Shown here: positions 1-64,000 of the stretch, one piece after another
Layout: each line of letters opens with the position of its first letter
Numbering within the stretch: the stretch's first letter is position 1
NCBI GenBank assembly: GCA_030625815.1
Contig: DAOUQF010000010.1
Span: 1-64,000, forward strand
Direction: 5' to 3'
Source of the DNA: Eubacteriales bacterium
Lineage (GTDB): Bacteria; Bacillota; Clostridia; Tissierellales; GPF-1
DNA length: 64,000 nucleotides
Made by a program: the position numbers and the translations under genes
The notes under the pieces: model-generated
The model's database searches: none
Told to the model about the DNA's origin: nothing
Seen by the model: only the letters and a program-made list of their open reading frames with translations

Positions 1-135
1 ACGGTTGTCAGAATGTCGGTGCCATGCTGTGGCGGCATTGTGATGGCGGCGCAGCAGGCGATGCTGAACGCGCAAAAGATTGTGCCTTATCGTGAAGTGG
101 TGATCGGACCAGACGGATCGATACTTTCAGAATAA
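1..135 (+). CDS. C-terminal fragment of a 4Fe-4S ferredoxin-type protein
   Basis: The frame is open from base 1 and ends at TAA 133-135, giving the last 44 residues of a protein whose start lies outside the window. It carries a VPCCGG motif followed by an alanine-rich helix and a hydrophilic tail. In anaerobes a double cysteine in this context near the C-terminus is typical of a family of 4Fe-4S dicluster ferredoxin-like proteins, so I read it as the end of such a redox protein. The iron-sulfur motifs themselves are not visible here, so the family call rests on the tail alone. Confidence 0.5.
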   Translation, partial: TVVRMSVPCCGGIVMAAQQAMLNAQKIVPYREVVIGPDGSILSE

Positions 136-137
136 AA

Positions 138-170
138 AACGAACCTCCCGTTATTGGGAGGTTCGTTTTG
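138..170. terminator. Bidirectional terminator between convergent genes
   Basis: A perfect 12-bp stem (138-149 with 156-167) with a 6-nt loop is flanked by A-rich sequence on one side and TTTTGTTT on the other. The minus-strand neighbour ends inside it: its TAA lies at 151-153 in the loop and its last residues are encoded by the stem. Confidence 0.85.
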
Positions 171-441
171 TTTCTATCTGCTGAATTGCATCGAAAGCCT
201 CTTTCAAGCCGGCACCGGTGGCTTGTCGATAAGCTTTTATTGCTTTGTTGCGTTTTCCGTCTGCAAGAAATGCATGTATTTTTGAAAGAGATTCTTCGTC
301 TAGTTTTTCTTCAATCCCTAATTGTTTGGCGATAGAGTCTAGTTTTTTCTCAATATAGCGAATTGAATTTTGTAATTGGCTTATTGCCGCTAGAAGTGCT
401 ACAGTCATGAGTGCAAGTGCACCGAGTATGAGTGGATCCAT
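151..441 (-). CDS. Membrane-anchored protein with ribosomal L7/L12-like C-terminus
   Basis: The 96-residue protein starts at ATG 441-439, which has a GGAGGTG site 5 nt upstream; a longer in-frame extension has no ribosome site. Residues 3-22 are one hydrophobic membrane segment. An amphipathic, coiled-coil-like stretch follows, then a C-terminal region whose motif AIKAYRQATGAGLKEAFDAI closely resembles the helix-turn-helix of ribosomal protein bL12, which contacts translation factors. Small proteins of this design occur in Firmicutes with no known function. Ribosomal binding or factor recruitment at the membrane would be inference. It lies just downstream of another small membrane protein gene on the same strand and is probably co-transcribed with it. 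Confidence 0.8.
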   Translation of the reverse strand: MDPLILGALALMTVALLAAISQLQNSIRYIEKKLDSIAKQLGIEEKLDEESLSKIHAFLADGKRNKAIKAYRQATGAGLKEAFDAIQQIETKRTSQ

Positions 442-475
442 AATTACACCTCCGAAAAAGTTAGAAATCCTATGA

Positions 476-607
476 TTATATTCTGCGTTCCAGCTCATCA
501 ATGCGCTGTGAAACGTGAACAAAGTTCTTGTTTCGTGTTTTTCGTTTTTTTAATAATAGGATCAGGATTCCTGCGAGGAATAATCCGATCGCTATGAGTA
601 TTTCCAT
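476..607 (-). CDS. 43-residue single-pass membrane protein
   Basis: ATG 607-605 is preceded by GGAGGACATC, an excellent ribosome site, and the frame ends at TAA 478-476. The protein has one hydrophobic helix (residues 2-20), a basic KKRKTR stop-transfer segment and a short charged tail, so it should sit with its C-terminus in the cytoplasm. It resembles generic small membrane proteins and I recognise no family. It is likely the first gene of a two-gene transcript with the L12-like gene downstream. Confidence 0.6.
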   Translation of the reverse strand: MEILIAIGLFLAGILILLLKKRKTRNKNFVHVSQRIDELERRI

Positions 608-813
608 GATGTCCTCCAATTTCAGATGAATCTTTCTAGCCTTGCTTATTATGCCTTGTTTTCCGGGAAATGTCAAAGAGGTTGGCATGTCAATCGGCAG
701 ATGCGAATCTCTGTTGTCGATTGACCGTGTGCCGAAGGGTATTTTTTATGTGGAAAATTGTAGTTTATGATAGAATAACGGGGAAAACGAATTTGAAACG
801 GGGAGCGTAATCG

Positions 814-1146
814 ATGAAAAAAGTAGGGATTATTCGGTGTCAACAAACCGAAGATTATTGTCCGGGAACCACTGATTTTAAAATGGCGCAGCATGGGGCC
901 GGCGGCTTTGAAGAGCTGGGACCGGTTGAGATTGTCGGATTTGTTTCCTGTGGCGGATGTCCTGGGAAAAGGGCTGTGGGACGTGCCAAGGTGATGGTGG
1001 AACGAGGCGCTGATGCAATCGCCTTTGCATCATGCATCAAAAAGGGAAATCCCATTGGGATTCCATGTCCGCATTATCAGCAGATGAAAGAGGCCATTGA
1101 GAAACGGTTTGGAGATCAGATTCAGATTATCGAGTGGACACACTAA
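814..1146 (+). CDS. CGGC domain-containing protein
   Basis: This 110-residue soluble protein has the family signature: a start of the form KKVGIIRCQQTEDYCPG, the central SCGGCPGKR motif near residue 50, and a later IPCPHY motif. The conserved cysteines (in IIRC, DYC, CGGC and PCPH) suggest a metal or cluster site. CGGC proteins are widespread in anaerobes and their biochemical function is not established. The ATG at 814 follows a CGGGGAG site. It diverges from the small membrane genes across about 200 bp. Confidence 0.85.
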   Translation: MKKVGIIRCQQTEDYCPGTTDFKMAQHGAGGFEELGPVEIVGFVSCGGCPGKRAVGRAKVMVERGADAIAFASCIKKGNPIGIPCPHYQQMKEAIEKRFGDQIQIIEWTH

Positions 1147-1332
1147 TACATGAGTGTCGATTCATTGATGCAGATTGATATTGTTTGAGGGATGAGTCTG
1201 TATGGTTCAGTATTGCAAATCGAGATCGATGTAAAGAAATCATGGGCAACTCTTGCGATTATGCAAGGGTTGTTTTAAGTTGCAGAAAAATTGGTACGTA
1301 AGTCATAGAGAATCAATTTTTGGGAGGCTGTG

Positions 1333-1917
1333 ATGATTACGATCTTGTTTTTTGCAAGTGTTGCATTGATTGTCGGTGTGGTGATTGTTTCGCGAAACCG
1401 CGAGAAGCTGCGGGAAGAAGTTTTACCGCCTGCTAATCTGGCGGTGGAGAGTCCTGGCTTTGAACCGGATGGAGAAATTCCCAAGCGGCATTCGGGATAC
1501 GGAGAGGATTTGTCACCCGCGTTGAGCTGGTCTGAGGTAGATGGAGCGGCTGTGTCCATTGCCATCATTATGGATGATTTGGACCATCCCATGGGGATCT
1601 TCAATCATTGGGTGATCTGGAATATCCCGGCTGCATGGAATGAGCTCCCCGAGGGGATCGGTCGAGGCGCTGTGTTAGAGGCGTTTCCCGACGTAATTCA
1701 GGGGAAGAGTGCTTATGGCGGGAAGCATTATTATCGGGGTCCGAAACCGCCCTTGGGAAGCCATCGTTATCGATTCCAGGTATTTGTACTGAATATGGAA
1801 TTGGCGATACCCAATGATTCGACAAAGATCGATGTAATCAATGCCATCCAGGATCATATTCTGCAATACGGTGAGTTGATTGGTATTTTTGATTCAGCGA
1901 GCAGATCGAAAGAGTGA
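1333..1917 (+). CDS. YbhB/YbcL family (PEBP-like) protein with membrane anchor
   Basis: The family signature is clear: DDLDHPMGIFNHWVIWNIP, then YRGPKPPLGSHRYRF, the phosphatidylethanolamine-binding-protein ligand pocket seen in bacterial YbhB proteins. Unlike the cytoplasmic members, it begins with a hydrophobic segment of about 18 residues, so the pocket domain is probably exposed outside the membrane. I chose ATG 1333 over GTG 1330 because GGGAGG at 1322-1327 is spaced 5 nt from the ATG and too close to the GTG. The physiological ligand is unknown. It is a single-gene unit followed by its own terminator. Confidence 0.85.
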   Translation: MITILFFASVALIVGVVIVSRNREKLREEVLPPANLAVESPGFEPDGEIPKRHSGYGEDLSPALSWSEVDGAAVSIAIIMDDLDHPMGIFNHWVIWNIPAAWNELPEGIGRGAVLEAFPDVIQGKSAYGGKHYYRGPKPPLGSHRYRFQVFVLNMELAIPNDSTKIDVINAIQDHILQYGELIGIFDSASRSKE

Positions 1918-1934
1918 GAAAAGGTGATTGCGTA

Positions 1935-1977
1935 AAACAGCCAAAGACCTGGTGCGACAGGATTTTGGCTGTTTTTT
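1935..1977 (+). terminator. Rho-independent terminator after the YbhB-like gene
   Basis: AAACAGCCAAA pairs with TTTGGCTGTTT across a 17-18-nt loop and runs into TTTTTT. Confidence 0.8.
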
Positions 1978-2114
1978 ATCGTTTTCGCTTAAATGGATGC
2001 AATATTTGGTTTGAAAAGATAAGGCGATCATTTTCTATTTGGTTTATAATGGAAACAATGAATGAATCGATGGAAAATTCAAAGGAAACATGATCGTATC
2101 AAGGGGGATGGAAT

Positions 2115-3149
2115 ATGAAAATTGAAAATCTGAAAAAAGTGAATCTGGGTCATTATCCGACGCCATTGGAAAAAATGGAGAACCTTTCAAAGGAACTTGG
2201 AAAAGGCGAGTTGTTTATTAAGCGTGACGATACAACGGGTCCAGCCTTTGGAGGGAATAAAACGCGAAAGCTTGAGTATCTTTTCCAAGAGGCCATAGAA
2301 ACCGGCTGCACGGCAGTTCTGACTTTTGGCGGAACGCAGACGAATCATGGAAGGGCAACCGTTGGCGCTGCAATTAAACTTGGATTAAAACCGATTCTAA
2401 TACTTACGGGAGCGGATCCGGGCTATCTTTCAGGCAATCTAACCCTCGATGCATTAATGGGAGCCGATATCTACTTTGTGCCGGAGGAGAAGGACGAAGA
2501 AGCGGTTGCAGATGAAGTGATTCGAAAATATGAGGCCGAGGGAGACAAGGTCTATTCTGTGCCTGTAGGCGGATCCAATTGTTTGGGCGCCGCCGGTTAT
2601 ATCATTTCTGTCAAAGAGATACTCGAGCAGATGAAGGAACGTGATCTGACAATCAATCATGTTGTATGTACTGTGGGATCAATGGGAACCTATGCCGGTT
2701 TGTTGATTGGAGCAAAATATTTCAATGCCCCCTTTGATGTAATCGCAGTGCCGGTGAAGCCTGGCGAAAAAAACGCAGAGGTGCTGGAATATGCCAATGA
2801 GGTATGTGTATATTTTGATCTCGGCATTACAATCGCCGAGGAAGACATTAAAATTGCATATGGACCTGCAAGCGCCCCTTATGCAGGGGAGGAATACAAC
2901 AAGCCGGATCCGATTACGAGAGACGCCATTATGATGCTGGCAAAGAGTGAAGCGATCCTGTTGGATCCTACCTATACGGGGAAAACTTTTCGTGGATTTG
3001 TTGAACTGATACAAGCTGGCGATTGGATCAAATCCAATGAAAATGCGATGTTTATTCACACGGGCGGCGTCATGGCGCTTTGGACAAAAGAGCACTTGGA
3101 TGATATGCAGGAACAACTGAGGATGAATTGTAAAACGACAAAAGTGTAG
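2115..3149 (+). CDS. D-cysteine desulfhydrase / ACC deaminase family PLP enzyme
   Basis: The 344-residue protein is a fold-type II PLP enzyme of the D-cysteine desulfhydrase and 1-aminocyclopropane-1-carboxylate deaminase family. The PLP lysine is predicted in GGNKTRKLEY (Lys49), preceded by KRDD. It also has the GGTQTNHGR segment that normally carries the catalytic serine/asparagine region, and a C-terminal LLDPTYTGK motif typical of the family. D-cysteine desulfhydrases release pyruvate, sulfide and ammonia. The exact substrate cannot be read from sequence and other D-amino acids are possible. The ATG follows AAGGGGG. The gene stands alone. Confidence 0.85.
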   Translation: MKIENLKKVNLGHYPTPLEKMENLSKELGKGELFIKRDDTTGPAFGGNKTRKLEYLFQEAIETGCTAVLTFGGTQTNHGRATVGAAIKLGLKPILILTGADPGYLSGNLTLDALMGADIYFVPEEKDEEAVADEVIRKYEAEGDKVYSVPVGGSNCLGAAGYIISVKEILEQMKERDLTINHVVCTVGSMGTYAGLLIGAKYFNAPFDVIAVPVKPGEKNAEVLEYANEVCVYFDLGITIAEEDIKIAYGPASAPYAGEEYNKPDPITRDAIMMLAKSEAILLDPTYTGKTFRGFVELIQAGDWIKSNENAMFIHTGGVMALWTKEHLDDMQEQLRMNCKTTKV

Positions 3150-3247
3150 GCTTTTTAATGTAAAATGAAGGATTTGTAAATATTGTAAGTCTTATGGAAA
3201 TCAGGGGTTCTTATGAGTTACAATAAAAGAAAAAGGAGGCAAACTTT

Positions 3248-4039
3248 ATGAGAGCACATGAAGTGGATTATAAATTGTATGGGGATGATTTACAGTTTGT
3301 TGAAATTGAATTGGATCCAGGCGAAAGCGTAATTGCAGAAGCGGGAGCCATGATGTATATGGAAGACGGCATTCAAATGGAGACCATTTTTGGAGATGGA
3401 ACCCAGCATGCCAACGGTGGTTTGATGGGGAAATTCTTGTCGGCCGGGAAACGGGTTGTGACAGGCGAGAGTTTGTTTATGACTCTTTTTGGCAATGGCG
3501 GAGGCGGGAAGAGCCATGTTGCCTTTGCGGCTCCATATCCGGGTAAAATTGTAGCGGTTGACTTGATGAATGTACAACAAGAATTGATTTGCCAGAAGGA
3601 TGCGTTTCTTTGTGCGGCAAAGGGAGTCGCAGTGGATATTGCATTTCAAAAGAAACTGGGTACCGGTTTCTTTGGCGGCGAGGGATTTATTATGCAGCGC
3701 TTAAAGGGAGACGGCATGGCTTTCTTGCATGCTGGCGGTACCATTGTAAAGCGCGAAATGCGAGCGGGCGAAACCCTGCGTGTGGATACGGGTTGTTTGG
3801 TTGCCTTGACGGGGGATGTGAATTACGACATTGAATTTGTCGGCAATGTAAAGAGCGCCTTGTTCGGCGGCGAAGGATTGTTCTTTGCAACGCTTCGTGG
3901 TCCAGGTACGGTCTGGTTGCAGTCGTTGCCGTTCAGCCGCATGGCTGACCGTATTATCGCTCATGCACCGAAGTCGGGCGGATCGAGAAAGGGCGAAGGC
4001 AGCTTATTGGGTGCTTTGGGAGATATGATTGATGGCTAA
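3248..4039 (+). CDS. AIM24 / TIGR00266 family protein
   Basis: This 263-residue beta-rich protein shows the family pattern: a start with [17 protein letters not shown], a glycine-rich middle (GNGGGGKSH), [16 protein letters not shown], and a C-terminal [15 protein letters not shown] repeat. AIM24-like proteins form a trimeric double beta-roll and are common in bacteria, with no firm biochemical role. A very strong AAAAGGAGG site precedes the ATG. Its last codons overlap the start of the MmcQ/YjbR gene by 8 bp, so the two are translationally coupled. Confidence 0.88.
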
Positions 4040-4409
4040 GGGACCCATGACCCTAGCGCGTGCGGAGGCGCTTTGTTTGCGATTGCCTGGAACGAGCTGC
4101 GATTATCCCTTTGATGAGTTTACTTTGGTTTTTCGTGTTTCGGACAAGATGTTTGCATTGATCAGTGAATCGCGGGAACCGCTCAGCATCAACTTGAAGT
4201 GTGATCCGGACGAAGCATTAAAGCTTCGTTCCATGTATGAACAAGTCACCGCAGGGTATCATATGAATAAGAAGCATTGGAATACCGTTCAGTTGGAAGG
4301 CGTCTTATCGGACGAGCAGATTGAATCGATGATTCAGCATTCTTATGACTTGGTTTTTCGGAAATTGAAAAAGGCGGAACGCGAACGGATTTCTAAGCTT
4401 TCTGAATAG
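4032..4409 (+). CDS. MmcQ/YjbR family protein
   Basis: This small 125-residue protein of the MmcQ/YjbR (CyaY-like fold) family carries the typical opening [14 protein letters not shown], a central [12 protein letters not shown] and the [10 protein letters not shown] segment. The fold is compatible with DNA binding, but the function of the family is unproven. ATG 4032 is used here because GGGAG at 4018-4022 is well spaced; a TTG at 4029 and an internal ATG at 4047 are possible alternatives. It overlaps the AIM24 gene and is followed 15 bp later by the next gene, so 3248-5006 reads as one operon. Confidence 0.85.
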
Positions 4410-4424
4410 AAAGGAGAATGACAC

Positions 4425-5006
4425 ATGGCACAACTCTGCACCCATTTGCATGTAGCGAAACGAGTATTGGAACGAGAGGGAGATCTATTGGCGAGGGAAT
4501 ATTTCCTGTTGGGCGCTGCAGCTCCAGAATTGTATGATCGCTCTGATGAAGAGAGTTATCGGGAGGTGCATTTTTACACGGGAGATCGTATTGATTTGGA
4601 GAAATTCCGAGTGAATACGAACTATATGAAGCGGGAAAAGAAGTGGTTTTCTTTCTTCTTCGGGTATTATATGCATCTATGGTTGGACGCGTATATCAGC
4701 GAACACGGAAGCGTGATTGTCCCGCCCGGTAAAAAAGGGCTGAGCGATGAGGAGTTCAAGGAAGCCTTTACGGAAAATGTTGAAATCTATGATATGAGGC
4801 AGATTTGCGACTACCTGCGATCTGTCGATTTTGGGGGCGTTCATGATGAAAGCGTACCGACGTTGGAGTTTATCAGTTTGAAAAATTCCTTTGAATTGAT
4901 CAAGGCATGTCGGTATAGCGAAGATGAATTCCCGCATATTACGGTGATTGAAGAGGACGTATACCTTTCATTTATTGAAAAGACAGTTGAAAAGTTTTTT
5001 AAATAA
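4425..5006 (+). CDS. Zinc-dependent phospholipase C-like hydrolase fold protein
   Basis: The 193-residue protein has the arrangement of histidines and aspartates seen in zinc-dependent phospholipase C-like proteins: an N-terminal THLHVAKRVL helix, GAAAPELYDR, then HFYTGDR, and the FGYYMHLWLDAYISEH helix that would supply metal ligands. It has no signal peptide, so a cytoplasmic hydrolase is more likely than a secreted toxin. Sequence divergence is high, so the substrate is unknown. It is the last gene of the operon starting with AIM24. A second protein of the same broad family lies at 15989-16984. Confidence 0.5.
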   Translation: MAQLCTHLHVAKRVLEREGDLLAREYFLLGAAAPELYDRSDEESYREVHFYTGDRIDLEKFRVNTNYMKREKKWFSFFFGYYMHLWLDAYISEHGSVIVPPGKKGLSDEEFKEAFTENVEIYDMRQICDYLRSVDFGGVHDESVPTLEFISLKNSFELIKACRYSEDEFPHITVIEEDVYLSFIEKTVEKFFK

Positions 5007-5031
5007 AGGATTCCAATTGGAATCCTTTTTC
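5006..5031 (+). terminator. Rho-independent terminator
   Basis: A nine-base perfect stem, AAGGATTCC/GGAATCCTT, with an AATT loop is followed by TTTTT. It starts at the stop codon of the upstream gene. Confidence 0.85.
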
Positions 5032-5047
5032 TCAAAGGAGGGGTCGC

Positions 5048-6037
5048 GTGAAGATTGATGCAAAGTATATGGGTTTAACCTTGCAAAGTCCGGTGGTTGT
5101 CGGCGCGTGTGATTTGTCTTTGAATCCGCAGACATTGAAGCGGATGGAGGAATATGGAGCGGGAGCAATCGTCTTTAAATCCATATTTGAAGAGAGCATT
5201 CAGCTGGAAAGCATGCAATTGAAGGAGCTTTTGGAAACGGAGCAGGAACGGGCGAAAAAAATGGCGAAATGGTATTCCAAGATTATGACATCGGGAAATG
5301 ATCGGATCCTAAAGGATCTGCGCCGCGCACGAGAAGCCATTTCCATTCCGTTGATTGCAAATTTGAATGCTTATTCCGAAGAGAGTTGGATCTACTATGT
5401 GAAGGTCTTGGAGGAGTACGGGATTGATGGATTTGAGATTAATTTCTATCATACGCCGGAAGATATGGAGATCTCGGGACAGGAAATGGAAGACCGGGAA
5501 ATTGGGATTATCAAGAGAATCGTTGCGTTGACGGAATTGCCTGTGAGCGTGAAAATGACACGTTGCTACACCAATCCCCTCTATACGGTGAAGCGGTTTA
5601 TGGAAGCTGGAGCAAAAGGGGTAATCCTCTTCAATCAATTTATCGATTCGGATATCGATATTGAAACTGAGGCGAACCTGGCAACCTTTGAATTGACTCA
5701 AGAGGGAGCGTATCGGGAATCTCTTCGATTTACGGCTTTGCTTCACGGGCGGGTCGAGGGTTCGATTATTGCCAATACAGGCATCTATGAGGCGGAGGAG
5801 GCAATCAAATTACTTTTGGCGGGAGCCGATGCGGTTCAAGTCGTCAGCACCCTTTACTTGAATCAAACCTCTCAGATTCAACGGATTATCAAGGGGATTA
5901 CGGACTGGATGGAACGGAAAGGATATGAAACGCTGGATGATTTTCGAGGGAAATGCTCGAAGAGCAATGCCGTGGATCCCTATGCCTTTGAAAGAGCGCA
6001 GTATGTGAAAATCATGCTGGAAGAAAAAAATATTTAA
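5048..6037 (+). CDS. Dihydroorotate dehydrogenase-like flavoprotein
   Basis: This 329-residue TIM-barrel protein of the class 1 dihydroorotate dehydrogenase superfamily has the opening KYMGLTLQSPVVVGACDLS, the FEINFYHTPED segment, PVSVKMTRCYTNPL, and C-terminal GADAVQVVSTLYLN, which would bind the FMN phosphate. The start is GTG 5048 after AAAGGAGG. No pyrimidine biosynthesis gene is nearby and no PyrK-type partner is visible, so this belongs to the 'dihydroorotate dehydrogenase-like' group of unknown substrate rather than being a clear PyrD. It is transcribed alone between two terminators. Confidence 0.8.
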   Translation: MKIDAKYMGLTLQSPVVVGACDLSLNPQTLKRMEEYGAGAIVFKSIFEESIQLESMQLKELLETEQERAKKMAKWYSKIMTSGNDRILKDLRRAREAISIPLIANLNAYSEESWIYYVKVLEEYGIDGFEINFYHTPEDMEISGQEMEDREIGIIKRIVALTELPVSVKMTRCYTNPLYTVKRFMEAGAKGVILFNQFIDSDIDIETEANLATFELTQEGAYRESLRFTALLHGRVEGSIIANTGIYEAEEAIKLLLAGADAVQVVSTLYLNQTSQIQRIIKGITDWMERKGYETLDDFRGKCSKSNAVDPYAFERAQYVKIMLEEKNI

Positions 6038-6043
6038 GAGTTG

Positions 6044-6076
6044 AAGTCGCTAATTAACAGGATTAGCGACTTTTTT
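6044..6076 (+). terminator. Rho-independent terminator
   Basis: AAGTCGCTAAT (6044-6054) pairs perfectly with ATTAGCGACTT (6062-6072) across a 7-nt loop, then TTTT. Confidence 0.9.
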
Positions 6077-6077
6077 A

Positions 6078-6091
6078 TGAAAATGTTTTCA
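6078..6091 (+). promoter_or_regulatory. cre-like catabolite control site
   Basis: TGAAAATGTTTTCA matches the Firmicutes CcpA consensus TGWAANCGNTNWCA at all fixed positions except one (T for C in the centre). It lies 10 bp upstream of the -35 box of the regulator/ribose promoter, so CcpA control of sugar uptake is plausible. CcpA itself is not in the window. Confidence 0.55.
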
Positions 6092-6100
6092 AAAAAGAGG

Positions 6101-6129
6101 TTGACAGATAATTTGGCTGTGCGTATACT
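6101..6129 (+). promoter_or_regulatory. Sigma-A promoter of the ribose-type operon
   Basis: TTGACA at 6101-6106 and TATACT at 6124-6129 are separated by exactly 17 bp. Transcription would start near 6136, about 28 bp before the LacI-type operator. Confidence 0.85.
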
Positions 6130-6163
6130 CGATGTATAGCAAGTTTTCTTTTTTTTAAGGGCA

Positions 6164-6181
6164 TGTGGAAACGTTACCACA
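6164..6181 (+). promoter_or_regulatory. LacI-family operator, copy 1
   Basis: TGTGGAAACGTTACCACA is an 18-bp imperfect palindrome with an AACGTT core, the form bound by LacI/RbsR regulators. It lies between the promoter and the regulator start codon, which implies autoregulation. A nearly identical copy lies before rbsK. Confidence 0.8.
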
Positions 6182-6194
6182 TATCGGAGGGTTT

Positions 6195-7223
6195 ATGGGA
6201 AAAGCGACGATTAAAGATATAGCAAAGCATGCGAGCGTGTCGCCATCCACTGTTTCGAGATTTATCAATGATAGCGGATATGTAAGCGATGAGGCAAGAG
6301 AAAAAATTGAAAAAGCGATCAAGGAATTGAATTATACACCGAATGTATTCGCACAAAATCTTCCGACAGGTGGATCGAATGTCGTTGGTGTTGTTATTCC
6401 CGATATTAACAATCCATTTTTTGGCGAGATTATTAAAGGGATTGCGAGCATATTAGATGCCGAGAATTTGCATATGATTTTATGCGATACGGATGAGAAT
6501 ACTGATAAGGAACTTAAATCATTGGCAATGCTGAAGGGGCAGATGATCAAGGGGTTGTTGATTACGCCGACTTCAGATAAGAATGAATTTAATTCCGAGT
6601 ATTTAGGTCTTCTTGAAAGCATGGGAATCCCCATTGTCTTGATTGACCGAGATGTGAAATATTCGAACTTCGACGGTGTGTTCCTGGATAGTGTGCAGGG
6701 TGCGTTCGAAGCTACCAACGCATTGATTCAAGCGGGACACAGGAGAATTGCAATTATCGCGGGTCCTTTAACATCAAAACCCGGTCGGGATCGATTGAGG
6801 GGCTATAAGAAAGCCTTTGAAATGAATCGGCTGCCATTGGATGAAACCATGATTCTGCATGGAGATTTTCGAGAGAAGAGCGGTTATCAGTTGATGAAAC
6901 ACGTGATCCAAATGGAAGATCGTCCAACGGCTGCATTTACCTGCAATAACCTGATGAACCTGGGTGCGATTAAAGCCATGGTTGAAGAAGGGGTTGAGAT
7001 CGGTACGGATATTTCGTTGATTGGATTCGATGAAATTGAGATCTTGAATACGCTCGCAATGAATATTAGTGTTGTTTCACGCCCGACGAAGAAGATGGGG
7101 GCTGTTGCGGCTCAGATTCTACTGGAAAGATTGAGTGGACAAAGCAAGGAGTCCGCGGGAATAAAACGAATTATTCTTTCACCGAAGCTGTTGTTGAAAG
7201 GATCGGAAAAGCTAGTAAAATAA
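6195..7223 (+). CDS. LacI-family transcriptional regulator, RbsR-like
   Basis: This 342-residue repressor has an N-terminal LacI helix-turn-helix (ATIKDIAKHASVSPSTVSRF, then the hinge helix near residue 50) followed by a periplasmic-binding-protein-like sugar domain (VVGVVIPDINNPFFGE onward). ATG 6195 is chosen because CGGAGGG sits just upstream; an apparent upstream GTG falls inside the operator. It is the first gene of the ribose-type operon and is flanked by two matching operators, so it most likely represses itself and the transport genes until a pentose or its phosphate binds. Confidence 0.9.
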   Translation: MGKATIKDIAKHASVSPSTVSRFINDSGYVSDEAREKIEKAIKELNYTPNVFAQNLPTGGSNVVGVVIPDINNPFFGEIIKGIASILDAENLHMILCDTDENTDKELKSLAMLKGQMIKGLLITPTSDKNEFNSEYLGLLESMGIPIVLIDRDVKYSNFDGVFLDSVQGAFEATNALIQAGHRRIAIIAGPLTSKPGRDRLRGYKKAFEMNRLPLDETMILHGDFREKSGYQLMKHVIQMEDRPTAAFTCNNLMNLGAIKAMVEEGVEIGTDISLIGFDEIEILNTLAMNISVVSRPTKKMGAVAAQILLERLSGQSKESAGIKRIILSPKLLLKGSEKLVK

Positions 7224-7259
7224 AGAAGCCATAGGAATATGGTGTTTCTTTTTCAAGGA

Positions 7260-7277
7260 TATGGAAACGTTACCACA
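7260..7277 (+). promoter_or_regulatory. LacI-family operator, copy 2
   Basis: TATGGAAACGTTACCACA differs from copy 1 at a single base. It ends 14 bp before the rbsK start codon. I see no clear promoter between the regulator and rbsK, so this copy may act by looping with copy 1 or as a roadblock. Confidence 0.78.
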
Positions 7278-7291
7278 TAGGGGGAAATGAA

Positions 7292-8209
7292 ATGAAAAAA
7301 ATCGTAGTAATGGGAAGTTTTGTTGTGGATTTGATGGGTCGAGCGGATCATCTTCCTGCACCGGGTGAAACGGTAAAGGGTGGTTTTTTCAAAGTTGGAC
7401 CCGGCGGAAAGGGCTCGAATCAGGGCGTTGCAGCCAAAAGAATGGGTGCCGATATTACCATGGCAACCAAAATTGGAAGAGATGAATTTGGTGATATTGC
7501 CATGAAAAGTTTTCAAAATGAAGAGATGGATACTGAACTTGTTTTTGTGGATGAAGAAGCTTCGACAGGAGCTGCATTGATCATGGTGGACGAAAACAGC
7601 AGTCAAAATAAAATTTTGGTTACACTAGGCGCCTGCGAAACATTGAATCAGTCGGATATTGAGAAGATTGAATCGGCAATTGACAACGCGGATATTTACT
7701 TAACGCAATTGGAAACAAATGTAGATGCGGTAGAGAAAACGATCGAGTATGCTGCTTCCAAGGAAAAGACAATCGTCTTGAACCCGGCGCCGGTACAAGC
7801 CATTTCGGATGAGATTTATCGTTGCATTGATATTTTCACGCCTAATGAGGTGGAAGCTGGAATCTTAGCTGGAATGGAAGTCAATGATTTTGATGACGCA
7901 AGAAAAGCAGCGAAAGTGTTTCAAGCGAAAGGTGTAAAAAACGTTGTCATCACCATGGGTAAATTGGGAGCGTACTTAAAGACAGCCGATGAGGAAGCGG
8001 TCATTGAAAGCTATACAGTAGATGCCGTTGATACAACAGGAGCAGGGGATGCCTTTAACGGCGGATTGGTCGCAGGGCTGGGCGAAGGAATGGGTTTATT
8101 GGAAGCAACGAAATATGCAAATGCGGTTGCGGCACTATCCGTTACGAAGGTTGGAACAGCGCCGGCGATGCCATATAAAGAGGATGTTTTGAAATTCATC
8201 AATCAGTAA
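7292..8209 (+). CDS. rbsK: Ribokinase-family sugar kinase
   Basis: The 305-residue PfkB-family kinase phosphorylates the imported sugar (ribose to ribose-5-phosphate in the classical pathway). The visible signatures are GPGGKGSNQGVAAKRMGAD near residue 40 and the C-terminal DTTGAGDAFNGG with the catalytic base at Asp253. Because deoC is in the same operon, a deoxyribokinase activity is an alternative. The ATG follows AGGGGGAAATGAA. It is the first structural gene after the second operator. Confidence 0.88.
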   Translation: MKKIVVMGSFVVDLMGRADHLPAPGETVKGGFFKVGPGGKGSNQGVAAKRMGADITMATKIGRDEFGDIAMKSFQNEEMDTELVFVDEEASTGAALIMVDENSSQNKILVTLGACETLNQSDIEKIESAIDNADIYLTQLETNVDAVEKTIEYAASKEKTIVLNPAPVQAISDEIYRCIDIFTPNEVEAGILAGMEVNDFDDARKAAKVFQAKGVKNVVITMGKLGAYLKTADEEAVIESYTVDAVDTTGAGDAFNGGLVAGLGEGMGLLEATKYANAVAALSVTKVGTAPAMPYKEDVLKFINQ

Positions 8210-8233
8210 GCGACATAAAGAGGAGGAGTTAAG

Positions 8234-8629
8234 ATGTTAAAGGGTGGAATTTTGAATCCGCAGATTGCGAAAGTTTTAGCGGATACGGGTCATATGGATA
8301 CAATTGTTGTCAGCGATGCTGGATTGCCCATGCCATTACAGGTAGAACGCATAGATTTAGCATGGAAACCCAATGAACCACGTTATTTGCCAGTTTTGGA
8401 TGAGATCATGAGCGGGATCGTTGTGGAAAAGGTGATATTGGCCGAAGAGCTGAAAACGGTGAGTCCTGAAATGCATAAAGAAATCTTGAAACGATTGGAA
8501 GGCATTGAAGTAGAGTATGTGGAACACGTTGAATTGAAAGAAATGACAAAATCAGCCAGAGCGATTATTCGGACAGGTGAATTCACACCATATCCAAGCA
8601 TTATTTTGGTTGCTGGATGTGCGTATTAG
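8234..8629 (+). CDS. rbsD: D-ribose pyranase
   Basis: The 131-residue protein matches RbsD: start LKGGILNPQIAKVLADTGHMD with the conserved histidine, middle LPVLDEI, and the C-terminal TGEFTPYPSIILVAGCAY. RbsD interconverts beta-pyranose and beta-furanose forms of ribose so that the kinase receives the furanose. It sits between rbsK and rbsA with a GAGGAGG site. Its presence favours ribose or a close relative as the transported sugar. Confidence 0.92.
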   Translation: MLKGGILNPQIAKVLADTGHMDTIVVSDAGLPMPLQVERIDLAWKPNEPRYLPVLDEIMSGIVVEKVILAEELKTVSPEMHKEILKRLEGIEVEYVEHVELKEMTKSARAIIRTGEFTPYPSIILVAGCAY

Positions 8630-8651
8630 GATTTCCTGAAAGGGGAAAAAG

Positions 8652-10172
8652 ATGGAGAGCAATCAGATATTAAGACTGGAGGAAATCACAAAAGAATTTC
8701 CAGGGGTAAAAGCCTTGGATCAAGTTCATTTGGACATTCTACGCGGTGAAGTGCATGCCTTGTGTGGAGAAAACGGAGCAGGTAAATCAACGCTGATGAA
8801 GATTATTTCAGGTGCGCAATCTTTTACCTCGGGAAGAATGTTTTTTGAAGGAGAATCCGTTCAGTTTAAAACGACAAGAGAAGCGCAAGATATTGGAATC
8901 TCGATGATTTATCAAGAATTCAATCTGATTCCAGAATTAAGCGTGGCAGAAAATTTATTTATTGGCCGCGTGCCGGTGAATCAATACGGGAAGGTAAATT
9001 GGAAAAAGCTAGATTCCGATGCACAAGTATTATTGAAGCGAGTCGGCCTTGAAATTTCAACCAAACAATTGATTTCGGAATTGACAATTGGTGAAGCGCA
9101 AATGGTCGAGATCGCAAAATGTCTTTCCTCAGATGCGAAATTGATCATCATGGATGAGCCAACTGCATCCTTGACGGACAAAGAAATCGAGTTTCTATTT
9201 CAAATTGTTGATAATTTAAAAAACCAAGGGATTTCAATTATTTATATCTCTCATCGCTTGGATGAAATTTTCGAGATTACGGATCGAATTACCGTATTTC
9301 GGGATGGGAAGTATATCGCGACAAAGATGACATCGGAAACGACTCATGATGAGCTGGTAAGTATGATGGTGGGAAAAGACATTCATGATCTTTATCCGGA
9401 ACGGAAAGTGGCAGTGGAAAAAGAAGCGACTGCTGTCCTTCGGGTCGAACAGGCAAATGACCATCAGAAAATTCATGATGTGTCATTTGAAGTGAAGTCG
9501 GGAGAGATTGTAGGCATTGCGGGTCTTTTGGGATCGGGAAATATCCGAATTGGGAAATTGATTTCAGGATACTATGGCGGTTTTGACGGCCAAGTTGAGA
9601 TCAATGGAAAAGCGGTTCAGATACATACACCGAGTGATGCCCTCGAGGCAGGGATTTCTTGCGTATCAGATGATCGAAAGATCGAAGGATTGGTGCTTAT
9701 TCGCTCGGTAAAAGAAAATATTAGTTTGGCATCTTTGCATCGATTATTGAAGAAGCGTATCTTCTCATCGATCGATAAGGCCAAGGAAAATCAGGTGGTT
9801 GATCATCAAATTGAAAGATTGAATATCAAAGTGTCCAGTTCGGATCAAATTGCCGGAAATCTAAGTGGCGGTAATCAGCAAAAGGTTGTCTTTGGGAAGA
9901 TGTTGGAAACAGCGCCTCAATTATTGATCTTGAATGAGCCGACACGAGGCATTGATATTGGTGCAAAAGCAGAAATCTATCAGATTATGCGAGAGTTGTC
10001 CGAGCAGGGAATCGGCATTATCCTTGCTTCATCGGAGTTGCCTGAATTAATCGGTATGAGTGATCGTGCACTGGTTATGAGGGAAGGAAAAATCGTGAAG
10101 GAACTTATGCACGAAGACCTGACACAAGAGAAGGTCTTGCTCTATGCAGCAGGGGGGATGAAAGATGAATAG
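8652..10172 (+). CDS. rbsA: Ribose ABC transporter, ATP-binding protein
   Basis: This 506-residue duplicated ABC ATPase has Walker A GENGAGKST (residues about 39-47) and Walker B LIIMDEPTASLTD in the first half. The second half has the signature NLSGGNQQKV and LLILNEPTRGIDIGAKAEIY, with a degenerate Walker A (GLLGSGNIR), as is usual in RbsA/MglA proteins. It powers the RbsB/RbsC importer. Its last eight bases overlap the rbsC start. Confidence 0.92.
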   Translation: MESNQILRLEEITKEFPGVKALDQVHLDILRGEVHALCGENGAGKSTLMKIISGAQSFTSGRMFFEGESVQFKTTREAQDIGISMIYQEFNLIPELSVAENLFIGRVPVNQYGKVNWKKLDSDAQVLLKRVGLEISTKQLISELTIGEAQMVEIAKCLSSDAKLIIMDEPTASLTDKEIEFLFQIVDNLKNQGISIIYISHRLDEIFEITDRITVFRDGKYIATKMTSETTHDELVSMMVGKDIHDLYPERKVAVEKEATAVLRVEQANDHQKIHDVSFEVKSGEIVGIAGLLGSGNIRIGKLISGYYGGFDGQVEINGKAVQIHTPSDALEAGISCVSDDRKIEGLVLIRSVKENISLASLHRLLKKRIFSSIDKAKENQVVDHQIERLNIKVSSSDQIAGNLSGGNQQKVVFGKMLETAPQLLILNEPTRGIDIGAKAEIYQIMRELSEQGIGIILASSELPELIGMSDRALVMREGKIVKELMHEDLTQEKVLLYAAGGMKDE

Positions 10173-11112
10173 TAAGGTAAGTCAATTATTAGCGAAATAT
10201 CGAACAGCATTGGTACTCGTAATGATTTTAGTCATTGCATCCTTTTTGTCTGATTCGTTTCTATCGATGGGGAACTTTATAAATGTGATTCGGCAGGTAT
10301 CGATTAACGCAGTTATTGCTGCCGGAATGACCTTTGTTATTCTGACAGGCGGAATTGACTTGTCAGTCGGTTCGGTAGTTGCTGTGGCAGGCGCTTTTTC
10401 TGCCGCAACTTTGACAGCTACTCAATCAACATTTTTAGCCGTCAATGTTGGGATGGTAACTGGAGCAATCTTTGGATTGGTGAATGGGTATGTCATTGTC
10501 AAAGAAAAAGTACCGCCCTTTATTGTTACATTGGCAACAATGGCGCTTGGCCGAGGCATCGTTCTGGTTTACACCAATGGATCGCCGATCGCGGTCAAGG
10601 TTGCAGCCTTTAAATTTATAGGCAAGGGGTATGTGTTTGGAATTCCATTCCCTGTCATCATTCTTTTAGCCGTATATTTGATCGCTTTTTATGTTTTGCA
10701 AAATACGAAATTTGGCCGAAACATCTACTGCCTGGGCGGAAATCGCGAGGCGACAAGACTTTCCGGCGTGAATGTTGGACGAGTTGAATTAATGGTCTAT
10801 GTGATCAGTGGATTGCTGGCCGGTATTACAGGAGTCGTATTGGCTGCACGGTTGGGTTCGGCACAGCCGACGGCAGGAACGGGTTATGAATTGGATGCGA
10901 TTGCTGCTGTTATTCTCGGCGGTACAAGCATGACCGGTGGACAAGGTTTTATTTTCTCAACGGTAATTGGTGCATTGATTCTGGGCGTACTCAGCAATCT
11001 GCTTGTATTGATGGATGTCAATCCATTTGCAACCAATATCGTAAAAGGCATTGTGATCTTATTGGCGGTTGTCGTGGATAATCGCTTTAAGAAATTATCA
11101 AAAACGAAATAG
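10165..11112 (+). CDS. rbsC: Ribose ABC transporter, permease
   Basis: The 315-residue integral membrane protein has about eight to ten hydrophobic segments and family motifs GGIDLSVGSVVA, KVPPFIVTLATMALGRG, GRNIYCLGGNREATRLSG and GGTSMTGGQG. It forms the channel of the sugar importer with RbsA. The start at 10165 overlaps the rbsA end, indicating translational coupling. Confidence 0.92.
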   Translation: MNSKVSQLLAKYRTALVLVMILVIASFLSDSFLSMGNFINVIRQVSINAVIAAGMTFVILTGGIDLSVGSVVAVAGAFSAATLTATQSTFLAVNVGMVTGAIFGLVNGYVIVKEKVPPFIVTLATMALGRGIVLVYTNGSPIAVKVAAFKFIGKGYVFGIPFPVIILLAVYLIAFYVLQNTKFGRNIYCLGGNREATRLSGVNVGRVELMVYVISGLLAGITGVVLAARLGSAQPTAGTGYELDAIAAVILGGTSMTGGQGFIFSTVIGALILGVLSNLLVLMDVNPFATNIVKGIVILLAVVVDNRFKKLSKTK

Positions 11113-11122
11113 GGGGAGAAAA

Positions 11123-12076
11123 ATGAAAAAAGCAGTAGCGTTATTACTCGTAATTTTTATGATGGTTGGTTTTGCAGGATGCTCCAACGGAGGAGCTTCA
11201 GAAGCACCGGCTCAAGAAGCAGATGATGTGATTCGTATTGGCTTGTCAATGAATACCCTAAACAATCCTTTCTTTGTAGATGTTGTGGAAGGAGCCAAAA
11301 AAGCAGCTGAGGAAAGAGGCATTGAGCTTATTGTAACGGATGCACAGAATCAACCCAGCAAGCAGCTGGAAGATGTTGAAAATATGCTGCAAAAGAAATT
11401 GGATTTGGTAATTCTGGATCCTTCCGACAGCGATGCGATTATTGCGGTTGTTGAATCGGCGAATGAGATGAATGTACCCGTATTGACGATTGACAGAAAA
11501 TCCAATGGCGGTGAAGTGATTGCGCATATCGGATTCGATGCGATCCTTTCTGGTAATATCGCAGGTCAATATCTGGTGGATCAATTGGATGGAAAAGGCA
11601 AGATTGTTGAAATCATGGGAATCATGGGAACAAATGTTGCCCAAGATCGAAGCAAGGGTTTCAATGAAATTATGGCGGCAACGCCTGGTTTCGAGATTGT
11701 AGCGCAACAAGCGGCTGATTTTGATCGCGCAAAAGCAATGGAAGTTATGGAAAACATCCTTCAGGCGAATCCGGAAATAGACGGCGTATACGCGGCAAAT
11801 GATGAAATGGCATTGGGCGCTTTGGAAGCAATCGAAGCGGCGGGCCGTCTTGATGAAATCACGTTGATTGGTTGTGATGCGATTGACCCTGCGTTGGAAA
11901 AAATCCGTGAAGGAAAACAAGAAGCGACAATTGCAGAACCGCCATTCTTCTTAGGTAAGAATGCCGTATTCACAGCCTTGGATGTTTTGGCTGGCAATGA
12001 GGTTGAAGCGGACGTTATTCTTGATTCTAATCTAGTGACATCAGAAAATGTTGACACAATCGTAACGAAGGAGTAG
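11123..12076 (+). CDS. rbsB: Ribose ABC transporter, substrate-binding lipoprotein
   Basis: The 317-residue protein has a signal peptide ending in a lipobox (VGFAGCSN, predicted lipidated Cys22) and a periplasmic-binding fold: IGLSMNTLNNPFFVDVVEGA, then VLTIDRKSNGG and GVYAANDEMALGALEA. It captures the sugar outside the cell for RbsC/RbsA. ATG 11123 follows AGGGGGAG. The ligand is probably a pentose; ribose versus deoxyribose cannot be decided from sequence. Confidence 0.9.
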   Translation: MKKAVALLLVIFMMVGFAGCSNGGASEAPAQEADDVIRIGLSMNTLNNPFFVDVVEGAKKAAEERGIELIVTDAQNQPSKQLEDVENMLQKKLDLVILDPSDSDAIIAVVESANEMNVPVLTIDRKSNGGEVIAHIGFDAILSGNIAGQYLVDQLDGKGKIVEIMGIMGTNVAQDRSKGFNEIMAATPGFEIVAQQAADFDRAKAMEVMENILQANPEIDGVYAANDEMALGALEAIEAAGRLDEITLIGCDAIDPALEKIREGKQEATIAEPPFFLGKNAVFTALDVLAGNEVEADVILDSNLVTSENVDTIVTKE

Positions 12077-12085
12077 TGAGTAAAA

Positions 12086-12724
12086 ATGAATAAGTATATT
12101 GACCATACGGTCTTAAAAGCAACAGCGTCACAGGCAGCGGTGAAACAGCTTTGTGAGGAAGCGAGAGAACATCATTTTGCATCAGTCTGTGTGAATCCGG
12201 TTCATGTGCCGATGGCTACTGAATTATTGGCTGGAAGCGATGTGGATGTGTGTACGGTAATCGGGTTTCCGTTAGGTGCGAACCGACCGGCAATGAAGGT
12301 TGCTGAAGCGGAGCTTGCCATTCAAGAGGGCGCGACAGAGATCGATATGGTTATCAATATCGGCGCTGCATTGGAGCATCGATACGAAGATGTGCAGGCG
12401 GAAATCGCAGCTGTTGTTGAGACGGCGAAAGATAAAGCGCTTGTGAAGGTGATTCTGGAAACCTGTTATTTGGGGAAAGAAGAGATCGCTGCCGTATCGG
12501 CGTGCTGCGTGAATGCAGGTGCGGATTTTGTGAAGACATCGACTGGCTTTGGCACAGGCGGAGCGACAGCAGAAGATGTGCGTTTGATGAAAGAGACAGT
12601 GGGTGATGCTGCGCAAGTTAAAGCCTCAGGCGGGATACGAACAAAGGAAGACGCTGAGAAGATGATTGAAGCGGGAGCGACAAGAATCGGAGCAAGCTGC
12701 GGAGTAAAACTGGTAACAGAATAA
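12086..12724 (+). CDS. deoC: Deoxyribose-phosphate aldolase
   Basis: This 212-residue class I aldolase splits 2-deoxyribose-5-phosphate into acetaldehyde and glyceraldehyde-3-phosphate. The Schiff-base lysine is Lys150 in DFVKTSTGF and the second lysine is Lys179 in VKASGGIR; the ASVCVNP and [11 protein letters not shown] motifs are intact. It follows rbsB by 9 bp, so it belongs to the transport operon. DeoC is more often found with nucleoside genes, and its presence here suggests the operon handles deoxyribose as well as or instead of ribose. Confidence 0.93.
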
Positions 12725-12727
12725 AGA

Positions 12728-12769
12728 AAAGAGTCGATATCTCATAACGAGATATCGACTCTTTATTTT
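12728..12769. terminator. Strong bidirectional terminator
   Basis: A perfect 16-bp stem (12728-12743 with 12749-12764), a five-base loop and T-rich or A-rich flanks on both sides separate the ribose operon from the convergent SEC-C gene. Confidence 0.92.
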
Positions 12770-13271
12770 ACTTGTTAGCGCCGCAGCACTTTTTGTATTT
12801 CTTTCCTGATCCGCATGGACATGGTTCGTTTCTGCCGATTTTCTTTGTATTGATGACTTGCTTGGATTTGTTGAAATCTTTCCGGATTTGCTTGCGTTTT
12901 TCTTCTTCAAGAATTCCAGCCCATTCCTCCAATCCGTATAGCCAGTCCGCTTTTGCTTCATGCATATTCCAAAATAATTTTTCCCAGTTGATGGTTGCTT
13001 TGATTTCTGTCGCGGCTTCCAAGGAATCCAAATCAATCGCTTCTTCCAGGCTGTCGTTGAGGCCGTCTAGGAATCCGACAAAAGTCAGGGTTTCCAGATC
13101 AAAGGAAGCGGCAAGGGCTTCAATGGTGCCTTCCATTACCTGTTGCTTTTCTCCGATCAGTTTTTGATAGACAGCAGTTTCTTGAGGCAGATAGTCTCCC
13201 CAGAATTTGTCGTAGTCTGCTTGGGTATCCAAGACTTCCAGTTGTTTGCTCCACACTTCATATAATTTCAT
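12768..13271 (-). CDS. SEC-C metal-binding domain protein
   Basis: The 167-residue protein has an uncharacterised helical, acidic N-terminal region (residues 1-125) and a C-terminal SEC-C zinc motif, [18 protein letters not shown], as in the tail of SecA and many small bacterial proteins. The zinc motif can bind protein partners or ribosomes; the role of this one is unknown. The ATG at 13271 follows AAAGGATG. It is monocistronic. Confidence 0.88.
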
Positions 13272-13340
13272 CGATTCATCCTTTCGGTTTTTTCCATCCT
13301 TATTATATGGTCAGATTTCATATTTGTCTAGTAGAATCCC

Positions 13341-13369
13341 TTGTGAGAAGTCAGAAAAAAAACTATAAT
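13341..13369 (+). promoter_or_regulatory. Sigma-A promoter of the malic enzyme gene
   Basis: TTGTGA at 13341-13346 and a consensus TATAAT at 13364-13369 are separated by 17 bp. Initiation near 13376 excludes the longer upstream frame as the true start. Confidence 0.75.
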
Positions 13370-13399
13370 GGTAGTGTTACGATGAAAGGCGGGGATAGA

Positions 13400-14584
13400 A
13401 TGGGAAATCGAGAAGAAGCATTAGCGCTTCATAAGCAGTGGCGAGGAAAGATTGAGGTTTGCTCAAAGGTGGAAGTGAAGGACCGTAAAGCGTTGAGTTT
13501 GGCGTATACCCCTGGGGTGGCGGCACCTTGCGAAGAGATCCATCAGAATCCTGAACTGGTATACGAATACACCATAAAGGGAAACTTTGTGGCGGTTGTA
13601 AGTGACGGCTCTGCCGTATTGGGGCTTGGCAACATCGGTCCAGAGGCAGCCCTTCCCGTGATGGAAGGAAAGGCGTTGTTGTTTAAGGAGTTTGCGAATG
13701 TGGATGCGATTCCACTTTGCGTGGCTACCCAGGACGTCGATGAGATCGTTCAGTTGGTGACGTGGCTGGAGCCAACCTTGGGCGGCGTTAACTTGGAAGA
13801 TATATCAGCGCCCCGTTGTGTCGAGATTGAGACGAAACTAAAGGAACGGTTGTCGATTCCTGTATTCCACGATGATCAGCATGGGACGGCGATTGTTGTC
13901 ACCGCGGCATTGATGAATGCGCTTCATGTGGTCGAGAAAAAGATCGACGAGGTTGCGGTTGTTATCAATGGCGATGGATCGGCAGGATCCGCCATCGCGA
14001 AGATGTTGGTGCAAGCCGGCGTGGCAAAGCTAAAGATCTGCGACAGTCGAGGCATCTTGGTTCCGGGACATGAACGCAACCATTGGTTGAAAGAAGAACT
14101 GGCAATGCTCTCCAATCCGGAAGGGGTAGAGGGAAAGTTAGTTGACGCGATGAAGGATGCGGATGTATTTATCGGTGTATCGAAGGGGAATTTGGTTTCG
14201 GCGGAAATGGTGGAGTCCATGAATGCGGGGGCGATTGTATTCGCAATGGCGAATCCAACACCTGAGATTCATCCTGACGAGGCAAAGGCCGGCGGCGCTC
14301 GGGTAATTGGTACTGGACGCAGTGATTTTCCGAATCAGATCAATAATGTGCTCGCATTCCCGGGAATCTTTCGTGGAGCCTTGGACGTTCAAGCTTCCGA
14401 GATCAATGAACCTATGAAACTGGCGGCGGCCATGGCAATTGCTGGACTGGTTGAAGAAGAGGAATTGACCGAGGAATGGATTTTACCGGAAGCCTTTGAT
14501 AAGAGACTGGCAGGCGCGGTCAGCCAGGCTGTGGCGAAAGCGGCCATTGAGACTGGCGTAGCGAAGAGAGGGAATGTAGAATGA
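13400..14584 (+). CDS. NAD(P)-dependent malic enzyme
   Basis: The 394-residue protein decarboxylates malate to pyruvate. It has the short bacterial malic enzyme pattern: [13 protein letters not shown] near the N-terminus, [26 protein letters not shown], the FHDDQHGTA metal/substrate motif, a Rossmann [13 protein letters not shown], and [11 protein letters not shown] 13400 is preferred because it follows a GGCGGGG site downstream of the promoter; ATG 13382 is possible. Its stop overlaps the start of the next gene (ATGA). Confidence 0.92.
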
Positions 14585-15126
14585 CGGGTTATGATTATTT
14601 TATTTTAGAGATGTTATCGTGGGCGTTATTGTTGATGACGGCAGTTTTTGTATTCCGCATCACACGCTTTCAAAAGAAAATGGCGCCGCAATGGCATACC
14701 TTGCGGACGACGGCGGTGAAGAATCCATTGGGAAACCAGGGAGGCCGCAGCAAGGCGTATATGATCTTTACGATTATTCTGTTGATTGTTTATATGGTGC
14801 TTCGCACAATGGGGATCTATCAATATGCCGTATTGGCTTTGATTTTGGCGTACTTCACCTATTCAAGCGTCTTTATGATGATGCGGCAAGGCGCGGTGAT
14901 TCGTATGAATCGCGAAGGGATTTACCTGGTGGATCGCATGGTGGAATGGGAAAAAATCGAGTATTACGAGTGGAAAAAAGACAAGAAACGTCCCAGCGGC
15001 GTGTTGCGGTTGAAACTAAAAGGCAAATTCAACAAGGTTGGATTTTTAATGGATACGCAGAGCCGGAAGAATGTGGCGAAGGCATTTGAAAAACAAGCGA
15101 TTACCGCAAAGGGCGAGAGCCTGTAG
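14581..15126 (+). CDS. Membrane protein with C-terminal PH-like (DUF5673-type) domain
   Basis: This 181-residue protein has one N-terminal transmembrane helix, a basic linker, and two more helices around residues 58-100. A soluble tail follows: IRMNREGIYLVDRMVEWEKIEYYEW and LRLKLKGKFNKVGF, a pattern typical of small bacterial membrane proteins with a PH-like domain. The function is unknown. It overlaps the malic enzyme stop by 4 bp and is followed by a terminator, so the two genes form an operon; a functional link is not evident. Confidence 0.65.
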   Translation: MTGYDYFILEMLSWALLLMTAVFVFRITRFQKKMAPQWHTLRTTAVKNPLGNQGGRSKAYMIFTIILLIVYMVLRTMGIYQYAVLALILAYFTYSSVFMMMRQGAVIRMNREGIYLVDRMVEWEKIEYYEWKKDKKRPSGVLRLKLKGKFNKVGFLMDTQSRKNVAKAFEKQAITAKGESL

Positions 15127-15135
15127 CGGAGGAAG

Positions 15136-15160
15136 CCGGACGTTCTTGTCCGGTTTTTTT
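15136..15160 (+). terminator. Rho-independent terminator
   Basis: CCGGAC/GTCCGG stem with a six-base loop and seven T residues. Confidence 0.85.
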
Positions 15161-15226
15161 GCACCCGGATTTTTGGGTAAGGGGAAAAACTTCGGGTAAA
15201 AGAAGAAAAAGATAAGGAGGGATCTT

Positions 15227-15961
15227 ATGAGTCGAATTGGCGCTTTTTTTGATATCGATGGAACCATCTATCGAAATTCTCTGATGACGGAGCACTTTAA
15301 GAAATTAATTAAATATGAGGTGATTGATCCCATCCATTGGCATGAGCGCGTGAAGGGCTTGTATCAGGAATGGACCACTAGGTACGGCGATTACGAGGAG
15401 TATTTGGAATTGCTGGCGGAAGAATACCGCCAAGCCATTAAGGGATTGAATCGAGATCGATTGGCTTTCGTTGCGGATCAGGCCATTGTCTTGAATGCGG
15501 AAAGGGTTTATAAATTCACACGGGATCGAATCAAGGAGCACCATGAACGGGGAGAGGCAATCTTCTTTATTTCGGGGAGTCCGGATTTTCTGGTAGAACG
15601 CATGGCGGCGCATTATCAGGTGACGGAATGGCGCGGCAGCAAGTATCATCTGGATGAAAAAGGCTGTTTTACAGGCGAGATTACGCGCATGTGGGATGCA
15701 ACCAACAAAGCCAAGACCTTGCATGAGCTGGTCGATAAGTATGAAATCGATTTATCGAGAAGCTTTGCCTACGGCGACACCAATGGAGATCTTTCCATGC
15801 TGACCATGGTGGGTAATCCCTATGCTGTCAATCCGAACGGGAAACTGCTGGAGTCGATTCGGAGGGATCCGGAATTGCTGAAGCGAACCCGGGTTGTTGT
15901 GGAGAGAAAGGATATGATCTATTTGATGGATGCCAATGTATCCACCATGACAAAATTTTAG
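15227..15961 (+). CDS. HAD-IB family phosphatase
   Basis: The 244-residue HAD-superfamily hydrolase resembles phosphoserine phosphatase. Motif I is FFDIDGTIYRNS with nucleophile Asp9 and Asp11; motif II is FISGSP; motif III is near KAKTLHEL; motif IV is AYGDTNGDLSML. A helical cap lies between motifs I and II. The length fits the HAD-IB group; the substrate is unknown. The ATG follows AAGGAGGG. It is a single-gene unit. Confidence 0.88.
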   Translation: MSRIGAFFDIDGTIYRNSLMTEHFKKLIKYEVIDPIHWHERVKGLYQEWTTRYGDYEEYLELLAEEYRQAIKGLNRDRLAFVADQAIVLNAERVYKFTRDRIKEHHERGEAIFFISGSPDFLVERMAAHYQVTEWRGSKYHLDEKGCFTGEITRMWDATNKAKTLHELVDKYEIDLSRSFAYGDTNGDLSMLTMVGNPYAVNPNGKLLESIRRDPELLKRTRVVVERKDMIYLMDANVSTMTKF

Positions 15962-15985
15962 CCATCCGACTGGATGGCTATTTTT
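15959..15985 (+). terminator. Rho-independent terminator
   Basis: TAGCCATCC/GGATGGCTA with a four-base loop and TTTTT; it includes the stop codon of the HAD gene. The opposite-strand gene ends 4 bp beyond. Confidence 0.85.
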
Positions 15986-15988
15986 CTG

Positions 15989-16984
15989 CTATAGGGTTTC
16001 AAATACGCAGCGGGTGAATTCCATGGTTTGATCTTCCTTCCAAGGAAGGCCGGTGTCGTAGGCTACATCGCCGAAGACGGAGAGGAGATCCACTCTTGTT
16101 TTGCTGCCGTCGAGGTACCCGAGGGCAACCTCTAAAAAGGCTTCCGCCTTGTCAACGCATTGTTCATAGCGATCCATGAAGGAATCATTAAAGATCAGCT
16201 CGTTCTTGGCTGGATGAAACCATGGCTGATGATCGAGATTGAAAAAGCCGGGATCCTCTGGCAGCTTGTGCAGATAGAGGGCTTGGGTAAAGGCTCGTTT
16301 TCGTCTCAACAGCACTTCCAATACTGCCAAACCATAGTGCTTGATCCGATAGGGATCGTAGAGAACATCCAGGATTTTCGGCATGGATTCCAAGGCTTCT
16401 TGATAGTCTTCGTAATCCCATTTGATTCCATGGACGGAATCGACGCAGGCATCGAGCATTTTGGGTATGGCGCGGGGAAAATCTTCCCGCAGATCAATCC
16501 ATTGGCTTGCACGAAACCGTCCAGCGTTCATTTTTTTCTTTTCTTGCAAGAGGTAGGTGTCGCAAGCGATCTCGTACATCTTGTGGTAGAAATGATAGAT
16601 CTGCGTCTCAGGCTGATCGTCTTTTGCAACCCCTGAATGCGCATAGATAAAGGGATGCATGGTTTGGTCAAAGGCATAGTGCGTGACAAAACCCAGACTA
16701 TAACTCAAAAGGATGGGAAAGTCTTTCGACTTTCGCTTGATCTTCGCATAATCCAATAGGGCAAGCAGAAAGGCAAAGGGATGCTTGCGATGAAGAACGC
16801 CCCCGTATTGGTGAGCATCTTCGGAATCTTGGCCCGGAAACACCCGGTAATAGAAAAAGAAATCAGGCCCCTGTGCGCCCAAACGATATGCATTTGAATT
16901 TTTTTTAATCGATTTAACCAGCGGATGATCGATTCGATCGATCGCTTCCATTGCTCCCAGTGCGTGGGTGATAACATCAGGCAT
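15989..16984 (-). CDS. Zinc-dependent phospholipase C family protein
   Basis: The 331-residue cytoplasmic protein has the start [13 protein letters not shown], the [14 protein letters not shown] motif, [11 protein letters not shown], and the metal-ligand helix [17 protein letters not shown], all typical of the bacterial zinc-dependent phospholipase C family. It lacks a signal peptide. Substrate and role are not established for such clostridial members. The ATG follows AAAGGAGC. It is divergent from the UMF1 transporter gene. Confidence 0.88.
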
Positions 16985-17112
16985 ACTGCATGCTCCTTTC
17001 TCTGTTTGACCTTATTATACGAGAGTTCCAGAAGTTTTACAAAAAATTCCTAACTGCTCTTTCATTCCAGCTTTTCTGCTATAATGGAGAAAACAGGAAA
17101 AGGGAGGGAAAT

Positions 17113-18360
17113 ATGTCAGATTTGAAGATCACCAGAACCGAACGGAGTTGGATTCTCTATGATTGGGCCAATTCTGCTTACTCCATTGCAATCACCACAG
17201 CACTTTTACCTTTATTTTTTAAATCGATGACGGATTCGGCTGGGATGGCAGCCAGTGATTCAACCGCAATTTGGGGGTATACCAACTCCATTGCGACTCT
17301 ATTGCTTTCCATATCAGCACCGATTCTTGGAAGCATTGCCGATTACAAGGGGTTTAAGAAGCGATTCTGGACCTTCTTTGCAATGTTGGGGGTTGGCTTT
17401 ACCGCCATGCTTGCAACGGTTCCCATGGGGAGCTGGGTCGTGCTATTGAGCTTCTATATTCTCACCGTGATCGGATTTGCCGGGGCGAATATTTTTTACG
17501 ATTCATTTCTTGTGGACACCACAACCCATGAAAAGATGGACAAGGTCTCGACCTATGGATTCGCCTTCGGGTATATTGGAAGCACGATTCCATTTATCAT
17601 CAGTATTCTCATTGTTGCCTTGGGGCAGGGATGGGGATTGTCAGAGCCGACAACCTATCGGATGGGTTTTTTAATCACCGCCCTTTGGTGGGGATTGTTC
17701 AGCATTCCAATGTTTAAAAATGTGCAGCAGAAGCACTATATCGAGCCGGAAAAAGAACCGCTTAAGAAGAGTCTGATCCGTTTGAGCCATACCCTTAAAA
17801 ATATCCGCGGCAATCGAAAAGTCTTTCTGTTTTTATTGGCGTATTTCTTTTATATCGACGGAGTTGACACCATCATTCGTATGGCGGCCGTCTTTGGATC
17901 CGATGTCGGAATTGGTTCAACGGATCTTTTATTGATTCTTTTGGCGACTCAGTTTGTAGCCTTCCCTTGTGCACTCATCTATGGGAAACTCTCAGAGAAG
18001 TATTCCGGAAAGCGCATGATTCAAGTAGCCATTGTGATTTATTTCTTTATATGCCTCTATGCCTTTCAACTGGACAGCATCACGGAATTTTGGATCCTGG
18101 GCATGCTGGTGGCTTCAAGTCAGGGCGGGATTCAAGCCTTGTCGCGCTCCTATTTTGGTAAGATTGTTCCGAAAAAACGATCCAATGAATTTTTTGGCTT
18201 ATACAATATTTTCGGCAAATTCGCTGCAATAATAGGACCGTTTCTCTTTGGGATCACCACACAAATTACCGGGGATTCTCACTATGGAGTTTTGAGTATT
18301 GCACTTCTATTCCTAATCGGCGGAGTACTATTCAGCAAGGCTATTAAGGCAGGCGAATAA
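17113..18360 (+). CDS. UMF1-family MFS transporter
   Basis: The 415-residue protein with about 12 membrane segments starts [16 protein letters not shown], the hallmark of the UMF1/Vacuole effluxer Atg22-like branch of the major facilitator superfamily. It also has [13 protein letters not shown] and [15 protein letters not shown]. Yeast Atg22 exports amino acids from vacuoles; bacterial substrates are unknown. ATG 17113 follows AGGGAGGG, and TATAAT at 17080-17085 is a good -10 box. Its stop is immediately followed by the cutC start. Confidence 0.88.
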
Positions 18361-18978
18361 ATGGAAATTCAAGCAAAAGAATGTTGTGTGGAAGGATACC
18401 CGCAAGCACTGCTGGCAAGCGCCTTAGGGGCTGATCGCGTGGAGCTCTGCGAGAACCTTGCCGAGGGGGGGACGACCCCTTCCTACGGGGCGGTGAAATT
18501 GTCGGTGGAATTGCTTTCGGCAAAGGTTTCAGTGATGCTGCGGCCGCGGGGTGGAAATTTTGTTTATACACAGGATGAGTATCGATGCATGCGGGAAGAT
18601 TTGACGGCTCTCAAGGCGCTTCAACCGGATGGGTTTGTCTTCGGATTCTTGCGGGAAGATGATCAATTGGAGCGGGAGCGGATTCGTGAATTTGTTGCTT
18701 TGGCCGATCCCATTCCCGTTACCTTTCATATGGCCTTCAATCGGGTGCCGGATCAAAGAGAGGCCATCGATTTTCTTGCGGAGGTCGGGGTCAAACGAAT
18801 ATTGACGAGCGGCTTGGATGGAAAGGCACCGGATCATCTTGCGCTTTTGCGGGAATTGATCTACTATGCGGGAGATCGGATCATCGTAATGCCCGGAGCG
18901 GGCATTCGAGCCGATAATCTGCTTGAGATTCATAAAAGCCTGCAGGCAAAGGAATATCACGGCACAAAAATTGTATAA
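18361..18978 (+). CDS. cutC: CutC family protein (copper homeostasis type)
   Basis: This 205-residue TIM-barrel protein has CutC signatures: GADRVELCENLAEGGTTPSYG, VMLRPRGGNFVYT, GFVFGFLREDDQ, FHMAFNRVPDQ, ILTSGLDGKAP and MPGAGIRADNL. CutC was linked to copper tolerance in E. coli, but that role is disputed and the enzyme activity is unknown. The ATG abuts the UMF1 stop codon, so translation is coupled; no ribosome site is separately visible. Confidence 0.92.
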   Translation: MEIQAKECCVEGYPQALLASALGADRVELCENLAEGGTTPSYGAVKLSVELLSAKVSVMLRPRGGNFVYTQDEYRCMREDLTALKALQPDGFVFGFLREDDQLERERIREFVALADPIPVTFHMAFNRVPDQREAIDFLAEVGVKRILTSGLDGKAPDHLALLRELIYYAGDRIIVMPGAGIRADNLLEIHKSLQAKEYHGTKIV

Positions 18979-18985
18979 ATTCACA

Positions 18986-19022
18986 AACGACCCTCTGAGC
19001 ATTTGCCCGGAGGGTCGTTTTT
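18986..19022 (+). terminator. Rho-independent terminator after cutC
   Basis: AACGACCCTC (18986-18995) pairs perfectly with GAGGGTCGTT (19010-19019) and is followed by Ts. Its 3' half is duplicated at 19681-19704. Confidence 0.88.
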
Positions 19023-19060
19023 TGCATTGATCATTTCTGCCGTTCATAAGAGCAGCGGAA

Positions 19061-19507
19061 TTACATTCCGGTGATAGCCCGCTGGACGAAAGCCAAAATC
19101 GCCATCACAAAAAATAGAATCACCAAAGCGATAGTCCATTCTTTTCCGGCAAGAGATCCGATCCCAAGCATTCCTCCGGCAGCGGAGAAAAATAACATCA
19201 CATAAATGATCACGAGCCACCTTGTGCTTCGGAAATCCAGCTGATAAACATAATCGAGCAATAGTTCGACAACAAGCCAGATGATAAACAAGAGCAATTG
19301 TACATAATAGAGTGTGGTTCGATGATGTGACGGTGCCGTGAACAATAGATAGAGGACGGGTATAATCAATAAAAACTCAAAGAGCCCCATATAAAGGCCA
19401 AAGGTGGGGGCGTTTGCCAATCGGCCAATAAATACGCCGATTACCGAGGTGAAAAACAACAATGTGACAATTGCGCCCAGCAGGTTTAGTTGTTTCATGC
19501 TTTCCAT
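19061..19507 (-). CDS. Hypothetical five-helix membrane protein
   Basis: The 148-residue protein is almost entirely hydrophobic, with about five membrane segments separated by short loops and no recognisable motif. ATG 19507 has a GGAGAG site 7 nt upstream, which supports real translation. I do not recognise the family. It is transcribed toward the cutC terminator. Confidence 0.65.
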   Translation of the reverse strand: MESMKQLNLLGAIVTLLFFTSVIGVFIGRLANAPTFGLYMGLFEFLLIIPVLYLLFTAPSHHRTTLYYVQLLLFIIWLVVELLLDYVYQLDFRSTRWLVIIYVMLFFSAAGGMLGIGSLAGKEWTIALVILFFVMAILAFVQRAITGM

Positions 19508-19680
19508 AACATCACTCTCCTAAAACAAAATGAATCTGAATCGTAAAAGCGGAACTGCTTGAAGTGACAAAACTCTATTTTTTTTATTGATACCCGGAAA
19601 TGCACGTTGATTGAAAATAGACGGTTGCATCACTTGGGATTTTTGGTGAAAAACGGAGCGCTGCTTCTTAGAGTCCTGTT

Positions 19681-19704
19681 CATTTGCCCGGAGGGTCGTT
19701 TTTT
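19681..19704 (+). repeat. Orphan copy of the 3' half of the cutC terminator
   Basis: CATTTGCCCGGAGGGTCGTT plus the T run is identical to 19000-19022. The matching 5' arm is missing here, so it cannot form the same hairpin. The rest of the 373-bp gap 19508-19880 holds no gene I can support, only the adhE control region. Confidence 0.75.
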
Positions 19705-19806
19705 TGGAATTGAAAAATGGCGAAAAAGAGAGGAATCGGGAGAAAAACAGGGGGAATAAATGTTTTCCTTTTTTTAGAAAGGCGGAAACGGGGATTTTCA
19801 AAGTTT

Positions 19807-19824
19807 GTGTTAAGAAATTAACGA
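19807..19824 (+). promoter_or_regulatory. Candidate Rex operator 1 upstream of adhE
   Basis: GTTAA GAAA TTAAC at its core (19809-19822) fits the clostridial Rex consensus TTGTTAANNNNTTAACAA with two mismatches at the outer positions. Rex represses fermentation genes when NADH/NAD+ is low, and adhE is a known Rex target in clostridia. Confidence 0.65.
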
Positions 19825-19840
19825 TGTTACCATAGGTTTA

Positions 19841-19858
19841 TCGTTAAGGATTTAACAA
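19841..19858 (+). promoter_or_regulatory. Candidate Rex operator 2 upstream of adhE
   Basis: The 18-mer with core GTTAAGGATTTAAC matches the Rex consensus at all fixed positions except one. It lies 22 bp before the adhE start codon, downstream of the probable promoter. Confidence 0.72.
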
Positions 19859-19880
19859 ACGTTTTGTGAGGAGAGATCAT

Positions 19881-22484
19881 ATGGCTAATGTAGAGGTAAA
19901 GATCGAACGTCCAGATGTAACCAAGATGGTCAACAAGTATGTGAAGCAGGCGGATGAAGCCCAAAAGAAAATGTTGGACTTGAATCAAGAACAGGTCGAC
20001 TTAATTGTGCAAAAGATGGCTTTGGCCGGCTTGGAAGCACAGATGACCCTGGCGAAAATGGCCGTGGAAGAAACAGAGCTTGGTGTTTACGAAGACAAGA
20101 TTACCAAGAATATCTTTGCTACAGAGTATATCTATCACAGCATTAAATATAATAAAACCGTTGGAGTAATTGAAGAGAACACGGAGGAAGGCTACAAGCT
20201 GATAGCGGAACCGATTGGTGTTTTGGCGGGTGTAACGCCGGTGACCAATCCAACATCCACCACAATGTTTAAATCAATTATCGCTATGAAAACAAGAAAT
20301 CCGATTATCTTCAGCTTTCACCCCAAGGCATTGAAGTGTTCTTCAGAAGCGGCACGGATTGTACGGGAGGCGGCAATCGCTGCAGGCGCTCCGGAAAACT
20401 GCATCCAATGGATTGAAAAGCCGTCGATCGAGGCATCCAATTATTTGATGAAACATGATGGAATCGCTTTGATTTTGGCAACAGGAGGACCGGGCATGGT
20501 TCGCGCGGCATACTCTTCCGGCAAACCGGCTCTTGGGGTTGGCGCGGGAAATGTGCCTTGCTATATTCATGAATCGGCAAACCTGGATCAAGCAGTAACG
20601 GATTTGATTCTTTCAAAAACATTTGATAATGGAACAGTCTGCGCGTCCGAGCAAGCGGTGATTATCGATGAATCAAAATACAAATATGTAATAGACCGCA
20701 TGAAAGACAATAACTGCTACTTCTTGAAAAAAGATGAGATTAAAAAGCTGGAAGGTGTAGCCATCGACTCCAAGCGGATGTCCATGAGTCCGGCGGTTGT
20801 GGGTCAGCCCGCGGCGAAAATCGCGAAGTTGGCTGGAATCACCGTACCGGAAGATACAAAGATGCTGGTGGCAGAACTGGCGGGTGTGGGTCCGAAATAT
20901 CCATTGTCACGAGAAAAGCTGAGTCCAATTCTTGCTTGCTACAAGGTGAAAAATTCCACAGAAGGCATTCAACGAGCAAAGGAAATGACAGAGTTTGGCG
21001 GACTTGGCCACTCTGCAGTCATTCATTGCAATGACGATGATGTGATTCAAGTATTCTCTGAAACGTTAAGAACCGGACGATTGCTGGTGAACTCACCATC
21101 AAGCCAAGGCGCCATCGGCGATTTATACAATACGAATATGCCGTCTTTGACCCTGGGTTGCGGTTCAATGGGAAACAATTCAACAACAGACAACGTATCG
21201 GCAGCCAACTTGATCAATGTGAAACGGGTTGCCATGAGACGAACGAATATGCAGTGGTTTAAAGTACCGGAACGGATTTATCATGAATTCGGCTCTGTAC
21301 AATATCTCCAAAAAATGCCGGACGTGCGTCGTGTGGTGATTGTAACAGACAGGATGATGGAAGAATTGGGATATGTGGAGAAGCTTCGATATCATCTGAC
21401 GCGACGCAATGCTCCGGTCATGATCGAGGTATTCAATGGCGTAGAGCCGGATCCTTCCGTAGAAACAGTGATGATGGGCGCGGAATTGATGAAGCGTTTC
21501 AATCCGGATACGATTATTGCCTTGGGCGGTGGATCGGCAATGGATGCAGCGAAGGGAATGTGGTTGTTCTACGAGCAACCAAACCTCGACTTTAACGGAC
21601 TTCGATTGAAATTCTTTGATATCCGAAAGCGAACCTACAAGCTGCAAGAATTGGGCAAAAAAGCAAAACTGGTTTGTATTCCGACAACCTCTGGAACCGG
21701 ATCTGAGGTTACTGCATTTGCCGTGATCACAGACAAGAAAAAGAATGTGAAATATCCATTGGCGGATTACGCGCTGACACCGGATGTGGCGATTCTTGAT
21801 CCTGACTTTGTTATGACGGTGCCAAAAACGGTAACGGCGGATACGGGACTGGATGTATTGACCCATGCGATTGAAGCTTATGTATCTGTAATGGCAACGG
21901 ATTACACCGATGCATTGGCGCTTCAAGCTATTAAATTGGTATTCAAGCATTTGCCGAAAGCCTATGTGAATGGACAGGATCGTCTGGCACGGGAAAAGAT
22001 GCACAACGCGTCTTGTATGGCGGGGATGGCCTTCACCAACGCATTCTTGGGCATTAATCACTCCTTGGCGCATAAATTGGGTGGAGAGTTCCATATCTCC
22101 CACGGTCGCGCCAATGCCTTTCTTTTGCCGGCAGTCATTCGGTACAATGCGTTGAAACCGACGAAATTTGCAAGCTTTCCAAAATACGGCACATTTATAG
22201 CCGATGAAAAATACGCGGAAATCGCGAGAAGCCTTGGGCTGAAAGCCAATACAACGGCACAAGGGGTGCAAAGCTTGATTGAAGCCATCCAAGTGTTGTC
22301 AAAAGAAGTGGGACTCGAGCCGTCGATTCAAGCCTACGGCATCGATGAAAAAATCTTTATGGATACCGTTGATGTGTTGGCGGACAAGGCTTTTGAAGAT
22401 CAGTGTACAACAGCTAATCCGAAACTTCCTTTGGTGAAGGAATTGGCTGCTGTTTATAAAGAGGCGTACTACGGAATGAAGTAA
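19881..22484 (+). CDS. adhE: Bifunctional acetaldehyde-CoA / alcohol dehydrogenase
   Basis: The 867-residue fusion reduces acetyl-CoA to acetaldehyde and then ethanol, consuming two NADH. Residues 1-440 are the aldehyde dehydrogenase half ([15 protein letters not shown]; catalytic Cys in NGTVCASEQ). Residues 450-867 are the iron-dependent alcohol dehydrogenase half ([24 protein letters not shown]; iron ligands in [21 protein letters not shown]). ATG 19881 follows GAGGAGAG. The length is normal for AdhE spirosome proteins. Expression is likely redox-controlled through the two Rex-like sites. Confidence 0.96.
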
Positions 22485-22513
22485 CCTCAAAAGCTCCATC
22501 TTTTCTCCAAATA

Positions 22514-22541
22514 AAAACCGTGCGAATTTCGCACGGTTTTT
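22514..22541. terminator. Bidirectional terminator
   Basis: AAAAACCGTGCGAA and TTCGCACGGTTTTT form a near-perfect hairpin with A and T tails on both strands, placed between convergent adhE and the aspartate kinase gene. Confidence 0.88.
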
Positions 22542-22563
22542 GATTTGGGTGTATTTATTACTC

Positions 22564-23787
22564 TTATTCCGGGCTTGAGGAACCCAGTTCAAAGACATCA
22601 TGAAGGTGTTTCATTCCTTTTAGACCATCCTCTTTGGAAACGATACAGGAGATTTTGATTTCGGAAGTCGAGATCATTTGAATATTAATTTCGAGTTCGG
22701 AAAGACTGCCGAAGAGCTTGGCAGCAACGTCGGTATTTCCAGCAATGCCAGTGCCGACAACGGACAGCTTGGCGACATTGGGATCATGCAGCACCCGGTC
22801 AGCGCCGATTTCGGCCGCGTAAGCCGTGGTAATGGAAAGGGCTTCTTCCTTGTCCTCGTCATTGACGGTGAAGGAAATGTCATTGACCGTATTGCGGTGT
22901 GCGCTCTGAATAATCGTGTCGACTCGGACATGTTCCTGCGCCAGTCTTGAAAAGAGCGCGAAGGCGACACCGGGTCGATCCGGCACTTCCACGATTGTGA
23001 TTTTTGCGATATTGTCGTCGAGGGAAATTCCTCGAACTGATACTTTTTCCAATTGATTCACCTCGATGATTTCTGTTCCGGGATTGTCGGAGAAACTGGA
23101 TCGGACAACCAACGGAACTTGATATTTTCTCGCGAGCTCGATGGATCGCGGATGAAGCACTTGTGCGCCGAGACTCGCCATTTCGAGAACCTCGTCATAA
23201 GAGATGGCGTTGAGTTTTCGAGCCGTTTCCACTTTTCTTGGATCGGCCGTATAAATTCCGTCGACGTCTGTATAAATCTCGCATCGATCGGCATTTAAGG
23301 CGGCTGCCAAAGCGACGGCGGTGGTATCGGAACCGCCCCGTCCCAGGGTGGTAATGTCATTGTCCGCGTTGATGCCTTGGAAACCGGCAACGATGACGAT
23401 CTTGCTTTCCCCAAGCTCTAGATTTAATCGTCCGGTTTGAATGGATTCGATCCGCGCTTTTTTATGAACCTGCGTGGTTTGAATGCCGCATTGAGCCCCG
23501 GTAAGGGAAATGACATCATGTCCTTGCGCTTGAATGGCCATGGCAAGCAGGGAAATGGAAACCTGTTCGCCCGTTGCCAATAGCATATCAAATTCGCGAT
23601 GAGGCGGATCTGGATGAATGGCGCGGGCCAAACTGACCAATTTGTCAGTGGTATCGCCCATGGCTGAAACGGCAACGACAACTTGATGGCCCTCTTCGGC
23701 CGTTTTTGCGATTCGTTCCGCAACGCGTTTAATGCGTTTGATATTTCCGACGCTGCTACCGCCGTATTTTTGTACGATCAGGCTCAT
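22564..23787 (-). CDS. lysC: Aspartate kinase
   Basis: The 407-residue enzyme phosphorylates aspartate, the first step to lysine, methionine and threonine. The N-terminus LIVQKYGGSSVGN, the GFQGINADNDITTLGRGGSDTTAVALAAAL motif region and DVDGIYTADPR are intact. Two C-terminal ACT domains (from about residue 265) would give feedback control. ATG 23787 is chosen by homology and overlaps the stop of homoserine dehydrogenase (TAATG), so the two are co-translated. Being downstream of hom and opposite thrC suggests service to threonine synthesis. Confidence 0.95.
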   Translation of the reverse strand: MSLIVQKYGGSSVGNIKRIKRVAERIAKTAEEGHQVVVAVSAMGDTTDKLVSLARAIHPDPPHREFDMLLATGEQVSISLLAMAIQAQGHDVISLTGAQCGIQTTQVHKKARIESIQTGRLNLELGESKIVIVAGFQGINADNDITTLGRGGSDTTAVALAAALNADRCEIYTDVDGIYTADPRKVETARKLNAISYDEVLEMASLGAQVLHPRSIELARKYQVPLVVRSSFSDNPGTEIIEVNQLEKVSVRGISLDDNIAKITIVEVPDRPGVAFALFSRLAQEHVRVDTIIQSAHRNTVNDISFTVNDEDKEEALSITTAYAAEIGADRVLHDPNVAKLSVVGTGIAGNTDVAAKLFGSLSELEINIQMISTSEIKISCIVSKEDGLKGMKHLHDVFELGSSSPE

Positions 23788-25013
23788 TACCCTCTCAACC
23801 TCCTTGCGTAGAAGATGGATCCGCATTCTTTTTCTACATCGGAGACAAGAGTCCGCATCATGCTTGCTTCAATGCTTTCGATCATGCCCTGGTAGATTTC
23901 GTGATTGTTCGCTAGTCCGAGACTCGTTAGTTTTTCCGCCAATCGCGCCTGCTCGGATTTTGTGCAGGATAAAAGGTCGACTCGCAAATAATAATCTTGT
24001 GAAGCGTGAGTTGGACCGACATTTTCCGCAACTGCCAATGGGATGCGGTCTGCCTGGTAATGATTGTCCAGAATATCCATCAAGTCACTGATGACCGCAT
24101 TGGCGGTTGGATCCATGCCGGCACCGGCGCCGACGAAATCGAGGCGGCCGGAAAGATGTCCGATAAAGGAAACCACATTGTCGCTGTTCTTGATGGCGTA
24201 AAAGCGATGCGAAGGATCAACGAGACAAGGTTCCACCCAGATTGAAATGGCGCCTTCTTGCTCCGCTGACGAAGCGACAAGCTTAACATCAAGGTTCTTT
24301 GATTTAAAGTAATCCGTATCTATGCCGCGGATCGATCGAATCCCGCGGGTATAAACTTGATCGGTTGGAATTTCTTGTCCGTAGGCGAGGGAAGAAAGGA
24401 TCGCGATTTTTCTTTGCACATCGAATCCGTCGATATCCGCAGACGGATCTGCTTCGGCGTAACCTCGCGCCTGCGCATCGGCTAGAACGGTATCGAATTC
24501 CAGATCATTCTCCATCATTTGCGTCAGGATGAAATTGGTTGTTCCGTTTAGAATGCCTTCAATGGCCTCGATCTGATTCAATCGACGCTGCTGTTTGAGG
24601 GGTTTGATAATGGGAATTCCGCCTCCGACAGCGCCTTCGAATAGAAAGGCGACATTGGATTTTTTTGCTTCATTTAAAAACAGGGAAAGATTTGCCGCAA
24701 CGACGGCTTTATTGGAAGTGATAACATGCTTGCCGTTTTGAAGCGCTTTCAAAATATACGATCGCGCTGGTTCCATGCCCCCCATAACGGAGAGGATGAC
24801 GTCGATGCTTGGATCGTCTAGAATATCCGCTGCATCCGTTGTCAGCTTGCCCTCAGGGACCTCAACAGGTCTTTTTTTATTTAAGTTTCGAACCAAGATC
24901 CGCTCAATGGTAAGCTCCTCTTGATAGAATTCCTGCAATCTTCCTTTTTCATTTTCAATAATTTCATAGGCACCTGCTCCAACAGTCCCAAGTCCCAATA
25001 ATCCAATTTTCAT
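23787..25013 (-). CDS. hom: Homoserine dehydrogenase
   Basis: The 408-residue enzyme makes homoserine from aspartate semialdehyde. Visible features are the Rossmann GLGTVG at residues 6-12, TSNKAVVAAN, the catalytic-domain motif EGILNGTTNFILTQM, and GYAEADPSADIDGFD. A C-terminal ACT-like region follows residue 340. The ATG follows AAAGGAGC. It is the first gene of the hom-lysC operon, with a promoter and tandem repeats in its leader. Confidence 0.95.
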   Translation of the reverse strand: MKIGLLGLGTVGAGAYEIIENEKGRLQEFYQEELTIERILVRNLNKKRPVEVPEGKLTTDAADILDDPSIDVILSVMGGMEPARSYILKALQNGKHVITSNKAVVAANLSLFLNEAKKSNVAFLFEGAVGGGIPIIKPLKQQRRLNQIEAIEGILNGTTNFILTQMMENDLEFDTVLADAQARGYAEADPSADIDGFDVQRKIAILSSLAYGQEIPTDQVYTRGIRSIRGIDTDYFKSKNLDVKLVASSAEQEGAISIWVEPCLVDPSHRFYAIKNSDNVVSFIGHLSGRLDFVGAGAGMDPTANAVISDLMDILDNHYQADRIPLAVAENVGPTHASQDYYLRVDLLSCTKSEQARLAEKLTSLGLANNHEIYQGMIESIEASMMRTLVSDVEKECGSIFYARRLRG

Positions 25014-25055
25014 CTGGTATGCTCCTTTCGGTCAAATGGTACAAGAAAAAAAGAA

Positions 25056-25096
25056 TTGTATTTCACTAAAAAACACTTGTATTTCGTTAAAAAACA
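25056..25096. promoter_or_regulatory. Tandem 20-bp direct repeat in the hom/thrC intergenic region
   Basis: Two 20-bp units (25056-25075 and 25077-25096) of the form TTGTATTTCnnTAAAAAACA differ at two positions and are offset by 21 bp, two helical turns. They lie at and just downstream of the -10 box for hom. This is the geometry of a cooperative repressor site; the regulator is unknown. Confidence 0.6.
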
Positions 25097-25123
25097 TTAT
25101 AACATAGAGAAAGAAAAAAACAA
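25096..25123 (-). promoter_or_regulatory. Promoter of hom-lysC
   Basis: On the minus strand TTGTTT (25123-25118) and TATAAT (25101-25096) are spaced by 16 bp. Confidence 0.6.
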
Positions 25124-25156
25124 CCCCAAAATTAAAAAAAGAAAGGTGTCGAGGAC

Positions 25157-26623
25157 ATGCGATATGAAAGCACAAGAAATAATATGATTCAGATGACGGC
25201 GGCAGAAGCGATTTTGCAAGGCATTGCACCGGATCGAGGACTTTATGTGCCGGTAGAATTTCCAAAGTTGGATGTGGATTTTTGGACCGGACTTTCTTAT
25301 GAAGAAACGGCATATCAAGTGTTGTCTCCATTCTTAACGGAGTTTTCTGAAGCAAGTTTGCGAAAGATGATTCACAAGGCGTACGGACATGGATTCGAGG
25401 TGGAGGAAATCACGCCTCTTTGCGGAATCGGGAGCATGAAGCACCTGGAATTGTTCCATGGCAGAACAGCCGCCTTTAAGGATATGGCTTTATCGATCCT
25501 TCCGCATCTTATGAAGGGTTCGGAAGATGTTTTGATGGCGAAAGAAAAAATTATGATCTTAACGGCTACATCGGGAGATACCGGGAAAGCGGCGCTGGAA
25601 GGCTTCGCTTACGCGGAGGGCACATCCATCGTGGTCTTCTATCCAAAGGATGGAGTCAGCGAGGTGCAGAAGCGTCAGATGACCAGTCAGAAGGGGTATA
25701 ATACCTTTGTCTATGGCGTTGACGGGAATTTCGACGATGTGCAGACTCGAGTCAAAGAGATCTTTGTGGATGACGATGTACGAAAGACCTTAAAGGACAG
25801 GGGCATTCGCCTCTCTTCGGCAAACTCCATTAATATCGGTCGATTGTTGCCGCAGATTGTCTACTATTACCAGGCTTATCGAATGATGGTGGATCAGGGA
25901 GAGATTCAATATGGCGACGAAGTGAATTTTGCCGTGCCGACAGGAAACTTCGGCAATATCTTGGCGGGATTCTACGCCAAGCAGATGGGCTTGCCCATTG
26001 GCCGATTGATCTGCGCTTCCAATGAGAACAAAATCTTGTACGATTTTTTCAAGACGGGCGTCTACGATGGAAATCGTGAATTTTTCCGCACCAGTTCTCC
26101 GTCCATGGACATTTTGATTTCCAGCAACCTGGAACGTCTTTTATATGAAGCTTGTGGACGCGATCCGAAAATCGTTGCGGACATGATGGAAGCCTTCCAG
26201 GAAAAACGAATATTTGAAGCGTCAGAGGATATGAAAGCGACCTTTGCTGACTTTTACGGCGGATATTGTACGGAAGAGGAGACTGCTCAAACCATTGAAC
26301 GAGTGTATCGGGAATCCAATGAGTTGATTGATCCCCACACGGCGGTTGCACGGAAAGTAGCCGAGGATTATCAGCGAAAAGTCAATGATTTCCGTCCCAT
26401 GGTTGTGGTTTCTACGGCGAGTCCGTATAAGTTTTCTCGTGCTGTTTATTCGGCAATATTTGGAGAATCAGAGGATCATGATTTTGAACTGTTGAAGCGG
26501 TTGTCGGACAAGACAAATTGTTCGGTGCCGTATTCGTTAAAGGATATCGCGTCGCGCGTGGAGATTCACAACAAATCCTGCGCGATCGATGAAATGCTGG
26601 CCTATATTTTTGCATCATGTTAG
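25157..26623 (+). CDS. thrC: Threonine synthase
   Basis: The 488-residue PLP enzyme converts O-phosphohomoserine to threonine. The opening YESTRNN, APDRGLYVP, and the PLP lysine Lys108 in GRTAAFKDMALS are typical, as are LTATSGDTGKAALEGF and SSANSINIGRLLPQ. The length matches the longer fungal/bacterial class. It diverges from hom and is followed 12 bp later by thrB, so threonine synthesis from homoserine is a two-gene operon here. Confidence 0.95.
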   Translation: MRYESTRNNMIQMTAAEAILQGIAPDRGLYVPVEFPKLDVDFWTGLSYEETAYQVLSPFLTEFSEASLRKMIHKAYGHGFEVEEITPLCGIGSMKHLELFHGRTAAFKDMALSILPHLMKGSEDVLMAKEKIMILTATSGDTGKAALEGFAYAEGTSIVVFYPKDGVSEVQKRQMTSQKGYNTFVYGVDGNFDDVQTRVKEIFVDDDVRKTLKDRGIRLSSANSINIGRLLPQIVYYYQAYRMMVDQGEIQYGDEVNFAVPTGNFGNILAGFYAKQMGLPIGRLICASNENKILYDFFKTGVYDGNREFFRTSSPSMDILISSNLERLLYEACGRDPKIVADMMEAFQEKRIFEASEDMKATFADFYGGYCTEEETAQTIERVYRESNELIDPHTAVARKVAEDYQRKVNDFRPMVVVSTASPYKFSRAVYSAIFGESEDHDFELLKRLSDKTNCSVPYSLKDIASRVEIHNKSCAIDEMLAYIFASC

Positions 26624-26635
26624 GGGGAGTCATTA

Positions 26636-27526
26636 ATGTTTGAGGTTTATGTTCCCTATACCACTGCCAATCTGGGTCCCGGTTTTGACTGCATAGGACT
26701 AGCCCTATCAGTGGAAGCGCGGATTTCGGTCGAGTGGCAAGAGGCAGGGGTTTCATGGAGTAGATGCGATCCGCAATATCAAAATGAAAATCATCTCTTA
26801 TTGAGAGCCTATCGACTGGGCATGGAGACAATCGGTTTGCCCCTCAGGGGGCTTGCTCTGGATTTTCTTTCCATGCCGCCTATTGCACGCGGCTTAGGCA
26901 GCAGTGCGGTCTGTATTGTTGCGGGATTGATGATTGCGCGGGAAGCGGCGAAAGAGGCCGGCAAAGAGATGGATATGGAACTGATGATACGATTGGCGAC
27001 TCAGCTGGAGGGGCATCCCGACAATGTGGCGCCCGCCTTGATGGGCGGTTGTATCTTGAGCCTGATGGCGGAAACGGGAATTGTGATTCAGGAGATTTCG
27101 GTTCACGAAAAAATTGGGTTGTTGGCATTGATTCCTCCCTTTGAATTAGCAACGGAAATTTCCAGAGGAGCCATCCCCGAACAAGTGCCGCACAAGCAGG
27201 CTGTTTATAATGTGGGGCGAGGCATGCTTTTGACGCAAGCCTTGGCATCGGGGGAGATGGGCAAACTAGCGATGGCCCTTGAGGATCGATTGCATGAGCC
27301 CTATCGCATTCCTTTAATTGAGGGTGCGGAAGCAATCAGAGAGAAAATGGATGAGCTGGGCGCTGTCAGAACCGTCATTAGCGGGGCTGGACCAACCCTC
27401 TTGGTCGTTTATGAAAAGGGAATGGGTTTCGAAGAGAAAGCGAAGGCGTGGATGGCGCAACAGCACCGGAGTTGGGATGTATTTCCATGGACGGTACAGG
27501 CGCGCGGCGCGTGGGTAAAAAATTAG
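26636..27526 (+). CDS. thrB: Homoserine kinase
   Basis: This 296-residue GHMP kinase has the start VPYTTANLGPGFDCIGLAL, the ATP loop PPIARGLGSSAV, and the C-terminal TVISGAGPTLLVV. It supplies O-phosphohomoserine to ThrC, encoded just upstream. The ATG follows AGGGGGAG. Confidence 0.94.
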   Translation: MFEVYVPYTTANLGPGFDCIGLALSVEARISVEWQEAGVSWSRCDPQYQNENHLLLRAYRLGMETIGLPLRGLALDFLSMPPIARGLGSSAVCIVAGLMIAREAAKEAGKEMDMELMIRLATQLEGHPDNVAPALMGGCILSLMAETGIVIQEISVHEKIGLLALIPPFELATEISRGAIPEQVPHKQAVYNVGRGMLLTQALASGEMGKLAMALEDRLHEPYRIPLIEGAEAIREKMDELGAVRTVISGAGPTLLVVYEKGMGFEEKAKAWMAQQHRSWDVFPWTVQARGAWVKN

Positions 27527-27529
27527 GGA

Positions 27530-27558
27530 TTGACACCTTTAGGGGATGCATCTAAAGT
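27530..27558 (+). promoter_or_regulatory. Promoter of the NSS transporter gene
   Basis: TTGACA at 27530-27535 and TAAAGT at 27553-27558 with a 17-bp spacer, starting 4 bp after the thrB stop. The transporter therefore has its own start site. Confidence 0.75.
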
Positions 27559-27590
27559 AGAGAAGATGGATTTATTAAAGGAGGAAAAAA

Positions 27591-28931
27591 ATGAAACGAG
27601 ATAGTTTTTCCAGTCGATTGGGCGTACTCGCTGCAGCAGCGGGATCTGCCATTGGACTTGGCAATATTTGGCGCTTTACATATCTGATGGGGGATAACGG
27701 TGGCGCGGCATTCTTTTTAATTTATTTAGCAAGTGTGATTCTAATTGGCCTTCCGATTATGGTGGCTGAGTTTACCATCGGTCGCAATACGAAGAAAAAT
27801 CCAATCGGCGCATTCAAAAGCCTGGTGCCGAAATCCGCATGGCCTTTAACCGGATGGTTGGGTATCATCGCGGCTTTCAGCATTCTATCGTTCTACGGGG
27901 TAGTGGGCGGTTGGACGCTATATTATCTGTTACGGTCCGTCAGCCAGAGCTTTTTGCAGTTTACGCCGGATCAATATGCAACGATTTTTACCAATTACAT
28001 TGGAAATCCACTGCTACCGATTTTGACGCAGTTGATCTTTATGGGCTTAACCTTCGCCATCGTGGTGAGGGGGATTCAATCGGGGATTGAGAAATACTCG
28101 AAGCTGCTGATGCCATTGTTGTTTTTGATTGTCATTGTAATAGATATTGTCGCGTTGACCATGCCGGGCGCAAGAGAAGGATTGGCCTTTATTTTCCGGC
28201 CTGACTGGTCGAAGGTGGATATGAAAGTGATTGTGATGGCAGTTGGACAAGCCTTTTTCTCCCTGAGCTTGGGGATGGGCACGATGCTGACCTACGCTTC
28301 CTATATCGGAAAACAGCAGGATCTGAAGAAAACGGCCTTGCAGGTAACCGTAGCGGATACCTTGGTCGCGGTTCTTGCAGGGGTTGCGATCTTTCCGGCA
28401 GTATTCAGCTTTAACATTGATCCAACCAGCGGTCCGGGATTGGTGTTTATCACCCTGCCGGCGGTCTTTGGAAAGATGCCTTTTGGACAGATCGTGGGAC
28501 CGGCGTTTTTCTTATTGCTTGCCATTGCGGCACTCACCAGTGCCATCTCGATTCTAGAGGTCTTGGTTGCTTATTTCGGTGAGGAATTGAAGTGGGGAAG
28601 AAAGAAAGCGACGATCATTTCAACGGTTCTGTTGACAACGATTGGAATGATTGCGTCTTTATCCAACGGGATTTGGAACAATGACGCATTTTTTGGAATG
28701 AATTTTATGGACTTTTTGGGAGCATTCTCATCCAATTATTGTTTGCCGATCGGCGGGTTCTTTATCGCCATCTTTGTCGGCTGGAGGATGAAACCGGAAT
28801 GGTCCAACAAAGAGCTCTTGATTGGCGCGAAAAACGCGAGGGGAAACAAATTGGTTCTTTGGCTACTACGCACCATTGTGCCGGCTGCCATTATTGTGGT
28901 ATTCCTGTCGGGAATCGGAGTTATTGGATAA
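27591..28931 (+). CDS. Sodium-dependent transporter, NSS (SNF) family
   Basis: The 446-residue protein with about 11-12 helices starts SSRLGVLAAAAGSAIGLGNIWRFTY, the sodium- and substrate-binding unwound helix of the LeuT/NSS fold. GGAAFFLIYL and GQAFFSLSLGMGT are also present. Bacterial members carry amino acids such as tryptophan, tyrosine or leucine with sodium. The substrate is not deducible. It lies directly after thrC-thrB but has its own promoter. Confidence 0.93.
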   Translation: MKRDSFSSRLGVLAAAAGSAIGLGNIWRFTYLMGDNGGAAFFLIYLASVILIGLPIMVAEFTIGRNTKKNPIGAFKSLVPKSAWPLTGWLGIIAAFSILSFYGVVGGWTLYYLLRSVSQSFLQFTPDQYATIFTNYIGNPLLPILTQLIFMGLTFAIVVRGIQSGIEKYSKLLMPLLFLIVIVIDIVALTMPGAREGLAFIFRPDWSKVDMKVIVMAVGQAFFSLSLGMGTMLTYASYIGKQQDLKKTALQVTVADTLVAVLAGVAIFPAVFSFNIDPTSGPGLVFITLPAVFGKMPFGQIVGPAFFLLLAIAALTSAISILEVLVAYFGEELKWGRKKATIISTVLLTTIGMIASLSNGIWNNDAFFGMNFMDFLGAFSSNYCLPIGGFFIAIFVGWRMKPEWSNKELLIGAKNARGNKLVLWLLRTIVPAAIIVVFLSGIGVIG

Positions 28932-28954
28932 TAGAAGAGAGAGACAAGTCAAAG

Positions 28955-28990
28955 CACAAAACTGAGAGTATCGGTTTTGTGTTTTTTTAT
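28955..28990 (+). terminator. Rho-independent terminator
   Basis: CACAAAAC pairs with GTTTTGTG across an 11-base loop and is followed by seven Ts. It marks the end of the core segment; the DNA beyond it to 29240 is AT-rich and holds no gene I can support. Confidence 0.82.
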
Positions 28991-29240
28991 GCAGAGTTTC
29001 AAGTGAGAGGACCATTGAAGAGTGGAGTTTGGGGGACGGTATTCGCCAGTGAACGGATGAAGTTCTTTTAAGTAGGAAAAATATAAGTAAAGTATAATTA
29101 ATATTACCTTACTTATTTGAAATTCAACGAATGAAATTATTCATTTTATGATAAAATATTATTAAATGGCTTGTAGAGTAATTCTTTGAATAAAAGTGAA
29201 AGAGTGTAAGTGAGAATACCCGTGACCATGGAGGGCGATG

Positions 29241-29612
29241 ATGGAACTACAGATTTTGTCGATTGTTTGGGTGATAGTTATAACCAGTATATTTGTAAGA
29301 AGAGTGTATCTTCTTGCGAAGGAGGACGATTTCAAGAGCTTCAGTTATCCGAAACGACCAGAATCAAATCGAGATATTGTATGAACAGTGGTCTGGAGCT
29401 TTTCTTTATATGTAGGCTCTGCGCAATATCTGCTGAAATCACGAATTTCGGCTTTGAGTTTGATTGTGTTTTGCGGAGTTATGTGGATGGTTGCATGGAA
29501 ACGATTCAAGTTGCATAAGCAAATCGGATCGGTGATCGTATGGACCATTTTGATCGGCATTATGATTTGTTTAGCTGCTTTAATTTGGGACTGGAATCCT
29601 TTTGGGATTTAG
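29241..29612 (+). pseudogene. Small membrane protein gene interrupted by an in-frame TGA
   Basis: A single frame of 124 codons runs from ATG 29241 to the stop at 29612 and is broken once by TGA at 29382-29384. The first part encodes an N-terminal membrane helix and a polar segment ending PESNRDIV. After the TGA the frame continues with two further hydrophobic helices and ends WDWNPFGI. The downstream part has no ribosome site of its own (only a GTG at 29388). The simplest reading is a recent nonsense mutation in a three-helix membrane protein. Recoding as selenocysteine cannot be excluded but I see no convincing SECIS element. No family is recognised. Confidence 0.5.
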
Positions 29613-29653
29613 AGTAGTTTGACGAGATAAGAATTGACATAGGGGAGAGGACA

Positions 29654-30196
29654 GTGAAAATAATCAATCGAGTTATACTTGTAACAGCTGCGTTACTATG
29701 TTTCGTTATCATAACCTATTCAGGAGAGTCGCTTGAAGAGATGTTGCCCAGAATTGAAGATAAGCCTATTGTTGTGATACACAAAGAAGAATTTGATAAT
29801 GGAATGATCCTTTTTTATCAACATCTTGGATTCGAGAATGAAGACCTTTCATATGCATATTTACGAAAGCAATTACTAGGTGATTATAAGCTGCTGACAT
29901 TCGGAACCCAAGAAGTGAGTAGCGCGTTAAGCCACTATGGAATTTCGTTTGTTGATATGCCGGAAATTGCCGAAGAATTTTCACCGATTTGTTTTGGATT
30001 GATTGGCGAGGAAGAAATTATTGATGTGAAAGTCTTTGAGAAAAGCCGAAGCATCGAACAAGAGGTTAAAATAATAAAATCAGGCGATAAACGGTTCTGG
30101 ATCTGTAAGTTAGTTGATTTTCAGGGTAATGAGTGGATTCTTGTTGGATTGGGCAATGATGGAAAAGAGATATTGAGGGTTGAGACCAATATTTAA
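29654..30196 (+). CDS. Hypothetical exported protein
   Basis: The 180-residue protein starts at GTG 29654 after GGGGAGAGGA. It has an N-terminal hydrophobic segment (residues 5-22), probably a signal anchor without a lipobox cysteine. The rest is acidic and looks like a small alpha/beta domain, outside the membrane if the anchor is right. No motif is recognised. It follows the interrupted membrane protein gene by 41 bp and the two were probably one transcription unit. Confidence 0.6.
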   Translation: MKIINRVILVTAALLCFVIITYSGESLEEMLPRIEDKPIVVIHKEEFDNGMILFYQHLGFENEDLSYAYLRKQLLGDYKLLTFGTQEVSSALSHYGISFVDMPEIAEEFSPICFGLIGEEEIIDVKVFEKSRSIEQEVKIIKSGDKRFWICKLVDFQGNEWILVGLGNDGKEILRVETNI

Positions 30197-30215
30197 GACA
30201 TGTCCGTTTCGGATG

Positions 30216-30232
30216 AAGTACGGTGAACCGTA
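30216..30232. repeat. Palindromic boundary element, copy 1
   Basis: AAGTACGGTGAACCGTA contains the palindrome TACGG-TGAA-CCGTA. The same 17 bases recur at 43439-43455, at the far edge of the catabolic island, and both are followed by AAGTAA at the same offset. The rest of the 301-bp gap 30197-30497 is AT-rich; no clear promoter was found in it. Confidence 0.7.
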
Positions 30233-30497
30233 CTACAAGTAAATAAAAAATTGAAATTAGTTAAAATATTAGTGTCGAGTCAGAATAGACTAAGATTTGA
30301 TTGTTTCCTTTATGCTTGTTATTTTCTAGACAATAATTATGAGATATGATAGCATTTATTATATTCTAAGGAATATACTTCGAATGAATACTGTGATGTT
30401 GTATAAATACGATATCGGACTGTTTATTTCAAAGGAGATTAATTCTGTCTGAAAAAGAAAACTAACGATAAAAAAAATATTAGTGAGAGGAATACTT

Positions 30498-31271
30498 ATG
30501 GCAGAAACGGTTAAATCTGTAGAACGTGCAGCGGATATATTATTGCTTTTACATAATAATGATAAAAAGCTTGGTGTATCTGAGATTGCTAATCAGCTAG
30601 ATCTTCATAAAAGCACGGTTCATCGAATCTTGGCTTCGTTTGAAGTGAAAGGACTTGTGAAGAAGACTGATGATGAGAAATATGGTATCGGTCTGCGTAT
30701 ATTTGCTATGGGACTTAAGGTTTCAAAGGAATTTTCTATTCTTGAAATCATCAAGCCGTATACGCGACGTTTGATGAAGGAAGTTGGAGAAGTTGTTAAT
30801 ATATCAATGCTTGAAGAGAATTTCAACGGAAAATACCGGACGATTATGGTTGCGAAAGAGTATTCAGCGGAAAGTGTTCTATTAGCTAATCTTCATGAGG
30901 GAGCCTTTTCGGATGCACATATTTCAGCGGTAGGGAAATGTTTGCTTGCCTTTTCAAAAAAGGTTGAATTAACAAAAATTAGTGAAGATACTTTAACTAA
31001 ATATACTGAAAATTCAATTACTACAATGAGTGGTTTACTTAAAGAGATTGACGAAGTCAGAAAAATAGGTTACGCTGTTGATAATGAAGAGAGAGAAATG
31101 GGATTGTTTTGTGTTGCTGTGCCGGTCTTTGAGGCGGATGGTGACGTTTCAGTTGCAATCAGCATATCCGGACCAACGGTTCGTATGAAAAATAAAGATC
31201 TTCAAAGTAAAATAGATGCGTTGATCCGAATACAATTTGAAATCAATCAAGTACTTAAAACATTAAAATAA
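30498..31271 (+). CDS. IclR-family regulator, paralogue A
   Basis: This 257-residue regulator has an N-terminal winged helix (LGVSEIANQLDLHKSTVHRIL, residues about 26-46) and a C-terminal IclR effector domain with SAVGKCLLAF and NEEREMGLFCVAVPVF. ATG 30498 after GAGAGG aligns exactly with the start of the paralogue downstream. The two proteins are equal in length and I estimate about 70% identical by eye, a tandem duplication. It has its own terminator, so it is transcribed separately from the island genes. Confidence 0.92.
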   Translation: MAETVKSVERAADILLLLHNNDKKLGVSEIANQLDLHKSTVHRILASFEVKGLVKKTDDEKYGIGLRIFAMGLKVSKEFSILEIIKPYTRRLMKEVGEVVNISMLEENFNGKYRTIMVAKEYSAESVLLANLHEGAFSDAHISAVGKCLLAFSKKVELTKISEDTLTKYTENSITTMSGLLKEIDEVRKIGYAVDNEEREMGLFCVAVPVFEADGDVSVAISISGPTVRMKNKDLQSKIDALIRIQFEINQVLKTLK

Positions 31272-31307
31272 TGCGTTTATAGAGGTAATCGAGTAAACGC
31301 ATTTATT
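31270..31307 (+). terminator. Terminator after IclR paralogue A
   Basis: AATGCGTTTA (31270-31279) pairs with TAAACGCATT (31294-31303) followed by TATT. Confidence 0.7.
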
Positions 31308-31319
31308 ATCGTAAGTTTA

Positions 31320-31336
31320 TCGGAACGACGTTCCGA
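31320..31336. promoter_or_regulatory. Candidate IclR operator 1
   Basis: TCGGAACGACGTTCCGA is a perfect 17-bp palindrome around a central A, 15 bp before the start codon of IclR paralogue B. The same motif precedes nhaC. Confidence 0.72.
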
Positions 31337-31351
31337 AAAAGGGAGTAAAGT

Positions 31352-32125
31352 ATGTCAGAAACTGTTAAATCCATAGAACGCATAGGAGATATATTATTGC
31401 TTTTACATAATAGTGAAGAGAAACTTGGCGTATCGGAGATCACTAGTCGCTTAGATCTCAATAAAAGTACAGTTCATCGATTATTGGCTACTTTAGAAAT
31501 GAAAGGACTTGTGGAAAAGACGGATAGTGATAAATATGGCATTGGTTTGAGGATATTTGCAATGGGATTGAAGGTCTCAAAGGAATATTCAATTTTAGAA
31601 ATTATTAAACCGCATGCTCGTCGGTTGATGGAGGAAGTTGGAGAAGTCATTAACATATCAATATTGGACGATAACCTCAACGGGAAATATCGGACGATCA
31701 TGGTTGCTGAAGAGTATTCATCAGATAGCGTTTTGCTTGCCAATCTTCATGTAGGGTCTTTTTCGGATGCACATATTTCTGCAGTTGGAAAATGCTTGCT
31801 TGCTTTTTCTAAGAAAATTGATTGGACAAAAGTTCGAGAAGACGCTTTATTAAAATACACTGAAAATTCTATCGTTTCAAAAAAAGAACTGTTGGAAGAA
31901 ATTGACAATGTAAAAAGAATCGGTTATTCTTTTGATAATGAAGAAAGAGAAGTGGGATTGTTTTGCGTAGCTGTTCCAATATTTGATGCTAAGGGTGATG
32001 CTTGCGCAGCAGTTAGTATATCTGGACCAACAGTTCGGATGAAAAATAATAATTTGCAAGGAAAAATAGATGCATTGTTGCAAACTCAGTTTGAAATCAA
32101 TCGAGTGTTAAAAACTTTAGACTAA
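31352..32125 (+). CDS. IclR-family regulator, paralogue B
   Basis: The 257-residue tandem paralogue of the preceding gene has the same winged helix (LGVSEITSRLDLNKSTVHRLL) and effector domain (SAVGKCLLAFSKK, NEEREVGLFCVAVPIF). An operator-like palindrome lies immediately upstream of its start and another before nhaC, which suggests that one or both IclR proteins control this gene and the downstream operon. Divergence is spread along the protein, including the wing and the effector domain, so the two may respond to different ligands. Confidence 0.92.
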   Translation: MSETVKSIERIGDILLLLHNSEEKLGVSEITSRLDLNKSTVHRLLATLEMKGLVEKTDSDKYGIGLRIFAMGLKVSKEYSILEIIKPHARRLMEEVGEVINISILDDNLNGKYRTIMVAEEYSSDSVLLANLHVGSFSDAHISAVGKCLLAFSKKIDWTKVREDALLKYTENSIVSKKELLEEIDNVKRIGYSFDNEEREVGLFCVAVPIFDAKGDACAAVSISGPTVRMKNNNLQGKIDALLQTQFEINRVLKTLD

Positions 32126-32174
32126 CAACCTAAGGAGGCGATGAGGAAAACGTTTATATTTTTTTGCAATAAAA

Positions 32175-32191
32175 CCGGAACGATGTTCCGA
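32175..32191. promoter_or_regulatory. Candidate IclR operator 2
   Basis: CCGGAACGATGTTCCGA shares 15 of 17 bases with operator 1 and keeps the GGAAC/GTTCC arms. It ends 22 bp before the nhaC start. Confidence 0.72.
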
Positions 32192-32213
32192 AACTGGAAA
32201 GGAGACGGAAAAG

Positions 32214-33632
32214 GTGGATAAAAATCCAAGCTTCAAAGTATCAATGGTTACAGTGACGGTCATTATGTTGATCTTAATACTTGGGATTTTTGTAATTCAA
32301 ACAGATATTCATATTCTCTTACTAATCGCACTGGGAAGTACTTTTGTTGTTGCAAAGTATCTAAAATATAGCTTTGACGAGGTATTGAACGGGATGGCGA
32401 AGAGCATTGCTCAAGCGATGCCTGCAATGATGATATTTGTGATGATCGGTGTCATAATCAGTTCATGGATCATATCCGGTACAGTTCCTGGAATTATTTA
32501 TTATGGACTACAAATTATAAAGCCAGGTTTTTTTTTGCCAGTGGGATTGTTGTTGTGTAGCGTGACTTCTTTGGCGATCGGGACATCATGGGGAACCGCT
32601 GGTACGGTTGGTGTTGCTCTTATGGGTATGGGGCAGAGCTTGGGAATCCCCGCACCGATTACAGCAGGAATGGTATTGTCGGGTGCATATTTTGGGGATA
32701 AAATGTCTCCAGTCTCTGATACGACCAATTTGTCAGCAACAGCAGCAAAAGCCAATTTATATGATCACATCAAGTCTATGAGCTATGCTACAGTGCCATC
32801 ATATATTTTATCATTCATTATCTTTGCTTTTATTGGATTGCGGTATGCGAACAATATTGACAATTCAGGAAATATTGAATTGATAATTGAAACATTGGGT
32901 GGACATATGAATATGAATATAATCGTTTTTCTTCCTATGATTGTTTTATTTGCCTTGAATATAAAAAAGGTACCAGCAATTCCAGCAATGATGTTCGGAA
33001 GTATAATCGCGATAGTTATTGCCATTTCTGTACAAAAGATACCATTTAGAGATGCTCTAATTGTTCTGAATTACGGTTATGTAGCGAATACCGGGGTTGA
33101 AATTGTTGATAATTTATTGTCTCGAGGCGGTATTCAAAGCATGATGTGGACGTTTTCTTTGGCTTTCATTGCGATCTCTCTTGGTGGGGTTTTACAAAAA
33201 ATAAAAGTTTTGTCGACTTTGGTTGAAGGATTTATCTCAAAAATCAATAACCCGGGGTTGATTGCAACTGTTGTAATAATGACGACAACAATGTTTTGTG
33301 CACTGTTGGGAGAGGTGTATTTGGCAATTATTTTATCGGGAAACTTGTATTCAGAAGAGTTTGAAAAAAAGGGGATCAAAGCATCAATGCTAAGCCGTTT
33401 TTTGGAAGAAGGAGGGACGTTGACTCAGATCTTTGTACCGTGGACAACTGGAGCGGCTTTTATGGCTTCAACGCTAGGTGTAAGCACGTTGGAATATGCG
33501 CCGTATGCCTTTCTGAATTATATTAACCCAATTATTTCTATCGCATTATCTTTTGCGGGGCTGTTCTTTTTTACTGAAGGAACGAAAGTATTAAACGTAC
33601 AGGAGGAAAATCATGAGGATATTGGCAGTTAA
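32214..33632 (+). CDS. nhaC: Na+/H+ antiporter, NhaC family
   Basis: The 472-residue protein has about 12 membrane helices. The NhaC pattern is visible in SLAIGTSWGTAGTVGVALMGMG, then GAYFGDKMSPVSDTTNLSA and the C-terminal LEEGGTLTQIFVPWTTGAAFM. NhaC proteins exchange sodium for protons, and some clustered with organic-acid genes exchange acids such as malate and lactate; here either is possible. The start is GTG 32214 after AAAGGAG. The last 20 bp overlap butyrate kinase, so it is the first gene of the catabolic operon. Confidence 0.9.
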   Translation: MDKNPSFKVSMVTVTVIMLILILGIFVIQTDIHILLLIALGSTFVVAKYLKYSFDEVLNGMAKSIAQAMPAMMIFVMIGVIISSWIISGTVPGIIYYGLQIIKPGFFLPVGLLLCSVTSLAIGTSWGTAGTVGVALMGMGQSLGIPAPITAGMVLSGAYFGDKMSPVSDTTNLSATAAKANLYDHIKSMSYATVPSYILSFIIFAFIGLRYANNIDNSGNIELIIETLGGHMNMNIIVFLPMIVLFALNIKKVPAIPAMMFGSIIAIVIAISVQKIPFRDALIVLNYGYVANTGVEIVDNLLSRGGIQSMMWTFSLAFIAISLGGVLQKIKVLSTLVEGFISKINNPGLIATVVIMTTTMFCALLGEVYLAIILSGNLYSEEFEKKGIKASMLSRFLEEGGTLTQIFVPWTTGAAFMASTLGVSTLEYAPYAFLNYINPIISIALSFAGLFFFTEGTKVLNVQEENHEDIGS

Positions 33633-34674
33633 TCCAGGTGGAACATCAACGAAGATTTCTGTATTTGATGATAACCGGGAAGTCGTTAAGAAAAACATTA
33701 CGCACAGCCAGAAAGATTTGGAAGCGTTCAAACATGTTGTGGATCAAATAGTTTTTCGAAAAGATAAAATCTTGAAGACGCTGGCGGAGCATGACATTGA
33801 AGTAAACAGCATCGATGCAGTGTCCGGCCGAGGTGGTTTGATGAAGCCGATTTCTGGCGGAACCTACCCTGTGAATGATGCAATGGTTCAAGATCTTAAG
33901 AATGCAATTAACGGTGAGCACGCTTCGAACTTGGGAGCGATACTGGCAAAAGATATTGGCGATGAAAACGATATCCCTTCCTTTGTGGTTGATCCGGTAT
34001 CGGTGGATGAGTTTCAAGAAATATCGCGGCTGTCTGGTATCACAGATTTACCAAGGGCTAGCTGGTTGCATTCGCTCAATCATAAAGCAGTATGTAGAAA
34101 GGTTGCCGAGCAAATTCATGCAAAATATGAAGACTGTAATTTTATTGTGGCACATCTAGGATCAGGAAACTCGGTGGTTTCACATCGAAAGGGAAAAATG
34201 ATAGACGGCTCCGGCGGAAGAACAGACGGTCCGTTTTCTCCAGAGCGTGGAGGCGGTTTGCCGACATACCCTTTGGTAAAATTGTGTTATTCAGGGAAAT
34301 ATAGCGAACAGGAAATGGTGAACAAGATCAGTAATATAGGCGGTATGTATGACTATCTTGGCACCAAAGATATGCTGGATATTGAAGCTCGTGTTAAAGC
34401 AGGTGACGAGAAGGCAAAACTAGTTTTTGATTCTTTTGTTTATCAGGTGGCAAAAGAGATTGCCATGTATGGAGCATCACTATGTGGGGAAGTGGATAGG
34501 ATCATTGTCACAGGAGGCATTGGGAGATCGCAAATGGTGATCGAAGCACTTAAGAAACGGGTGTCCTATTTAGCGCCGGTGGAAGTCGTGCCTGGAGAGA
34601 TGGAGATGGAGGCATTGGCCTTGGGGGTCTTACGAGTTATGAATAACCAAGAAGAAACTAAGAAATATGAATAG
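33613..34674 (+). CDS. buk: Butyrate kinase family (branched-chain fatty acid kinase)
   Basis: The 353-residue ASKHA kinase has the N-terminal VNPGGTSTKISVF, the active site HLGSGNSVVSH, GRTDGPFSPERGGGLPTYPL and the C-terminal IIVTGGIGRS. It makes ATP from an acyl phosphate, producing butyrate or a branched-chain acid. Its partner Ptb is the next gene. The ATG follows AGGAGG and overlaps the nhaC end. Confidence 0.94.
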   Translation: MRILAVNPGGTSTKISVFDDNREVVKKNITHSQKDLEAFKHVVDQIVFRKDKILKTLAEHDIEVNSIDAVSGRGGLMKPISGGTYPVNDAMVQDLKNAINGEHASNLGAILAKDIGDENDIPSFVVDPVSVDEFQEISRLSGITDLPRASWLHSLNHKAVCRKVAEQIHAKYEDCNFIVAHLGSGNSVVSHRKGKMIDGSGGRTDGPFSPERGGGLPTYPLVKLCYSGKYSEQEMVNKISNIGGMYDYLGTKDMLDIEARVKAGDEKAKLVFDSFVYQVAKEIAMYGASLCGEVDRIIVTGGIGRSQMVIEALKKRVSYLAPVEVVPGEMEMEALALGVLRVMNNQEETKKYE

Positions 34675-34758
34675 GGAGGAGTTCGAAGGAATGGAAGAAA
34701 ATCGGGAAGAAGGAGGCATCGGACATACGGATGAAAGACATCATTAAAGGAGATTGTC

Positions 34759-35655
34759 ATGTTTAAAAATTTTAATGATCTGGTAAAAGAAGCCAGTCGC
34801 AAAAAAACTACAATTTGTGTTGCTGCGGCAGAGGATCAGGCGGTTTTAGAAGCCGTTAAAATGGCTACAGATTTTGGAATGGTTGAATCACTTCTTGTGG
34901 GAGATTCTACGAAAATCAAAAAAATCGCTGAAGATATAGGACTTGTTGATTACGATATTATTCATTGTGACTCACCAGAGGATTCAGTAGCCGCAGCAGT
35001 AAAGGCAGTTAGAGACAATAAGGCTCATGTTCTTATGAAGGGCTTGGTGAATACAAGTATATATCTACGAGGCATACTTAATCGTGAGCAAGGTTTGAGA
35101 ACAGGAAGATTGTTATCTTTGGTGGCAGTGTACGAGCTTCCGGGGTATCACAAATTAATTTATGCAACGGATTCAGGGGTTAATGTGGCACCAAATTTGG
35201 AACAGAAAAAAGAGATTTTGATTAATACGTTGACTGCAATGAATGCGATGGGATTCGAAAATCCAAAGGTTGCAGCCTTAACGGCGAATGAAAATGTTGA
35301 CCCGAAAGTGTCTGCAACTGTTGATGCTGCTGGGCTTGTCACAATGGTTGAAAAGGGTGAGATCCCTCCATGTGTCATAGAAGGTCCAATCGCTTTTGAT
35401 GTTGCTTTTAGCAAAGAAGCGGCAGGGCATAAAGGGATTGACAGTAAGATCGCCGGTGACTTGGATGTTTTGCTTTTCCCCAATATTGAAACTGGCAATG
35501 CATTAGGGAAATCATGGTTGCATTTTAACAATGCGAAATGGGCTGGTATCGTACTTGGCGCTACACATCCTATTATTCTGGGATCACGATCCGATACCCC
35601 TGAAATCAAACTCAATTCAATTGCTCTTGGCTGTTTATCTGCCAATAAAGCATAA
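34759..35655 (+). CDS. ptb: Phosphate butyryltransferase family enzyme
   Basis: The 298-residue protein belongs to the phosphate acetyl/butaryl transferase family (VLMKGLVNTSIYLRGILNREQGLR, VIEGPIAFDVAFSKEAA, ETGNALGKSW). It converts acyl-CoA to acyl phosphate for butyrate kinase. It follows buk by 84 bp, a gap that holds only an unsupported 26-codon frame. Together with the 2-oxoacid oxidoreductase downstream, the natural acyl group may be isobutyryl, isovaleryl, propionyl or acetyl. Confidence 0.93.
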   Translation: MFKNFNDLVKEASRKKTTICVAAAEDQAVLEAVKMATDFGMVESLLVGDSTKIKKIAEDIGLVDYDIIHCDSPEDSVAAAVKAVRDNKAHVLMKGLVNTSIYLRGILNREQGLRTGRLLSLVAVYELPGYHKLIYATDSGVNVAPNLEQKKEILINTLTAMNAMGFENPKVAALTANENVDPKVSATVDAAGLVTMVEKGEIPPCVIEGPIAFDVAFSKEAAGHKGIDSKIAGDLDVLLFPNIETGNALGKSWLHFNNAKWAGIVLGATHPIILGSRSDTPEIKLNSIALGCLSANKA

Positions 35656-35704
35656 GTAATACTTTTTCATTATTAAGGACGAAATATAATTTAAGGAGAT
35701 GACT

Positions 35705-36979
35705 ATGAATAATCGATTGAAAGTCTTCACTACAGTTTTTGTTATGGGCTCGGCTTACGGCCTTGTCTATGCGTTGCCCTTTGTCCAGTATATTTTTTAC
35801 GATCCGTTTGTAGAAGCGATCGGAGCAACGAATGCCCAGCTGGGTACATTGATTGCATTATTTGGTATTGGCAATCTATTGGCGCCATTCGGAGGGATGC
35901 TCGCAGATAAATTTAATTATAAAAAAGTTTACATGATCTCTCTTGTCGCGAATGCAGTATTGTGTTTGTTGTTTGCGTTTAATCTGACATATTCCTTTGC
36001 TCTCTTCACCTGGGGTGGACTGGCCATTACGGCATTATTCGGTTTATTCCCGGCCCATACGAAGATTGTCAGATTTTTAGGCAATGAGAACGAACAGGGA
36101 AAGATTTTCGGATTAATGGAGTCTTCACTGAGTATTGGTGGCGTGATCACAAATATTATTGTTATGGCACTTTTCGCGAAAGCGGCGAATCCGATCATCG
36201 GCTTTAAATATGTTGTGATCGGGTACGGTGTGATTGGACTTCTTCATGCTGGAATCCTCTTCTTCTTGCTTGACGATCCAAAAGAAGAAATGGACCGTAT
36301 CAAGGCCGCGAATGAAGCGAATGGTGAAACGAAAAAGCTGAGTGTATTGACCGTATTAAAGACTCCTGGAATTTGGTTTGCGGGATTTGCGGTATTCAGC
36401 GGATATAGTACATACGTATCACTTTCTTATTTCACACCATATTTCACTGATGTTTTAGGCGTTAGTGTTGTATTTGCAGGCTCTTTGGCGATCGCAAGAA
36501 CCTATTTGGTTCGAATTATCGGGGCACCTATGGGCGGTGCAGTTGGTGACAGAATTGGCTCGGTTTCAAAGTCGTTGATTATTGGGCTGGCAGTGTATCT
36601 GGTATTCTTGCTAGCTATAATGAATGTTCCGGCTGGAACGTCAACGGGTATTCTTATCGCATTCGTTTTGATTGTTGCTTTCGCAAACTTTTTTGCGAGA
36701 GGAAGTATGTGGGGGGTTCAAGAAGAAGTCAAGATCCCAAGAGCGTATGCCGGTTTGGGCGCGGGTGTCATTTGTGCCATTGGATTTTCACCGGATCTAT
36801 TCCAGTTCACACTCTTCGGCAATTGGTTGGATCAATATGGCAATGGGGGATATCAGTATATTTTCACCTATACACTTGTTGTTCTTGCCTTAGGAATTGT
36901 AAACGCATTATTAGCATTGCGTTATAAGAAAAAGATCCATGCAGAAGAGAAAACAGAACAACTTAAAAGTGCTAGTTAA
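35705..36979 (+). CDS. MFS transporter, probable organic acid carrier
   Basis: The 424-residue, 12-helix major facilitator protein has the inter-helix motif GGMLADKFNYKKVY after helix 2 and RIIGAPMGGAVGDRIGSVSK in the second half. It belongs to the general anion/organic-acid-like MFS group, but no substrate can be assigned from sequence. I chose ATG 35705 because GGAG is 6 nt upstream; an ATG at 35699 overlaps the ribosome site. Lying between ptb and the oxidoreductase, it is the best candidate to import the substrate or export the acid product. Confidence 0.85.
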   Translation: MNNRLKVFTTVFVMGSAYGLVYALPFVQYIFYDPFVEAIGATNAQLGTLIALFGIGNLLAPFGGMLADKFNYKKVYMISLVANAVLCLLFAFNLTYSFALFTWGGLAITALFGLFPAHTKIVRFLGNENEQGKIFGLMESSLSIGGVITNIIVMALFAKAANPIIGFKYVVIGYGVIGLLHAGILFFLLDDPKEEMDRIKAANEANGETKKLSVLTVLKTPGIWFAGFAVFSGYSTYVSLSYFTPYFTDVLGVSVVFAGSLAIARTYLVRIIGAPMGGAVGDRIGSVSKSLIIGLAVYLVFLLAIMNVPAGTSTGILIAFVLIVAFANFFARGSMWGVQEEVKIPRAYAGLGAGVICAIGFSPDLFQFTLFGNWLDQYGNGGYQYIFTYTLVVLALGIVNALLALRYKKKIHAEEKTEQLKSAS

Positions 36980-37043
36980 TATCAGTTCGATTGGGTTTTA
37001 ATAGGGATTGTTAAACATGATCGGAGATAACGGAAAAGCAAAA

Positions 37044-37109
37044 ATGGCTGCTTGTGTAGGAACTGTTTTTGGGATATTTAAAGATGATTCAGAACCAACA
37101 GGCAGCCAT
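37044..37109 (+). repeat. Inverted repeat between the MFS and oxidoreductase genes
   Basis: ATGGCTGCTTGT (37044-37055) is matched by ACAGGCAGCCAT (37098-37109) with one mismatch. There is no T run directly after it, so this may be a processing or attenuation hairpin rather than a simple terminator. Confidence 0.5.
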
Positions 37110-37179
37110 ACTTGTTTTCCATTGAAGTAAGTATAAAAACTAAGGAAATACAAAAAACATAATGAAAGGGAGGCTCATA

Positions 37180-37386
37180 ATGCTAAAAGTATTAACAAGT
37201 CCTGAACGTTGCAAACAGTGCAGTTTATGTATTGATGCTTGTCCGAAACAAGCGATTTCATTTGGCACTGAAATTAATGAGGGAGGATATAACTACACGG
37301 TTATTGATGACGATAAATGTATTGCGTGTGGAATGTGTTATACGATTTGTCCTGACGGTGTGTATGAAGTGTTGGGGGATAAGTAG
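37180..37386 (+). CDS. vorD: 2-oxoacid:ferredoxin oxidoreductase, delta (ferredoxin) subunit
   Basis: The 68-residue protein contains two 4Fe-4S motifs, CKQCSLCIDACP and CIACGMCYTICP. Such small subunits pass electrons from the thiamine centre to free ferredoxin. ATG 37180 is preceded by GGGAGG with 6-nt spacing, unlike the upstream ATG at 37162. It begins a D-B-A-C subunit order typical of the VOR/KOR type of enzyme. Confidence 0.88.
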   Translation: MLKVLTSPERCKQCSLCIDACPKQAISFGTEINEGGYNYTVIDDDKCIACGMCYTICPDGVYEVLGDK

Positions 37387-37400
37387 AAAGGGGTTATAAA

Positions 37401-38459
37401 ATGGCAGATATGATGAAAGGAAATGTGGCGATAGCGGAAGCTGCAATTAGAGCGGGAGCAAGGCTTTATGCAGGTTATCCGATTACGCCGTCTACCGAAA
37501 TTATGGAATATATGTCCTGGCGAATGGCAGAGGTTGATGGTGTTTTTGTGCAAGCTGAATCTGAAATAGCAGGGATTAATATGATCATTGGTGGAGCAGC
37601 CTGTGGTGTACGAGCAATTACGGCATCCTCTGGACCCGGGATCAGTTTAAAACAAGAAGGAATGACGACATTATCTGATGAAGAATTGCCGGCTGTTGTT
37701 GTGAATATGGTGCGATATGGAAATGGCATTGGAACGCTTTATTCGGCTCAATGTGATTATCACAGAGAGACAAGAGGCGGAGGCAATGGGGACTATCGTT
37801 GTATCGTATTATGTCCCAGCAGCATTCAAGAAGCTACAGAACTGATGGTACTTGCTTTTGATTTGGCTGAAAAATATCGTATGGTTTCTGTCTTTATGTC
37901 AGAAGGTGCGTTGGGTCAAATGATGGAGCCTTGCGAATTGCCGCCGATGCGGGATCTTCCAAGATATCCATGGGGATTTGATGGGAAATATACCAATAAA
38001 AAAATTGGAATCTTTGATAGAAATTCAAGAGATGAAGCCGTATTGTTAAATGAAAAATACAATAGGGTCAAAGAGAATGAGCAACGTTGGGAAGCTAACT
38101 CTATTGAAGATGCGGATTATGTGCTGGTAGCGTATGGGCTTCCTGGCAGAGCGTCAATCGGTGCGGCCAAGGAATTAAGAGCGGAAGGATATAAAGTTGG
38201 GGTCATTCGAGTCATCACTGCGTGGCCTTTCCCAGAGAAAGCCTTTGAAGAGGTGAATCCGAATGTCAAAGGATTTATAACGATTGAAGCGAATGCAACG
38301 GGCCAGTTGATTGATGATGTTGCGTTAACAGCTCTTAGAACCATTGAAAACAAAGTGCAGTGTTACTGCAGACCTCATGTTTATGGGATTCCGTCAGTGA
38401 AAGCGATTAAGCAAGACTTCATTGATGTAATCAACGGAAATATGAAGGAGGTTTACTAA
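37401..38459 (+). CDS. vorB: 2-oxoacid:ferredoxin oxidoreductase, alpha subunit
   Basis: The 352-residue subunit has the pyrimidine-binding domain and opens GNVAIAEAAIRAGARLYAGYPITPSTEI. ITASSGPGISLKQEG is also present. It pairs with the beta subunit to oxidatively decarboxylate a 2-oxoacid to acyl-CoA with reduction of ferredoxin. Gene order and size match 3-methyl-2-oxobutanoate (VOR) or 2-oxoglutarate (KOR) enzymes; pairing with Ptb-Buk favours VOR-like use. The stop overlaps the next start by one base. Confidence 0.9.
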   Translation: MADMMKGNVAIAEAAIRAGARLYAGYPITPSTEIMEYMSWRMAEVDGVFVQAESEIAGINMIIGGAACGVRAITASSGPGISLKQEGMTTLSDEELPAVVVNMVRYGNGIGTLYSAQCDYHRETRGGGNGDYRCIVLCPSSIQEATELMVLAFDLAEKYRMVSVFMSEGALGQMMEPCELPPMRDLPRYPWGFDGKYTNKKIGIFDRNSRDEAVLLNEKYNRVKENEQRWEANSIEDADYVLVAYGLPGRASIGAAKELRAEGYKVGVIRVITAWPFPEKAFEEVNPNVKGFITIEANATGQLIDDVALTALRTIENKVQCYCRPHVYGIPSVKAIKQDFIDVINGNMKEVY

Positions 38460-39199
38460 TGAGTAAAGCGAAAAAAGTTCCATATCTGGTAGACAGGCCA
38501 ATGAGTTTTTGTCCGGGGTGTGGACACGGTATCGTGATCAGATTAGTTGCAGAGTGTCTAGAAGAACTGGAACAATCAGATAATATTGTTTTCCCTATTG
38601 GCGTTGGTTGTTCCAGCCTGTTGGGTGGTGGTGTTGAAGCGGATCGTCTGCATTGTTCGCATGGTCGTGCAGGTGCTGTTGCAACCGCGATCAAACGATG
38701 CAATCCCAATAATGTTGTTATTTCGTATCAAGGTGACGGTGACGCGTATAGCATCGGCATCGGCGAAACGACAAGTGCAGCTTATCGTAATGAGAAGTTT
38801 ACAACCATTATCATCAACAATACGAATTATGGCATGACGGGTGGACAGATGAGTAATACAACCTTACCGAATCAAAAGACCAATACGTCTGTTTATGGGA
38901 GAGATTGTAGTGTTACAGGTAATCCGCTTCGATTTCCCGAGCTAGCTGCAGATCAATTCAATGTTGGTTACGCGGCCAGAGGGAGTGTGCATGATGTTGC
39001 GAATATCCGAAAAACAAAGTCTTACATTAAAAAGGCTCTCGAAATGCAATTGAGCGGAGCAGGATATTCTGTAGTTGAAGTGTTGTCCCCATGTCCGACA
39101 AATTGGAAGATGGAGCCCTTGGAAGCAATGAAACATATTTCAGAACATGTAACAACGTATTTTCCTTTAGGTGAATTTGTCGAAAAGGAGGAAAAATAA
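38459..39199 (+). CDS. vorA: 2-oxoacid:ferredoxin oxidoreductase, beta subunit (TPP-binding)
   Basis: The 246-residue subunit has FCPGCGHGIVIRL at the N-terminus and the thiamine diphosphate motif GDGDAYSIGIGET followed by NNTNYGMTGGQMS. It has no iron-sulfur extension, so electrons must leave through the separate delta subunit. It is translationally coupled to alpha (TAATG). Confidence 0.92.
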   Translation: MSKAKKVPYLVDRPMSFCPGCGHGIVIRLVAECLEELEQSDNIVFPIGVGCSSLLGGGVEADRLHCSHGRAGAVATAIKRCNPNNVVISYQGDGDAYSIGIGETTSAAYRNEKFTTIIINNTNYGMTGGQMSNTTLPNQKTNTSVYGRDCSVTGNPLRFPELAADQFNVGYAARGSVHDVANIRKTKSYIKKALEMQLSGAGYSVVEVLSPCPTNWKMEPLEAMKHISEHVTTYFPLGEFVEKEEK

Positions 39200-39200
39200 T

Positions 39201-39737
39201 ATGAAAGAATGTATTTTTGCAGGTTTCGGAGGCCAAGGAGTTTTGACAGTAGGTCTTCTAATCTCTCAAATGGCAACTTTTAAAGATTATCATGCTACAT
39301 GGATTCCACAATATGGTTCGGCCATGCGAGGTGGGACGGCGAACTGCACTGTGAAATTCGGCGAGGAGTATATTTATAATCCTTCTCAAGAGGAACCGGA
39401 TATCTTGTTGGCGATGAATAATCCGTCTTTGGTGAAATTTTTACCTCTGGTAAAGTCTGGCGGAACAATTGTGGTGAATTCAGATTTGGTTGATTCTAAA
39501 CTCAATACTCGAAAGGATATTAATCTTGTTGAGGTTCCTTGTATGACTCTTGCTAAAGAGATCGATCATCCTCGTGGTGCCAATGTTATCATGGCGGGTG
39601 CAATTGTAAAACTCTCGGGTGACTTCACTGAAAAAGAGGCGATCGATGGGATGAATGACATGTTTAGAAAAAAAGGCAAAGAAAAATTTCAAGAGCTGAA
39701 TACAAAAGCATTGTCAACAGGATACAATTATATTTAA
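39201..39737 (+). CDS. vorC: 2-oxoacid:ferredoxin oxidoreductase, gamma subunit
   Basis: The 178-residue protein starts CIFAGFGGQGVLTVGLLISQMA and continues WIPQYGSAMRGGTANCTVKFG, the classical gamma-subunit signature that contacts CoA. ATG 39201 after AAGGAGG is chosen rather than an upstream in-frame start. It completes the four-subunit enzyme. Confidence 0.92.
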   Translation: MKECIFAGFGGQGVLTVGLLISQMATFKDYHATWIPQYGSAMRGGTANCTVKFGEEYIYNPSQEEPDILLAMNNPSLVKFLPLVKSGGTIVVNSDLVDSKLNTRKDINLVEVPCMTLAKEIDHPRGANVIMAGAIVKLSGDFTEKEAIDGMNDMFRKKGKEKFQELNTKALSTGYNYI

Positions 39738-39792
39738 GTCAAAACGATAACAGGGTGGACCATTTATTTGGAAACTATTCCTTTACCGTATT

Positions 39793-39820
39793 AAGGATGA
39801 TTATATATAATCATATCCTT
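39793..39820 (+). other. Hairpin in the 409-bp gap before etfB
   Basis: AAGGATGATTATA pairs with TATAATCATATCCTT, with a two-base bulge, 56 bp after vorC. There is no clean T run. The remaining gap 39821-40146 contains no gene or strong promoter that I can support; the etf genes may have a weak AT-rich promoter there. Confidence 0.45.
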
Positions 39821-40146
39821 GCTTATGTTAAACTAACCGTATTATTCATATTAGAGCAAAATGCCATAACATAGAACACCCCCCTTCAATTTATGTGATT
39901 TTAATGGAAGTGTATGAATAATTCGGTGTTAACATAGTTTGGAATGTAATGCATGAAGTAAGTGGTGTAGATAAACGTGAAGGCCTTAAATGTCATAGGT
40001 TGGGAAATCGTTATCATTGATTTCGTGATGTTGCTGTAAAGAATTAGAAGGCTCAAGGAATGGTAGATGAATGCAAAGAGTACGATTAGGTACTATCGTG
40101 CTAATAAAACGGGTTTTAACGATATCAGTATAGAAAAGGAGCAAGT

Positions 40147-40953
40147 ATGAATATTATAGTGTTGGTTAAACAAGTTCCAGATATGGATACAGTGAAATTT
40201 GATCAAGAATCAGGGACCGTTGACAGATCTTCCGCGGGGAAGGAGATGAATCCGTTCGATTTGAATGCTTTGGAAATGGCAGTTGAAATAAAAGAAAACA
40301 CTGGTGCTAAAGTTACCGCTGTTACAATGGGACCGCCTAGCGCAGAAGAAGTATTGCGGGAGGCGATTTCTAGGGGAGCCGATGAAGGGATTTTACTGAG
40401 TGATCGGTTTTTTGGTGGGTCGGATGTTAAGGCAACAGCAAGAACGCTTGCGGCGGGAATCAATTATATCGGGGACGTTGCTTTAATTATTGGGGGACTG
40501 CAAACAGTAGATGGAGATACGGGACAAGTAATTCCAGAGATTGCTGGCTATTTGAATTTGCCGCATGCTTCTAGCATTACAAAGCTGGTGGGTGTTAGTG
40601 AAAAGGATATTACCATTGAAACGGATTTATGGGATTCTACCTATGTGAAAAAGGCGAAATTCCCAGTCGTTTTGGCGGTGACGAAGGAAGTAAATAGTCC
40701 GAGAATGGCTTCGTTTTCGACGAAGATGAAAGCCAAAAAGGCTGAAATAACAACCCTTAAGTTAGAAGATCTTAAGGAGTTGACCGCAGAGGATGTTGGA
40801 TTTAAAGGTAGCTCTACATTTGTGAAGAAGATAGTTGTACCAAAGGCTACAAGCAGACAAGGTATTAAACTGAAGGAAGAACCACAAATTGCAGCCAACA
40901 AAATCATGGGTATTTTAAAAGACAAAAAGTTGTTGGAGGTCCAAAATGGATAA
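40147..40953 (+). CDS. etfB: Electron transfer flavoprotein, beta subunit
   Basis: The 268-residue protein begins MNIIVLVKQVPDMDTVKFD and has GPPSAEEVLREAISRGADEGILLSD and GLQTVDGDTGQVIPEIAGYL, the EtfB nucleotide-binding pattern. In anaerobes, EtfB binds the flavin that interacts with NAD(H) during flavin-based bifurcation. The ATG follows AAAAGGAGC. The last 8 bp overlap etfA. Confidence 0.94.
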   Translation: MNIIVLVKQVPDMDTVKFDQESGTVDRSSAGKEMNPFDLNALEMAVEIKENTGAKVTAVTMGPPSAEEVLREAISRGADEGILLSDRFFGGSDVKATARTLAAGINYIGDVALIIGGLQTVDGDTGQVIPEIAGYLNLPHASSITKLVGVSEKDITIETDLWDSTYVKKAKFPVVLAVTKEVNSPRMASFSTKMKAKKAEITTLKLEDLKELTAEDVGFKGSSTFVKKIVVPKATSRQGIKLKEEPQIAANKIMGILKDKKLLEVQNG

Positions 40954-41929
40954 TTATAAAGGGTGCGTAATGATCTACGCGGAACAAAACAACGGGAAAA
41001 TTCATCCAGTCAGTTATGAATTGCTAAATAAAGGCGGAGAAGTTGCTAGAAAAAAAGGGGTAAAGCTAATAGCTGCTTTAATTGGTCCTATGGAGATCGA
41101 TGAAAATGAGTTGATTCGAAGAGGTGCCGATGCAGTTTTCACGGTTAAAGAGGATGACACCTATAGTTTTCCTGATGAAAATACATATGCCAATACTTTG
41201 GTGCATATGGTGAAAGAAGTTAGCCCCGATATATTATTGGTTGGTGCGACGAACTTTGGCCGTTCAATGGGACCAAAGGTAGCTTCATTGTTAGGTTGTG
41301 GATTGACAGCTGATTGTACGGCGCTCGATGTAGATGAAGAAGATGGCGCATTGATCCAGATCCGGCCTGCTTTCAGCGAGAATATTTTGGCTCATATCAA
41401 GTCAAAAAATTTCCCGCAAATGGCAACCATTCGATTCAAAGAATTTGATGAAGCACCAATTAATGAAGATCATGTGGGCGAAATTATTGAGGTCTCAAAA
41501 CCAATTTCAATGCCACAGCTCATCGAAGTGATTAAAGAAATTAAAACAAATCAGGTTGATCTGGTTAACGCTTCCGTTGTTGTCACTGGTGGGAAAGGGT
41601 TGAAATCAAAGGATGATTTCAAAATGTTGAAGGAATTGGCTACATTGTTGGATGGTGTTGTAGGGGCTTCTAGACCATTGGTTGAAGACGGTTTTTTAGG
41701 TAAAGCGCATCAAGTTGGATATAGCGGACATCGCGTGAAACCGAATCTTTATATCGCATGCGGTGTGTCGGGAGCGGCACAACATATCGCGGGAATGAAA
41801 GAATCTCAATACACGATAGCAATCAACAGCGACCCATCTGCCCCAATATTCAATGTAGCGGATTTGGGTATCGTAGGAGATTTGTACGAAGTGATTCCAG
41901 AATTGATTAAACAGCTAAAAGGAGAATAA
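40946..41929 (+). CDS. etfA: Electron transfer flavoprotein, alpha subunit
   Basis: The 327-residue protein has the EtfA C-terminal FAD domain (VVGASRPLVEDGFLGKAHQVGYSG, ACGVSGAAQHIAGM, SDPSAPIFNVADLGIVGDLYE). It lacks the N-terminal ferredoxin-like domain that some clostridial lactate and caffeyl-CoA systems carry on EtfA. It overlaps etfB and is followed one base later by the FAD dehydrogenase, so the three products form one complex. Confidence 0.94.
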   Translation: MDNYKGCVMIYAEQNNGKIHPVSYELLNKGGEVARKKGVKLIAALIGPMEIDENELIRRGADAVFTVKEDDTYSFPDENTYANTLVHMVKEVSPDILLVGATNFGRSMGPKVASLLGCGLTADCTALDVDEEDGALIQIRPAFSENILAHIKSKNFPQMATIRFKEFDEAPINEDHVGEIIEVSKPISMPQLIEVIKEIKTNQVDLVNASVVVTGGKGLKSKDDFKMLKELATLLDGVVGASRPLVEDGFLGKAHQVGYSGHRVKPNLYIACGVSGAAQHIAGMKESQYTIAINSDPSAPIFNVADLGIVGDLYEVIPELIKQLKGE

Positions 41930-41930
41930 G

Positions 41931-43319
41931 ATGAATCCAGTAATTGAAGAAAAATTGATTGGTATTGTTGGCGAAGACTATGTACTAAGCAAATATGATC
42001 AGATTCAAGCATATCTTTTGGATGAAACGGAAGAACTGGTTCGTCCGGAGCCTGACAAAGATTGTATTGTTGTAAAACCTGGAAATGATAAGGAAGTATC
42101 TGAAATTTTAAAGGCAGCGAATGAGATGCTTTTCCCAGTGATCCCGAGAGGCGGAGGTACTGGTGCAACTGGAGCTGCCATACCTGATAGACCCAGCGTG
42201 ATCATGTCGATGGAGAGATTTAATAAGATTATTGAAGTTGATGAAGGAAATATGATGATTACAGTGGAAACGGGAGTCACTTTAGCACAAATGAACGACT
42301 ATCTGCTTAAGAATCATAACAAACTACATTTTCCAATCCATCCGGGAGATGAATCAGCACATCTAGGCGGAATGGTTATTGAAAATGCTGGAGGAGCAAA
42401 GGCAATTCGACATGGTATTATGAGAAATCATATAAAGGGTTTGAAAGTTGTATATCCAACGGGAGAAATTGGCGTTTTGGGGGGGAAAATTCTCAAAAAC
42501 AATATGGGTTACGATATAAGCCATATGCTAATTGGAAGCGAAGGGACACTAGCGGTTTTAACAGAAGTAACGTTGAAACTGTATTCAAATCAAGGGAAGA
42601 GTGCAACTATGGTTGTATCGTTTAATAGTGGAGAGGATGCGATCAAGGCAGCAGCAGAATTTCAAAGCGCAGGTATTATTCCTCTAGCTATCGAGTATAT
42701 GGAAAGAGAACTATCACTTGAAACGGCATGTCATATGAGTATGGTTTGGCCCGCAAAGAATGAAGGTAAAATCGATTTGATGATCGTTATTGAGGATATC
42801 AATGAAGATGTGTTATTTATGCAGGCAGAAGAAATTGTTGGGATCTGTGAAAAAAATGGTGCAGTTGATACAATTCTTGCAGATAATCCGAAGGATGAAA
42901 AAACTATTTTAGATATTCGTAGTAATATTTATACGGCATATAAAGAAATCTTCGTAGATTCCTTAGATACGTGCGTTCCACCGCAATCAGCTGGCGAAGT
43001 CGTAAAAGAATTCCATGAGGCAGCGGCAGAGTTTAATACGATTTGCCCGGTTTTTGGGCATGTGGGGGATGGGAATTTTCATAATTTCATTCTGCGAGTT
43101 GATGGTGAAGTCCCAGAATATGTGGATGACTTGAGAAAACGGTATTACGAGATTGCATTGAAATATGGCGGAACTATATCTGCAGAACATGGTACCGGAA
43201 AGACTCGAAAAAAATACATGAAATTGCAGTTCAATGAGTTTGAAATTCAGTTAATGAGAAACATTAAAAAGGCATTTGATCCAAATTGGATTCTGAATCC
43301 TGGGACGATTTTGGACTAA
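41931..43319 (+). CDS. FAD-linked 2-hydroxyacid dehydrogenase (GlcD/LctD type)
   Basis: The 462-residue protein has the PCMH-type FAD domain (PRGGGTGATGAAI; HPGDESAHLGGMVIENAGG; GSEGTLAVLTEVTL) and the FAD-oxidase C-terminal domain with the catalytic histidines in FGHVGDGNFHN and AEHGTGKTRKKYM. Homologues oxidise lactate, glycolate or other 2-hydroxyacids. Fused in one operon with EtfBA it matches the electron-confurcating lactate dehydrogenase complex known from acetogens. The substrate here may be a branched or other 2-hydroxyacid given its neighbours. Confidence 0.9.
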   Translation: MNPVIEEKLIGIVGEDYVLSKYDQIQAYLLDETEELVRPEPDKDCIVVKPGNDKEVSEILKAANEMLFPVIPRGGGTGATGAAIPDRPSVIMSMERFNKIIEVDEGNMMITVETGVTLAQMNDYLLKNHNKLHFPIHPGDESAHLGGMVIENAGGAKAIRHGIMRNHIKGLKVVYPTGEIGVLGGKILKNNMGYDISHMLIGSEGTLAVLTEVTLKLYSNQGKSATMVVSFNSGEDAIKAAAEFQSAGIIPLAIEYMERELSLETACHMSMVWPAKNEGKIDLMIVIEDINEDVLFMQAEEIVGICEKNGAVDTILADNPKDEKTILDIRSNIYTAYKEIFVDSLDTCVPPQSAGEVVKEFHEAAAEFNTICPVFGHVGDGNFHNFILRVDGEVPEYVDDLRKRYYEIALKYGGTISAEHGTGKTRKKYMKLQFNEFEIQLMRNIKKAFDPNWILNPGTILD

Positions 43320-43386
43320 TAGTCTAGAGTTACGTATTAAGCTTATACCATAGATGTGAATGTACGCAGATTATAAGTATAATGTG

Positions 43387-43426
43387 AATTCGACTTTCTC
43401 ATGGCTGTGAAGGTCGAATTTATTTT
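43387..43426 (+). terminator. Terminator of the etf operon
   Basis: AATTCGAC (43387-43394) pairs with GTCGAATT (43413-43420), followed by TATTTTT. Confidence 0.75.
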
Positions 43427-43438
43427 TAGGGTTAGGTA

Positions 43439-43455
43439 AAGTACGGTGAACCGTA
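43439..43455. repeat. Palindromic boundary element, copy 2
   Basis: These 17 bases are identical to 30216-30232 and are again followed by AAGTAA. They lie just after the terminator of the last island gene and before the tetR control region. Confidence 0.7.
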
Positions 43456-43529
43456 ACATAAGTAAGACGGTTTCGGTTTAGCATTTGCAGCTCAAAGAAG
43501 TCGATATAACTGAATTATGCATTCTAGGG

Positions 43530-43560
43530 GTTGCCAAATGAATTGCTTGGCAACTTTTTT
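43530..43560 (+). terminator. Rho-independent terminator upstream of tetR
   Basis: GTTGCCAA pairs with TTGGCAAC across nine bases and is followed by TTTTTT. It has no evident gene of its own upstream and may insulate tetR from read-through. Confidence 0.8.
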
Positions 43561-43571
43561 GCGCGTTGCTA

Positions 43572-43622
43572 TTGACAACTTATGTCGATGGCGATACATT
43601 GAATATAGACAGAAGTTGTCAA
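43572..43622 (+). promoter_or_regulatory. tetR promoter with a double palindromic operator
   Basis: TTGACA (43572-43577) and TACATT (43595-43600) are spaced by 17 bp. Two palindromes of the form GACA-N5-TGTC, at 43574-43586 and 43608-43620, cover the -35 box and the transcription start. They are also reverse complements of each other in 12 of 13 positions. This is classical autoregulation geometry for a TetR repressor. Confidence 0.78.
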
Positions 43623-43646
43623 TTTAGTGAGGAGAGTGAATGTACT

Positions 43647-44246
43647 ATGGATTTTAGCCATATTGATATAGAGAACGACAAAGTGAAAAAGATCATGAAA
43701 AGCGCCTATGAGGTCTTTGCCCTCAACGATCTGAAGAAAGCATCGACAAATGAAATTGTAAAACGTGCCGGTGTGTCGAGGGGCATTCTTTATCATTATT
43801 TTAAAGATAAAGAGGAACTGTTTAACTTCTTGATTTATTACTCAGTCGAAAAAGGAATCCTTGAGTTGGATCAAAGGATTCAATGGGACGACGATGATCT
43901 GATTCGAAGAATATGTGATATTAGCAAATACCGATTGGAGTTCATTAAAGAATACCCCTATGGCTTGGAATTTAGTGAAAAGTACGGCGCTCAGATGTCG
44001 GGGTTTGTCGACAAAAAGGTTCTGGCAGAATGGCGAGAAAAATTCTACCATCAAGGAATTGACTACTCAAAATTCAAGGATGAGTCAATGATTGATCATG
44101 CCATTCATATGATGAGGTGGACCTACAAAGGTCTCAGTTTTGAGTTTCTAAGGACAGAAGAAAAAGACATGGACAGTTCATCCATTGATCAATTGATTCA
44201 AGAATGTGAGGATTACTATCAGGTGTTTGTTTCCCTTTTTTATTAA
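43647..44246 (+). CDS. TetR/AcrR family regulator
   Basis: The 199-residue regulator has an N-terminal helix-turn-helix (ASTNEIVKRAGVSRGILYHYFKDKEELF, residues about 32-58) and a ligand domain of the TetR type. ATG 43647 with GGAGAG upstream is chosen; the longer frame would start inside the promoter. It is followed by a decayed MFS gene and a dikinase, the order expected for a drug-response cassette. It should repress itself through the two GACA-N5-TGTC sites. Confidence 0.88.
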   Translation: MDFSHIDIENDKVKKIMKSAYEVFALNDLKKASTNEIVKRAGVSRGILYHYFKDKEELFNFLIYYSVEKGILELDQRIQWDDDDLIRRICDISKYRLEFIKEYPYGLEFSEKYGAQMSGFVDKKVLAEWREKFYHQGIDYSKFKDESMIDHAIHMMRWTYKGLSFEFLRTEEKDMDSSSIDQLIQECEDYYQVFVSLFY

Positions 44247-44258
44247 GAGGAGAAGGTG

Positions 44259-44536
44259 ATGTTATCAAGAAATTGGAAATCAATAAAAATCTAACCCTGC
44301 TGTTGGCGGGAATTCCCCTTTAGACCCTGATTCAAAAGGAAACCCCGGAGGATTATATGTCCAGGGTGTTCTCCATTGTAAGTTTGATCACCAAAGGCGG
44401 GGCGCCCCTTGGCGCGCTGATCTATGGGTTGATGATAGATAAAGTCGAAATCCATATCTCGGCGATGGTGATTGCCATTGTGATTGGCTTGATATCCCTG
44501 AGGTATGTAAAAAAACTAAGACAACAATCGGTTTAA
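44259..44536 (+). pseudogene. Internally deleted MFS transporter remnant
   Basis: One reading frame shows a start-like segment (KKLEINKNLTLLLAG) joined, after an in-frame TAG, directly to the far C-terminal part of an MFS exporter (TLIQKETPEDYMSRVFS, then GGAPLGALIYGLMID and a last helix ending LRQQSV, stop 44536). The ATG-linked frame ends after 11 codons. About 300 internal codons are missing, so the gene is dead. The PEDYMSRVFS and PLGALIYG motifs are typical of the final third of drug-efflux MFS proteins. Confidence 0.72.
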
Positions 44537-44563
44537 AGAAATCGAAGAAACAAGGAGGCTCGT

Positions 44564-47125
44564 ATGATTTATCATTTTACTGAAAAGATGACGCCAGGTC
44601 TGTCTCAGGTGGGCGGCAAGGCCAAAGCGCTGATCGAAACAACTCAGGCGGGATTTCCGGTGCCGGAGGGCATCGCGCTTTCTGTCGCATTTTTTCAGCC
44701 GTGGCTGGACGATGTGAAAAGCTCCGATACATTTAAGGCAGCGATTGACGAACCGACCAAAGAAAATTGCGATGAGGTGAAAGCCTTGGCGGAGGCCATG
44801 CGGTTTGACGAAGTGCAAAGCGCTGTGTTTAGCAAAGCTTTTGATGCATTGCAGGGCGAGCTCTTTGCCGTGCGGTCCTCTTCACCGGAAGAAGACCTGA
44901 AAGGCACCAGCTTTGCCGGCATGTATGAAACAATTCTTGGCACGAAGAGGGAAGTGGTTGAAGAAACCATCGCCTGCGCATTCTCGTCTTGTTTTGATGT
45001 TCGAGTCATGGCGTACAAAAAGCAGAATGGTCTGGATCTTTCTGGTACAAGCAGCGCTGTCATTGTGCAGAAGCAGATCGCTTCAGATGTCAGCGGCGTG
45101 GGCTTTTCTCTGAATCCTTTGAACAATTGCTACGATGAAGTGGTGATCAACGCCTCTTTTGGCCTGGGTGAAGCTATTGTATCCGGGATTGTGACACCGG
45201 ATCATTATGTTTATGATGCTGCTGCGAAAAAGATCATTGAAAAGAAAGTGAATAAAAAAGAGATCGCCCTTTGGCTGAAGGAAGACGGCGGCATTGAAGA
45301 AAAAGAGAACGAAGAGAAAGAGAAACAAGCGCTGAGCGACGAACAGATCGTGGAGCTGTCGAATCTAATTAAAAAGTGCGAAGCGCACTATGGGACCCCC
45401 ATGGATACGGAATGGGCCTATGAAAACGGGAAGCTGTACCTGCTTCAATCACGCCCCATTACGACGCATCTGCCATTCTTTGAGGAACTCTTAACGGAAC
45501 CAGGCGAGCCGAAACGGTTTTATATCGATCTGATGGTGTTGACCCAGGGCTTTGACGAGCCGATGAGTGTCTTGGGGATGGAGCTCTGGGCGAAGATGCT
45601 GTTCAAAATAAAGTTTGATATGATGAGTCCGCAAGCAAATGGGACTTGTCCGGCCATTAACGGAAGGGAATATTTGAACGTGACCGCCATTCAGAAGCTG
45701 GTGGGAAAGAAAAATACGCGAAAGTTATTCGGTAGCTATGACGGAAATATTAGAAAGATTTTTGATGCCATTGATCTGGAGGCCCACCCTTTTGAGGGGA
45801 AACCGGAGGGGACAGAGAAATTAAAGAGCAACATGTTCAAGGCTGTGATTGCCATGCTTCCGGGAACCGTTAAGTCGATCTTTTCCGACCATGCCTCTGT
45901 TGTCAAGGACTACAATAAGACGGCAGAAGCAGTGTTGGAAGCCGCGCGAAGCCTGAAAAAGGATGCGGACTTTGAAGAGAACGCGCAGTCGATTCTTAAA
46001 TTACTACTGACGATCATGGGAACCGTGGGGATCTTGTACGCGGGTATGCTGGCACAAAACAGTATCAAAAAAAGTTTCAAGGGGGAGGATGTCGAGAAAG
46101 AATTTGCTGCCATGAGTATGGACCTGGATGGCAATCCGACCAGCGAGATGGGGCATCTGCTCTTTGATCTGGCGGCTATGGAGGAGTTCAAGGGCGTTTT
46201 TTCCAGGGAAGATTTTATTGAGAAGGCGGAGAATACAGCATTCAGTGAAATCTTTATGAAGAAGTTTGATGAATTTATGCGGAAGTATGCGGTCCGCGGA
46301 TTTAAGGAGATTGATGTGGCTTCGATTAGGATCTACGAAGATCTTGGGCTGCTTTATGACAAGTTGATCGCGATCAACACGGAAGAGAACCAGATTCTCA
46401 CGGTAAAAGGAAAAAGACAGGACGCTTATGATAGGCTTCACAAGACTGCGAAAGAAAAGGGATTTGAAAAGAAATTTGTAAGAACAGCCGAGAAGCTTCA
46501 AGCGACCTTAGGGTACCGGGAGCATCCCAAATATGTAATCGTGTATGTCTTTGCCATGCTCCACGATATCTGCCTGGAAATGGCGGAGGAATGGGTGGAA
46601 CAGTGTCGGATTGATAAGCCTTATGATATTTTCGATTTGACCTCAAATGAAATTTCTCAGGCGCAAAAGGATGCGGGTTTTGATATGCGCGCGGCCCGTG
46701 AGAAGAATCTGGAAGGCTATAAAAAAGTAGCCCATGTAAAGGAATGGCCATTGGTCATTGATTCCCGAGGCAAGATATATAAACCCGAGCTGGAAATCAA
46801 GGATGGGGACATTATTGGAGATGCGATTGCACCTGGAAAAGTCATCGGAAGAGCCAAGGTTTTGCATGCGCCGTATGAGAAATCGTTGGAACCTGGAGAA
46901 ATTCTGGTTGCCAGAGCCACCGAGCCATCGTGGACGCCGATCTTTACCAATGCTGCCGGTGTTGTGATGGAGGTTGGCGGACCGCTTCAACATGGTGGCA
47001 TTATCGCCAGGGAGTACGGCATTCCTTGTGTGAGCGGCCTGATCGGCATTATGGAGTTGATCAAGGACGGCGATCTGCTGGAGGTTGATGGGTATCATGG
47101 TGTTGTGAAAATATTGGAGGCTTAA
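44564..47125 (+). CDS. PEP-synthase-like dikinase with rifamycin phosphotransferase architecture
   Basis: The 853-residue protein has an N-terminal ATP-grasp half (VGGKAKALIET; FAVRSSSPEEDLKGTSFAGMYE region; DTEWAYENG, LLQSRPIT near residue 300), a long central region of unique sequence (about 305-745), and a C-terminal phosphohistidine domain with the swivelling His810 in GGPLQHGGIIAREYGIPCV. Genuine PEP synthase places the histidine domain centrally and ends with a TIM barrel; this one ends just after the histidine domain, as in Rph, which transfers a phosphate from ATP to rifampicin. The central region would bind the acceptor. The tetR and decayed efflux gene upstream support a detoxification role, but rifamycin itself is unproven. 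Confidence 0.8.
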   Translation: MIYHFTEKMTPGLSQVGGKAKALIETTQAGFPVPEGIALSVAFFQPWLDDVKSSDTFKAAIDEPTKENCDEVKALAEAMRFDEVQSAVFSKAFDALQGELFAVRSSSPEEDLKGTSFAGMYETILGTKREVVEETIACAFSSCFDVRVMAYKKQNGLDLSGTSSAVIVQKQIASDVSGVGFSLNPLNNCYDEVVINASFGLGEAIVSGIVTPDHYVYDAAAKKIIEKKVNKKEIALWLKEDGGIEEKENEEKEKQALSDEQIVELSNLIKKCEAHYGTPMDTEWAYENGKLYLLQSRPITTHLPFFEELLTEPGEPKRFYIDLMVLTQGFDEPMSVLGMELWAKMLFKIKFDMMSPQANGTCPAINGREYLNVTAIQKLVGKKNTRKLFGSYDGNIRKIFDAIDLEAHPFEGKPEGTEKLKSNMFKAVIAMLPGTVKSIFSDHASVVKDYNKTAEAVLEAARSLKKDADFEENAQSILKLLLTIMGTVGILYAGMLAQNSIKKSFKGEDVEKEFAAMSMDLDGNPTSEMGHLLFDLAAMEEFKGVFSREDFIEKAENTAFSEIFMKKFDEFMRKYAVRGFKEIDVASIRIYEDLGLLYDKLIAINTEENQILTVKGKRQDAYDRLHKTAKEKGFEKKFVRTAEKLQATLGYREHPKYVIVYVFAMLHDICLEMAEEWVEQCRIDKPYDIFDLTSNEISQAQKDAGFDMRAAREKNLEGYKKVAHVKEWPLVIDSRGKIYKPELEIKDGDIIGDAIAPGKVIGRAKVLHAPYEKSLEPGEILVARATEPSWTPIFTNAAGVVMEVGGPLQHGGIIAREYGIPCVSGLIGIMELIKDGDLLEVDGYHGVVKILEA

Positions 47126-47312
47126 AGAGTGCGTGATTTGGTAGGCATCCGGAATTATTGGAAGACTACCTACCAAGGGATGATGAAATTCAGCGAAACT
47201 GTAAAAAATTCAAGATCAGGATTTTGCAACTCTCGGCAGTGTGAAAAAATAGGAATTTGGACGAGCGCGATGAAATAATTCTTTTCGCTGAAAATCATTT
47301 AGAAAGTAAAGC

Positions 47313-47376
47313 AAAAAGTTGCCACCTTCATTAAATTCTTTGTCAGAATTCAAATGAGGATGGCAACTTTTTATTT
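47313..47376 (+). terminator. Long hairpin terminator
   Basis: AAAAAGTTGCCA at 47313-47324 pairs with TGGCAACTTTTT at 47361-47372, and the stem extends inward with a few mismatches. The remaining gap 47126-47508 holds only an unsupported 49-codon frame. Confidence 0.8.
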
Positions 47377-47508
47377 AGTACCGTTTTGATTTACCCTACC
47401 GGCTTGCGCGATGTACGACTTTTGTCATTTCATCTACCTGTTCGATCCATTCGGGACGAAATGCTTGACGCCATAACATGAGTCTATAGGTGAAATATTA
47501 TTAATAGC

Positions 47509-48060
47509 TTATGAAGAGATGGCAGATGGATTGAATCCTTTGAAGATCAGCCAATTCGCTAAAACAAATTCATTTAAAACGATTGGAAGATATAAAAACA
47601 TCGATGGGGAAGCGAGGTCAGTTATTTCTACGAGGTTCACGATGATCAGTATGATCGCTGCGAGGAAACCCCAAATTGATAACCAACGAGGAACAAGTTT
47701 TGATTTATATAATAGATAATAAAAAAAGAATGCAGCGACTGCAAAAATGTATCCATGATACAAATGAATAAATTTGTAAATTTCAAGAGATGAGGTGCTA
47801 GAAATTAAAAACAAAATTCCAGTGACAATCAAAAGTGCACCTTCAAATCCCCGTAAGAGGAGGTACCATCGAGATGTTTTTTTACCATATGGCTTAAAGA
47901 ATGGGAACATGATGATGGCAATCACGATAACGCCAATACCACTAAGTGCTTCAGCCAGCATGATGACCATCTTTGAATCTAGGACTGCGCTTGCTAAAAC
48001 TGCATATGCAAATAAAATTAATGCTCCAACAATTATTGCTTTTTTTCTGTGTAATTTCAT
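47509..48060 (-). CDS. DUF4386-type membrane protein
   Basis: The 183-residue protein has about five to six hydrophobic helices and the DUF4386 style: an N-terminal KKAIIVGALILFAYAVLAS, central YHGYIFAVAAFFFYYLLYKSKLVPRWLSIWG, and a C-terminal helix. ATG 48060 has AGGAGGG upstream. The family function is unknown. It is divergent from the flavodoxin gene; the 338 bp between them shows no distinct control element. Confidence 0.75.
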   Translation of the reverse strand: MKLHRKKAIIVGALILFAYAVLASAVLDSKMVIMLAEALSGIGVIVIAIIMFPFFKPYGKKTSRWYLLLRGFEGALLIVTGILFLISSTSSLEIYKFIHLYHGYIFAVAAFFFYYLLYKSKLVPRWLSIWGFLAAIILIIVNLVEITDLASPSMFLYLPIVLNEFVLANWLIFKGFNPSAISS

Positions 48061-48398
48061 TCTTCCCTCCTGAACGGTTACCACCAAATTTTTTAGCAAA
48101 TGAATTGCACCTTGACTGTGAGTTTATTGCGAAAAGCATGTGCATTCTTCTATATCGTACCCATTTTGAAACCGAACCCTTATAAAATTAATGATTGATA
48201 GGGCTTGTATGGTACTGTTTTTGTAATGATTAATTGAAGTGTTATGGTCCAAGAATTGGACTGTGATGGTATTCTTGTTTTGTTCCCTCCAAGTTTGAGT
48301 ACATATATTAAGACAGTGCTAGTGGACTTATTCCTTCAGTCTGATGGTGCGGTTGTTGGTTTTTTTGAAAATAAAAACAAAGCTTGGAGGTAGAGGCA

Positions 48399-48890
48399 AT
48401 GGGTGAGGAAAAAACCGGTTCCATGTGGATGAGAAGTCTCGTTATTGTTTACTCATATCATCATAACAATACTGCTAAAATTGCGCATGAATTTTCAGAG
48501 GTACTGCATGCTGAGGTAAAGACTCCAGAACAGGTTATTGTGGAAGAACTTCAAGGGTATGATCTTATCGGTTTCGGAGCAGGCATCGATAGCGGAAGGC
48601 ACTATAAGCCCTTGCTTGATTTAGTTGACAGATTGCCGAGTGTTCATAAGAAGGCTGGGTTTATCTTCTCGACAAGTGGAATGCAGGGGGACGACAAGGT
48701 TGAAAAAGATCATTCACTGCTACGAGAAAAGCTGGAATCGAAGGGATATACAATAGTAGGCGAGTTTAGCTGCAAAGGCTATAATACAAATAGCTTCCTT
48801 AAGTATTTTGGAGGAATGAACAAGGGCAGGCCAAATCGTGAGGACCTAGAGCATGCAAAAGTATTTGCGCGAGGCCTGAAGGGATCCTGA
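48399..48890 (+). CDS. Flavodoxin-family protein
   Basis: The 163-residue protein has an FMN phosphate loop-like segment (VYSYHHNNTAKIA), then IGFGAGIDSGRHYKPLL and FIFSTSGMQG, which fit the flavodoxin fold. It resembles short clostridial flavodoxins of unknown partner. ATG 48399 is placed 8 nt after GGAGG; an internal ATG at 48429 just before the first beta strand is possible. It is followed by a terminator. Confidence 0.82.
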   Translation: MGEEKTGSMWMRSLVIVYSYHHNNTAKIAHEFSEVLHAEVKTPEQVIVEELQGYDLIGFGAGIDSGRHYKPLLDLVDRLPSVHKKAGFIFSTSGMQGDDKVEKDHSLLREKLESKGYTIVGEFSCKGYNTNSFLKYFGGMNKGRPNREDLEHAKVFARGLKGS

Positions 48891-48998
48891 TAAAGCTGCG
48901 AAAGATAAAGAGCGTTTATAACTTTTCTAGCTCATACATAGTGGTTTCCTATTGAAAATAGGATTTTGGAGTGAACAATGAAAAGCATATGAGTCATG

Positions 48999-49042
48999 AA
49001 GCATCTGTTGATCGAAGAAATTCGAAAGTCAGATGCTTTTTT
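48999..49042 (+). terminator. Rho-independent terminator
   Basis: AAGCATCTG (48999-49007) pairs with CAGATGCTT (49030-49038), followed by TTTT. Confidence 0.75.
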
Positions 49043-49135
49043 GGATATTTGAGTGAAATTTTGGATCGATTGAGTTATACTCGAGTATACGAACGGTTAG
49101 CAGAAAAGCTTCAAGTTTGAGAGGGGGGATTCATC

Positions 49136-49909
49136 GTGAAGAAAATGATTGTTTCAGATCTTGACGGAACACTTTTAAAAAGTGATAAAACAGTTTCAGT
49201 GCATTCGATTGAAGTTCTACGATCAATGGAGGAGAAGGGGATTCAAGTGGTTTTTGCAACGGCGAGACCTCCCAGAGACGCATTTGAATTGATACCTGAT
49301 TCATTACAGAATGAATTTGTCATCTGTTACAATGGGGCAATTATTTATCGAGACGCGGATGTTTTATACAGTAAAGAGGTATCTCGACAAACCGTTCTGG
49401 AAATTGTCGGGGTGGCGAAAAGCTTCGAGCTCAATAATATTTGTGTGGAAGTGAATGACCGGTTGTACTCAAATTTTGATGTTGCAACTGTTTTTGGCAA
49501 GAGTCCATTCGAGTCTGTGGATTTTACAAAATTTGATTTTCACAAAGCGTATAAAGTGATGATTTATGCGGATGAAAGAATAACCGCCGATTTCCTTTCA
49601 CATTTGCCCAAAGAATGCAGAGGTGTGATTACAGATGACGGGACATTATGTCAGATTATGCATGCTGATGTAACCAAGTGGAATAGCATTGCAACCTTAT
49701 TGGATCATTTTGATCTGAATCATTCCGATGTCATTGCCTTTGGCGATGACTTTAATGATATGGAAATGATAGAAAATTGCGGAGTTGGTGTTGCGATGGG
49801 AAATGCGGTTGATGAGTTGAAATCCGTTGCTGATTTTGTAACAAAAAGCAATGATGAAGATGGCGTTGCGGCTTTCTTGCAGGATCAAGGATGTTTGTGG
49901 ATCAAGTAG
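49136..49909 (+). CDS. Cof-type HAD-IIB hydrolase
   Basis: The 257-residue HAD phosphatase has motif I VSDLDGTLL (nucleophile Asp8), motif II FATARPP, and motif IV IAFGDDFNDMEMIENCG. The C2B cap lies between. GTG 49136 follows GAGGGGGG. The family includes sugar-phosphate and cofactor phosphatases; the substrate is unknown. Confidence 0.92.
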   Translation: MKKMIVSDLDGTLLKSDKTVSVHSIEVLRSMEEKGIQVVFATARPPRDAFELIPDSLQNEFVICYNGAIIYRDADVLYSKEVSRQTVLEIVGVAKSFELNNICVEVNDRLYSNFDVATVFGKSPFESVDFTKFDFHKAYKVMIYADERITADFLSHLPKECRGVITDDGTLCQIMHADVTKWNSIATLLDHFDLNHSDVIAFGDDFNDMEMIENCGVGVAMGNAVDELKSVADFVTKSNDEDGVAAFLQDQGCLWIK

Positions 49910-50002
49910 TCGGTGTATATGCATAAATTGTTGAATCGGTGGTAGTAAATAAATGATATGCATCTGCTTTGCGGTCGAAAAAAGAATGGTTATGAAGTCC
50001 GC

Positions 50003-50031
50003 TTGACAAACCAAAATTCGTAAGGTACGAT
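50003..50031 (+). promoter_or_regulatory. Promoter of ileS
   Basis: TTGACA (50003-50008) and TACGAT (50026-50031) with a 17-bp spacer; transcription should start near 50038, at the beginning of the T-box leader. Confidence 0.8.
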
Positions 50032-50034
50032 AAG

Positions 50035-50277
50035 GAACAGAAAAGCAATGAGCAGGACGGTTAAAGGCAACCGATGGTGTAGAGAGATAATTCACCGGCT
50101 GAAAGGTTATCCGAATCGATCTTTAGCAAATCACCTGTGAGCTTGAATTCCTGAACAGAGTAAGGGATTCCGGTCCAAGCCGTTATCTTGTTGAAGCGAC
50201 AAGACGTATTTGTCTTGTAAGTAGGGTGGTACCGCGGAGTTTTCGTCCCTAGATCTTTTGATCTAGGGGCTTTTTTT
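50035..50277 (+). ncRNA. T-box leader riboswitch of ileS
   Basis: The leader ends with a consensus T-box AGGGTGGTACCGCG (50223-50236). It is followed by a terminator hairpin CCCTAGATC-TTTT-GATCTAGGG (50247-50268) and a T run. Uncharged tRNA binding to the T-box would favour the antiterminator and allow ileS expression. The specifier is expected to be an isoleucine codon, but I could not place it with certainty. Confidence 0.93.
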
Positions 50278-50303
50278 ATTTGAAAAAAGAGAGGAAGATA
50301 AAA

Positions 50304-53300
50304 ATGGCTAGATTTGAAGCATTGTCCAAATTGCCGGTAAAGGAAAAAGAAGCCCAAATCCGAGCGAACTGGGAAGCAATGGATTTATTAAAGCAGAGCA
50401 TTGAAACCCGAGAGGGAAACGAGCGATTTGTATTCTACGAGGGTCCGCCGACAGCAAACGGACATCCAGGCATTCATCATGTAATCGCCAGAACCTTGAA
50501 GGATGGGGTTTGTCGATTCAAAACGATGCAGGGATACCAAGTGAAGCGAAAAGCCGGTTGGGATACCCATGGTCTTCCCGTTGAGATCGAAGTGGAGAAG
50601 ACTTTAGGCTTGAATGATAAGACGGAGATTGAAGCTTACGGCATTCATAACTTCAACGAGCAGTGTAAAACCTCTGTCTTTAAGTATGAAGGCGAATGGC
50701 GTGAAATGACCAAGCAGATGGCATACTTGATCGATCTTGACAATCCGTATGTTACCTTGGAAAACGACTATATCGAAACCGAATGGTGGATCCTGAACAA
50801 GTTTTTCAAAGAGGGATATATCTACGAAGGACATAAAATCTTACCGTATTGCCCGCGTTGCGGAACTGGTCTTGCATCCCACGAGGTTGCTCAAGGGTAT
50901 GAAGAAATCACGTCTCAAACGGTCGTGGTTAAAATGAAGCGCACCGGCACGGAAGCGGAAAACGAGTATTTTCTTGTATGGACAACAACACCTTGGACAT
51001 TGGCTGCCAATGTGGCGATTGCCGTGAATCCAAAAGAGACATATCTGAAGGTGCTTTCCAAAGAATCCAATGAAGTGTACTATGTCGGAAAATCCTTGGT
51101 GGATCAGGTGATTGAAGGCGAGTACGAAGTTCTTGAAACCCTTTCTGGCACAGACTTGGAGTATATGGAATACGAGCAATTGATGCCGTTTACGGAAATC
51201 GACAAAAAGGCGTTCTTTGTGACACTTGCGGATTATGTTACCATGTCAGACGGTACCGGATTGGTTCATATCGCTCCGGCCTTTGGCGAGGATGATTATC
51301 AAGTGGGCAAGGTATACAATCTGCCAGTGGTTCAACCGGTTGACGAACAAGGCAAGTATACAACCACCCCTTGGGCAGGGCGATTCGTAACCGATGATGA
51401 TTTGGCTATTGAGATCGTCAAATACTTGGCGGGCAAGAATCAATTATTCAAACGCAAGAAGATGAAGCATAACTACCCGCATTGCTGGAGATGTAAAACA
51501 CCGCTCTTGTATTACGCGAAACCAAGCTGGTACATCGAGATGACAAAATTGAAAGATCAGTTGATCGAAAACAACAATAACGTGGAGTGGTATCCGGGTT
51601 ATGTGGGCGAGAAGCGATTCGGCAACTGGTTGGAAAACCTCAACGATTGGGCGATTTCAAGAAGCCGATACTGGGGAACGCCGTTGAATGTTTGGCGTTG
51701 TGATTCTTGCGATCATACCGACAGTGTGGGTTCACGCAAGGAATTGGTGGAACGTGCCATCGAGGACATCGATGAATCCATCGAGTTGCACCGTCCATAC
51801 GTGGACGATGTTCATATTACCTGCGAGAAGTGCGGCAGCCGCATGACAAGAGTCAAGGAAGTTATCGATTGCTGGTTTGACTCCGGTGCTATGCCGTTTG
51901 CGCAGCTTCACTATCCGTTTGAAAACAAGGATACTTTCGAGGAAAACTTCCCGGCAGACTTTATCTGCGAGGGGATCGATCAAACCCGCGGATGGTTCTA
52001 CTCCTTGTTGGCAATCTCAACATTTGTAACAGGAAAATCACCGTACAAGCGCGTTTTGGTCAATGATTTGATCCTTGATAAAGACGGCAAGAAAATGAGC
52101 AAGTCAAAAGGAAATGCTGTTGATCCGTTTAAAATGTTTGAACAATATGGGGCGGATGCCTTGCGCTGGTACTTGCTGTATGTATCGCCGGCATGGACGC
52201 CAACCAAGTTCGATGAAAGTGGTTTGAAGGAAGTCTTAAGCAAGTTCTTCAATACCACGCAAAATGTCTATAACTTCTTTACACTGTATGCCAATACGGA
52301 TGATGTCGATCCAAAGGAATTCTTTGTTCCTGTGGAAGAGCGTCCAGAATTGGATCGTTGGATTCTGTCGAAATTCCAAAGCGTATTAAAAGAAGTATTG
52401 GAAGCGATGGATGGCTACGACATGAACAAGGTTGTTCGCCGCATTCAAGACTTTGTAAATGAAGATCTTTCCAACTGGTATATCCGTCGTTCTCGCCGCC
52501 GTTTCTGGGGTGGAGAGTTGAATCTTGACAAGAAGGCCGTATACAATACAACCTATGAAGTATTGGAGGGATTGGCACGGATGATCGCGCCGTTTGCGCC
52601 GTATTTGGCGGAAGAGATGTATCAAAAATTAACCGGGGAAGAATCGGTTCATCTTGCGATGTATCCAAAGCTGCAGCCGGAATTGATGGATGATCGTGTC
52701 GAAGAGCGAATGGACTTGGTTCGAACCTTGGTTACCCTGGGCCGCGGATCTCGTGAAGAAGCGAAGATCAAGGTGCGCCAGCCGATCAGCAAGGTCATGG
52801 TGGACGGCAATCACGAAACATTGATTGGTGATTTGGTTCCGTTGATCCAGGAAGAGTTGAATGTGAAAGAAGTTGTATTCGAGCGTGATCTTCAAAGCTT
52901 TATGAACTTCACGATCAAGCCGAATTTCCGTGCAGTCGGTCCGAAATTGGGCAAGAAAATGGGTTTGTTCGGGAAGGCTTTGGCAGCTCTTGACGGAAGT
53001 GTTTATGCACCGAAGTTTGAAGCGGGGGAATCTGTTGCGTTAGATCTTGCGGGAGAAGAGTTTGTTGCGACTTCTGATGATGTTCAGGTGACCATTCAAG
53101 CCAAAGAAGGCTTCAATGTATCCATGGTGGACAATCAATTCTTGATCCTGGATACCGTGCTTTCCGAGGCGCTGATCCAAGAGGGATATGCACGGGAATT
53201 GGTTTCCAAGGTGCAAAATCTGAGAAAGACCAGCGGATTTGAAGTCACGGATCATATTCATATCTTCTTTGAAGGGGATGAAGAGATTCAAGCGGCAGTC

Positions 53301-53429
53301 GAAGCATTCGGGGCGTATATCCAAAAAGAAACCCTGGCAATTTCCATTGTAGCGAAATCAGGATTGGATGAGAAGCAGAATTTGAATGGCCATGAGACAG
53401 GTCTTGCTGTTGAAAAGGTTGAAAAATAG
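50304..53429 (+). CDS. ileS: Isoleucyl-tRNA synthetase, type 2 (IleS2-like)
   Basis: The 1041-residue class I synthetase has the HIGH-type motif as HPGIHH (residues 54-59) in EGPPTANGHPGIHHVIART, and KMSKS at residues 597-601. The PTANG-PGIHH signature and the length above 1000 residues are those of the eukaryote-like type 2 enzymes, which resist mupirocin; type 1 enzymes read differently at this site and are about 920-940 residues. The editing domain and anticodon-binding domain are present and no truncation is seen. ATG 50304 follows GAGAGGAAG. It is controlled by the T-box leader. Confidence 0.94.
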   Translation: MARFEALSKLPVKEKEAQIRANWEAMDLLKQSIETREGNERFVFYEGPPTANGHPGIHHVIARTLKDGVCRFKTMQGYQVKRKAGWDTHGLPVEIEVEKTLGLNDKTEIEAYGIHNFNEQCKTSVFKYEGEWREMTKQMAYLIDLDNPYVTLENDYIETEWWILNKFFKEGYIYEGHKILPYCPRCGTGLASHEVAQGYEEITSQTVVVKMKRTGTEAENEYFLVWTTTPWTLAANVAIAVNPKETYLKVLSKESNEVYYVGKSLVDQVIEGEYEVLETLSGTDLEYMEYEQLMPFTEIDKKAFFVTLADYVTMSDGTGLVHIAPAFGEDDYQVGKVYNLPVVQPVDEQGKYTTTPWAGRFVTDDDLAIEIVKYLAGKNQLFKRKKMKHNYPHCWRCKTPLLYYAKPSWYIEMTKLKDQLIENNNNVEWYPGYVGEKRFGNWLENLNDWAISRSRYWGTPLNVWRCDSCDHTDSVGSRKELVERAIEDIDESIELHRPYVDDVHITCEKCGSRMTRVKEVIDCWFDSGAMPFAQLHYPFENKDTFEENFPADFICEGIDQTRGWFYSLLAISTFVTGKSPYKRVLVNDLILDKDGKKMSKSKGNAVDPFKMFEQYGADALRWYLLYVSPAWTPTKFDESGLKEVLSKFFNTTQNVYNFFTLYANTDDVDPKEFFVPVEERPELDRWILSKFQSVLKEVLEAMDGYDMNKVVRRIQDFVNEDLSNWYIRRSRRRFWGGELNLDKKAVYNTTYEVLEGLARMIAPFAPYLAEEMYQKLTGEESVHLAMYPKLQPELMDDRVEERMDLVRTLVTLGRGSREEAKIKVRQPISKVMVDGNHETLIGDLVPLIQEELNVKEVVFERDLQSFMNFTIKPNFRAVGPKLGKKMGLFGKALAALDGSVYAPKFEAGESVALDLAGEEFVATSDDVQVTIQAKEGFNVSMVDNQFLILDTVLSEALIQEGYARELVSKVQNLRKTSGFEVTDHIHIFFEGDEEIQAAVEAFGAYIQKETLAISIVAKSGLDEKQNLNGHETGLAVEKVEK

Positions 53430-53457
53430 GTTAAAAAGAATAATGTAAGGCAAAATG

Positions 53458-53500
53458 AAAGTCCGCACTCTATTTATCTATAGGATGCGGACTTTACTCA
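53458..53500 (+). terminator. Terminator of ileS
   Basis: AAAGTCCGCA (53458-53467) pairs perfectly with TGCGGACTTT (53486-53495), followed by a T-containing tail. Confidence 0.78.
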
Positions 53501-53910
53501 TTTTTAATTATATTCACATTTCCTCCTTGATGTTCTTCCTGTTGATCGACTGGCGTTCAGTATTCTCACTCAATGATCGTAATTTTTCTCGACCCGTTTA
53601 TCCAGCTCAGCCGTTCTTCAGGAGAATTATAGGTGTTCGGTTAATAGTTTTTGGTGGAACCATCTCCTCTCTATGGATGTCTAGCATCCTTGTTACTTGT
53701 AATATACCACTTTATACTCATTCTAATCAGAATACTAGATATTGTGTGTTTTTCATTTGAATACACAAAGGACGCTATCCGATTACCATTGATTGGACAA
53801 CGCCCATCATGCTTTGATTTCATTTGAAGTTTTTGGTGGACTCCCCTCCTTTTATTCTTTTCTCAGGCTGATCTACCTCATTTGCGAATTTGGATTGTTT
53901 CATCTTTCAA

Positions 53911-54171
53911 CTTGCATGTTTCGTGGTTCACTTGCATGTTTCATGGATCGCTTGCATGTTTCGTGGTTCACTTGCATGTTTCATGGTTCATTTGCATGTT
54001 TCGTGTTACACTAGCATGTTTCATCTTTCAACTTGCATGTTTCGTCTTGCACTTGCATGTTTCATGGATCACTTACATGTTTCGTGGATCACTTGCATGT
54101 TTCGCAGTTCACTTGCATGGTTCATTTGCTACTAACATGGTTCATTTTCCAACTACATGGTTCTTTTCCAA
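53911..54171. repeat. Tandem array of a 20-bp unit, 13 copies
   Basis: The unit is CTTGCATGTTTCGTGGTTCA. Copies at 53911, 53931, 53951, 53971 and 53991 differ by one to a few bases. Copies 6 and 12 are 21 bp long, and the last three (from 54112) are degenerate with CATGGTTC replacing CATGTTTC. The unit has no stop codon in any plus-strand frame, so long open frames arise by chance; none has a ribosome site. The flanks 53501-53910 and 54172-54480 contain no gene that I can support, apart from a TATAAT before the exonuclease gene. Confidence 0.92.
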
Positions 54172-54480
54172 ATCCATGGGGTCATCGATCAGTCGCGGGC
54201 TATCGAAAGTGTTCGAATTTTCCTTTTCGTTCGATTGACATCTCAACCGATTCGAAGTAAAAATTCATGTTGCTATTCGATAGTCGGTGTTCCGGATTAA
54301 TGGAACCACCACCAGCTTCTGAGATCAAATTATATCAACTCAGCTTTCGCCAAGAGATATACCTTTTGGTAGTACATTAATACCACCTAGCCAACATATC
54401 AAACAAGAAAAGTGAGAAGTTTATAAATCATTCATAAGCATTGGGTATATAATAAAACAGAATGGCAAAAGGAGGAAAAC

Positions 54481-55251
54481 ATGCGAATAATTTCATGGAA
54501 TGTTAATGGCATTCGTGCCGTTTGGAAGAAGGGTTTCTTGGATTGGATGCAGGAAGAATCACCGGATATTTTGTGTCTGCAGGAGACGAAGATTCAATTG
54601 GATCAATTGACCGATGAGATGAAGGAGATTGACGGATACCATAGTTTTTTCCATCAAGCGGAGAAAAAGGGATATAGCGGTACAGCAATCTATACAAAAG
54701 AAGAACCGATTCAGGTGTGGAGAGGGCTGCCGGATCCGGAATTCAATCATGAAGGCCGAACTCTGATTGCGGAGTATTCTAATTTTATTTTAATGAATAT
54801 CTATTTCCCTAACGGTCAGATGAATGATGGCCGATTAGATTTTAAAATGCGGTTTTATGACGCCTTATTGGCCTATGCCGATGAATTGGTGGAATCTGGG
54901 AAAAAATTGTTGATCTGCGGTGATTACAACACCGCTCATCATGAGATCGACTTGAAGAATCCAAAGGCCAACGAGAAACGATCTGGTTTTTTGCCCATTG
55001 AACGGGCCTGGCTCGATATTTTTATGGAGCATGGCTATGTGGATGTTTGGCGAAGGCTTAATCCGGAAGAGGTGAAGTACTCGTGGTGGAGCTATCGATT
55101 CTCGGCCAGAAAAAACAATGCAGGTTGGCGGATTGACTATCATTTTGTTTCCGAGAATCTCTTTGCGAATGTGACGGGAGCGGAGCTTCACAATGATGTG
55201 CTTGGCTCTGACCATTGCCCGATTTCCATTGATTTATTCTTTGGGCAATAA
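54481..55251 (+). CDS. xth: Exodeoxyribonuclease III
   Basis: The 256-residue AP endonuclease/exonuclease has RIISWNVNGIRA at the N-terminus, the metal ligand Glu in LCLQETKIQ, the GDYNTAHHEIDL motif, SWWSYRF and the terminal GSDHCPISIDL with the catalytic Asp-His pair. It repairs abasic sites. The ATG follows AAAGGAGG, with TATAAT at 54448-54453. It is monocistronic. Confidence 0.95.
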   Translation: MRIISWNVNGIRAVWKKGFLDWMQEESPDILCLQETKIQLDQLTDEMKEIDGYHSFFHQAEKKGYSGTAIYTKEEPIQVWRGLPDPEFNHEGRTLIAEYSNFILMNIYFPNGQMNDGRLDFKMRFYDALLAYADELVESGKKLLICGDYNTAHHEIDLKNPKANEKRSGFLPIERAWLDIFMEHGYVDVWRRLNPEEVKYSWWSYRFSARKNNAGWRIDYHFVSENLFANVTGAELHNDVLGSDHCPISIDLFFGQ

Positions 55252-55350
55252 TCTTTTCAATGGAAAAAGATAGTAAGATTAAGTATTGGGACTATGCAAA
55301 CAAACCATTTTAGGTTTTTCTATTGGAGATCAAATTAAAGTAGTTATTGA

Positions 55351-55378
55351 AAATAAGGGCGAAGCCCTTATTTTTTTG
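55351..55378 (+). terminator. Terminator of xth
   Basis: AATAAGGGC-GAA-GCCCTTATT with seven following Ts. Confidence 0.9.
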
Positions 55379-55599
55379 TGTTTTAGAGCTTTTGGATCTT
55401 AAAATCGGAGTATTTAATTTGGTCGATTTTTTTGAATTCATCTTTCACTTATTTTGTAATTTCCATATTTTCGAGTAAGACGATATGATGTGATAACTTT
55501 TCCATGATGTGCGTGTGAACGTCCTAAGTAGTTCGCATTTGTTTCTGTTATAGCCTTTTCTTACCTTTCAGAAGTTTTCGATTCTCGAAAAACTATAAG

Positions 55600-55780
55600 G
55601 GTTGTATTTTTACCATTTTTTGCATTGGGATGTTTTTGTTCATGTAGTCATAGGTGTTGTAACCAAGCTTATAGTCCAGTTCAACTTCAAGCATCTCTTC
55701 GATAAAATTTTCGAATTATTTTTTGATAAGATTCTGAATGATAGAAACATCCTTCCGTTTTCCTTTTCTCATGAGTTCGC
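55600..55780 (-). pseudogene. Degenerate IS256-type transposase N-terminal remnant
   Basis: Read on the minus strand, the frame gives FENFIEEMLEVELDYKLGY followed by NTYDYMNKN. This resembles the conserved N-terminal stretch of mutator/IS256 transposases (a helix ending in E-A-E-L-D--LGY-KYDY). It is preceded by a stop codon and followed by a frameshift and stop, so only a scar remains. The upstream part of the gap, 55379-55600, holds nothing I can assign. Confidence 0.5.
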
Positions 55781-55817
55781 GTATTTCTTATTTGTCGAGC
55801 AATGCTTTCAGTGACAT

Positions 55818-56083
55818 ATGGGTGAGTCCTTCTTATTGAAATTTGTTTTATATCACTTCTGGAGTTTACACCAAGCAATTTACACATATACCCGTGTTGG
55901 GCGCTGCATTGACAAGGAACCGTTGGAAGACTTCTGGGCAATCTTGAAACAGAGATATATCATTGGCGTAAAATTCAAGACTATGCTGATATGGTACGAA
56001 CTATTGATGAATAAATCGTTTTCTGCAATTGTAAGCATTATCAGAAACGTTTTAATCTGATGTCACCACTTCAATATCGATAA
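55818..56083 (+). pseudogene. Degenerate IS3-family transposase C-terminal remnant
   Basis: The frame shows YTRVGRCIDKEPLEDFWAIL followed by KQRYIIGVKFKT, the equivalent of the conserved catalytic end of IS3/IS150 OrfB (S-SR-G-C-DN-P-E-FW--LK). After a one-base frameshift it continues YADMVRTIDE, a stop, and then YQKRFNLMSPLQYR, which matches the usual C-terminus. At least one frameshift and one nonsense mutation show it is long dead. The gap 56084-56377 is AT-rich, with possible but unconvincing promoter boxes for the PTS operon. Confidence 0.62.
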
Positions 56084-56377
56084 TATTTGGTCAGATTGGC
56101 ATTACTATAGATTTTAGTATTTCAACTGTCAATTTCATAGGGAGCAGTTCATTGGCAGGCGCTTTTTAATTAATCACTTATCGTTCTTTTTGTAAGAAGT
56201 TAGGCGGAGATTTTATTTTAAAAGTGGGATTTGACAAGAATGAACATATTTTCAAAATTTAAAGTGAAATTATTGGAACTATAAGGTGATGAAGTTCGAT
56301 GCTATACTTTAATTATAGAAAATTTGCAATATTCAACAATCAAAACGAGAAGTAATAAATTCAAAGGAGGATGAATT

Positions 56378-57637
56378 GTGGAAAGAATAAGTGCAATGTT
56401 TGATTGGTATGGGATGTTACCGGCAGCAGTAATGATTATGGTTGGTATTTTTCTTATGGGGTTGCTTTTGGCAAGACTAAAGATTATGGAGGCGTTGAAG
56501 TCTTCAATTTATGTTGCATCTGGTATTGTTGGGCTCAATACGTTGATTGGGATGTTTGCTGGTGCTGCAATTCCACCACTGATTTCAGTTATTCAATCAA
56601 CAAATATGAAATTGGATATAGTTGACTTTGGTGTTGCTTCAGCACAGGCATCAGTTGTTTTTCCATTAAAGTTTTTTGGACTTCTATTTCCAATTGGGCT
56701 TGTAGTAAACTTTCTTTTAATTCTAATAAAGCAGACAAATACATTCGATGTTGATATTTTCAATTATTGGGTATTTGGAATGTCCTCGGCATTTACGTAT
56801 GCTGCAACTGAAAGTCTAGGGCTCTCGATTTTAGCATTTGTGATTACGGAAATTATTGTATTGAAGCTTGCTGATTTTACAGCACCAGTGATTGCAAAAG
56901 AATACGGACTCGAAGGCATCTCGATTCCTCACGGCAATGCTGTTGTATTCGCACCGGTAGGGATACTGGTTAACTGGATTATTGATAGAATTCCTTTCTT
57001 GAAGGACATTGATTGGAGTCCTGAAACAATTGAAGAAAGATTCGGTGGACTAGTAGAACCTTCAACCCTTGGTTTTTTTATGGGAATTGTTTTAGGAATC
57101 TTTGCGAAGCTTAATTTTGGTGATTGCCTATTATTAGGGGTCACGATCGCGGCATTTATGATAATTTTCCCAAAAGTACTTAATATATTGATTGAGGGAA
57201 TCCAACCCGTGGCTGAAGGCATGAGAGAAGTAACAGAGAAAAAATTGAATAGAAAGCTTTACATTGGTCTTGATGCTGCAGTGCTTGTAGGAATGCCTGA
57301 TGTCATGGCAACTGGCATTTTGTTAGTACCTGCGATCTTGGTTTTGTCATTTATTCTCCCAGGAAATCGTGTTCTTCCGCTTGCGGATCTTGCTATTGCC
57401 GCTCCATTTTTGGTATCTTGTTGCATGCCTTATTGTAAAAGAAATATTTTTAGGGGTTTTGTGAGTGGCATAATTGTTTTCATTATCACGCTATATATTT
57501 GTACAGATACCGCGGCTCTTTATACAGAAATCGCAAAAATCAATGGATTGCCATTTGATATGACGGCCACGTCTCTCGGTGCTGCTTCAAGTCCAATTAG
57601 CTGGATTATAGCAAAAGTCATGCTACTATTTTCATAG
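56378..57637 (+). CDS. PTS system, galactitol-type EIIC permease
   Basis: The 419-residue membrane protein has about ten to twelve hydrophobic helices and a galactitol-family EIIC pattern: AALKSSIYVASGIVGLN-like start region near residues 40-55, IPHGNAVVFAPVG, and DAAVLVGMPDVMATGILLVP. GatC-type permeases carry sugar alcohols or pentitols across the membrane while EIIB phosphorylates them. GTG 56378 is preceded by AAAGGAGGATG. It is the first gene of an operon with EIIB, four Trp-like genes and EIIA, so the substrate is probably not galactitol itself. Confidence 0.88.
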   Translation: MERISAMFDWYGMLPAAVMIMVGIFLMGLLLARLKIMEALKSSIYVASGIVGLNTLIGMFAGAAIPPLISVIQSTNMKLDIVDFGVASAQASVVFPLKFFGLLFPIGLVVNFLLILIKQTNTFDVDIFNYWVFGMSSAFTYAATESLGLSILAFVITEIIVLKLADFTAPVIAKEYGLEGISIPHGNAVVFAPVGILVNWIIDRIPFLKDIDWSPETIEERFGGLVEPSTLGFFMGIVLGIFAKLNFGDCLLLGVTIAAFMIIFPKVLNILIEGIQPVAEGMREVTEKKLNRKLYIGLDAAVLVGMPDVMATGILLVPAILVLSFILPGNRVLPLADLAIAAPFLVSCCMPYCKRNIFRGFVSGIIVFIITLYICTDTAALYTEIAKINGLPFDMTATSLGAASSPISWIIAKVMLLFS

Positions 57638-57704
57638 AATAAAACGGTTAACAGTTCGTGTTATAGAAAAAAACATATGCGAATTTTGAGAAAGGAGAAA
57701 AATT

Positions 57705-57992
57705 ATGAGTCAGAAGATAATTCTTGTAGCATGCGGAACTGGCGGAGTTACATCGAAAAACATTGCAATGAAAATTGAAAAACATCTTAAGAAAAAAGGA
57801 GTTGATTGTAAAGTTATTACATGTAAAGTCATAGAAGTCAGGTCAAAAGTGAAGATTTTGAAACCTGATTTGGTTGCATCGTCAACGCCTGTGCCAGATG
57901 TTGGAGTTCCTAGGGTTAGAGCGACTGCATTATTGACAGGAATAGATGTGGAAAAAGTTTACAATGAAATTTATGAAATTTTATCAAAGTAA
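57705..57992 (+). CDS. PTS system, galactitol-type EIIB
   Basis: The 95-residue cytoplasmic EIIB has the phosphocysteine loop VACGTGGVTS (Cys10) and the terminal helix typical of GatB. It receives phosphate from EIIA and gives it to the sugar in EIIC. The ATG follows AAAGGAG. It is 67 bp after EIIC; the EIIA gene is separated from it by three Trp-like genes. Confidence 0.9.
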   Translation: MSQKIILVACGTGGVTSKNIAMKIEKHLKKKGVDCKVITCKVIEVRSKVKILKPDLVASSTPVPDVGVPRVRATALLTGIDVEKVYNEIYEILSK

Positions 57993-58023
57993 ACGATATT
58001 TGAGTTGTGAAAGAGAGGGCAAC

Positions 58024-59058
58024 ATGATCAAAAATAATGATACATTGTGGTACGGTCAGTATGGAGGATGCTTTATTGCAGATGCATTCTCCCTCGATTG
58101 CGACAAATACTATGATGAATACAAGAAAATTGTGCGGCAAGATGGTTTTGAAAAAGAGTTTGAACAGCTGAAAGCTGAATATTCTCCTGTTGAATTCAAG
58201 TTGTTAGAAACGGAAGATGAAAACCTTATGGTAGGTATTGCGTCGGAAAACTTGTACTCGATCATTGGAACTATTTTGCTTGCAAAGCATATGAAAAAGG
58301 AAAAAGTTGTATGCGGAACCAGATATACTGATGAAGCTATGCTTTGTGCGAAATTATGCAAAAAATATGGACTAAAATTAAAAATGTTTATGTCTAAAGA
58401 TATTTCTTCAATTTCTTCACTTATGGTACAGATGAAAACATACGGTGTTGAAACCGAAACGTGCATGTGTGAGGAACTCTTTAATTTGCCGGAGATGTAT
58501 GCGTTCCAGACGTGGGTTGCCGCACCTCAAGAATATGTTCTTATCAACTGCCGTAACAATGTCGGTGCTTTCCCTCATCCTAATATTGTTTCTGATTTTG
58601 CAAGTGTATATGGAGAAGACTTGAAATTAGCAATGGAGAGTATGGGTATGCCAAGTCCTGAAAGAATTGTTGTTCCAAGTGTTAGTGGGACATTTGCATT
58701 AGGAGTATTTGGAGCTTTTGACAGCAAAACAATAGAATTTGTGACTGTAGAATGCGATGAAGAGGATGATTTGCAGGAAGAACTTGATAGTTATTGTGGT
58801 ACTTTCACAAAAGTAATGCGGAATAGATACAATGATCGAGTGCTTGCGCCAGAGTTGTCAAATATGTTTGATAACGGAGAGGTTTTGAGAAAACTAGGGA
58901 ACATAAGTCAAATAGATACAAATCATTCTGATTTATTATGCAGCCAGACTGATTTCTCTGTTCAAAGTTTAGCTGGATTGAATTATTGTGAAAAGAATAC
59001 GGATAAAAAATTGACGCTATGTTTGGTTAGAAATACCAGGTGGGGAGCGGTATTATGA
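58024..59058 (+). CDS. TrpB-like protein lacking the PLP lysine
   Basis: The 344-residue protein aligns by eye along its length with tryptophan synthase beta. It starts WYGQYGGCFIADAF (TrpB: YGQFGG-YVPE), has ILLAKHMKKEKVV (TrpB: LLAKRMGKKRII), a YVLINCRNNVGAFPHPNIVSDF stretch (TrpB: YLLGSVAGPHPYP-MVRDF), and VPSVSGTFALGVFGAF where TrpB has the phosphate loop GGGSNA. The PLP lysine of the TrpB motif GAHKIN is replaced by Asn76, the catalytic Glu109 region is lost, and GGGSN is gone. It cannot be an ordinary PLP enzyme; a structural or allosteric partner for the TrpA-like proteins is the best inference. Its TGA overlaps the next ATG. Confidence 0.78.
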   Translation: MIKNNDTLWYGQYGGCFIADAFSLDCDKYYDEYKKIVRQDGFEKEFEQLKAEYSPVEFKLLETEDENLMVGIASENLYSIIGTILLAKHMKKEKVVCGTRYTDEAMLCAKLCKKYGLKLKMFMSKDISSISSLMVQMKTYGVETETCMCEELFNLPEMYAFQTWVAAPQEYVLINCRNNVGAFPHPNIVSDFASVYGEDLKLAMESMGMPSPERIVVPSVSGTFALGVFGAFDSKTIEFVTVECDEEDDLQEELDSYCGTFTKVMRNRYNDRVLAPELSNMFDNGEVLRKLGNISQIDTNHSDLLCSQTDFSVQSLAGLNYCEKNTDKKLTLCLVRNTRWGAVL

Positions 59059-59903
59059 GTAACAGAATAGAAGAAACAATAAAAAGGGCTCAGGATCAAG
59101 GGAAAGTTGCTTTTATAGGACTTGTTCCAATAGATCCTGAATCCATGGATAATTCCATGGAAATTGTTGATATGATGATTTCTTCTGGAGTGGATATTTT
59201 GATGGTGCATATACCGAATTGGTTTCCATGGATGGAAGGAACCGTGCTTCAAAAAGCAGCACAGATGCCGCGAAATGCCGGAGTAACAAGAGATAATGTA
59301 TTTGAATTCATAAAAACAATTCGGATTAAATATCCTGAAATACCAATTATTAATATGACATTGTATGAGACGGTTATGACTATGGGACAAGAGCGGTTTT
59401 TGAAACTTTCTAAAGAAGCGGATGTTGACGGATTTGATATTCCCAATTACCCTTTGTTTTATACAGCCGATAAGATGGAATTTTATAAGGAATGTTTAGA
59501 AAGAAATCAACACCTTATATTGGCAATTTCATATGAACTTGTAGTATCAGAGGAAGGTTCTGATGAATATATATTGCTTAGAAAAATGATAGACGCGGCA
59601 AAAGGTTTTGTTTTTGTAATGAATGCTCCTGGAGGACAATCGGGTTCTGATGTAAAACTTACAGATCAACAATTGACTATGGCAGTTGGTCGAGTGAAAG
59701 ATCTAATGAAGGAACAGGGGAATGACTGCTACATTTCTATTGTTTGCGGTATTTCTAGTAGTGAAGATATCAAAAAAGTAAAAGTATCAGGAGCACATTG
59801 TTTTATGATAGGTAGCGCCTATATAAAATCACTTCAAGATGGTCAGACGTTAGATGAAATATCTGATTATTTAGAGGGTGTCAGTGAAATGTGCAATTAC
59901 TAA
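59055..59903 (+). CDS. TrpA-like protein 1, catalytic residues replaced
   Basis: This 282-residue TIM-barrel protein is of the tryptophan synthase alpha family. Alignment to TrpA puts Met50 at the catalytic Glu49 position and Glu61 at Asp60 (HIPNWFPWMEG replaces GVPFSDPLADG). The phosphate-binding elements persist: GGQSG for GVTG, VCGISSS for GFGISS, and MIGSAYI for SGSAIV. The protein therefore probably still binds a phosphorylated ligand but not by the standard chemistry. It is translationally coupled to the TrpB-like gene (ATGA), as in real trpBA operons. Confidence 0.8.
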   Translation: MSNRIEETIKRAQDQGKVAFIGLVPIDPESMDNSMEIVDMMISSGVDILMVHIPNWFPWMEGTVLQKAAQMPRNAGVTRDNVFEFIKTIRIKYPEIPIINMTLYETVMTMGQERFLKLSKEADVDGFDIPNYPLFYTADKMEFYKECLERNQHLILAISYELVVSEEGSDEYILLRKMIDAAKGFVFVMNAPGGQSGSDVKLTDQQLTMAVGRVKDLMKEQGNDCYISIVCGISSSEDIKKVKVSGAHCFMIGSAYIKSLQDGQTLDEISDYLEGVSEMCNY

Positions 59904-59922
59904 TTGATTGAGAGGTTAAAGT

Positions 59923-60765
59923 ATGAATATAGTTGAAAAAAGATTCTTTGACTATGAAAAGCATAACAACGGTGGGATTATTGTTGAAATACCACTTCTT
60001 CCACCTATTCCAACTACTCAAATAGATGTGGCTTGTACGCTTGTAGAGTCTGGAATAGATATTATCCAAGTATCTGTACCTGTACGATTCCCATGGATGT
60101 ATGGTGAACGGCACCTTAACTTAGCAAGAAATGCAGCGATCAATGATGTCGATTACAAGCAATCTTTTGAGGTGTTAGAAAAACTGACCAAGCAGCATGA
60201 GGGCGCGGAATTCATGCCAGTTGGGTTTTATGGTGGAATTCAGCGTATGGGGCAGGATAAATACATCAGTGAATGCAAAAGATTGGGAATCCGTTTAGTA
60301 GATGTTCCTGATTATCCGCTTGTACATGACCAGGATCCCAAAGGATTGGTGGGTGAACTTAGAAGTAAAGGTATTAGCTATGTAACTATTTTCAATACAG
60401 AGTTGGCATTAGCACCAGAAGGGACTAGAGCGTATCAAAATTTGTGCAAACTAGTTGCACAATCATCAGGATTCTGTTTCTTGTTGGCTGCGGCAGGTGG
60501 AAAAACGGGGGAAAAGAAAAGTTTTGAATATGATGGACTTTTGCGAGCAAAAGAGCGACTACTTAGTATTCAGAAAAGAATGGATCGTAGATGTCCAATA
60601 GTCGTCGTTTGTGGTATATCGACCCCTGAACAGGTTCGTATTCTTGTAAAAGAAGTTGGAGTCCATGTTATGTTTGGTAGTGCATTATTCAAAAGAATGA
60701 TGAATGGTGACAGTCAAAGAGATATTGCTGAGTTTTTGACAAAAATGAAAAGAGCGGCAACTTAA
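59923..60765 (+). CDS. TrpA-like protein 2, catalytic residues replaced
   Basis: The 280-residue second TrpA-like barrel has Gln49 at the catalytic Glu position and Tyr60 at the Asp position (VPVRFPWMYGER). It shares the FPWM-G substitution with TrpA-like protein 1, so the two are sister paralogues that diverged from TrpA together. The phosphate loops GGKTG, VCGIST and MFGSALF are kept. It starts at ATG 59923 after GAGAGG, 19 bp after the preceding gene. A heteromeric complex with the other Trp-like products is plausible. Confidence 0.8.
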   Translation: MNIVEKRFFDYEKHNNGGIIVEIPLLPPIPTTQIDVACTLVESGIDIIQVSVPVRFPWMYGERHLNLARNAAINDVDYKQSFEVLEKLTKQHEGAEFMPVGFYGGIQRMGQDKYISECKRLGIRLVDVPDYPLVHDQDPKGLVGELRSKGISYVTIFNTELALAPEGTRAYQNLCKLVAQSSGFCFLLAAAGGKTGEKKSFEYDGLLRAKERLLSIQKRMDRRCPIVVVCGISTPEQVRILVKEVGVHVMFGSALFKRMMNGDSQRDIAEFLTKMKRAAT

Positions 60766-60777
60766 GTGAGGCGGAGT

Positions 60778-61251
60778 ATGGAGAATCAAATTGTTTTAAA
60801 TAGCAAGTCAATTGACTTGGAATGTGAATTAGAAACAAATCATGAGGTATTAAAATACTTAGTTTCACTTTTGGAAAAACAAGGATTTGTTGATTCAAGA
60901 TATACGACGGTTGTTATAGAGCGTGAAGATAATTATCCGACTGGTCTTGAATTTCCTAAAATTTGTATTGCATTACCACATGGGGATCCTAAATTTGTTA
61001 AAGAAGCATCTATTGCTATTGCACGATGTAAGAATAGAGTGGATTTTAAGAGTATGGAAAACCCAGAAGATTCAATAAGTGTTGACATAGTTGTTTTGCT
61101 TGCTGTTAAGGAGCCGGAGAGGCATCTGCAAGTTCTTAGCAATTTAGTGAATCTGTTTATGATTGAAGAAAATTGTGAACAACTATTGACAACGAATAGT
61201 GTTAATACGGTATGCAACTTATTTGAAGCAAATTTATATAAGGGAAACTAA
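60778..61251 (+). CDS. PTS system EIIA, fructose/galactitol type
   Basis: The 157-residue EIIA domain protein has the phosphohistidine at His68 in TGLEFPKICIALPHGDP, the form typical of mannitol/fructose/galactitol EIIA. It accepts phosphate from HPr and passes it to EIIB. ATG 60778 after GAGGCGGAG is preferred to GTG 60766. Its position behind two TrpA-like genes shows that the PTS and the Trp-like proteins are one operon. Confidence 0.88.
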   Translation: MENQIVLNSKSIDLECELETNHEVLKYLVSLLEKQGFVDSRYTTVVIEREDNYPTGLEFPKICIALPHGDPKFVKEASIAIARCKNRVDFKSMENPEDSISVDIVVLLAVKEPERHLQVLSNLVNLFMIEENCEQLLTTNSVNTVCNLFEANLYKGN

Positions 61252-61287
61252 GAATAAAAATTGGCGGAAACAATGAGGTGCGCAAGC

Positions 61288-61317
61288 AGACTGATTACTT
61301 ATTAAAGGAGTCAGTCT
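61288..61317 (+). other. Hairpin in the 324-bp gap before the third TrpA-like gene
   Basis: AGACTGA (61288-61294) pairs with TCAGTCT (61311-61317). A ribosome-site-like AAAGGAG lies in its loop, before a 10-codon TTG frame that I do not count as a gene. There is no T run. It could separate expression of the last gene from the PTS operon. Confidence 0.4.
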
Positions 61318-61575
61318 ATTGAGTGAGATCAAAAAAGATCATAAAAATTAAAAAATGATTGATAGGGAAGAATAGATGGTTGAGAATTTCAAATGCGTTG
61401 GTAGAGCCTGTTTGCTTTATTACAGGAGTCGGCAAAGCATTTGACGATGTGATTGTAAGTAGGAGAATCGATTTTTGTTAGAGCAAAGTTGTGATCGAAT
61501 TTAATATGATAACTAATTGATTATTGTGTCGTAGTGAGAGTGTTGAAAAAATATGATGAGAAGGAGATTAATGGT

Positions 61576-62352
61576 ATGAATAGAATGGAGAGGATTTTTA
61601 ACCAGATGATGGAAAATGACGAAAAGATTTTAGTTTCTTATTTCCCGTTATGTGATACTGCTTTAGCTGATCAAGTAGGATGGGCTGGAAAGTACTTTGA
61701 CAATGGAACAACAGTGCTTGAAATGGGATTGCCATATGAGGATCCGTGCCTTGATGGGAAAACAGTAAGAGATTCTATGGAAAGAGCATTGGTTGACAAT
61801 ACGGTAGAAGATGCGTTTGAAGTTATTAAGAACTTGCGGAAGGCATATCCAGACAATATTCTTCAGGTTATGTCGTATTTCGAGATTCTTGAAAAAATCG
61901 GTTTAGATGAGTTTGCAGCTAAATGTAATGAAGCCGGTGTGGATGCGGTTCTTACGCCAAATATTGCTCCAGATCGAGTGCCAGAACTGGATGCTGCACT
62001 AGGAAAGTTTAATATTATTCATTTGCGTTTTGCACCTTTTACTCTTACGGATGAAGTGATTGAGGATCTTAAAAAGAATGCAAAAGGCTATATTTTCCAA
62101 CAGGCAGTTGATGGTGCAACTGGTCCGCAAGATACAACATCACCACAAGTTGGCGTTAATGTAAAATTATTGAAGGAGCTTGGTGTTAAAACTCCGGTTG
62201 TGGCAGGTTTTGGTATTTCCAATCAGCAACAGGTAGGTGAAATGAAAGATATGGGAGTCGATGGTGTAATTGTAGGAAGTAGCATTCTTACCTCAATTGT
62301 TGCGGGTAATGGAGCCGATTTTATTAAAAGTTTAAGGGGAGCATTAGAATAA
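61576..62352 (+). CDS. TrpA-like protein 3 with intact catalytic residues
   Basis: The 258-residue tryptophan synthase alpha-type TIM barrel keeps both catalytic acids at the canonical numbers, Glu49 and Asp60 (VLEMGLPYEDPCLDGK). It also keeps the phosphate loops (GATG, GFGISN, VIVGSSIL) and the normal TrpA length. TrpA performs the retro-aldol cleavage of indole-3-glycerol phosphate to indole and glyceraldehyde-3-phosphate. No TrpC, TrpD or true TrpB is near, so it more likely cleaves a related phosphorylated compound supplied by the PTS. ATG 61576 follows AAGGAG. Confidence 0.85.
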   Translation: MNRMERIFNQMMENDEKILVSYFPLCDTALADQVGWAGKYFDNGTTVLEMGLPYEDPCLDGKTVRDSMERALVDNTVEDAFEVIKNLRKAYPDNILQVMSYFEILEKIGLDEFAAKCNEAGVDAVLTPNIAPDRVPELDAALGKFNIIHLRFAPFTLTDEVIEDLKKNAKGYIFQQAVDGATGPQDTTSPQVGVNVKLLKELGVKTPVVAGFGISNQQQVGEMKDMGVDGVIVGSSILTSIVAGNGADFIKSLRGALE

Positions 62353-62406
62353 TCATAGGCAATAAGGGACCTTTTACAAAGTCTGTTAAGTTTTACATCT
62401 ACTATT

Positions 62407-62435
62407 TTGCATAAACATTTGTTTCAATATATAAT
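62407..62435 (+). promoter_or_regulatory. Promoter of the PRD regulator gene
   Basis: TTGCAT (62407-62412) and TATAAT (62430-62435) are spaced by 17 bp. A hairpin, AAGAGATTG at 62443-62451 with CAATCTCTT at 62469-62477, begins right at the expected transcription start. Confidence 0.6.
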
Positions 62436-62602
62436 AATGTTTAAGAGATTGGTTCCTTGATAATGAATCAATCTCTTTAGCACTCTCATAAAGATGATTT
62501 GAAGATTATGTGAAGCATTAAAGGAATTGCGAGCGAGAAAAGACGGGAAAGAATAGTTAGAATGTAGCGTATAAGAGGATTTGGGATGATTGAAGGTGAA
62601 TT

Positions 62603-64000
62603 ATGATTGTTATAACTCAAAGGTGCTATAGATTGCTTGAACTACTCTGTACTAGCTATGGATTTATAAGCGTGCGAACAATTGCTGATGAATTAAAAGT
62701 GAGTGAAAGAACGGCACGTTATGATATTTCACTTTTAGCTGACTGGCTTTTTGAAAAGGGAATCAGTCTGCAAAATGTACCTAAAAAAGGGATTTGCATT
62801 GAAGAAGCAGGTGCTAAGCAAGCGCGTGCTTTCTTAATAGATTATCAGACGAATACAATCAACAAAGAGATTTTTCTGAATACTGAAGCTCGAGCAAATA
62901 TTATTATTGGATATATTCTTGAAGGCAAAGTGCGTAAAACAATCAATAACATGGCTACCAGTTTTGGTGTCAGCAGAACAACATTAATTCGAGATTTGGT
63001 TAAAGTCGATGATTGGTTTATAACTCGTGGATACGAAGTGTTGAGGGATCGGAAAATAGGTTTTTATATCGATGTAGATGAAATTCAGAGAAGAAGGCTC
63101 ATGGTTGAATTTATTATAGAGCATGTAGGAAACAATTCGTTTTTCCAGCAGTTGGGATATCAGGAAATGGGTTTAAGAAAGAGTTACGGATTGCAGGGGA
63201 GTCAGTTATTTGCAAAATATATTGTAGAAAGCGAGAAATTCAAGGAAGTAATTGAGGATTCGAATTTGATGTTTTCTGAGATCAATATACATGTTTCGGA
63301 TAATTCCTTTATTTGGTTTGTTTACTACATTGCGGTTTCATATGCAAGACTTGAGGCTGGAAATAGCATTGTAGTATTCCCTCAGAAGTACAATGATTTT
63401 CAGGATTCGAGGATAAGTTGTAAAGTGGAAAACCAGTTTAGAGCGAGGAATTTCGAAAATATTTCAGAGGAGAATCTGATTAATGAAGCCGCCTATCTTA
63501 CGGCTAGAATTATAGCTGCTACAAAGAGTGATACGGAAAATGTAAAAACATACAACAATGAATTGTCGAAAAACGTTTTTGAATATTTTGTTGATACTTT
63601 TGAAAAAGAAACAGGATACAATTTGTGTAATGATGTAAGTTTAGCGGAATCATTAAAAATGCATTTGTACGCTTCCATTGCCAGAGTACAGCTAAAAATT
63701 CAAACACAAAATGGAATGATTGAGGAAATAAGAAACAGTTTTTCTGATATTTATGAAATATGCCATAAGATTTTTCTTGATATTAAAGATAACTTTGGAA
63801 TGGATTTTGATGAAAATGAGATTGGTTTTATTACTCTCTATGTAGCAACATCTATGAATAAGGGAGCAAATAATAGTTCTTCAAAGAAAGTCAGAGTTGT
63901 GTTGATCTGTGGTTACGGTGTGGGAACAGTATCATTTTTAAAAAAATCGCTTGAGAGAGAGTTTCCTAGCATTGAAATTATAAAAAAGCTTCCTGCTTAT
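62603..64000 (+). CDS. PRD-containing PTS transcriptional regulator (partial)
   Basis: The frame is open from ATG 62603 to the end of the window (466 codons) and the C-terminus is missing. It has a DeoR/Mga-like N-terminal helix-turn-helix (SVRTIADELKVSERTARYDI) and a second one (INNMATSFGVSRTTLIRDL). Two PRD-like helical regions follow, the second with DENEIGFITLYVATSM. The start of an EIIB-like domain comes last, with CGYGVGTVSFLKKSL. This is the BglG/MtlR activator architecture. Its activity would be set by phosphorylation from the PTS, so it is the likely activator of the operon upstream. Confidence 0.88.
   Translation, partial: MIVITQRCYRLLELLCTSYGFISVRTIADELKVSERTARYDISLLADWLFEKGISLQNVPKKGICIEEAGAKQARAFLIDYQTNTINKEIFLNTEARANIIIGYILEGKVRKTINNMATSFGVSRTTLIRDLVKVDDWFITRGYEVLRDRKIGFYIDVDEIQRRRLMVEFIIEHVGNNSFFQQLGYQEMGLRKSYGLQGSQLFAKYIVESEKFKEVIEDSNLMFSEINIHVSDNSFIWFVYYIAVSYARLEAGNSIVVFPQKYNDFQDSRISCKVENQFRARNFENISEENLINEAAYLTARIIAATKSDTENVKTYNNELSKNVFEYFVDTFEKETGYNLCNDVSLAESLKMHLYASIARVQLKIQTQNGMIEEIRNSFSDIYEICHKIFLDIKDNFGMDFDENEIGFITLYVATSMNKGANNSSSKKVRVVLICGYGVGTVSFLKKSLEREFPSIEIIKKLPAY

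Follow-up and report, generated by a model that had tools for sequence, protein, structure and literature searches.

Tryptophan synthase (TrpA/TrpB) is the textbook complex for channelling and allostery, and we know of a single reaction for its alpha subunit, TrpA; nor do we know of any metal-free, cofactor-free sugar-phosphate lyase in the TrpA family. As for catabolic systems, the galactitol PTS operon (gat) encodes EIIABC, a dehydrogenase and a tagatose-bisphosphate aldolase, and a literature search brought up no account of TrpA-like genes in a PTS operon. Maize BX1 and the plant indole-3-glycerol phosphate lyase are TrpA homologues with the same acids and without a functional TrpB, and in the plant TSB-like system a dead TrpB paralogue, with two key residues changed and 69% of the interface residues kept, activates TrpA (PMC12727527). 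The roles of Glu49 and Asp60 in TrpA are taken from PMC11574760 and PMC6608616; Asp60 is placed at the indole N-H (PMC11574760).

The window, i.e. the whole stretch of 64,000 nucleotides analysed here, contains an operon that combines PTS genes with three TrpA-like genes, named A1, A2 and A3, and one TrpB-like gene:

56378..57637, + strand: PTS EIIC, permease of the galactitol (Gat) family, 419 aa; 189 bits to Pfam EIIC-GAT
57705..57992, + strand: PTS EIIB, 95 aa; Pfam PTS_IIB, with the phospho-Cys motif VACGTGG
58024..59058, + strand: TrpB-like protein, 344 aa; profile match to TrpB
59055..59903, + strand: TrpA-like A1, 282 aa; 104 bits to Pfam Trp_syntA, orthologues at 65%
59923..60765, + strand: TrpA-like A2, 280 aa; 65.7 bits to Pfam Trp_syntA, orthologues at 60-61%
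60766..61251, + strand: PTS EIIA (EIIA_2 type), 161 aa; 108 bits to Pfam PTS_EIIA_2, phospho-His in ALPHGD
61252..61575, + strand: EIIA-A3 intergenic region, 324 bp, with a hairpin at 61288-61317; 84 and 17 bp in the related loci
61576..62352, + strand: TrpA-like A3, 258 aa; Glu49, Asp60 and phosphate site kept, indole pocket altered
62603..64000, + strand: PTS regulator, 722 aa in full, running to contig position 64771; HTH, PRD, EIIB-like Cys and EIIA

Two further loci with the same genes, L057 from Candidatus Mediterraneibacter pullicola and L058 from a Lachnospiraceae metagenome-assembled genome, were found by scanning an alignment of A1 and A2 against one genome per species in 84,980 species. 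EIIA, EIIB and EIIC with their phospho-residues occur together with a PTS regulator, as in a PTS catabolic operon, and the phospho-Cys of EIIB and the phospho-His of EIIA are intact at all three loci. EIIC is 66-67% identical in L057 and L058, and the regulator 38-39%. Regarding the substrate, EIIC scored 312.7 bits against TIGR00827, below its cut-off of 542, so that the imported compound is probably one other than galactitol itself. The locus thus resembles gat in its Gat-family EIIC, its EIIB and EIIA, its own regulator and its catabolic character, and it differs in that the dehydrogenase, the kinase and the class II aldolase are missing, with TrpA-like barrels in their place. From the PTS genes to the regulator, none of the three loci has a sugar-phosphate dehydrogenase or kinase gene, which leaves the Trp-like proteins as the only candidate enzymes there.

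The A3 frame starts with ATG at 61576, preceded by a good ribosome-binding site (GAAGGAG), and stops at 62352; with the alternative in-frame start, GTG at 61534, the protein would have 272 aa. The protein scored 162 bits against Pfam Trp_syntA (PF00290; cut-off 27) and 158.7 bits against NCBIfam trpA (TIGR00262; cut-off 102.35), and weak HisA and IGPS matches appeared in its C-terminal half in the Pfam-type profile search. The solved structures nearest to its predicted model were those of TrpA (Z 14-15); the AlphaFold models of A3 (mean pLDDT 56.5) and of the TrpB-like protein (both pLDDT about 56) are of low confidence and were used for fold class only. A3 is a TrpA-fold protein, and its pattern is not a product of chance, because two orthologous loci, at 62-66% identity, show it too.

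The original prediction described A3 as a third TrpA-like protein of standard length lying outside any trp operon, and this agrees with what was found: its 258 aa match TrpA, the window holds three TrpA-like genes, and the genuine trpBA lie on another contig. The window genome has four TrpA matches in all, the three in the window and a canonical one beside trpB, and it also encodes IGPS (indole-glycerol-phosphate synthase). Since the real trpBA are elsewhere, the idea that the locus is a trp-operon remnant was rejected. It is very hard to credit that A3 is a redundant alpha subunit of tryptophan synthase, an extra trpA misplaced beside a PTS operon. A3 does pass the trpA equivalog cut-off; however, the genome has its own canonical pair, A3 is 28.6% identical to that TrpA, Asn104 and Tyr175 are missing, and the gene moves with the PTS genes between taxa in a conserved order that contradicts misplacement. 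A1 passes the same equivalog cut-off, and the label "tryptophan synthase subunit alpha" given to such proteins by automatic annotation can therefore mislead. A second TrpB with PLP motifs (L051, G000:C12 64241-65011) was also noticed in the genome, on a different contig from the trp operon.

The active site was compared by aligning the three A3 orthologues, A1 and A2 with 35 canonical clostridial TrpAs, in the numbering of the E. coli protein (1xc4). Glu49 is invariant in the canonical set (35/35), and position 60 is Glu in 31 of its members and Asp in 4. Alignment to E. coli TrpA confirmed that A3 has Glu49 and Asp60 at the canonical numbering, as had been claimed, and these two residues are kept in 3/3 A3 proteins along with Tyr102, Thr183, Gly184, Gly211, Phe212, Gly213, Ile232, Gly234 and Ser235; the phosphate site (Gly184/Gly213/Gly234/Ser235) and the loop-6 Thr183 are thus all conserved. 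Among the TrpA-like proteins of the operon, A3 alone combines Glu49, an acid at position 60 and the whole phosphate site.

The indole pocket, whose positions we take from the alignment and from general knowledge of TrpA structure, is instead altered. A3 has Pro in place of Thr24 and Glu or Lys in place of Asn104; in the pocket, residue 153 and Tyr175 are replaced by Phe, residues 176 and 177 by Gln, and Ser178 by Ala. Positions 175, 177 and 178 read Phe, Gln and Ala in all three A3 proteins, and the canonical pocket (Tyr175, apolar 177, Ser178) is found in 35/35 TrpAs; the Gln and Phe residues of the altered pocket occur in none of the 35, which at 176 and 177 carry other, mostly apolar residues. 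The pocket geometry follows from the sequence alignment, the predicted models being of low confidence. Compared with TrpA, A3 therefore shares the fold, both acids, Thr183, the phosphate site, the length and the Pfam and NCBIfam cut-offs, and departs from it in belonging to a PTS operon and not to a trp operon, and in residues 104, 175, 177 and 178.

Taken together with the gene content, these residues argue for A3 as a retro-aldol lyase for a PTS-delivered phosphorylated compound, a reading that we hold at slightly better than even odds (about 0.55). The suggestion in the original prediction that A3 could be the catalytic engine of the PTS system gains support, as no other of the TrpA-like proteins has Glu49, an acid at position 60 and the whole phosphate site, and in three genomes the A3 gene shares an operon with the PTS genes.

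The other suggestion of that prediction, a TrpA paralogue giving free indole for signalling as BX1 does, found no support. In its broader form it holds that A3 cleaves indole-3-glycerol phosphate, or a PTS-phosphorylated indole- or aryl-glycerol, and, like BX1/IGL or TSA with TSB-like, frees indole or a related aromatic compound. A3 has a canonical phosphate site and the canonical residues Glu49, Asp60, Tyr102, Phe212 and Ile232, and the retention of Asp60 is compatible with an indole-like substrate; the operon also encodes a pseudo-partner of TrpB type, which parallels the plant TSB-like system (PMC12727527), and the PTS-linked TrpA-like protein of Jeotgalibaca, described below, has a canonical-like pocket. 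Against this stand the changes at 175, 176, 177, 178 and 153, two of them to Gln at positions where canonical TrpAs do not have it. Moreover, in the draft assembly of one operon host (G954) neither canonical TrpA nor IGPS was found. A3 also scored 130 bits to the best bacterial-type TrpA and 83.5 bits to maize BX1 (1tjr), so by score it is not BX1-like; it has the acids of BX1 and, judging from its neighbour, no functional TrpB partner in the operon, but it is nearer to bacterial TrpA, has a PTS context and has an altered pocket. Finally, cleavage of an indolyl compound leaves two extra, diverged TrpA-like barrels unexplained. Given the changed pocket and the content of G954, indole release seems the less likely outcome and free-indole signalling by A3 likewise; we regard this alternative as unlikely.

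As for A1 and A2, the first has Met at 49 and Glu at 60, and the second Gln at 49 and Tyr at 60. Judged by the alignment, Glu60 of A1 is no loss, because Glu is the commonest residue at this position in clostridial TrpA. The two proteins pair as sisters in the unrooted tree (99/97), share a new invariant Asp127 and keep the phosphate site; an FPWM/MPWM motif was observed in their loop 2. With Asp127 and this motif, they look rebuilt toward a new chemistry and not decayed. They bear on the possibility that A3, too, is an isomerase, an epimerase or another phosphate-barrel enzyme that uses the PTS product, with its acids kept for proton transfer: A1 and A2 show that the operon remodels the TrpA barrel, and HisA and IGPS, TIM barrels that share this phosphate site and match the C-terminal half of A3, if weakly, catalyse other chemistry. 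A3, unlike A1 and A2, retains the exact Glu49/Asp60 pair and the Thr183 of retro-aldol cleavage, and we consider this possibility doubtful, if marginally less so than the release of an aromatic.

The TrpB-like protein matched TrpB chains with a profile E of 1.4e-13, and TrpB was the nearest fold to its low-confidence model (Z 17). At 3/3 loci the PLP lysine Lys87 is replaced by Asn, Glu109 by Gly and Gln114 by Asp, and the PLP phosphate loop is altered; the stretch with SAGLDY is absent, Lys167 is not kept, and of the 148 columns that are invariant across 47 canonical TrpBs the protein retains 21. With the lysine, Glu109, Gln114, the phosphate loop and SAGLDY changed or lost, the protein should be unable to carry out TrpB chemistry. 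The most conserved block, FNLPEMYAFQxW, aligns next to the Lys167 position; this and EELDSYCGxFTKVxRN are its strictly conserved motifs, and no PLP site was seen. The likeness to plant TSA with TSB-like is that an alpha homologue with its acids (A3) stands beside a beta homologue that appears catalytically dead; the differences are that the PLP lysine is lost here as well, that only those 21 columns are left, and that three alpha-like proteins are present against one.

The whole Trp-like set, with its apparently PLP-dead TrpB-like member, could also form a sensory or regulatory complex that serves the PTS regulator in place of a catabolic pathway, with A3 binding a phosphorylated ligand without turnover; in two genomes the A3 gene overlaps or closely precedes that of the regulator. 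For PTS sensing, however, the regulator is already equipped with PRD and EIIA modules and an EIIB-like Cys, and strict conservation of the catalytic acids is unexpected in a binding protein, which makes such a role improbable.

Returning to the lyase, the Gat-family PTS would import and phosphorylate a polyhydroxy compound, and the enzyme set derived from tryptophan synthase would then degrade the phosphorylated product. A1 and A2, without Glu49 and with Asp127, probably carry out a preceding isomerisation or epimerisation, and the TrpB-like protein, without PLP chemistry, is probably a scaffold or an allosteric partner. A3 would be the carbon-carbon lyase: Thr183/Gly184, Gly213 and Gly234/Ser235 would hold the phosphorylated tail, Glu49 would serve as general base/acid on the hydroxyl beside the scissile bond, and Asp60 would stabilise the leaving fragment. 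It would release a triose phosphate, probably glyceraldehyde 3-phosphate, which would need no second kinase step to enter glycolysis; the absence of a kinase and a dehydrogenase from the operon agrees with a lyase whose substrate is a monophosphate. More tentatively, the whole set of three alpha-like and one beta-like proteins may form a catabolic multi-enzyme complex with A3 as its metal- and cofactor-free sugar-phosphate lyase, a proposal we rate below the lyase itself. If true, it would be a natural case in which both subunits of tryptophan synthase were duplicated, one alpha copy keeping its acids, two being rebuilt and the beta copy losing its cofactor site; it would illustrate the reuse of such a complex for a new chemistry and would offer a testable problem of substrate discovery.

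Regarding the position of A3, the original prediction stated that the gene lies 324 bp from the PTS operon, separated by a hairpin, and precedes the PTS regulator. The distance is exact (EIIA ends at 61251, A3 starts at 61576) and the regulator does follow, from 62603. The hairpin exists as sequence (arms 61288-61300 and 61305-61317), but it gives no evidence of separation, because it has no T-run and the region folds slightly better than its shuffles (z -1.76, 6/100); a terminator between EIIA and A3 was rejected on the same grounds. In L057 and L058 the genes run EIIC-EIIB-TrpB-like-A1-A2-EIIA-A3-regulator, with HPr and a HAD phosphatase next; EIIA and A3 are 84 and 17 bp apart in the two loci, and A3 ends 29 bp before the regulator at one of these loci and overlaps it by 4 bp at the other. 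It follows from the shared order and the short gaps that A3 is part of the PTS operon and that the window is unusual in its 324-bp spacing; given this distance, A3 could have its own promoter there. The HPr and HAD (Cof-type) phosphatase genes after the regulator (8445-9602 in L057, 15152-16280 in L058) do not follow it in the window genome. In the interval between A3 and the regulator of the window there is a long imperfect inverted repeat (62430-62490, 29-nt arms, 76%).

The operon was seen in three species of gut-type bacteria, a count that is a lower bound because the searches of sampled relatives used different operon members as query and the scan of genome contigs finds only relatives sharing its short patterns. 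No further copies were found in 391 genomes sampled from the class, 398 from the phylum and 397 from the Lachnospiraceae, in 58 and 37 genomes of the two genera, or in the two sister species of the window genus; apart from the known loci, the class, phylum, order, family and genus samples gave canonical TrpA and TrpB only, and viral contigs gave no match to the window proteins or their alignments. Compared with the Lachnospiraceae loci, EIIC, EIIB and A1-A3 of the window genome show 60-72% identity, against 43% between its canonical TrpA and that of G955. The operon genes have a G+C content of 33-40% (25-33% at third positions), and the long reading frames in the rest of the window have 45% (46% at third positions, sd 7). 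With identity above that of canonical TrpA and G+C below that of its surroundings, the operon was likely spread by horizontal transfer, and A3 would belong to a small mobile catabolic operon.

The plasmid search yielded canonical trp operons where these were looked at (e.g. Enterococcus raffinosus), plus one operon of regulator, EIIA, EIIB, Ula-type EIIC and a TrpA-like gene on plasmid pMA1X17-3 of Jeotgalibaca sp. MA1X17-3 (L079 71-3624; NZ_CP090984.1, about 7280-11582). Its EIIC reached 383 bits (cut-off 380); its TrpA-like gene, the only enzyme gene of the operon, scored just under the trpA equivalog cut-off. Like A3, this PTS-linked protein keeps Glu49 and Asp60 and has Pro24 and Glu104; the differences are the Ula (ascorbate)-type EIIC, the single TrpA-like gene and a near-canonical pocket. 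As the TrpA-like protein is the single enzyme there, the operon suggests that it acts directly on the imported phosphorylated compound. Its profile scores were 49 bits to A3 and 74-90 bits to canonical TrpA, so that its recruitment may be independent of that of A3; the tree groups the PTS-linked TrpA-like proteins, but long branches, profile scores and AU tests do not settle a single origin. A recombinase gene adjoins this operon.

Upstream of EIIC in the window, an 80-aa reading frame (55818-56060) resembles by eye the end of an IS3-type transposase; it had no Pfam match, and an IS remnant here is a possibility by eye without Pfam support. Farther upstream, at 53896-54179, a tandem array sits between ileS and an exonuclease III-type gene; its 20-bp unit, ACTTGCATGTTTCGTGGTTC, occurs in about 10 copies, and the array is nested within a repeat of 121 bp.
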